Below are positions 1 through 34,671 of a stretch of DNA of 34,671 nucleotides, in pieces. The notes below the pieces were generated by a model. It ran no database searches. It saw only the letters and a program-made list of their open reading frames with translations, and was not told the DNA's origin. The translations under genes were made by a program, and so were the position numbers. The stretch's first letter is position 1. The number at the start of each line of letters is the position of its first letter. Origin of the DNA: Mediterranea sp. (in: CFB group bacteria) (lineage in GTDB: Bacteria > Bacteroidota > Bacteroidia > Bacteroidales > Bacteroidaceae); NCBI GenBank assembly GCA_031262385.1, contig JAISHU010000006.1, forward strand, positions 1-34,671, written 5' to 3'.

Positions 1-1
1 G

Positions 2-2584
2 ACCTATCCGAGTGTTTTGGGACACAAGGCAGTGGAGTGTATGCCTTACATTATGCAGGCTTTTGTGAAGAAACCGCAAGACGTGGAAAAAGGCTTGGAG
101 TTTGATCGAAGACTCTACATCGCCAGACGCGTGTTTGAACAATCAACCGACGATACCTATGTTGTTTCGCTCTCTAGCAGAACGATTGTTTATAAAGGCA
201 TGTTTTTGGTTCATCAGCTACGCACATTCTACGCGGATTTGCAGGCTAGGGATTATGAATCTGCTTTGGCAGTGGTTCATTCCAGATTTTCCACGAATAC
301 GAATCCGAGTTGGGAGCGCGCGCATCCGAATCGCTTCATCGTACATAACGGCGAAATCAATACGATTCGCGGCAACGAAGACAAGATGCTTGCACGCGAA
401 GAAACGATGGAATCCGAACATCTGGAAGGTCAGCTACATAAAGTGCTGCCCGCGATCAACAAGCAGGGTTCGGACTCTGCGATGCTCGATAATACCTTAG
501 AATTCTTGGTTATGAGCGGGATGGATCTGCCGCTGGCCGTGATGATCACCATCCCGGAGCCTTGGGCAAACAACAAAGCGATGAGCCAGAAAAAGAAAGA
601 CTTCTATCAATACTACGCTGCCATGATGGAGCCGTGGGATGGTCCGGCATCCATTCTCTTTTCGGATGGCGATAGTATCGGTGCCGTGTTAGACCGCAAT
701 GGGCTGCGCCCCTCTCGCTATCTGATCACGCAAGACGATCAGTTGATCTTGGCATCTGAAGTGGGTGTCCTGCCCATCGACCCTACTATGATCAAAGTCA
801 AGGAACGTCTGCGTCCGGGCAAGATGCTCCTAGTCGATCTCAAAAAAGGTGAAGTGGTCGAAGACGATCATATCAAAGAACTCTATTCGTCCAGACAACC
901 TTACGGAGAATGGTTAGATAACAATCTGGTCTTTTTAAAAGATTTGAAAATTCCGAATGTGCGCGTACCGGAATTTACAGCCGAAGAACGTGAGCGCCTG
1001 CAAAAGGCTTTTGGTTATAGCTATGATGAGTTAAAGACCAGCATCCTGCCAATGGCGCAAAATGCAGGAGAAGCGATCGCCGCGATGGGTGTGGACACGC
1101 CGCTGCCGGTGATCAGCAGAACGCATCATCCGCTGTTCCATTATTTCAAACAGCTCTTTGCACAGGTGACAAACCCCCCTATTGACGCGATACGCGAAGA
1201 AATCGTGACTTCCACGACAGTCTACATCGGTACAGAAGGCAATCTACTGGAAGAATCACCCAAGAATTGCAATGTGCTACGGGTAAACAATCCGATCCTG
1301 ACCAATACCGATATTTTAAAAATAAAAAATATGAAGCGCGAAGGCTTCCGCGTAGAAGTTGTACCAATTACTTATTACAAAAATACGAGTCTGGAACGGG
1401 CAATCGACCGACTGTTTGTCGAAGTGGATCGTGCGTACCGAGATGAGGTAAATATCCTCATTCTGTCCGATCGAGGTGTGGACGAGAATCATGTGGCGAT
1501 CCCTTCCCTATTGGCTGTGTCCGCGCTCAATCAGTATCTCGTGCGTACCAAAAAGCGTACCAGAGTCGCATTAATCCTAGAATCCGGCGAACCCAGAGAA
1601 GTTCACCATTTCGCAACCCTCTTAGGTTACGGCGCGTGTGCGATCAATCCTTATCTGGCGCAGGAGAGCATCCGCGAGTTGATTGCTTCTCATATGTTAG
1701 ACAAAGATTATTACGCCGCCGTAGACGACTACAACAGTGCTGTCCTGCACGGGATTATCAAAATCGCGTCCAAGATGGGGATCAGCACCATACAGTCCTA
1801 CCAAGGTTCCCAGATTTTCGAAGCGATCGGGATCGCGGCGGAAGTTATCGAACGATATTTTAAAAATACAGTTTGCCGCGTAGGCGGCATTACACTCAAA
1901 GACATTGAGCAAGATGTGGATCACCTGCATTCCCTCGCTTTTGAGCCGCTTGGTCTGGGGAATGACCTAACATTGGATAGCCCCGGGCATCACAAAATGC
2001 GCAGCGGTGCTGAAGAGCATTTGTACAATCCGGCGACCATTCACCTCTTGCAGCAGTCTACCAAGCGCGGCGATTACGAGATGTTTAAACGCTATACCGC
2101 GATGGTCAACGAGGAAGGCGGCGTTAAGAATCTACGCGGCTTGATGGATTTTTGTTATCCAAAGAAAGGCATCGACATCGATCAGGTCGAAAGTGTCGAA
2201 GAAATCGTGACGCGTTTCAAGACCGGCGCGATGTCTTACGGATCTATTTCCAAAGAAGCGCACGAAACGATGGCGATCGCGATGAATCGTTTGCATGGAA
2301 AGAGCAATTCCGGCGAAGGCGGCGAAGAGGCGGATCGTATGATAGGTGGTGTAGATCGCAACGAACGCTGCTCGGCAATCAAGCAGGTTGCCAGCGGGCG
2401 ATTTGGCGTGACGAGCCAGTATTTGGTGAGTGCCAAAGAATTGCAAATCAAGATGGCGCAGGGTGCGAAGCCCGGAGAAGGCGGGCATTTACCCGGCGGG
2501 AAGGTGTATCCTTGGATTGCCAAAACGAGACATTCCACCCCCGGCGTGTCGCTTATCTCGCCGCCGCCGCATCATGATATATAG
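2..2584 (+). CDS. gltB: Glutamate synthase large subunit, N-terminal and central part (5' truncated by window edge, ends at in-frame TAG)
   Basis: ORF open from the window edge (TYPSVLGHKAVECMPYIMQAF...). Contains glutamine amidotransferase and FMN-binding motifs (HSRFSTNTNPSWERAHPNRFIVHNGEINTIRGN, MEPWDGPASILFSDG, LDRNGLRPSRY, SGEGGEE, GAKPGEGGHLPG, ISPPPHHDI). Stops at TAG 2582-2584 inside the conserved HHDIYSIEDL motif. Confidence 0.9.
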   Translation, partial: TYPSVLGHKAVECMPYIMQAFVKKPQDVEKGLEFDRRLYIARRVFEQSTDDTYVVSLSSRTIVYKGMFLVHQLRTFYADLQARDYESALAVVHSRFSTNTNPSWERAHPNRFIVHNGEINTIRGNEDKMLAREETMESEHLEGQLHKVLPAINKQGSDSAMLDNTLEFLVMSGMDLPLAVMITIPEPWANNKAMSQKKKDFYQYYAAMMEPWDGPASILFSDGDSIGAVLDRNGLRPSRYLITQDDQLILASEVGVLPIDPTMIKVKERLRPGKMLLVDLKKGEVVEDDHIKELYSSRQPYGEWLDNNLVFLKDLKIPNVRVPEFTAEERERLQKAFGYSYDELKTSILPMAQNAGEAIAAMGVDTPLPVISRTHHPLFHYFKQLFAQVTNPPIDAIREEIVTSTTVYIGTEGNLLEESPKNCNVLRVNNPILTNTDILKIKNMKREGFRVEVVPITYYKNTSLERAIDRLFVEVDRAYRDEVNILILSDRGVDENHVAIPSLLAVSALNQYLVRTKKRTRVALILESGEPREVHHFATLLGYGACAINPYLAQESIRELIASHMLDKDYYAAVDDYNSAVLHGIIKIASKMGISTIQSYQGSQIFEAIGIAAEVIERYFKNTVCRVGGITLKDIEQDVDHLHSLAFEPLGLGNDLTLDSPGHHKMRSGAEEHLYNPATIHLLQQSTKRGDYEMFKRYTAMVNEEGGVKNLRGLMDFCYPKKGIDIDQVESVEEIVTRFKTGAMSYGSISKEAHETMAIAMNRLHGKSNSGEGGEEADRMIGGVDRNERCSAIKQVASGRFGVTSQYLVSAKELQIKMAQGAKPGEGGHLPGGKVYPWIAKTRHSTPGVSLISPPPHHDI

Positions 2585-2596
2585 TCCATTGAAGAC

Positions 2597-4117
2597 TTGG
2601 CTCAATTAATCTTCGACTTGAAAAACGTCAACCCCAAAGCTAAGATTAGTGTGAAGTTGGTGGCTGAAAGCGGCGTGGGTACCATTGCTGCCGGTGTAGC
2701 CAAAGCAAAAGCCGACCTCATCACCATTAGCGGTGCCGAAGGGGGTACGGGTGCATCACCCGCATCCAGCATCCGCTATGCCGGTATCTCGCCCGAACTG
2801 GGATTGAGCGAAACTCAGCAGACACTGGTGCTGAACGGTTTGCGCGGACAAGTGGTGCTACAAGTGGACGGACAACTTAAGAGCGGACGCGACGTGGTGT
2901 TAATGGCGATGCTCGGTGCCGAAGAGTTTGGTTTTGCCACCTCGGCACTTATCGTACTGGGCTGCGTGATGATGCGCAAGTGTCACCAAAACACCTGTCC
3001 GGTGGGAGTCGCCACACAGAACGAAGAGTTACGCAAACGCTTCCACGGACGTGCCGAATACTTGGTGAACTTCTTTACGTTCCTTGCACAAGAGGTACGC
3101 GAATGGCTTGCCGAAATTGGCGTGGAGAAATTGGACGACATCATCGGACGTACCGATTTAATCGTCCGTAAACCGTCCGACGGTATAAAGAAGCACGACC
3201 TGTTAGCGTTCGACAAAATGCTGGCACGTGTGAACAACGATGCAGCCATTCGCCACGTCATCGACCAACAACATGGCATTGAAGAGGTGAAAGACCGTGA
3301 AATTCTGCGTGCTGCCGCCGATGCGGTGAAAAGTCAGAAAGAGGTGTCACTGGAATATGCCATTGCCAACACCGACCGCGCTGTAGGAGCGATGCTGTCG
3401 GGCACTATTGCACAGAAATACGGTGCCACCGGTTTGCCGTCGGATACACTCAATATTAAATTTAAAGGCTCGGCAGGACAGTCGTTCGGTGCATTCCTCG
3501 TACCGGGTGTCAGCTTCAAACTCGAAGGTGAAGCCAACGACTACTTAGGCAAAGGATTGTCGGGAGGACGCATTGCGGTGTTACCACCGGTGCGCAGCAA
3601 CTTCGAAGCCGAAAAGAATACCATTGCCGGCAACACCTTATTATATGGTGCAACCAGCGGCGAAGTTTACATCAACGGACGCGTGGGCGAACGTTTTGCC
3701 GTGCGCAATTCGGGCGCCATTGCCGTGGTGGAAGGTGTGGGCGATCACTGCTGCGAATACATGACGGGTGGACGTGTGGCGGTACTGGGACCCACAGGAC
3801 GCAACTTTGCCGCCGGTATGTCGGGCGGTGTGGCTTATGTGTGGAACCGCGAGGGTAACTTCGACTACTTCTGCAACATGGAAATGGTGGAACTGTCGCT
3901 CATTGAAGAGGCATCCTATCGTAAAGAGTTGCACGAACTGATTCGTCAGCACTACCTTTACACCGGTTCTAAGCTGGCACGCACCATGCTCGACGACTGG
4001 AACCGCTATGTGGACGAATTCATCCAAATAGTCCCCATTGAATACAAAAAGGTCTTGCAGGAAGAGCAGATGCAAAAGTTGCAACAGAAGATTGCCGATA
4101 TGCAAAGAGATTATTGA
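2597..4117 (+). CDS. gltB: Glutamate synthase large subunit, C-terminal part (same frame as the upstream ORF, after TAG)
   Basis: Frame continues directly after TAG: SIEDLAQLIFDLKNVNPKAKISVKLVAESGVGTIAAGVAKAKADLITISGAEGGTGASP, then CHQNTCPVGVATQ and the GXGXG-type C-terminal domain. The TTG start at 2597 is only the ORF caller's choice. Confidence 0.9.
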   Translation: MAQLIFDLKNVNPKAKISVKLVAESGVGTIAAGVAKAKADLITISGAEGGTGASPASSIRYAGISPELGLSETQQTLVLNGLRGQVVLQVDGQLKSGRDVVLMAMLGAEEFGFATSALIVLGCVMMRKCHQNTCPVGVATQNEELRKRFHGRAEYLVNFFTFLAQEVREWLAEIGVEKLDDIIGRTDLIVRKPSDGIKKHDLLAFDKMLARVNNDAAIRHVIDQQHGIEEVKDREILRAAADAVKSQKEVSLEYAIANTDRAVGAMLSGTIAQKYGATGLPSDTLNIKFKGSAGQSFGAFLVPGVSFKLEGEANDYLGKGLSGGRIAVLPPVRSNFEAEKNTIAGNTLLYGATSGEVYINGRVGERFAVRNSGAIAVVEGVGDHCCEYMTGGRVAVLGPTGRNFAAGMSGGVAYVWNREGNFDYFCNMEMVELSLIEEASYRKELHELIRQHYLYTGSKLARTMLDDWNRYVDEFIQIVPIEYKKVLQEEQMQKLQQKIADMQRDY

Positions 4118-4239
4118 GTTTGAGTTTATAAGTTTTTGAGTTTTGAGTTAATCAGTTTACCAACAACCAACTCAAAAGCTCAAACTCATCAACTCAACCT
4201 CATCAACTTAAGAAGTTAAAAACTTAAAAACTTAAACAA
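4118..4239. repeat. AT-rich imperfect inverted/direct repeat spacer between gltB and gltD (GAGTTT.../AAACTTAAAAACTTAAA)
   Basis: gagtttgagtttataagtttttgagttttgagtt followed by aactcaaaagctcaaactc...gttaaaaacttaaaaacttaaac. A related spacer lies at 5605-5644. Confidence 0.6.
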
Positions 4240-5577
4240 ATGGGAGATCCTAAAGCATTCTTACATATTGCCCGCGAGGAAGCGGGCGACCGTCCGGTAC
4301 TGGAACGCATCACCGATTTCAGTCCGGTAGAACAAACCTTGAACACGCACGACCGCATGTTGCAAGCTTCGCGTTGCATGGATTGTGGGGTGCCCTTCTG
4401 TCATTGGGCGTGCCCGCTGGGCAACAAATGTCCCGAATTTCAAGATGCGCTTTACAAAGGAAAGTGGCGCGAAGCCTATCAGTCGCTAACAGAAACCAAC
4501 GACTTCCCCGAGTTTACGGGACGTATCTGTCCGGCGTTGTGCGAGAAATCGTGTGTGCTGAAACTCTCGGCGGATTCGCCCGTAACCATTCGCGAAAACG
4601 AAGCCGCCATTACCGAAGCCGCTTTCCGCGAAGGATATATTGCTGCACGCACCTATCCGCGCAACGGCAAAAAGGTTGCCGTGATAGGCGCCGGACCTGC
4701 CGGATTGTCGGTGGCGGTACGCCTGAACACACTGGGTTACGAGGTGACGCTCTTCGACAGCAAGCCTCATCCCGGCGGACTGTTACGCTACGGCATACCC
4801 AACTTCAAGCTGGATAAAGCCGTCATCGACCGCCGCATGGCAGTGTTGAAAGCCGAAGGTATCAAGTTTGAAATGAATACCTGTGTGGACGTGCAAAAAC
4901 TGCCCAAAGGTTTTGATGCTTATTGCATCTGTACCGGTACGCCTACCGCCCGCGACCTCAACATTCCCGGTCGTGAGCTGAAGGGTATCTTCTTGGCACT
5001 CGACATGTTGGAACAGCAAAACCGCATACTCGACGGCGAAACCTTTACCAAAGACAAACTTGTCAATGCCAAAGGTAAACGCGTACTTGTGATTGGCGGC
5101 GGCGATACCGGCAGCGACTGCATCGGTACCAGCATTCGTCACGGAGCCAAAAGCGTGACACAAATAGAGATTATGCCCATGCCGCCCGAAGGATATAATC
5201 CCGCTACCCCTTGGCCTCAATGGCCTATGGTGTTGAAAACCACCAGCAGCCACGAAGAGGGTTGCACCCGCCGCTGGTCGCTGTCGTCCAACAAGTTCAT
5301 CGGCAAAGAGGGCAAAGTCACCGGCGTGGAAGTAGAAGAGGTAGAATGGGTTACTCCCGATGACGGCGGACGCCCCGTGATGAAACCCACCGGCAAGAAA
5401 GAAGTGATTGAAGCCGACATGGTGTTGCTCGCCATGGGATTCCTCAAACCCGAACAGCCGCAGTTTCCCGCCAATGTATTTGTTACAGGTGATGCACAGC
5501 GTGGAGCCAGTTTGGTAGTATGGGCACTCGCCGACGGACGAAAAACGGCACGGGCTATCGACGAATATTTAAAGTAA
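4240..5577 (+). CDS. gltD: Glutamate synthase small subunit
   Basis: CMDCGVPFCHWACPLGNKCPEFQ Fe-S motif; VIGAGPAGLSVAVRL and VLVIGGGDTGSDCIGTS nucleotide-binding motifs; downstream of gltB. Confidence 0.95.
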   Translation: MGDPKAFLHIAREEAGDRPVLERITDFSPVEQTLNTHDRMLQASRCMDCGVPFCHWACPLGNKCPEFQDALYKGKWREAYQSLTETNDFPEFTGRICPALCEKSCVLKLSADSPVTIRENEAAITEAAFREGYIAARTYPRNGKKVAVIGAGPAGLSVAVRLNTLGYEVTLFDSKPHPGGLLRYGIPNFKLDKAVIDRRMAVLKAEGIKFEMNTCVDVQKLPKGFDAYCICTGTPTARDLNIPGRELKGIFLALDMLEQQNRILDGETFTKDKLVNAKGKRVLVIGGGDTGSDCIGTSIRHGAKSVTQIEIMPMPPEGYNPATPWPQWPMVLKTTSSHEEGCTRRWSLSSNKFIGKEGKVTGVEVEEVEWVTPDDGGRPVMKPTGKKEVIEADMVLLAMGFLKPEQPQFPANVFVTGDAQRGASLVVWALADGRKTARAIDEYLK

Positions 5578-5604
5578 GAGGTTGGCAAGTACCCCCACCC
5601 CGAG

Positions 5605-5644
5605 CTTAAAAACTTAAAAACTCAAAACCTAAAAACTCAAACTT
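5605..5644. repeat. Short copy of the AAAAACTTAAAAACTCAAA spacer repeat between gltD and asnB
   Basis: gagcttaaaaacttaaaaactcaaaacctaaaaactcaaactt, similar to the 3' part of 4118-4239. Confidence 0.5.
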
Positions 5645-7303
5645 ATGTGTGGTATCGTAGGTATCTTCAAAATACAATCTCAATCGGAAGAACTCCGTAA
5701 GAAAGCGCTCAAAATGGCGCGCCGACTTCGTCACCGCGGACCGGACTGGAGTGGTATATATGTTAGTAAAACCGCTATCTTGGCGCACGAACGTCTCTCC
5801 ATTGTCGACCCGCAATCGGGCGGACAGCCCCTCTATTCACCCGACGGCAAGCAAGCCTTGGCGGTAAACGGCGAGATTTATAATCATCGCGACATACGTG
5901 CCGGCTATGCCGGTCGTTACGATTTCCAAACCGGCAGCGACTGCGAAGTAATCCTCGCACTCTACCGCGAGAAGGGACTTGGTTTGCTGGAAGAGATCAA
6001 CGGCATCTTTGCCTTTGCGCTCTACGACGAAGAGACGGACGACTTCCTCATCGCCCGCGACCCCATAGGCGTTATACCTTTATATATAGGTCGCGATGCC
6101 GATGGCAAAATCTATTGTGCCAGCGAGCTGAAAGCCCTCGAAGGATATTGCGACGAATACGAACCGTTCTTATCCGGACACTACTATTTGGGTAGCGAAG
6201 GTAAAATGAAACGTTGGTACAAACGTCCGTGGATGAATAGTATGCCTGCCGACAATGGTAACCAATTAAAGCCCGCTCTCGAAGCCGCCGTACACCGCCA
6301 GCTTATGAGCGACGTGCCCTACGGTGTGTTGTTGTCGGGCGGACTGGATAGCTCGGTCATCTCTGCCATTGCCAAGAAGTATGCCGCCAAGCGTGTAGAA
6401 ACCGACGGACAAGCCGACGCATGGTGGCCGCAACTCCACTCGTTTGCCATTGGTCTGAAAGGTGCTCCCGACCTTTCCAAAGCACGCGAAGTAGCCGATT
6501 ACATCGGTACGGTGCATCACGAAATCAACTACACTGTGCAAGAGGGACTTGACGCGTTGCGCGATGTTATTTATTTCATCGAAACCTACGATGTGACCAC
6601 CGTGCGTGCCTCTACGCCGATGTATTTGCTGGCGCGCGTTATCAAGTCGATGGGCATCAAGATGGTACTCAGCGGCGAAGGTGCCGACGAGGTGTTCGGC
6701 GGTTACCTCTACTTTCACAAGGCACCCACACCCGAAGCTTTCCACGAAGAGACCGTGCGCAAACTCTCCAAACTCTACATGTACGACTGTCTGCGTGCCA
6801 ACAAAAGTCTGGCTGCATGGGGTGTAGAGGGACGTGTACCTTTCCTCGACAAAGAGTTCTTGGATGTAGCCATGAATATAGACCCTGCTCTGAAAATGTG
6901 TCCGGGCAAAACCATTGAGAAGCGCATTGTACGCGAAGCCTTTGCCGACATGCTTCCCGAAAGTGTGGCGTGGCGACAGAAAGAACAGTTTTCCGACGGT
7001 GTGGGCTACAACTGGATTGATACCCTGAAAGCCGTCACCGCAGCAGCCGTGAGCGACGAGCAAATGGATAACGCTGCCGAACGTTTTCCCGTCAATACCC
7101 CGCAAAATAAAGAAGAGTATTACTATCGCACCATTTTCGAAGAACATTTCCCAAGCGAAAGTGCCGCCCGCAGCGTACCCAGCGTACCCAGCGTGGCATG
7201 TTCCACCGCCGAAGCTTTGGCATGGGATGCCGCCTTCCAAGGAAAGAACGACCCCAGCGGACGTGCCGTGGCGGGTGTGCACGAAGAGGCGTATAAAGAG
7301 TAA
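5645..7303 (+). CDS. asnB: Asparagine synthase B (glutamine-hydrolysing)
   Basis: MCGIVGIF N-terminus with Cys2 nucleophile, RHRGPDWSG, VNGEIYNH, LLSGGLDSSVISAIA PP-loop, SGEGADEVFGGY. Confidence 0.95.
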   Translation: MCGIVGIFKIQSQSEELRKKALKMARRLRHRGPDWSGIYVSKTAILAHERLSIVDPQSGGQPLYSPDGKQALAVNGEIYNHRDIRAGYAGRYDFQTGSDCEVILALYREKGLGLLEEINGIFAFALYDEETDDFLIARDPIGVIPLYIGRDADGKIYCASELKALEGYCDEYEPFLSGHYYLGSEGKMKRWYKRPWMNSMPADNGNQLKPALEAAVHRQLMSDVPYGVLLSGGLDSSVISAIAKKYAAKRVETDGQADAWWPQLHSFAIGLKGAPDLSKAREVADYIGTVHHEINYTVQEGLDALRDVIYFIETYDVTTVRASTPMYLLARVIKSMGIKMVLSGEGADEVFGGYLYFHKAPTPEAFHEETVRKLSKLYMYDCLRANKSLAAWGVEGRVPFLDKEFLDVAMNIDPALKMCPGKTIEKRIVREAFADMLPESVAWRQKEQFSDGVGYNWIDTLKAVTAAAVSDEQMDNAAERFPVNTPQNKEEYYYRTIFEEHFPSESAARSVPSVPSVACSTAEALAWDAAFQGKNDPSGRAVAGVHEEAYKE

Positions 7304-7313
7304 TAAAAAGACG

Positions 7314-7346
7314 ATTCCATATTTTACGTTACGTAAAATATGGAAT
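7314..7346. terminator. 33-bp perfect palindrome between convergent genes (possible bidirectional terminator or protein site)
   Basis: attccatattttacgt-t-acgtaaaatatggaat; 16-bp arms around a single central base, between the asnB (+) and radical SAM (-) 3' ends. Confidence 0.55.
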
Positions 7347-7371
7347 CAATGAGATATAAGAAACCCTTTCC

Positions 7372-8268
7372 CTACATTCGCAATTTCATACCAGCCATTA
7401 TGGTATCGGGGCGCAAGGTAAACACGCTGTGCATTTCGCCTGCCATGCCAAAGCCGCATTGGTCGCAAACGCCGGCGATGCTTCCCGGGCACTCGGGCAG
7501 ACGAGTGCCGTCCGCCATGATGAAGTTGGATACCCAGCACTGCTTGCTGAACTTATTGTGCTTCATCAGCTTCAACCCCGATATGGAGTTGATAATGGGG
7601 TAACCGGCACGCTTCATCTCAATGATTTCGTCAATCACTTTGATGCGTTTGTCCCACTCCAGAAACAGGTATTCCGTACCCTCGTAGGGAGTATGGAAGT
7701 TGAGAGAAATGGCACGAATGGCGGGATTGTTTTTGGCATATTCAATGGTGTCGCGCACGTTGGTATAGTTTTTAGCATTGATCACCATATTAAAACTTAC
7801 ATCCGGATGTCCGCATTCCGCCACGTTCTTTTCTAACCGAGCAAAGGTTCCTTCGCCGCGGATGTATTCGTGAAATTCGCCTATACCGTCGAGGCTGACC
7901 CATATCGAGTCGGCTTCGCAATCGGCAAAAGGCATCTGCGCGTTAGTGGTGACGGTGGTCGAGAAGAAGCCTATCTCTTTGGCGATGTGTATCAAGTGGT
8001 TGATATTGTGTTCGCCGTCGCGCCATAACATTGGTTCGCCCCCTTCAAAGTCCACAAAGCGCGAACCTTGCGCGTAGCTGTATTTCAGTTCTTCGATAAT
8101 CTGCTCAGTCGTTTTTATATTTGGATTGGCAAGATTGTAAACATTGCAATGCTTGCAGGTGAGGTTGCACTTATCAGAGATAAACAGCACGGTTTGCAGC
8201 GGGCGACGGCTACCGAAGAAGCGGGCGCGTGCAAACCACCACGGGAGATAAAACAATTGTTTAGCCAT
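7372..8268 (-). CDS. Radical SAM protein
   Basis: CNLTCKHC motif, FEGGEPMLW, SLDGIGEFHEYIRG; Cys-rich C-terminus (CWVSN..PECPGSIAGVCDQCGFG). Confidence 0.9.
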   Translation of the reverse strand: MAKQLFYLPWWFARARFFGSRRPLQTVLFISDKCNLTCKHCNVYNLANPNIKTTEQIIEELKYSYAQGSRFVDFEGGEPMLWRDGEHNINHLIHIAKEIGFFSTTVTTNAQMPFADCEADSIWVSLDGIGEFHEYIRGEGTFARLEKNVAECGHPDVSFNMVINAKNYTNVRDTIEYAKNNPAIRAISLNFHTPYEGTEYLFLEWDKRIKVIDEIIEMKRAGYPIINSISGLKLMKHNKFSKQCWVSNFIMADGTRLPECPGSIAGVCDQCGFGMAGEMHSVFTLRPDTIMAGMKLRM

Positions 8269-9283
8269 GATTGATTATATTTATATAAGTATAAGGTAGA
8301 AACGATAATATCACAATAATGAAACAGAAGAGCGATAGCAGGTTACGGCTAAGCATCCAGCGTATCATAAACCAGTCGACACCCGCCTGCTTGATGAGTG
8401 CCCAGTTTTCCATCGGTCCCATCCAAAAGCGCGGGGTGAGGTCTTCGTTCTTCACATTCCGCGTAAAAAGCACCAATTTATAAAACAGGGCTATTGCTAT
8501 GGGCAGCGTGACGAACACCGCCAGATAAGTCAGCGACAACACATCATAGAGGATGCCGATCGTCACTATAATATAAGGTAAGAACGTCAGCAGTGCCGAC
8601 ACCACCAACATCTTTTGTTTATTGTCCAGCAGCACGGCGAGCGTCATCTTTCCGATGCCTTTGTCGGGTTCGTAGTCCATAATGGCATGGGTGTAAACAA
8701 TGTTGGCAACCAACATACCCACCGGCACCGAAACCCACAACACCGTAGTGTCGATATATCCGCAGGCGGCATAATAAACGCCGCTCATAAGTAGCGGACC
8801 AAACATCACTCCGATAAGAAGTTCGCCCATGCCGTAGTAGCTGAAGCGGAAGGGATAGCCCGAATAGAATACACCCAGAAATCCTCCTATGAGCACAAAC
8901 CAAAAGATGCCGGTACCTTGGAAGTAGGCTATCACAAGACCCAATGCAATGGCGAGTCCGCAAAATACACATGCCGCCTTTAAGAATTGTCCGGCAGTGG
9001 CTTCGCCCGAAAGAATCTGTTGGCATTTTCCCAATCGTGCCCGAAAACCGGCACTTGCCAGCTCTTCGCGGATGCCTACGCCTTTCTTTTTATAATCGAA
9101 ATAGTCATCGAACAGATTCATGCCCAAATGGGCTAAAGCAACCCCTATAACAGCCATCAGAGCCAAGGGAAAAGAGAACGTATCGGCTTTTGTAGCCATG
9201 CACAAAGCCAATATGGCAGGTAACACACTTTGCGGTAATGCCGTCTTGCGAGCGGCGTTCAACCAAAAAATTATCGTACGCAT
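8261..9283 (-). CDS. UbiA-family prenyltransferase (MenA/UbiA-like)
   Basis: NLFDDYFDYKKKG (NxxxDxxxD) and a second DYEPDKGIGK motif, multiple TM segments. Start taken at MRTIIFWLNAARKTALPQSVLPA (9283), because the longer ORF to 9571 runs antisense through a tRNA. Overlaps the next gene by 8 bp. Confidence 0.85.
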   Translation of the reverse strand: MRTIIFWLNAARKTALPQSVLPAILALCMATKADTFSFPLALMAVIGVALAHLGMNLFDDYFDYKKKGVGIREELASAGFRARLGKCQQILSGEATAGQFLKAACVFCGLAIALGLVIAYFQGTGIFWFVLIGGFLGVFYSGYPFRFSYYGMGELLIGVMFGPLLMSGVYYAACGYIDTTVLWVSVPVGMLVANIVYTHAIMDYEPDKGIGKMTLAVLLDNKQKMLVVSALLTFLPYIIVTIGILYDVLSLTYLAVFVTLPIAIALFYKLVLFTRNVKNEDLTPRFWMGPMENWALIKQAGVDWFMIRWMLSRNLLSLFCFIIVILSFLPYTYINIINHG

Positions 9284-9338
9284 TGCATTGACAATTAAGT
9301 TCTGAGCCGCGAAGGTACGAAAAATGTTGTAAAAAGGC

Positions 9339-9369
9339 TTGCACAGTATAAAAGATTGCAATACCTTTG
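9339..9369 (+). promoter_or_regulatory. Bacteroidales-type promoter for tRNA-Ser
   Basis: TTG (9339-9341), 20-nt gap, TACCTTTG (9362-9369), matching the TTG/TAnnTTTG consensus. Confidence 0.6.
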
Positions 9370-9376
9370 CACCGCA

Positions 9377-9395
9377 CTTAAGGAAGCGCCTTAAG
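9377..9395 (+). other. Short hairpin in the tRNA 5' leader
   Basis: CTTAAGG-AAGCG-CCTTAAG, ends 2 nt before the tRNA 5' end. Confidence 0.5.
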
Positions 9396-9397
9396 AG

Positions 9398-9484
9398 GGA
9401 AGTTTGGGTGAGTGGCTGAAACCACCAGTTTGCTAAACTGACGTACGGGTTACCGTACCGGGGGTTCGAATCCCCCAGCTTCCG
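9398..9484 (+). tRNA. tRNA-Ser (anticodon GCT)
   Basis: GGAAGTT...AGCTTCC acceptor stem with discriminator G, anticodon loop CAGTTTGCTAAACTG, long variable arm (ACGTACGGGTTACCGT), GGGGGTTCGAATCCCCC T-arm. CCA not encoded. Confidence 0.95.
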
Positions 9485-9502
9485 CAACGTTATTAACGTT
9501 AG

Positions 9503-9565
9503 ACTACGAGCTACAAGCGATGAGGAATTAATTGATTCCTGCTCCTTGTGGCTCGTAGTTTTTTT
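9503..9565 (+). terminator. Intrinsic terminator after tRNA-Ser
   Basis: ACTACGAGCTACAAG...CTTGTGGCTCGTAGT stem (one G-T) with inner AGGAAT/ATTCCT stem, followed by TTTTTTT. Confidence 0.85.
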
Positions 9566-9780
9566 ATGCAAAGTGTCAAAACGTCAAACGAACCCTCGAA
9601 AAACGGGCTTATTTCGGACTGAAGGACGGCTTGGTGACTTTCGTGCGAGTATAGCGCGTTAAACTATGTAAAAATAGCACCTTAATTCACACACTTACAG
9701 AACGATATAAGGAAATTATGTCAAAAAACAAAAAGCGCCTTCAGCGCGAAAAAACAGCCCCAAAAAGAACTTTATAAAAT

Positions 9781-9862
9781 TATCTCGGCAAGTTATCGCG
9801 ATAACTTGCCGGGATAACACAATAATTTGCCGGGATATACAGGCTAACGTGCCGGGATAATT
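9781..9862 (+). repeat. Palindrome plus phased TAACTTGCCGGGATAA motifs inside element A
   Basis: ttatctcggcaagttatcgcgataacttgccgggataa palindrome, then TAACTTGCC, TAATTTGCC and TAACGTGCC motif starts at 9802, 9823 and 9845 (21 and 22 bp apart). Confidence 0.85.
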
Positions 9863-9873
9863 TCTTTAGCCGG

Positions 9874-9980
9874 CAGTTGATTCATTGTTTTCGCGCCGAC
9901 AGTTTGTTGTTTTCGCGGAGTTGATTCGTTGTTTCCGCCGAGTTGATTCGTTGTTTTTACCGAGTTGGTTCGTTAAGTAA
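9874..9980 (+). repeat. Five-unit 22-bp tandem (iteron-like) array inside element A: GAGTTGATTCGTTGTTTTCGCC
   Basis: Equivalent TTGTTTT positions at 9885, 9907, 9929, 9951 and 9973 (TTAAGTA in the last), exactly 22 bp apart. Confidence 0.88.
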
Positions 9981-10333
9981 CGGGAGATCATGCATAGCAT
10001 GCGGTTTAAAGAGACGTTTTTGGCAAAGTACGAGTTAGCAAAAAGCGCAAAATTGTGACATTATGATGCTAAAACAGGGAATAATGTGCAAAAGCAACAA
10101 TGAAACAGAAAAACACAAACTTCTGTGTATAATGCAGCCCTCCGGATAAAGAAACGGCATAGCTTTACGGCTAATATGGTGTGGCAGAACAGAAATCTTA
10201 CAACGAGAGGAAAAACGGATGCCATTACCACAACCGTAGCTTATTCATATAATTTTTAGGCAGTAATCGCGCAATACACAAGCGAAAGTAAGAACCCCGT
10301 ATGCCGAACGGCACCTGTAGTGATGTGTATGAA

Positions 10334-10364
10334 AAGAGGGACGAAAACCAATTCCGCCCCTCTT
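10334..10364 (-). terminator. Intrinsic terminator downstream of the lipoprotein gene
   Basis: aagaggg...ccctctt stem just beyond the stop codon of 10382..11209(-); T-rich tail (CTTTTC) on the minus strand. Confidence 0.55.
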
Positions 10365-10381
10365 ATTCTATCCTCCGTAGC

Positions 10382-11209
10382 CTAATACCAGCCAAGAGTA
10401 AAATTATCGACAATAATTCCTCTAGCAATCTCGCTTATACGCAATGACGTCGGATACCCGTTTGCATCGAAAGTACAAGCATATTCATCAGAATAAATAT
10501 GTCTAGTGTAATCTGCTCGAACGGGGATGTACTTACACCCTTTACCCATCATACCGCCAAAGTAGGGAATATTGGTGCACATACCGAAGGAATTGTTATC
10601 GAAAATATCGTCTAAAGCCATAAATCCGCCCTTGTTTTCTACAGGAGTAGCTCCGTAATCAAAAGTCACAATGTCGGCTGTAGGATCGTCAAAGCCTGTC
10701 AACTCATGGTCGGATGATGCAGTAGAGATTAGTGTGCCGTCTTCCCAATCCAGCAACGTGTACATCGGTTCAGGACCGGAGGGAGTGGAACGATTGTTTA
10801 CAATCTTTATCAGGTACCCATCGGCACTGTATGTATAGTAGCAGTCATCTTGCTCTGCGCCGTATGTCCCTTCCATGTGTTTTACAAAGCCATCGGCACC
10901 AATGGTAAGTGTGTATGAAATCGCTTCATTGTCGCGCGAGGCACCAACAACTGTTACTGTTTCCCCTTCGTAAATAAGCGTCAGATATTCCCCCATTTCA
11001 ATCAATAAACCGTCAGCATCATAAATCAGATTTACTCCGTTGAATGTCTTCAATCGTATGCCCGGAAATACTTTTTCGGGTTTTATCAAAGAGTTGCCAT
11101 CGTGGATCTCGTCACCCGGAGCATCGTTATCGTCGCCACTGCCGCACGATGTAAAGCTTGCACATGCCGCCATAGACAGTAATGCAAAAATAAATGTTCT
11201 TAGTTTCAT
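10382..11209 (-). CDS. Hypothetical lipoprotein (DUF4595-like, Bacteroidales)
   Basis: Signal peptide MKLRTFIFALLSMAACASFTSC with lipobox Cys; DADGLLIEMGEYLTLIYEG, YTYSADGYLIKI and TFDANGYPTSLR repeats. Confidence 0.75.
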   Translation of the reverse strand: MKLRTFIFALLSMAACASFTSCGSGDDNDAPGDEIHDGNSLIKPEKVFPGIRLKTFNGVNLIYDADGLLIEMGEYLTLIYEGETVTVVGASRDNEAISYTLTIGADGFVKHMEGTYGAEQDDCYYTYSADGYLIKIVNNRSTPSGPEPMYTLLDWEDGTLISTASSDHELTGFDDPTADIVTFDYGATPVENKGGFMALDDIFDNNSFGMCTNIPYFGGMMGKGCKYIPVRADYTRHIYSDEYACTFDANGYPTSLRISEIARGIIVDNFTLGWY

Positions 11210-11421
11210 ACTTTATATCGAATTTAATATGGTTATATAGAGAATACAAACAAGACCGACAATTATATTAGAGCGTGGGGCGACAGACACACGATAGACC
11301 GCAGCAAGAATTAACGAGATTTAATTGACGAAAAATTTCCGTATTTACACCGAAATGTATTCCTTTGCGGAGTTTTTTAAAAACGTGCTGATAGCTAAGA
11401 ATCAAATCAATATAATTAATT

Positions 11422-11826
11422 ATGAAGATTTCACACATCGAGCATCTGGGTATTGCTGTTAAAAGCATCGAGGAAGCTCTTCCGTATTACGAAAATGTTT
11501 TAGGTCTGAAGTGCTACAACATCGAAACTGTAGAGGACCAGAAAGTAAAGACAGCCTTCCTACAAGTGGGCGACACTAAGATTGAACTTCTCGAACCGAC
11601 CAGTCCCGAGAGTACTATTGCCAAGTTCATCGAAAACAGAGGCGCAGGCGTTCACCACGTGGCATTTGCCGTGGAAGACGGTGTTGCCGACGCATTGGCA
11701 CAAGCAGAAGCTGCCGGCGTTCGTTTGATTGACAAAGCTCCCCGTAAAGGTGCCGAAGGACTGAACATCGCCTTCTTGCATCCTAAATCTACGCAGGGTG
11801 TGCTAACCGAACTTTGTGAGAAATAA
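11422..11826 (+). CDS. mce: Methylmalonyl-CoA epimerase
   Basis: MKISHIEHLGIAVKSIEEALPYYENVLGL, GAGVHHVAFAV, LHPKSTQGVLTEL; glyoxalase-fold family; first gene of the decarboxylase operon. Confidence 0.95.
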   Translation: MKISHIEHLGIAVKSIEEALPYYENVLGLKCYNIETVEDQKVKTAFLQVGDTKIELLEPTSPESTIAKFIENRGAGVHHVAFAVEDGVADALAQAEAAGVRLIDKAPRKGAEGLNIAFLHPKSTQGVLTELCEK

Positions 11827-11864
11827 TTTTTCCCTTAAAACAATATTAACAAACTGAAGAACTC

Positions 11865-13418
11865 ATGAGTAATCAACTTGAAAAAATCCAAGAGCTTATT
11901 GATCGTCGCACTGCCGCACGTATGGGGGGTGGCGAAAAAGCCATTGCCAAACAACACGAAAAAGGCAAATATACGGCACGCGAACGCATAGCCATGCTTC
12001 TCGACGAAGGCAGCTTCGAAGAGATGGATATGTTTGTAGAACACCGTTGCACCAACTTCGGCATGGATAAAAAACATTATCCCGGCGATGGCGTCGTAAC
12101 CGGTTGCGGTACAATCGACGGACGTTTGATTTATATCTTCGCACAAGACTTCACCGTATCGGCAGGCTCGCTGTCCGAAACGATGTCGCTCAAAATATGC
12201 AAAATCATGGACCAAGCCATGAAAATGGGTGCTCCCGTTATCGGTCTGAACGACTCGGGCGGCGCACGCATCCAAGAGGGTATCAATGCACTTGCCGGCT
12301 ATTCCGAAATCTTCCAACGCAACATTCTTGCCTCGGGCGTTATTCCTCAAATATCGGGAATCTTCGGTCCCTGCGCCGGAGGTGCCGTTTACTCGCCTGC
12401 ACTAACCGACTTTACACTGATGATGGAAGGTACGTCGTACATGTTCCTCACAGGTCCTAAAGTGGTTAAGACCGTTACCGGCGAAGATGTAACACAAGAA
12501 GCTCTGGGCGGTGCCAGCGTGCACTCCACCAAATCGGGTGTTACCCACTTCACCGCTAAAACCGAAGAAGAAGGTTTGGCTCTGCTGCGCCAGTTGCTGA
12601 GCTACATTCCGCAAAATAACCTCGAAGAGGCTCCCCTCGTTGAATGCAACGACCCTGTCGACCGTCTGGAAGAATCGCTCAACGAAATCATCCCCGACAG
12701 CCCCAACAAACCGTACGACATGTACGAAGTGATTGGCGCCATTGTGGACAACGGAGAGTTTCTCGAAGTACAAAAAGATTACGCCAAAAATATCATCATA
12801 GGCTTTGCCCGCTTCAACGGACAGTCGGTGGGTGTCGTAGCCAACCAGCCCAAATATTTGGCGGGTGTGCTCGACAGCAACTCATCACGCAAAGCTGCAC
12901 GTTTCGTTCGCTTCTGCGATGCCTTCAACATCCCCATCGTTTCGCTGGTAGACGTGCCGGGCTTCTTGCCGGGTACCGGTCAGGAGTACAACGGTGTGAT
13001 TCTGCACGGTGCCAAATTGCTCTACGCCTACGGCGAAGCTACCGTGCCCAAAGTAACCGTAACCCTGCGTAAATCGTACGGTGGTTCGCACATTGTGATG
13101 AGCTGCAAGCAACTGCGCGGCGACATGAACTACGCTTGGCCTACTGCCGAGATTGCCGTAATGGGTGGCGCCGGTGCCGTAGAAGTACTCTATGCCCGCG
13201 AAGCCAAAGAGAATGCCGACCCCGCACAATATCTCGCCGAGAAGGAAGCCGAATACACCAAGCTGTTTGCCAACCCGTACAACGCCGCCAAGTATGGTTA
13301 CATCGACGACGTTATCGAGCCGCGTAACACCCGCTTCCGCATCATCCGCGCTTTGCAACAACTGCAAACCAAGAAGTTGGTGAACCCCGCCAAGAAGCAT
13401 GGTAATATTCCTTTGTAA
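11865..13418 (+). CDS. mmdA: Methylmalonyl-CoA decarboxylase/propionyl-CoA carboxyltransferase alpha subunit
   Basis: Carboxyltransferase motifs [82 protein letters not shown]. Confidence 0.95.
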
Positions 13419-13439
13419 CATAATAAATAAGAAACGATT

Positions 13440-14372
13440 ATGAATAGCGTAAAAATCGGAATATTTGCCTCCTTGCTGCTGGTTACAGGCTTGTTTAGCT
13501 CGTGCGGAGAGCAAGAGTCGAATACCAAACTGCTGCTCAACGAGATTCTGATAGACAATGAAGATAACTTTCAGGACGACTACGGACTGCACAGCGCATG
13601 GATTGAAATATTCAACAAGTCGTTCGGTAGTGCCGACCTCGCTGCATGGCATATCAAGACAAGCAGCACACCCGGCGATACCGTGGACTACTTCATCCCT
13701 AAAGGCGACATTCTCACCAAAGTGAATCCGCGCCAACACGCCTTGTTCTGGGCGGACGGGGCAAAATCCAAAGGTACTTTCCACACCAGCTTTACACTTA
13801 ATGCCGAGACATCCAACTGGATTGGTCTGTACGACAGCGGCAATAAGCTGATGGACCAAGTGGTGATACCTGCCGGAGCACTGAAAGCCAACCAAAGTTA
13901 TGCCCGCATCTACGACGGCGATACCCAATGGGAAGTGAAAACCGGCGAGGGTGACAAATACGTAACTCCCAGCACCAACAACAAGACCATTGAAAGCAAT
14001 GCCAAGATGGAGAAGTTCAAAGAGCACGACGGTTCGGGTATCGGTATGACTCTGAGTGCTATGGCTGTGGTATTTAGCGGATTGCTGCTGCTCTTTATCT
14101 CCTTCAAGTTGGTAGGTAAAGCCTCGGTAGCTCTGAGTCGCCGCAACGCCATGAAGTCTAAAGGCACGGTCGACATCAAGGAAGCCAAAGAGAAGAAACT
14201 GGGCGAAGCCCCGGGCGAAGTATTTGCCGCCATTGCCATGGCTATGCATGAATTTCAAAGCGACATTCATGACGATGAAGATACCGTGCTTACCATGACC
14301 CGCGTAAAACGCACGTACTCGCCGTGGAGTTCCAAAATCTACAATCTGCGCCAACTACCGCCGCATAAATAA
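13440..14372 (+). CDS. OadG-like decarboxylase gamma subunit fused to an N-terminal lipoprotein lamin-tail-like domain
   Basis: Lipobox LFSSCGEQ; LLLNEILIDNEDNFQDDYGLHSAWIEIFNKS..LAAWHIKTSS resembles lamin-tail domains; TM segment LSAMAVVFSGLLLLFISFKLVGK; OadG-like cytosolic tail. Operon position between mmdA and the biotin carrier. Confidence 0.8.
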   Translation: MNSVKIGIFASLLLVTGLFSSCGEQESNTKLLLNEILIDNEDNFQDDYGLHSAWIEIFNKSFGSADLAAWHIKTSSTPGDTVDYFIPKGDILTKVNPRQHALFWADGAKSKGTFHTSFTLNAETSNWIGLYDSGNKLMDQVVIPAGALKANQSYARIYDGDTQWEVKTGEGDKYVTPSTNNKTIESNAKMEKFKEHDGSGIGMTLSAMAVVFSGLLLLFISFKLVGKASVALSRRNAMKSKGTVDIKEAKEKKLGEAPGEVFAAIAMAMHEFQSDIHDDEDTVLTMTRVKRTYSPWSSKIYNLRQLPPHK

Positions 14373-14404
14373 CAGGATGCCAATTCTAAAAACATAAGAA
14401 ACAA

Positions 14405-14833
14405 ATGAAAGAATATAAGTATAAAATCAATGGTAACCCCTATAACGTTACCGTGAAAGATATCGAAGAAAACATCGCTCACGTAGAAGTGAACGGTACT
14501 CCTTACAAAGTGGAAATGGAGAAAGCTCCAAAGGTAATCATCAAACCGGTGGTTCGCCAGTCTACTACACCTGCCGCTCAAACCGTGCAGGTAGCCAAAC
14601 CCGCCGCACCCAGCACAGGCAAGTCGGGTGTGAAATCGCCGCTGCCCGGTGTCATCCTCGAAGTAAAAGTAAAAGTGGGCGACGCCGTGAAACGCGGACA
14701 AACCATTATCATCCTCGAAGCGATGAAAATGGAAAACAATATCAATGCCGACAAAGACGGTACGGTTACGGCTATCAATGTTAACAAAGGAGACTCTGTG
14801 CTGGAAGGTACCGACCTCGTAGTGATTGAATAA
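14405..14833 (+). CDS. Biotin carboxyl carrier protein of the decarboxylase
   Basis: C-terminal EAMKMENNI biotinylation motif; Ala/Pro-rich linker. Confidence 0.93.
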   Translation: MKEYKYKINGNPYNVTVKDIEENIAHVEVNGTPYKVEMEKAPKVIIKPVVRQSTTPAAQTVQVAKPAAPSTGKSGVKSPLPGVILEVKVKVGDAVKRGQTIIILEAMKMENNINADKDGTVTAINVNKGDSVLEGTDLVVIE

Positions 14834-14837
14834 AGAT

Positions 14838-15998
14838 ATGGGAGATTTTATAAACTTCTTAGGAAATAACCTTGCCGACTTCTGGACGTACACCGGCTTT
14901 GCAAATGCAACCGTCGGACACCTCATTATGATTCTCTTCGGCTTGGTTTTCATCTATTTGGCAGTAGCCAAAGAGTTTGAACCGATGTTGTTGATACCTA
15001 TCGGATTCGGTATGCTCATCGGTAACATCCCGTTCAACATGGATGCCGGACTGAAGGTGGGTATCTACGAAGAAGGCTCGGTGCTCAACATCCTGTATCA
15101 AGGTGTTACCTCGGGTTGGTATCCGCCACTTATCTTCTTGGGTATCGGTGCGATGACCGACTTCTCGGCGCTTATCTCCAACCCTAAACTGATGCTCATC
15201 GGAGCCGCAGCGCAGTTTGGTATCTTCGGCGCCTACATGATTGCCCTCTGGATAGGCTTCGACCCGATGCAAGCTGGTGCTATCGGTATCATCGGTGGAG
15301 CCGACGGACCTACCGCTATCTTCCTTTCGTCGAAGTTGGCACCCAACCTTATGGGAGCCATTGCGGTATCGGCATATTCTTACATGGCGTTGGTACCGGT
15401 GATACAGCCGCCCATTATGCGTGCCCTCACCACCAAGAAAGAGCGCCTCATCCGTATGAAACCTCCCCGCGTGGTGTCGCACACCGAAAAGGTGATATTC
15501 CCTATCATCGGTTTGCTGCTTACTACGTTCCTCGTACCGTCGGGTCTGCCTCTGCTGGGTATGCTCTTCTTCGGTAACCTCATTAAGGAGAGCGGTGTTA
15601 CCCGTCGTCTTGCCGAAACGGCACGTGGTCCGCTGATTGACGTAATCACCATTCTGCTGGGCGTAACCGTAGGTGCATCGACGCAAGCATCGGAGTTCCT
15701 TACTTGGGACTCTGTCAAGATATTCGGCTTGGGCGCCTTCTCGTTCATCATTGCCACCACCGCCGGTGTACTCTTTGTGAAGTTCTTCAACCTTTTCTTG
15801 AAGAAGGACAATAAGATTAACCCGCTCATCGGTAATGCAGGCGTATCGGCTGTGCCCGACTCGGCACGTATCTCACAAGTGATTGGTTTGGAATACGACC
15901 CCACCAACTACCTGCTGATGCACGCCATGGGACCCAACGTAGCAGGTGTTATCGGCTCGGCTGTTGCCGCCGGTATCTTGCTGGGCTTCCTGATGTAA
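14838..15998 (+). CDS. mmdB: Sodium ion-translocating decarboxylase beta subunit
   Basis: OadB/MmdB motifs IGIIGGADGPTAIFLSSKLAP, NAGVSAVPDSARISQVIG, HAMGPNVAGVIGSAVAAG. ATG at 14838 preferred over TTG at 14826. Confidence 0.93.
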   Translation: MGDFINFLGNNLADFWTYTGFANATVGHLIMILFGLVFIYLAVAKEFEPMLLIPIGFGMLIGNIPFNMDAGLKVGIYEEGSVLNILYQGVTSGWYPPLIFLGIGAMTDFSALISNPKLMLIGAAAQFGIFGAYMIALWIGFDPMQAGAIGIIGGADGPTAIFLSSKLAPNLMGAIAVSAYSYMALVPVIQPPIMRALTTKKERLIRMKPPRVVSHTEKVIFPIIGLLLTTFLVPSGLPLLGMLFFGNLIKESGVTRRLAETARGPLIDVITILLGVTVGASTQASEFLTWDSVKIFGLGAFSFIIATTAGVLFVKFFNLFLKKDNKINPLIGNAGVSAVPDSARISQVIGLEYDPTNYLLMHAMGPNVAGVIGSAVAAGILLGFLM

Positions 15999-16025
15999 GC
16001 CATCCTTTTTTAGAAAAACATTTAT

Positions 16026-16074
16026 CAGGGCAGAGTGGTGCCTATACTAAGTACCACTCTGCCCTGCTTCTTTT
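16026..16074 (+). terminator. Intrinsic terminator after mmdB
   Basis: cagggcagagtggt...accactctgccctg, 14-bp perfect stem followed by cttctttt. Confidence 0.85.
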
Positions 16075-16108
16075 CTTTACCTTATTTTTTTGTAAAGTCT
16101 TACCTACC

Positions 16109-17452
16109 ATGAACACTTTTGAATTTAGCCCGTGGACACTGTTCCTTGATGCGGGCATTATCTCTGCATTGCTGCTTGTCGGCAAACTCTTACGGGCACA
16201 CATACCCGTCATCCAAAAACTTTTTCTTCCCCCTTCGCTGCTCGCCGGCTTTATCGCTTTGCTTTTAGGACCTAATGTGCTCGACCTGCTTCCGCTGTCG
16301 AACTCCATGGGAACCTATGCAGGTATCCTCATTGCGTTGGTATTCAGCAGCATTCCTTTTTCATCTACCCATCACAGCGGCGGTGCACACATTCGCAAGA
16401 TGTGGAGTTTTTCACAATCTACCATGCTACTGCAATGGGCTATCGGTGGTTTGCTGGGCTACCTTGTGCTCAAAGCCTTCTGGCGGGTAGACGCAGCTTT
16501 CGGCATTGCCATGCCGACCGGTTTTTGTGGAGGGCACGGTTCGGCGGCAGCTATCGGGCAAGCCTTTGCACAGTTTGATTACGCCGACATGCTTACGCTG
16601 GCGATGACGGCGGCAACGATAGGCATCCTGTCGTCGGTAGTTATCGGTTTGATTGTGGTGAAATGGGGAGTTAAGAAAGGGTATGCCAGCTACCTGAGCA
16701 ACTTCGAAGAGCTTCCCGACGAACTACGTTCGGGCTTGTTGCCAAGTGTGAAACGCGAAAGTATGGGCGAAACCACCGTATCGTCTATCTCAATGGATTC
16801 GCTGACACTCAACTTTGCCATAGTAAGTGTGGTGGCACTCGCCGGCTACGGCATCAGCAAAGGCGTATCGGGTATCTTCCCGCAATTAGAACTGCCGGTA
16901 TTCAGTTGTGCTTTTCTGGCAGGTATCCTCATTAAGAAACTGATTATAAAACGCACTCCTGCCACACACTACATCTGTCCCCGCAGCATCGGACACCTCA
17001 GTGGTGCCTTTACCGACTACCTCGTAGCCTTCGGCATCGCTTCTATCAAGCTTTCCGTGGTGGTACAATACATTGTACCGTTGCTTATTTTACTGACGGT
17101 CGGGCTGCTGTTCACCTTGTGCTACATACTGATTATGGGTAAAAAACTGTTCAAAGGCGACAGTTGGTTGGAGAAGTCACTGTTTGCTTGGGGTTGGTGT
17201 ACGGGCACCGTTGCCATGGGCATTGCCTTGCTGCGCATCGTCGATCCCGACAATAAAAGTCACACCATGGAAGATTACGCCATTGCCTACATGTTTATTG
17301 CACCGGTAGAGATTGCCCTGATTACACTGGTACCGCTTGCCTTTTTCCACGGCTGGGGATTGTTGTTCAGCCTATTGTGTCTGTTGGCTGGATTAGTGGT
17401 TATGTCTGTCCCTCTCCTACCCCCACTCCGAACAAAGCGAAGTCGTACTTAA
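16109..17452 (+). CDS. gltS: Sodium/glutamate symporter
   Basis: Polytopic membrane protein with FCGGHGSAAAIGQAF and WGWCTGTVAMGIALLRIVDP motifs of the GltS family. Confidence 0.85.
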   Translation: MNTFEFSPWTLFLDAGIISALLLVGKLLRAHIPVIQKLFLPPSLLAGFIALLLGPNVLDLLPLSNSMGTYAGILIALVFSSIPFSSTHHSGGAHIRKMWSFSQSTMLLQWAIGGLLGYLVLKAFWRVDAAFGIAMPTGFCGGHGSAAAIGQAFAQFDYADMLTLAMTAATIGILSSVVIGLIVVKWGVKKGYASYLSNFEELPDELRSGLLPSVKRESMGETTVSSISMDSLTLNFAIVSVVALAGYGISKGVSGIFPQLELPVFSCAFLAGILIKKLIIKRTPATHYICPRSIGHLSGAFTDYLVAFGIASIKLSVVVQYIVPLLILLTVGLLFTLCYILIMGKKLFKGDSWLEKSLFAWGWCTGTVAMGIALLRIVDPDNKSHTMEDYAIAYMFIAPVEIALITLVPLAFFHGWGLLFSLLCLLAGLVVMSVPLLPPLRTKRSRT

Positions 17453-18128
17453 CCGGGTCTTCGGGACAGAAAGAGCGCAAAACGGTCGTAAGTTCTTCCA
17501 CCGCCTTACGATCGTTGCTCTTGCGCCGGAGCAGTCCCAGTCGGCGTGCCGTATTGGCAACATGCACATCCAGCGGGATGTATAACTGCGACGGTTTGAT
17601 AAACGTCCACAGTCCCAAATCTACCGCCCCTTCGTTGCGCACCAACCACCGCAAAGCCATATTGATGCGCTTCAACGCGCTCTTGTCGACCTTGTACGAC
17701 AGACGGAGCATGGGTGCAATGTCCCACGCTGTAATTTCCGATGCCCTGCCCTCAAAGCAACTTGCCAGACAGGCTTCCATACTATCGTAGTGAGTGAGGA
17801 TGTCGTGAAATCCGTGCAACATACCCGCCAAATCCTGTTCAAAGAAGGTACGGTGCACATTCGCCGTACCCAATCTTTTATAGCCTTCGCTCATCACATA
17901 GTCGTAAGGACTTCGACCCAGTTTGTCGAGCATACGTTCTGCATTCCGAAGAATCATCTGACGTCTGCCCCACGCAATGGTGGCAACAATAAACGCCACA
18001 ATCTCAATATCTTGCTTGCACGAATAGTTATGTACAAACTGTACAGGGTCGTTTTCGATGAAGGCAGGTACTTGGATGCGCGCCACCTCGTTGTCGAGGT
18101 ATGCTTTGAGGGAGTGGAAGTTTGTCAT
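17400..18128 (-). CDS. TIGR02757 (DUF2400) family protein
   Basis: MTNFHSLKAYLDNEVARIQVP, AFIVATIAWGRRQMILRNAERM, LRWLVRNEGAVDLGLWTFIKPSQLYIPLDVHVANTARRLGLL, DPVKYDFALFGVGV. Start taken at 18128. Confidence 0.88.
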   Translation of the reverse strand: MTNFHSLKAYLDNEVARIQVPAFIENDPVQFVHNYSCKQDIEIVAFIVATIAWGRRQMILRNAERMLDKLGRSPYDYVMSEGYKRLGTANVHRTFFEQDLAGMLHGFHDILTHYDSMEACLASCFEGRASEITAWDIAPMLRLSYKVDKSALKRINMALRWLVRNEGAVDLGLWTFIKPSQLYIPLDVHVANTARRLGLLRRKSNDRKAVEELTTVLRSFCPEDPVKYDFALFGVGVGEGQT

Positions 18129-18141
18129 AAGCAAAAAGCAT

Positions 18142-19791
18142 CTACACAATCTCTATCCCTTGCTCCGCGCACAGTTGCACGCCCAACTCCTTGAGTTTGT
18201 ACTTTTGAATCTTACCGCTACCCGTCATGGGGAACTCGTGTACAAAGAAGATGTATTTGGGAATTTTGTAACGCGATATTTTGCCGGTACAGAAGTCGCG
18301 CACATCCGACTCTTGCAGGTCGGCGCCCTCTTTTAAGATAATAAAGGCACCCACCGCTTCGCCGTATTTGGGCGAGGGTATGCCTGCCACCTGCACATCT
18401 TGCACACCGTCGAGCTTGTAAAGGAACTCTTCGATTTCGCGCGGATAGATATTTTCGCCGCCACGGATAATCATGTCTTTGATACGTCCCGTGATGCGAT
18501 AGTTGCCTGCTTCGTCCTTGATGCCCAAGTCGCCCGAATGCAGGAAGCCGTCGGCGTCTATCACTTCGGCTGTGGCTGTAGGATTCTTATAGTAGCCTTT
18601 CATGGTGTTGTAACCGCGACTACACATCTCGCCCTGTACGCCTACGGGACACTCTTTGCCGGTTTCGGGATCTATCACATGTACTTCGGTGAACTCGTAC
18701 TCGTGTCCCACTGTGGCGCAGCGCGCTTCGAACGAATCGTCGATGCGAGTTTGCGTCATGCCCGGCGAGGTTTCGGTGAGTCCGTACACGCTGGTAACCT
18801 TCATAAACATCTTCTCTTCCACCTGTTTCATCAGTTCCACGGGACAGAGCGAACCCGCCATGATACCTGTACGCAGACTGGACATGTCGAACATATCAAA
18901 CATCGGGTGATTGAGTTCGGCTATAAACATGGTGGGCACGCCGTACAGAGCGGTACAACGTTCTTTGTGAATGGAGGCAAGCACCAGCAAGGGGTTGAAT
19001 CGTTCCACCATTACTTGTGTACAGCCGTGCGTTAAACAGTTCATGGTAGCCAGCACCACACCGAAGCAGTGAAACAGCGGCACGCAGATGCAGAGTTTGT
19101 CGGCGGCGGTAAACCGCATGTGTTCGCCCGTGAGCCAACCGTTATTGGCTATGTTATGGTGAGTGAGCATTACGCCTTTGGGGAATCCGGTGGTGCCCGA
19201 TGTATATTGCATATTCACCACGTCGTAGCAATTGACTTGTGCTTTGAGCGAGTTAAGCCGATCTTCGTCTACGTTCTCGCCCAGCAACAGCAGTTCGGCG
19301 GTGTTGTACATACCGCGATGCTTCTCTTGCCCCACGTAGACAACGTTCTTCATTTTAGGGAAACGTTCGCTTTTGAGATGACCGCGCTGGCAACTCTTCA
19401 GTTCGGGAAGCATGGTATTGGTCATCTGCACAAAATCGCTGTCCTTCTCACCATTGACAATGCAAAGGGTGTGCATATCCGAATTGTCGCACAGATATTC
19501 CAGTTCGCTTTGCTTGTAGTTGGTGTTGACAGTGATGCACACCGCACCAATTTTGGCACAGGCATACAAAATAGTAAGCCAGTCAGGTACATTGGCAGCC
19601 CAAAGTCCCACGTGAGTACCGCGCTCCACGCCAATGGAAATCAATCCCTTTGCCATGTCGTCTACACGGTGATTAAACTGCTTCCATGTAAAACGCAGAT
19701 TACGGTCGGAATAAACGATATACTCTTTGTCGGGCGTCTGTTCCGCCCAATACTCGACCCACTCGCCGAGTGTTCGCTCTGATAGTTGCAT
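18142..19791 (-). CDS. AMP-binding acyl-CoA synthetase (FadD-like)
   Basis: [80 protein letters not shown]. Confidence 0.93.
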
Positions 19792-19802
19792 GAGATGGTA
19801 AT

Positions 19803-19874
19803 GTACTAATGTGCCAATATGCTAATGTGCCGTAAAGGAATCACGTGCAGCCTCATTAGCACATTAGCATATTG
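19803..19874. repeat. AT-rich palindromic intergenic repeat, copy 1
   Basis: CAATATGCTAATGTGC (19815-19830) with exact reverse complement GCACATTAGCATATTG (19859-19874); related copy at 33614-33698. Confidence 0.8.
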
Positions 19875-19888
19875 TTAATTATTAATCA

Positions 19889-20464
19889 TTAAACCGGTGT
19901 ATAAATCACCGCCAGTATTTTAGCAGATTTCCCTTCGTAGGCATGTACGTGGTGGGGAACGATAGAATCGTAATAGATGCTGTCGCCCTCTTCGAGCAGA
20001 TAGGTGTTCTTGCCGTAGCTGATTTCCATAATTCCTTCGAGCACCATAATGAACTCTTCGCCTTCGTGCGACGACAGGACAAAGGTGTTGTCTTCGGTAG
20101 AGGCTACGTCAATGATAAAGGGTTCCATGTGGCGGTCGGCTTTCGATTTGGAGAGCGAGTGATACTCCATATGCCGACGCGAGCGGGTGGTGTTGTTGGA
20201 AAAACTGATAGTATCGCTGGCCTCGCTCTTACGGCATACCACAGGACCTGTTTCGTCTTGGTCGTCCAAGAAGGTGCCTAATCGAACCCCTAACACGCGG
20301 GCGATTTTAATAAGCGGTGCCAACGACGGCAAATCGATGTTATTCTCTATGCGTTGAATTTGTTCAACCGCCAATCCGGAGCGTTCGGCCATTTCTTCGA
20401 CCGTGAGCGACTGATTCTCACGCATGGCTTTTATTTTCTCCCCTACAATTTTATTTGTCTCCAT
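19889..20464 (-). CDS. XRE-family HTH transcriptional regulator with C-terminal cupin domain
   Basis: METNKIVGEKIKAMRENQSLTVEEMAERSGLAVEQIQRIENNIDLPSLAPLIKIARVLGVRLG HTH; cupin EEFIMVLEGIMEISYGKNTYLLEEGDSIYYDSIVPHHVHAY. Start taken at 20464. Confidence 0.92.
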   Translation of the reverse strand: METNKIVGEKIKAMRENQSLTVEEMAERSGLAVEQIQRIENNIDLPSLAPLIKIARVLGVRLGTFLDDQDETGPVVCRKSEASDTISFSNNTTRSRRHMEYHSLSKSKADRHMEPFIIDVASTEDNTFVLSSHEGEEFIMVLEGIMEISYGKNTYLLEEGDSIYYDSIVPHHVHAYEGKSAKILAVIYTPV

Positions 20465-20564
20465 AATAATGATGATGTTTAACGGATATATTGAGGTGTT
20501 GCGTCTTAACAACGTGGCAAAAGTAAAACAAACTTTCACCTTTTGCAACAGAAGAATAAAAAAA

Positions 20565-21626
20565 TCAGCCTATTTCGCCGCTACCGATACATATTCGGGA
20601 GGCTTCGTCGTAGATTACGCCGAACTGACCGGGTGCAATGCCTTGTACATCGGTTTCCGAAAGGATGCGATAGGTGTCGCCGTTGCGCACCAATGTTCCC
20701 TTGGTGAAGTCGGGTGTATGACGGATTTTGAACGTTACGGGAGTTTCTTGCAGGTCCTCCCACGGGTTTTCGGTAATGAAATGGAAATCGCGCATGGAAA
20801 ATTCGCGTCCGTATTGCCAGCGGGTGTCGTAACCACGCGACACATAGAGCGTGTTGGCATCGATGTCTTTGCGGATGATAAACCAAGGACCGCCGCTCAA
20901 GCCCAGTCCTTTGCGTTGACCGATGGTATGAAACCAGTGACCACGGTGTGTGCCGAGTTTTTTGCCGCTCTCCCACTCCACGATGTCGCCTTCGCGCTCG
21001 CCCAAGAAGCGGCGGATAAAGTCGTTGTAATTGATTTGCCCCAAGAAACAGATCCCCTGACTGTCGCGACGGCGGGCGGTGACAAGTCCGGCACTCTCGG
21101 CAATGTCACGTACTTCGTGCTTCATCAGCCCACCCAACGGGAACATTAACTTGGAAACTTGAAGATAATCTATCTGTGCGAGGAAATCGGTTTGATCTTT
21201 CACCGGATCAACGGCGGTACCCAACCACACTTTACCCTCTTTGTGGACAATAGAGGCATAATGACCGGTAGCCGTAAAATCAAAGTCTTTACCTACGCGC
21301 TGTTCAAAGCAACCAAACTTGATAAGCTTATTGCACATCACATCGGGATTGGGGGTAAGTCCTTTGCTCACCTTGTCGATGGTGTAGGTTACCACGCTGT
21401 CCCAATATTCTTTCTGGAGGTCTACCATTTGAAGCGGTAACCCATAGCGGCGCGCCACCGAAGATGCCATTTCCCAGTCTTCTTCGGCGGCACAGTCCAT
21501 ATAGTCCACATTGTCCATACCTATTTTGATGTAGAACAACGAGGGACGGTAGCCTTGCTCGCACAGCAAGTGCACCACAACGGAGCTGTCAACACCTCCC
21601 GACAGTAATACGGCGATATTCTTCAC
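20565..21626 (-). CDS. mnmA: tRNA-specific 2-thiouridylase
   Basis: [23 protein letters not shown]-loop, [51 protein letters not shown]. Confidence 0.95.
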
Positions 21627-21678
21627 TATGATTCTCTATTTTTTCGATTAGCGGCGGCAAAGGTACGTAAATTCCTCA

Positions 21679-23901
21679 TCAATACCACACTTTGCCGGGA
21701 CGGTTGCCCATTTCGAACTCCAACTTACCGCCTTCCATTATTTGTCTATGGGTAATATAGCTTTGATGAAGGGGTTCTCCGTTGAGTTTTACCGACTGGA
21801 TGTAAAAGTTTTCTTCGCTGACGTTATGAGCTATGACGGAGAATGTTTTATCGTTGGGAAGATGTATGTCGACTTGGGGAAAGAGCGGCGTACCTATTTC
21901 GTATTGTCCGCTCACGGGATTGAGGGGATAGAATCCCATGGCACCAAATACATACCATGCCGACATCTGTCCGCAATCGTCGTTGCCTGTCAGCCCGCTC
22001 GGGGCATCGTGATAAAATTCGCGCATGGCTTTGGCTACATACTCTTGCACCTTCCAAGGTTGTCCCACCTTATTATACAGGTACATCACATGATAATCGG
22101 GAGCATTGCCATGCACATATTGTCCCATTATGCCGGTGTTGGCAAGCAATAAAGCACTACTTTGCGACGGGTTGTAGGTAAACAGGCTGTCCAACTTCTG
22201 AATGCACCGTTGTTTTCCACCCAACAACTCTATCAGTCCGTCAATGTCGTGATACACCAACCAGAGGCTCTCCCAAGCATTGCTCTCGCAGATGTATGGC
22301 GAGTATTCATCGGGATGGAACTTTTCCACAAAATTCCCCTTACTGTCGCGCGGATGAAAGAATCCCGTAGCGGAATTATAGAGGTTCCGGTAATTCTGCG
22401 ACCGCTGATAAAACTCTTCGGCTATGGTTTTACGTCCCATTTTTTCCGCCATACGAGCAATACAATAATCGTCAAATGCATAAGCTAAGGTTTTGCTCAG
22501 CGAGCCATTCTCTCTGTGATAATGATCAGGTATGTCGCAAGGTACATAACCATACTTTTTGTACTCACCTATGCCTCGATACCAATTAGAGTTGGCAGTA
22601 GCCAGACAGGCTTCCATCGCTTCGGCAGGCTCGAAATTCCCAATTCTCTTCAGGTAAGCATCCACGATAACCGACACCGAATGATAACCCACCATCCTGT
22701 CGGTTTCGCTTCCGTAGAGGCTCCACACCGGTAATCGTCCACTCTGTTCGTAAAAAGCGACCATGGACTTCACCATATCATTGGTGCGTTCGGGTTCAAT
22801 TAGGGTAAACAACGGATGCACAGCCCGATAGGTATCCCATAAGGCAAAAGTGGAATAATTAATCCAGCCGTAAGCATGGTGTGTGATGCCGTCGGCTCCC
22901 CGATACATACCATCAACATCGCTGTAAATGGTGGGTGCCAACATGGCATGGTAAAGAGCGGTATAAAACTTCACCTTCTCGTGATAGTCGTCGCTATGCA
23001 CTTCTATCTTACCCAATTCGTCGTCCCACGCAGCATGTGCATCCAGCAGGTATTCGTTGAAGTTATCGTCGGGGACTTCATTTTTGAGATTGCGCATGGC
23101 GCCGTCCATGCCGACACCCGAGAGAGCCGTACTGACCACCACCTGTTCGCCCTCTTCGGTGTGAAAGTCAAACCGTGCAATCGTAGAGGTTCCGATGCGT
23201 ATATCTTGCTTGATGATGGGAAGCGTATCCAACTTCACGGCATCGAACGGTCGAGAAAAGCGGGTATAGAAGTAGACATGCTGGTCGCGTGCCCAACCGT
23301 TGGAGATACGATACCCCCGAATAGTCTGCGAGTCAACCACATCGATGTAAGTATCAACGGTTTCGTCGCGATTCATGGACTTGCGCAGATTCAGGAAGAC
23401 GGCAGCGTTGGCTTTGGGGAAGGTGTAGCGCTGTATGCCGCATCGCTGGGTAGCAGTGAGTTCCACACGGATGTTATAGTCCTTCAGCATCACCTGATAA
23501 TAGCCTGCCCCGGCTGCCTCTTCGGAATGCAAGAAACTCGAATAGATACCCAAAGGCGGTTTACTCTCCTTGTAAGGCAGGGTGACGGGCATAAAAGAAA
23601 TATCATATAAATCGCCGACCGATGTGCCCGACAAATGAGTATGACTAAAACCGGAAATGGTGCTGTCTTGATAGAAATAACCGGAGATTCTGTCCCAGCC
23701 CGGCAAACCGTTGTCGGGGCTTAACTGAACCATGCCGAAAGGAACTTGTGCACCGGGGTAGGTATTTCCGGCATGGTCAGTTCCAATAAAGGGATTAACC
23801 ATCTTTGCACCGCAATCAACCGTCCAATCGAGTAATCCGTGAGAACATGCCACAAACATGACAGACAGAGCGACAGACGAGCTAAGTCTTTGTATTTTCA
23901 T
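21679..23901 (-). CDS. GH92-family alpha-mannosidase-like glycoside hydrolase (secreted)
   Basis: VNPFIGTDHAGNTYPGAQVPFGMVQLSPDNG, GFSHTHLSGTSVGDL, ALWDTYRAVHPLFTLIEPE, GNDDCGQMSAWYVFGAMGFYPLNPVSGQYEIGTPLF are GH92 hallmarks. Confidence 0.95.
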   Translation of the reverse strand: MKIQRLSSSVALSVMFVACSHGLLDWTVDCGAKMVNPFIGTDHAGNTYPGAQVPFGMVQLSPDNGLPGWDRISGYFYQDSTISGFSHTHLSGTSVGDLYDISFMPVTLPYKESKPPLGIYSSFLHSEEAAGAGYYQVMLKDYNIRVELTATQRCGIQRYTFPKANAAVFLNLRKSMNRDETVDTYIDVVDSQTIRGYRISNGWARDQHVYFYTRFSRPFDAVKLDTLPIIKQDIRIGTSTIARFDFHTEEGEQVVVSTALSGVGMDGAMRNLKNEVPDDNFNEYLLDAHAAWDDELGKIEVHSDDYHEKVKFYTALYHAMLAPTIYSDVDGMYRGADGITHHAYGWINYSTFALWDTYRAVHPLFTLIEPERTNDMVKSMVAFYEQSGRLPVWSLYGSETDRMVGYHSVSVIVDAYLKRIGNFEPAEAMEACLATANSNWYRGIGEYKKYGYVPCDIPDHYHRENGSLSKTLAYAFDDYCIARMAEKMGRKTIAEEFYQRSQNYRNLYNSATGFFHPRDSKGNFVEKFHPDEYSPYICESNAWESLWLVYHDIDGLIELLGGKQRCIQKLDSLFTYNPSQSSALLLANTGIMGQYVHGNAPDYHVMYLYNKVGQPWKVQEYVAKAMREFYHDAPSGLTGNDDCGQMSAWYVFGAMGFYPLNPVSGQYEIGTPLFPQVDIHLPNDKTFSVIAHNVSEENFYIQSVKLNGEPLHQSYITHRQIMEGGKLEFEMGNRPGKVWY

Positions 23902-24004
23902 ATCAAAAATAGGTCTACATGCGTATTAGAAGTTATTTCAATAAAATCAAAACAGCTTCTTATTATTGGCGAGCAAAATTAGCGGAAATAGTTTAGCACA
24001 AAAA

Positions 24005-24045
24005 AGAAACCCGGATATTTTTTAATACCCGGGTTTCTTTTTTTA
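24005..24045. terminator. Bidirectional intrinsic terminator, 3' of rplI
   Basis: AAAAAAGAAACCCGG...CCGGGTTTCTTTTTTT symmetrical stem with A/T tails. Confidence 0.88.
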
Positions 24046-24059
24046 TGATTTAGGATAGC

Positions 24060-24509
24060 TTACGCCTCTTCGGCTACAACCTCGAAAGGAATCTCTACCG
24101 AAACTTCCTTGTGAAGTTTCACAAGAGCCTTGTATTGTCCTATTTCTTTTACAGCTTCTTTTACCACAATGATTTTGCGATCGATATCGAAGCCTTTCTT
24201 TGCAAGTTCTTCGGCAATCTGGATGTTGTTTACCGAACCGAAGATAGTGCCTGTTGCGCTTACTTTGGTAGCAATTGTCAAGGCAACATTTTCGAGTTTA
24301 GCAGCCAGTTCTTCGGCATCTTTTTTGATTTTCTCCAGCTTGTGAGCACGTTGTTTCAGGTCTTCGGCCAGCATTTTCTTGGCGGACGGCGAAGCGATAA
24401 CGGCTTTTCCTGTGGGGATAAGATAATTACGACCATAACCGGATTTTACCGTTACAATGTCGTTCTTGTATCCCAAGTTTGCGATGTCTTCTTTCAATAT
24501 AATTTCCAT
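24060..24509 (-). CDS. rplI: 50S ribosomal protein L9
   Basis: [37 protein letters not shown]; third in the S6-S18-L9 operon. Start taken at 24509. Confidence 0.96.
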
Positions 24510-24524
24510 ACTTTCCTCCTCCAA

Positions 24525-24797
24525 TTATTTCATCATATCTGTTACATAAGGAAGTAACGCCAAGTGACGTGCACGTTTCACTGCCTGAGCGATACGGCGT
24601 TGGAACTTCAGCGAAGTACCGGTGATGCGACGCGGCAGAATCTTACCCTGCTCATTCAAGAATTTCTTCAAGAATTCGGGGTCTTTGTAGTCGATGTACT
24701 TAATGCCGTTCTTTTTGAAGCGACAGTATTTCTTCTTCTTAACGTCCACTGAAGGGGGAGTTAAATAACGGATTTCCGATTGAGTTTGTTGTGCCAT
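24525..24797 (-). CDS. rpsR: 30S ribosomal protein S18
   Basis: [63 protein letters not shown]. Confidence 0.97.
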
Positions 24798-24799
24798 GA

Positions 24800-25180
24800 T
24801 TAATCCTCCTTGTTAGTTTCGGCTACTTCGGCAGTAGCAGTTGTTGTAGATGCAGATTTCAATCCTCTTCTCTTAGCTGCATATTCGGCTGCGTATTTGT
24901 CTTGCTTGAAAGTCAAGAAGCGGATTACGCGCTCGTCACGGCGGAAGTTAATCTCAAGCTTATCAATGACAGCAGGTTCTGCATTGAATTCAATCAGTTG
25001 ATAGAAACCGGTCGACTTTTTTTGGATGGGATATGCCAACTTTTTAAGTCCCCAGTTCTCTTCATTTACAATCTCAGCACCTTCAGCAGTGAGGATGCCT
25101 TTGAATTTGTCTACCGCTTCCTTCATCTGAACATCAGACAAAACGGGAGTCAAAATGAAAACGGTTTCGTATTGGTTCAT
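24800..25180 (-). CDS. rpsF: 30S ribosomal protein S6
   Basis: [27 protein letters not shown]...[24 protein letters not shown]. Confidence 0.96.
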
Positions 25181-25350
25181 ACTGTTTTAAATAATAAATA
25201 AAATGATACTTTTCATTTTTTGCGGGGACAAAGGTAGATATTTTATTTTTCCTACCAAAGAATAAGTGTTTTTTTGCCCGAAATATTTCGCACGTAAAAG
25301 AATTATGTGTTTCTTTGCCGCAGGAATACAATAACTATAAAAATACACAC

Positions 25351-25527
25351 ATGAAAAGTTTATTAAAAAATCTGGGACTGATATTAGTCTTGATTGGAAC
25401 CATCATCTTGCTGGTATGTTACTTTACGGGTGACGTTAACAACAACGTTATTCTAGCATCGTCGGCAACCTTATTGGTGGTAGGGCTTATAGCCTATATC
25501 CAAATCAACAAGCGAATCGCCGACTAA
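25351..25527 (+). CDS. Small two-TM membrane protein of unknown function
   Basis: MKSLLKNLGLILVLIGTIILLVCYFTGDVNNNVILASSATLLVVGLIAYIQINKRIAD; ATG at 25351, followed by a terminator. Confidence 0.75.
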   Translation: MKSLLKNLGLILVLIGTIILLVCYFTGDVNNNVILASSATLLVVGLIAYIQINKRIAD

Positions 25528-25540
25528 TGTGCACGCAGTA

Positions 25541-25583
25541 AAGAAGAAGGCGGGTGTCTATTGACATCCGCCTTCTTCTTTTT
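25541..25583 (+). terminator. Intrinsic terminator
   Basis: AAGAAGAAGGCGGGTGTC...GACATCCGCCTTCTTCTT then TTT. Confidence 0.85.
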
Positions 25584-25619
25584 CAACCTATTAGACGCAG
25601 GTTTACCTATATATCTCCA

Positions 25620-26315
25620 TTAGTTTTCGGGCGCGATTAGCTTGTATCCTTTCCCGTGTATATTGATAATCTCGATCGTGGGATCGTCTTTCAGATGCTT
25701 ACGCAACTTTGTGATATACACATCCATGCTGCGGGCGTTGAAATAGTTATCGTCAATCCAAATGGTCTTCAGGGCAAAGTCGCGCTGCAAGATTTCATTG
25801 GCATGCGAACAGAGTAAGCTCAACAGTTCGGACTCCTTTGTGGTGAGTTTCGACATACCATCGGCCCACGAAAGTATCTGTTTCTGGGTATCGAAAGTAA
25901 ACTTACCTATTTTATATACGCTGCTTTCCTTATTCTTTTTGCCGCGCACCCTGCGAAGAATGGCTTCGATGCGGAAAGTCAACTCTTCCATACTGAAAGG
26001 TTTGGTCAGGTAGTCGTCCGCACCTATTTTGAATCCTTCCAAGATATCATCCTTCATCGTCTTTGCCGTCAGGAAGATAATGGGTATTTCGGCATTAGAT
26101 GCACGTATGTCGCGTGCCAATTCGAAGCCGTCTTTCTTCGGCATCATCACATCCAGTACACACAAGTCGTACTTATTCTTTTGGAAAGCCTTAAAACCGG
26201 CTTCACCGTCAGGATAAAGTTCGGCCAAATAGCCTTTCGCCTGCAAATATTCTCTCAAGAGCATGCCAAGATTCTCATCATCTTCGCACAGTAAAATACG
26301 CAATTTTTCGTCCAT
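25620..26315 (-). CDS. rprY: OmpR-family response regulator (RprY-like)
   Basis: LRILLCEDDENLGMLLREYLQAKGY, VLDVMMPKKDGFELARDIR, winged-helix C-terminus; paired with the kinase at 26321. Confidence 0.85.
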   Translation of the reverse strand: MDEKLRILLCEDDENLGMLLREYLQAKGYLAELYPDGEAGFKAFQKNKYDLCVLDVMMPKKDGFELARDIRASNAEIPIIFLTAKTMKDDILEGFKIGADDYLTKPFSMEELTFRIEAILRRVRGKKNKESSVYKIGKFTFDTQKQILSWADGMSKLTTKESELLSLLCSHANEILQRDFALKTIWIDDNYFNARSMDVYITKLRKHLKDDPTIEIINIHGKGYKLIAPEN

Positions 26316-26320
26316 AATAA

Positions 26321-27856
26321 TTAGTTATTAAGTATTGGTAAAGTTATTATAAATTTAGTTCCCACATTTAGTTCGCTCTCCGCGCGGATAGAGCCTTTAT
26401 GTTCGTTCACAATCTTCTTCACATACGACAGTCCCAAACCAAACCCTTTCACATCGTGTACGTTGCCGGTATGCACGCGGTAGAACTTATCGAATATCCG
26501 CTTCAGATTTTCGCGTTTGATGCCGATTCCGTTGTCTTGTATGGAGATGTTCAGTTTGCCCGAATCATTCCATGTCTTTACAATCAGCAGCAACTCTCCA
26601 TCCGGTTTTTTATACTTCACGGCATTGTCCATCAGATTGAAGATAACGTTTGTAAAGTGCATTTCGTCGGCAAGCACCACAGACTTTTTGGCATCCAGTT
26701 TCGAGGTGATGTGTCCGTTGTTGGTTTCCACCTTTAGTGCAAAGGTATTCACTACGCCGGCTATCAACTCGTTCACATCCAGTTCTTTCATTTTCAGCGT
26801 GGCTCGCTGACGGTCGAACATAGACATCTGGAGCACCTTTTCCACCTGAAATCTCAAGCGTTTGGTTTCGTCGTTTATCACGCCCGATATGTGTTGGAAC
26901 ATATTCGGCGACTTCGCCACTGCGGGGTCTTTCAGCATTTGTGCCGCCAGCGAAATGGTCGATATGGGTGTTTTAAACTCGTGCGTCATGTTGTTGATAA
27001 AGTCGTTCTTCATCTCGGTGAGTTTCTTCTGACGGAAGATAATATATATGGTGAAGATGAAAGTTATCAGCAACACGATTGTAAATATCGTCGACGGTAT
27101 CATGAAGCTTATCGAATCGTAGATATAGTCGCGCCGCATCGGAAAGTGTACCTGCATCACGCTCATACGGGCGGGCGGGTCGTTCAGAAAGAGCGGCTGT
27201 GTATAAGTCACATCACTCCCTTCATTGCTGTAATCGGAGCACCGATACACTTCGCGACCTTCACTGTTAATCACCTTGAAGTGGTAACTCAGGTCGATAC
27301 CATTGTCTACCAGTTCCGAATTGATATACTGGTCAAGGTGATTAAAGTCCACTCGACGCTCTATCGGTCGGTCGGCAGCGTGATACAACATCTGCCACAC
27401 CACTTCGTCCATCAGGGCACGCTGATAGATAAAGCGGTTTTTCACCCTATCGGCGAGCGACCGCGAAGTTTGCGGAATGGTTTTGGTGCCGTGTTTGCGC
27501 GAAATCATTGCTTTCGGCAAGTCGGCAGGCTCGTTCGAGAATGTTTTCAACTCGACGGACGAACGCGTCGAACCGTCAGGCGAAGTAATCGTAAAGCGTT
27601 GGGTCTGCATCTGTCCGGGGTGCGACTGTTCCCAAGCACGTTTTTCGGACTCCGAAATATCTTCGCGCACCCAACGTTCTACTTCGGCGGACTCTACATC
27701 TTTGGAAGTTTCCATTAATGCACGTTTTACAGCCTCGTCGAATTGCTCATTGCGCATTTTCGCCATCTCGCCGATGTATTTGATTTGTAAATACAACAAA
27801 CCGAGAAACGAGAATGCCATAACGACACCTAATATCCAAATTGTTGACTTCTTCAT
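26321..27856 (-). CDS. rprX: Membrane sensor histidine kinase (RprX-like)
   Basis: Two TM segments; NMTHEFKTPISTISLAAQML H-box, NLMDNAVKY N-box, DNGIGI and GFGLGLSYVKKIV ATP-binding boxes. Confidence 0.85.
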   Translation of the reverse strand: MKKSTIWILGVVMAFSFLGLLYLQIKYIGEMAKMRNEQFDEAVKRALMETSKDVESAEVERWVREDISESEKRAWEQSHPGQMQTQRFTITSPDGSTRSSVELKTFSNEPADLPKAMISRKHGTKTIPQTSRSLADRVKNRFIYQRALMDEVVWQMLYHAADRPIERRVDFNHLDQYINSELVDNGIDLSYHFKVINSEGREVYRCSDYSNEGSDVTYTQPLFLNDPPARMSVMQVHFPMRRDYIYDSISFMIPSTIFTIVLLITFIFTIYIIFRQKKLTEMKNDFINNMTHEFKTPISTISLAAQMLKDPAVAKSPNMFQHISGVINDETKRLRFQVEKVLQMSMFDRQRATLKMKELDVNELIAGVVNTFALKVETNNGHITSKLDAKKSVVLADEMHFTNVIFNLMDNAVKYKKPDGELLLIVKTWNDSGKLNISIQDNGIGIKRENLKRIFDKFYRVHTGNVHDVKGFGLGLSYVKKIVNEHKGSIRAESELNVGTKFIITLPILNN

Positions 27857-28035
27857 AACGACAAAGTTACGTTTCCTATATTAACACTCCTAATAGCTTA
27901 ACCTGATTTAACTAAAAAAGGTGAATAGTTTAACCGTATCCCTCCTTTTGTTTAGCGATACGAACATTTCCAAAACTACTTAACAAATAAATCTTTATTT
28001 AGTTTGCAAATTATACAAAAAAAACATTTCCAACA

Positions 28036-28067
28036 TTTGGCTACATGTAGCATAATACCCATCTTTG
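28036..28067 (+). promoter_or_regulatory. Bacteroidales-type promoter upstream of the WxcM-like gene
   Basis: TTTG (28036-28039), 20-nt gap, CATCTTTG (28060-28067), close to the -33 TTTG / -7 TAnnTTTG consensus. Confidence 0.45.
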
Positions 28068-28098
28068 CAAGCTTTAAAACAACAAGAAAACAATTGCA

Positions 28099-28533
28099 AT
28101 GAACAATATTCGCGTTATAGAAGGTGCCATTTCTGTGGATCACCGTGGTTTTATCAGTCACATGAATGACTTTGATATGAAGGATGTAGCCCGTTTTTAT
28201 TTTATTCATCATCCCGACGTTTCCGTTATCCGTGCATGGCATGCGCATCAACACGAAAAGAAATGGTTTTTCGCTGTAAAAGGTTCGTTCACCATGGCGT
28301 TTGTGAAGATTGATGATTGGCACCAACCGTCACCTCATTTACAGCCGGAAGTATTCCACTTGTCAGAAAAAGAAAGTCGTCTGCTGTGTATTCCCGAAGG
28401 ATATGCCAACGGACTGAAGGCACACGAGCCGGATTCTGTGCTGCTGGTGTTGTCCAGCAAAACCATGCCTGCCGCACTCGAAGACAGTTGGCGGTACGAC
28501 AAAAGTCTGTGGTTGGATTGGGAATCTATTTAG
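28099..28533 (+). CDS. WxcM/FdtA-like cupin (sugar-nucleotide isomerase/epimerase-like)
   Basis: RGFISHMNDFDMKDVARFYFIHHPDVSVIRAWHAHQHEKKWFFAVKGSFTMAFV resembles WxcM-like/RmlC-like cupins. Confidence 0.7.
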   Translation: MNNIRVIEGAISVDHRGFISHMNDFDMKDVARFYFIHHPDVSVIRAWHAHQHEKKWFFAVKGSFTMAFVKIDDWHQPSPHLQPEVFHLSEKESRLLCIPEGYANGLKAHEPDSVLLVLSSKTMPAALEDSWRYDKSLWLDWESI

Positions 28534-28552
28534 GCTGGGTAACCTATATGAG

Positions 28553-28592
28553 AAAAGCCGCTATTACCCACCAAAGGGGAATAACGGCTTTT
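28553..28592. terminator. Probable bidirectional terminator between convergent genes
   Basis: AAAAGCCG...CGGCTTTT stem between the 28533(+) and 28615(-) stop codons. Confidence 0.6.
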
Positions 28593-28614
28593 GCTATTAA
28601 AGATATCGAGATTA

Positions 28615-30771
28615 TCAATCTTCTGCCTGCTTTGCCTCAAACTCTTTCACCAACTTATCTTGTACGTCGGCGGGAACCAGTTCGTAGCTGGCAAATTTCA
28701 TTACAAACGAAGCGCGACCGCCCGTCAGCGAACTCAATGCCGTAGAGTACGACGACATCTCTTTCAGAGGTACTTTGGCACTTAGCTTTTCGTAACCCGA
28801 CTCGCTGCTCATGCCCATAATCATGGCACGACGACCTTGCAAATCGCCCATAACGTCACCCATCTTATCCGACGGAACAAACACTTCGACATCGTAGATA
28901 GGCTCCAAAATCTTAGGACCTGCATTCTTAAAGGCTTCGCTAAAGGCATTGCGACCCGCCAACATGAACGAAATTTCATTGGAGTCTACCGGGTGCATCT
29001 TGCCATCGTACACAATGACGCGCACGTCGCGGGCATACGAACCGGTAAGCGGACCTTGTTCCATGCGCGACATGATACCTTTGAGGATTGCCGGCAGAAA
29101 ACGTGCATCAATGGAACCGCCCACAATGCTGTTGATAAACACCAGTTTGCCGCCCCACTCCAACGGAATTTCTTCGGTACCTTTGACATTCATCTTAAAT
29201 TCTTGTCCGCCAAACCGATAAATATCGGGCATCGGCATGCCTTCGTAATACGGCTCTACGATGAGGTGCACCTCGCCAAACTGACCGGCACCACCCGACT
29301 GTTTCTTGTGACGATAGTCGGCACGAGCAGCTTTGGTAATGGTTTCGCGGTAAGGGATGCGGGGTTCTTCAAACTTAACTTGCAACTTCTCGTTGTTCTC
29401 CATTCGCCATTTCAGCGTGCGCAGGTGGAACTCACCCTGACCGTGCACAATGGTTTGGCGCAGTTCTTTAGACTGTTCTACCACCCACGTGGGATCTTCT
29501 TCGCGCATACGGTTGAGAATGCTCATCATTTTCTCCACATCGGCTTCGTTCACAGGTTTGATAGCACGCGAATATTTGGAGTTGGGATATTGAATAAAGT
29601 TAAACTGATTATCGGTACCCTTGCCGTTCAAGGTATTGCCCGTGTGTACATCTTTCAGCTTCACGGTACAACCGATGTCGCCTGCCACCAATTCTTCCAC
29701 TTTGATGCGGTTGGCACCTGCACACACATAGAGTTGGGCGATGCGTTCCTTCGAGCCACGGTCGGCATTGGTTAAATCGTCGCCTTCGTGTACTTTGCCG
29801 CTCATCACCTTAAAATATTGCACATCGCCGATGTGCGGTTCTACGGCAGTCTTGAAGAAATAGAGCGAAGTGGGTGCATTAGCATCGGGCTTCACCACTG
29901 TGTCGTTGGTATTGTGTACCGGAGGCATTTCGTCGACAAACGGCACCACGTTACCAAGAAATTCCATGAGGCGGCGTACACCCATATCTTTTCCGGCACA
30001 TACGCAGAATACGGGAAACATGCCACGCGAGGCAAGTCCTTTGCGAATGCCTTCGCGCATTTCGTCTTCGGTAAGCGACTCTTGTTCGAAGAATTTCTCC
30101 ATAAGAGTTTCGTCGTGCTCGGCGGCAGCTTCGATAAGCGCCTTGTTGAGCGTCGTAGCTTTATCCAGTTCTTCGGCAGGTATATCTTCGATAGTGGGTG
30201 CTCCGCCTTCGGGTCCCCACGTATATTTTTTCATCAACAATACATCTATGAGCGAGTTGAAGTTGGGACCGGTAGCCAACGGATATTGCACCGGCACCAC
30301 TTTGGAACCGTATGCCGAGCGAAGTTGTTCCAGCACCATGTCGTAGTCGCATTTCTCATGATCTAATTGGTTGACTAAGAATATCACCGGTTTGCCCAGT
30401 TTCTCGGTGTAACGGAAGTGGTTTTGCGTACCCACTTCGGGACCGTACTGCCCGTTGAGCAGCAAGATAGCCGTATCGGTAACGTTGAGTGCGGTAATGG
30501 CAGCGCCTACGAAGTCGTCACTTCCCGGACAGTCTATAATATTGAGTTTCTTACCATTCCACTCCACATGGAAAACGGTGGAAAACACAGAATATCCATA
30601 TTCTTGCTCCACCGGAAAATAGTCGCTGACCGTATTCTTCGCCGTAATTCTGCCACGACGTTTTATAATACCACCCTCAAAGAGCAGCGCTTCCGTGAGA
30701 GTGGTTTTTCCCGAGCCGTCATTGCCGAGTAAAGCAATGTTCTTGATTTCGTTAGTCTGATATACCTTCAT
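28615..30771 (-). CDS. Elongation factor G paralogue (EF-G2-like translational GTPase)
   Basis: GNDGSGKTTLTEALLFEGG P-loop, IIDCPGSDDFVGA G3, VNQLDHEKCDYD G4; EF-G domains III-V (ILEPIYDVEVFVPSDKMGDVMGDLQGRRAMIMGM). Confidence 0.92.
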   Translation of the reverse strand: MKVYQTNEIKNIALLGNDGSGKTTLTEALLFEGGIIKRRGRITAKNTVSDYFPVEQEYGYSVFSTVFHVEWNGKKLNIIDCPGSDDFVGAAITALNVTDTAILLLNGQYGPEVGTQNHFRYTEKLGKPVIFLVNQLDHEKCDYDMVLEQLRSAYGSKVVPVQYPLATGPNFNSLIDVLLMKKYTWGPEGGAPTIEDIPAEELDKATTLNKALIEAAAEHDETLMEKFFEQESLTEDEMREGIRKGLASRGMFPVFCVCAGKDMGVRRLMEFLGNVVPFVDEMPPVHNTNDTVVKPDANAPTSLYFFKTAVEPHIGDVQYFKVMSGKVHEGDDLTNADRGSKERIAQLYVCAGANRIKVEELVAGDIGCTVKLKDVHTGNTLNGKGTDNQFNFIQYPNSKYSRAIKPVNEADVEKMMSILNRMREEDPTWVVEQSKELRQTIVHGQGEFHLRTLKWRMENNEKLQVKFEEPRIPYRETITKAARADYRHKKQSGGAGQFGEVHLIVEPYYEGMPMPDIYRFGGQEFKMNVKGTEEIPLEWGGKLVFINSIVGGSIDARFLPAILKGIMSRMEQGPLTGSYARDVRVIVYDGKMHPVDSNEISFMLAGRNAFSEAFKNAGPKILEPIYDVEVFVPSDKMGDVMGDLQGRRAMIMGMSSESGYEKLSAKVPLKEMSSYSTALSSLTGGRASFVMKFASYELVPADVQDKLVKEFEAKQAED

Positions 30772-31032
30772 AATGTATAAAATTTAAGTAAATAAATCAT
30801 TTGTTTGTTTCCGCCCGTTAGGTCTTCCGGAAAGTGGGGCGCAAATTAGACATTAATTGAAAGATTGACAATTTATTGACACTGTTACAGAATTATGTTG
30901 TTTAACATACAAACAATTATCGGCGTGTAAATATGTTGTAGTAAGGTGTATGGCTTGTGTTTACTTCACGATGCGAGAATATTAAATAAAACGCATAAGT
31001 GTGCTGTTGTCTCCATTAATCCCATTTACGTG

Positions 31033-31509
31033 TCATAATGTCACAATATCGTGCCTTTTGCTAACTCGTACTTTGCCAAAAACAGACCTTTAAACCGCAC
31101 GCTATGCATTATTTCCCGCAACTTAACGAACCAACTCGGTAAAAACAACGAATCAACTCGGCGGAAACAACGAATTGTCCGCACGAAAACAACGAATCAA
31201 CTGCCGGCTTAGCAAATTATCTCGGCAAGTTAGTCTGTATTTCCCGGCAAATTGTTGCGTTATCTCGGCAAGTTATCGCGCTAACTTGCCGGGATAATTT
31301 CATAAAGTTCTTTTTGGGGAAGTTTTTTTGCGCTGAAGGCGCTTTTTGTTTCTTGACAATATTTCTTCGTATCTTTCTGTGAGTATGCGCATTAAGGTAC
31401 TATTTTTACATAGTTTAACGCGCTACACTGCCAATGAAAGTCACCGAGCCGTCCCTTAGTCCGAAATAGGGGCGTTTTTCGAGGGTTCGTTTGACGTTTT
31501 GACACTTTG
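31033..31509 (-). repeat. Noncoding repeat element, copy B (about 477 bp), inverted relative to copy A
   Basis: Reverse complement matches 9569-10066 along its whole length. Contains the palindrome ttatctcggcaagttatcgcgctaacttgccgggataa (31260-31297) and four 22-bp units (about 31120-31203). Confidence 0.92.
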
Positions 31510-31578
31510 ACACTTTGATAATGAATGCGGAGGTGCAGGGAGCACACCTTGCGAAGTATAAATTAAGATGCATTGAGC

Positions 31579-32130
31579 TTATTCAAAATAGGCAGCATCT
31601 TTAAACAATGGTGCAGCTTTGTCTTTATCCGACAGCAGCAATTGTTCGGGAGCGATATCTCCCCAGTGAATACCTATGGTTTCGTCGTCGAAGCGCACCG
31701 ATGCTTCGGCTTGCGGAGCATATTCGTTGTCCACCTTATACATAAAGACCGCCTCTTCGCTCAACACCAAGAAACCGTGTGCAAATCCGCGAGGTATGAA
31801 AAACTGACGGTGATTCTCTTCGCTAAGCTCCACACCGACATATTTACCAAACGTGGGGGAAGAACGGCGCATATCTACCGCTACGTCGTACACACACCCT
31901 TTGAGTACCCGCACCAATTTTGCCTGACTCCATTCGCCCTTTTGGTAATGCAATCCGCGCAACACGCCAAACGACGAACAAGATTCGTTGTCCTGAATGA
32001 AATGTACGTCACCTACACGTTCTTTAAACTCCTTTTCTTTGAAAGCTTCCGTGAAATAACCGCGTGCATCGGTATAAACAACCGGCTCGATAATCCAAAC
32101 GCCTTCGATTTCTGTCGGCAAATAGTTCAT
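31579..32130 (-). CDS. rfbC: dTDP-4-dehydrorhamnose 3,5-epimerase
   Basis: GVWIIEPVVYTDARGYFTEAF, FIQDNESCSSFGVLRGLHYQKGEWSQAKLVRVLKGCVYDVAVDMRRSSPTFG, FIPRGFAHGFLVLSE. Confidence 0.96.
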   Translation of the reverse strand: MNYLPTEIEGVWIIEPVVYTDARGYFTEAFKEKEFKERVGDVHFIQDNESCSSFGVLRGLHYQKGEWSQAKLVRVLKGCVYDVAVDMRRSSPTFGKYVGVELSEENHRQFFIPRGFAHGFLVLSEEAVFMYKVDNEYAPQAEASVRFDDETIGIHWGDIAPEQLLLSDKDKAAPLFKDAAYFE

Positions 32131-32134
32131 TTTA

Positions 32135-33583
32135 CTAAAATGTTTTTTTAATCTTTAATTGAAAACCTACGTTATCGCCATATATCTCCCCGGTATCGAG
32201 TGCTGCCGAAACGTGAAAAGTCCACCCTTCTAAGCGATGAGGAGCATACAAAACCGCCACAAATGTAGAGAAATTTTCAATAGGTTTAATAAGAGGAGCA
32301 TAATGTGTTCCGAATGTTTTGTTGTACGAAAGCTTTGCCGTGTACGACCAATCGCAACTAATGTCGCCGCTTACGCCGACATGTACCGCCTGTACACGAT
32401 TGTAATACAAGGTGTTCCGATGATTTTTGTTATAGATAGGCGAGGGTATCAACGGATTGCCAAGCAGCATCCCCCAATGCGAAGAGGTGCCGTACAACCA
32501 GTGGTTATAGTAGTTGTCCCCACCGCCCGTTTTGCCTACACCTACGTCTTCGATGCCATGCAAAGGACCGCTTTGGTTGGTAGTTTGAAAATATTCCAGC
32601 ACCACTCCGCTAAGTACTTGTCGTTTCACAGACCGATATTCCAACCCCCACAGACCGTCGAAACCGTTCTGCTTGCCCATGGCACTCATGTCGTCGAAAT
32701 GGTTTTGCAGGTAAGCGCGCAACATAAAATCTTTGTGCCGGTAAGTGCCCATTACATATTCGCTCCCCACCGTATTGCCTTGATAAAATTCTTGTTCGAA
32801 CGACTTGGTATCTTCTCCGCCTGCCTGCGGAATCAGCACACGCAAGTAGTCTTTAAAGGTGTTTCCCAAATCTACACTTTGGTCGCCGAACTTCTCGTAA
32901 CCGCCAAACTGTACATTGGTAACAATGCCGAGGTCTAACCGCCACTTGCTTTGTGGTGCGCCGATACGCATCAGCAAACTTTTGTGGTGATACTTCACCC
33001 CTCGCACATAGGTAGCATTTGCCTGTACACGCTCTTTGAGGAAGTCGCCGTCGGTAAACCACCCGTACGAAAACTCCACCTTAAAAGCAAAGAGGCGTCC
33101 CAATCTCATATAGTCGGGCATGTACAACATGATTTGTGGAACGGGGCGTGCATTGTCGGAGTAAGTCAGGTCGCCACTGCTCAGTGTACGATTGAGCAAC
33201 GGAGAGCCTATCTCTTTGGTTCCGCCGAAGAGGGCAATTTTCCAATAGCGAATATCGGCATATGCCTGTTGAAGTACAAAGGTAGAGGTGAATCCCGCTG
33301 CAACCGCCATATCCAATCCGCCGTGCAGTTGCCACTTCCCGATGCTGTCGGCATAGAAAGTTCCCGCCCGCAGGTAGGTGTTGTTTTTAAGCGATGAAAG
33401 CCCGTACTGATTACCGACTTGCCACAAAGGGGTGTTATCGCCATGATGAACGGTAGCGCCGTATTCTACAAAAGAAGAGAGTGGCAGATGCTTAGGATTG
33501 TCTTGTGCACGCAAAGGAAGAATGACAAAGAGACCAAGCACGAGAAATGATACAAGATGAGATTTATACATAAAGGTTAGCAT
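32135..33583 (-). CDS. Capsule assembly Wzi-family outer-membrane beta-barrel protein
   Basis: Signal peptide; EYGATVHHGDNTPLWQVGNQYGLSSLKNNTYLRAG, GGTKEIGSPLLNRTLSSGDLTYSDNARPVPQIMLYMPDY typical of Bacteroidales Wzi-like proteins. Confidence 0.8.
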   Translation of the reverse strand: MLTFMYKSHLVSFLVLGLFVILPLRAQDNPKHLPLSSFVEYGATVHHGDNTPLWQVGNQYGLSSLKNNTYLRAGTFYADSIGKWQLHGGLDMAVAAGFTSTFVLQQAYADIRYWKIALFGGTKEIGSPLLNRTLSSGDLTYSDNARPVPQIMLYMPDYMRLGRLFAFKVEFSYGWFTDGDFLKERVQANATYVRGVKYHHKSLLMRIGAPQSKWRLDLGIVTNVQFGGYEKFGDQSVDLGNTFKDYLRVLIPQAGGEDTKSFEQEFYQGNTVGSEYVMGTYRHKDFMLRAYLQNHFDDMSAMGKQNGFDGLWGLEYRSVKRQVLSGVVLEYFQTTNQSGPLHGIEDVGVGKTGGGDNYYNHWLYGTSSHWGMLLGNPLIPSPIYNKNHRNTLYYNRVQAVHVGVSGDISCDWSYTAKLSYNKTFGTHYAPLIKPIENFSTFVAVLYAPHRLEGWTFHVSAALDTGEIYGDNVGFQLKIKKTF

Positions 33584-33613
33584 GTATTAAGATAGCGTTT
33601 AAATAATGCGCAA

Positions 33614-33698
33614 TGGCTAATATACCAATATGCTAATGTATCGATGAAACCGTGCGAGCTTCATTGACACATTAGCATATCGGCAAATTAGCACATTA
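33614..33698. repeat. AT-rich palindromic intergenic repeat, copy 2
   Basis: CAATATGCTAATGT (33626-33639) / ACATTAGCATATCG (33669-33682). Loop cgtgcgagcttcatt resembles copy 1 loop cgtgcagcctcatt. Confidence 0.75.
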
Positions 33699-34671
33699 TT
33701 ATATGATTCCCAATGCCCGGAAGCATTTGGTCAGTTTTTCTACGGCAAAGTCTACTTGATCTTTGGTGTGAGTAGCCATTAGTGCTACGCGTACCAGCGT
33801 ATCTTGCGGTGCACAAGCGGGCGGAATCACGGGGTTGATAAAGATACCTTCGTCGAAGGCAAGTTTGGTTACGGTAAATGTCTTTTCCGTATCGCGTACA
33901 TACAGCGGAATAATGGGAGAAGCCGTCTCGCCTATTTCAAAGCCGGCATCGCGGAAACTTTTCAAGGCATAGTTGGTGATGTCCCAAAGGCGTTGCTGAC
34001 GTTCGGGTTCATTCATAATGATATGTAATGCTTCGCGAGCGGCAGCCGTAGAAGCCGGTGTGCAACTGGCTTGGAAGATGTACGAACGTGCCGTGTGGCG
34101 CAACCAGTTAATAATGGATTCGTCGGCAGCCACAAAGCCACCGATAGAAGCCAGCGATTTACTGAAAGTACCCATTATCAAGTCTACGTCTTCGGTAACA
34201 CCGAAATAGTCGCAAACACCACGTCCTTGTTTGCCGAACACGCCGATGCCGTGTGCTTCGTCCACCATAAGGCTGGCATTGTATTTCTTCTTCAGACGTA
34301 CAATCTCGGGCAGGTTTGCCAAATCGCCTTCCATAGAAAACAAGCTATCCACAATGATAAGTTTGATAGCCTCGGGAGCACATTTTTGCAACTCGCGCTC
34401 CAAGTCTTCCATGTCGTTATGCTTGTATTTCAGTTGGGTAGAAAAAGAAAGACGACGACCGTCCACTATCGAAGCGTGTACGCGGTCATCGCATATAATA
34501 TAATCGTTACGTCCTGTCAGTTGGGGAATAACACCTTCGTTTACCGTAAATACGGTGGAGAAACAGAGTGCATCTTCTTTACCTACAAATTCAGCCAATT
34601 CTTTTTCTAATTCGACATGTATGTCCAATGTTCCGTTCAACAAGCGTGAACCGGCGCATCCCGTGCCGTAC
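33699..34671 (-). CDS. spt: Alpha-oxoamine synthase family PLP enzyme, probably serine palmitoyltransferase (5' end beyond window)
   Basis: YGTGCAGSRLLNGTLDIHVELEKELAEFVGKEDAL, VDEAHGIGVFGKQGRGVCDYFG, GTFSKSLASIGGFVAA (PLP Lys). Frame open to the window edge. Confidence 0.8.
   Translation of the reverse strand, partial: YGTGCAGSRLLNGTLDIHVELEKELAEFVGKEDALCFSTVFTVNEGVIPQLTGRNDYIICDDRVHASIVDGRRLSFSTQLKYKHNDMEDLERELQKCAPEAIKLIIVDSLFSMEGDLANLPEIVRLKKKYNASLMVDEAHGIGVFGKQGRGVCDYFGVTEDVDLIMGTFSKSLASIGGFVAADESIINWLRHTARSYIFQASCTPASTAAAREALHIIMNEPERQQRLWDITNYALKSFRDAGFEIGETASPIIPLYVRDTEKTFTVTKLAFDEGIFINPVIPPACAPQDTLVRVALMATHTKDQVDFAVEKLTKCFRALGII

Follow-up and report, generated by a model that had tools for sequence, protein, structure and literature searches.

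A 38-bp palindrome within a dispersed intergenic element of Bacteroides: half-sites phased at 21-22 bp as candidate arrays for a multi-site DNA-binding protein

What kind of site is a near-perfect palindrome that is followed, at regular distances, by further copies of one of its halves? Such a site lies in the window analysed here, a stretch of 34,671 nucleotides from a draft genome of Mediterranea sp., and in a preliminary description it was taken either for the nucleation site of a dimeric protein with cooperative spreading or for a hairpin recognised by a transposase- or relaxase-like enzyme. We located the 38-mer, TTATCTCGGCAAGTTATCGCGATAACTTGCCGGGATAA, at 9780-9817, one base earlier than described, with 18 of its 19 pairs complementary. 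In 200 mononucleotide-shuffled windows the best 38-bp palindrome never exceeded 15 of 19 pairs, so the palindrome is far above chance. The two additional right half-sites, the neighbouring array with the same period and the corresponding arrangement in a second copy (copy B), there as the reverse complement, were all found as described (Table 1).

The palindrome turned out to be part of a larger non-coding element of about 530 bp, which extends well past the region in which it was first noticed. Alignment of the copies defined the ends of the element and gave the order of its parts: a conserved leader, sub-array 1 containing the palindrome, sub-array 2 and a conserved tail. Copy B is shorter than copy A by about one 22-bp unit. 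No coding frame is open through copy A; stretches of about 100 codons are open in some other copies, and since they are absent from both copies of the window, a coding role was rejected.

Table 1. Positions of the element and its parts in the window
Feature	Position	Strand	Remarks
Copy A of the dispersed element	9564-10092	+	intergenic, 3' of tRNA-Ser; blastn, copy alignment
Leader, 5' conserved part	9564-9737	+	homologous to leaders of other species; aligned with G025 leaders
Leader core TAGCGCGTTAAACTATGTAAAA	9652-9673	+	nearly invariant among genome copies
Sub-array 1, four half-sites spaced 21-22 bp	9780-9860		copy alignment
Half-site 1, left arm of palindrome	9780-9795	-	inverted here; direct in 26/47 copies
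Half-site 2 TAACTTGCCGGGATAA, right arm of palindrome	9802-9817	+
Half-site 3	9823-9838	+	21 bp on
Half-site 4	9845-9860	+	22 bp on
Sub-array 2, 22-bp unit (AGTTGATTCGTTGTTTTCGCCG) in about 4.5 repeats	9875-9974	+	TRF
Tail, with conserved CGTTTTTGGCAAAGTACGAGTTAGC at 10015-10039	9975-10092	+	related to tails of other species
Copy B of the element	31033-31509	-	opposite orientation to copy A, at a distance of 21.5 kb
Copy B, leader core	31404-31425	-
Copy B, palindrome	31260-31297	-	17/19 pairs
Copy B, two extra half-sites	31216-31259	-
Copy B, sub-array 2, 3.5 units	31125-31202	-	TRF

Several other repeats and hairpins were seen in the window. At 9398-9571, directly 5' of copy A, lies the tRNA-Ser(GCT) gene; the long T-run hairpin behind it (GACTACGAGCTACAAG...CTTGTGGCTCGTAGTTTTTTT) resembles an ordinary terminator. 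Another near-perfect 38-bp palindrome (17/19 pairs; AAAGAAGAAGGCGG...CCGCCTTCTTCTTTTT) at 25542-25579 also looks like an ordinary intrinsic terminator. A second intergenic repeat, consisting of CAATATGCTAATGTGCTAATG-like tracts, is present at 19790-19829 and 33616-33707; it occurs alone and also at the right flank (3' end) of many copies of the element in this genome. At 4114-4236 there are small repeats between genes, both direct and inverted, whose periods are 22-23 bp and 14 bp (TTGAGTTTGAGTT / AACTCAAACTCA).

The preliminary description had expected the palindrome arms to be preserved, or to covary, in homologous copies. Among the 47 full copies of the genome the 38-mer retained between 12 and 19 of its 19 pairs. 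The left half-site was in the direct orientation (CTTGCCGAG) in 26 of them and inverted in the remaining 21, as CCCGGCAAG in 15 and as CTCGGCAAG in 6; as read from the alignment, the A/G variants of both arms in the inverted-arm copies did not consistently co-vary. The arms are thus neither kept nor matched across copies, and a hairpin that a transposase or relaxase would recognise is unsupported when the left arm is so often direct. The idea of a dimeric protein that nucleates and spreads survives in part: the phased half-sites fit multi-site binding, whereas a palindromic nucleation site does not agree with a dyad that is optional. Because the left arm is reversed in these 26 copies, the true unit is the half-site, and the constant feature is a set of four half-sites phased at 21-22 bp, that is two helical turns, the first of which can have either orientation. 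We read the flip of the left half-site as a probable small local inversion. Linked variants of 3-7 bases that resemble this flip occur elsewhere in the alignment (columns 41-42, 109-115 and 220-225; GGGC/GCCC, AGCA/TGCT and CTTGCCGAG/CTCGGCAAG); they look like tiny inversions and are freely shuffled among the copies.

The genome of origin (G000) is a 2.6-Mb draft of 171 contigs and is 84% complete. When it was searched by blastn with the region 9560-10100, at least 40 full-length copies of 87-92% identity were obtained (scored among 125 candidates). The leader core, searched as TAGCGCGTTAAACTATGTNAAA, gave 85 matches, 78 of them perfect over 22 bases, and its reversed control gave 0; units of sub-array 2 were found in 254 pairs genome-wide compared with 1 for the reversed control. 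Since the full copies have a mean identity of 86% while the leader core is nearly invariant, the core appears to be under constraint, or at least its conservation argues for it. In all contexts examined the element was intergenic, often 0-250 bp from genes, and according to simple ORF calls the neighbouring genes were convergent in 13 cases, tandem in 21 and divergent in 9, which is near random. Variable sites are widely shared: in 159 of 528 alignment columns a second state was present in at least 4 copies. Mutual information between such sites was 0.325 for adjacent sites, reached the permutation level past about 20-30 bp (0.063 at 21-30 bp compared with 0.052 permuted) and was absent past 60 bp. 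Simple copying followed by divergence would leave linked subfamilies, so the mosaic copies would rather fit extensive short-tract exchange or repeated local selection.

The copies are also spread out along the chromosome. Between adjacent copies of one contig the gap (n = 21) averaged 14.8 kb, with a minimum of 7.15 kb and a CV of 0.32. If copies were placed uniformly, given the last copy of each contig, such a minimum would have a probability of 3e-5 and such a CV one of 2e-5. The placement is therefore non-random, for a test chosen post hoc after the positions had been seen, in a fragmented assembly and with one position approximate. Degenerate copies may escape this analysis; an array-based search of the genome added one locus, with no close pairs among the matches listed. 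For the arrays of Bacteroides ndongoniae described below, close pairs were likewise absent and the minimum-gap probabilities were 0.047 and 0.017 on two contigs, which is weaker support than in the genome of origin.

We then asked how far the element reaches in the genus. The EF-G-like protein encoded in the window is 93-94% identical to homologues in Bacteroides oleiciplenus, B. clarus and others, which places the genome of origin in Bacteroides sensu lato. By blastn, 35 of the 36 genomes sampled from the genus lacked the element; G025 contains a divergent relative, in about 20 copies whose leader and tail are the same and whose 22-bp array is another. A sequence-only profile of the leader (R1), with 17 candidates scored per genome, matched in at least 49 of 160 genomes of the genus Bacteroides (at least 27 of the 94 of high quality), and in 149 genomes of Bacteroidales it matched the genome of origin itself and 0 of the 148 others. 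A scan of named genomes with the leader core gave no match. Copy number ranges from 1 to about 85 per genome. Between ends that stay the same, the genomes examined have 22-bp units of their own, for example CACAAGCATTGTTCGCGAGCCG in G122, GGAAAACATACGATTTGTCGAG in G007, CGGATATATGTGGTTCGCGCAC in G035, GACGCGTGAGACGGAAGAGCGG in G105 and GTGCGCAACAAACTCGGTAGGC in G061, and some single genomes contain several different units.

The 22-bp period is not confined to arrays with a leader. Genome G122 is probably B. ndongoniae, because its array is identical to that of locus L094 at the same contig coordinate, and in B. ndongoniae a search for three CAAGY words set 22 bp apart gave 189 matches and its reversed control 0, the matches falling in an estimated 80-100 places, compared with 12 leaders found; a leaderless array of the same unit lies at 1692-1824 of L094. 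The CAAGY triple was present in 102 of 151 genomes of the genus, where it is a blunt tool alone, as the reversed control also scores in some of them. Self-matches in the intergenic parts of 80 named Bacteroidaceae loci peaked sharply at a lag of 22 (37.7 per 100 kb), with raised values at 21 and 23 and a harmonic at 44, most other lags giving 1-6 per 100 kb; coding DNA gave 2 per 100 kb at lag 22. Unrelated 22-bp phased, often palindromic arrays were also noticed about 150-350 bp upstream of the EF-G-like gene at six loci from different species (L135, L138, L143, L158, L133 and L108), the same position that copy B occupies in the window.

Some loci in other species are inherited vertically. 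Both neighbouring genes are common to L224 of G007, L204 of G122 and L247 of G142; to L231 of G007 and L251 of G142; to L230 of G007 and L252 of G142; to L182 and L183; and to L257 of G133 and L270 of G177. In the L182/L183 and L224/L247/L204 groups the ends are recognisable and the arrays have diverged. In the genome of origin, 0 of 52 copies had both neighbours matching a copy elsewhere, and 8 matched on one side. This suggests that the family has expanded in its own lineage and points to mobility.

Taken together, the two-turn phasing, the free orientation of the half-site, the genome-specific unit, the indifferent gene context and the even spacing lead us to favour, tentatively and at less than even confidence, the reading that a DNA-binding protein occupies the arrays at multiple sites and has a role in organising or insulating the chromosome. 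Molecules of the predicted protein would line up next to each other along one helical face at the phased sites, and about 85-100 places, evenly spread on the chromosome, are candidates for occupation. The role of each would be to organise the nucleoid or to insulate, for instance as a domain boundary, rather than to switch a single gene. The sequence of the unit drifts between species while its spacing and the ends stay, as expected if the specificity of the binding protein evolves. The constraint on the leader core, the intergenic peak at 22 bp, the leaderless arrays, the spacing and the loci with conserved neighbours and differing arrays are all in line with binding arrays. On the other side stand the limited presence of the leader in the genus and its widely varying copy number, the several units per genome, which are awkward for one protein, and the lack of copies in the genome of origin with shared neighbours on both sides.

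The last observation speaks for a mobile element of the non-autonomous, MITE-like kind, spreading within this lineage; we take this as the main rival explanation and consider it a real possibility, though short of probable. Leader and tail would then be the ends recognised by a transposase, the array a passenger minisatellite or a set of internal transposase sites, and the spacing would result either from target immunity, a property of Mu, Tn7 and Tn3, or from recombination that removes repeats lying close together. A family of about 85 intergenic copies scattered over the genome, with a variable middle between conserved ends and missing from almost all same-genus genomes searched by blastn, is what such an element would leave, and BOX and BrickBuilt, which have the same architecture, have been read as parasitic or MITE elements (PMC3049150, PMC4596501). 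However, terminal inverted repeats (TIRs) did not exceed chance (longest exact inverted repeat 5.13, in shuffled ends 5.04), and target duplication was not significant at fuzzy element ends (mean 4.91 compared with 4.67 for flanks paired anew, P = 0.065). A transposase-bearing autonomous copy was not seen among the loci examined, and phage, plasmid and viral-contig collections contained no match to the element. Vertical inheritance at some loci and the leaderless arrays of B. ndongoniae also count against mobility.

The nearness to genes could mean that the element acts in transcription between operons, as a terminator for both directions, an insulator or a promoter. In 45 of 47 copies there is a short inverted repeat rich in GC, AAAAGCG..TTCAGCGC, and promoter activity has been described for BrickBuilt (PMC4596501). 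We find this quite unlikely, as gene context is near random and a terminator or promoter needs neither about nine phased units nor genome-specific units nor even spacing. The Bacteroides promoter consensus has its elements at -33/-7, and this consensus was unmatched in the 47 copies. The conserved leader and tail would also suit a structured non-coding RNA with internal repeats, as would an inverted repeat that flanks the array in G122 and G025 (GAAATAGAAG/CTTCTATTTC and TTCTAGCGA/TCGCTAGAA). This RNA is barely credible: for 45 leaders from about 25 genomes RNAalifold gave -1.9 kcal/mol with an unfavourable covariance term, covariation among the 47 copies was short-range and not of the base-pair type, and at gathering scores Rfam matched in the window the tRNA-Ser alone. 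The flanking inverted repeat had been considered as a covarying pair between G122 and G025, and it was dropped because it is absent or mismatched in L182, L188, L177 and others. Finally, tandem arrays readily gain and lose units by slippage, and the missing unit of copy B could be seen in this light, with spacing and spread accidental. Neutral minisatellites of this kind are very unlikely, however, as neither the sharp preference for 22 bp in intergenic and hardly in coding DNA nor the near-invariant leader core and the even spacing would be expected from them.

Returning to the binding arrays, a wider version would extend to the whole genus: intergenic arrays of 22-bp sites, dozens to a hundred of them and evenly spaced, partly framed by the conserved leader and tail, would be read by a protein whose specificity changes between species and with which the arrays co-evolve, setting domain boundaries on Bacteroides chromosomes; we regard this extension as rather unlikely. 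In the human gut few chromosomes are as abundant as those of Bacteroides, and, to our knowledge, their organisation is poorly understood. The element family offers a handle on either a new chromosome-organising system with fast-evolving specificity or a large mobile family with a spacing rule. A genus-wide 22-bp periodicity of intergenic DNA would also caution against reading single arrays as local regulatory sites.

Our literature search on 22-bp phased intergenic arrays in Bacteroides, which covered a minority of subscription papers, found nothing relevant, and this silence is weak evidence of novelty. Among known systems, the end-binding sites of Mu/Tn7-type transposons, at about 22 bp per site, are similar in length, and the spacing rule resembles target immunity; in contrast to them, the element has no TIR, no significant target duplication and no linked transposase, and its array is central instead of terminal. 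REP/BIME sequences lie outside genes in high copy number, and they may include palindromes and be bound by nucleoid proteins. The element is like them in number, location and palindromes and would share the protein binding, whereas REP units are short conserved palindromes and the element has a dyad in less than half of its copies and is about 530 bp long. Nearest in published architecture are BrickBuilt and BOX. BOX of Streptococcus pneumoniae (boxA-boxBn-boxC) has extensive secondary structure (PMC3049150). It is similar in architecture only, with conserved ends, a variable number of internal repeats, intergenic location and high copy number; the leader of the element, folded alone by RNAalifold, had no conserved fold, and the unit is 21-22 bp and genome-specific. 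BrickBuilt, a MITE of Porphyromonas gingivalis with a leader, 23-nt tandem repeats, a tail and IS5-like TIRs in about 19 copies (PMC4596501), shares with the element the order Bacteroidales, a dispersed intergenic location, a leader and a tail around tandem repeats of 22-23 nt and a species-restricted repeat sequence. Its TIRs (GAGACCTTTGCA...TGCAAAGGTCTC) were found in 0 of 47 copies (2 mismatches allowed, no more than 80 bp from an end), and for this reason the element is not filed under BrickBuilt. It also differs from BrickBuilt in its copy number of about 85, in ends that are conserved across the genus, in arrays that differ by genome and in its even spacing.
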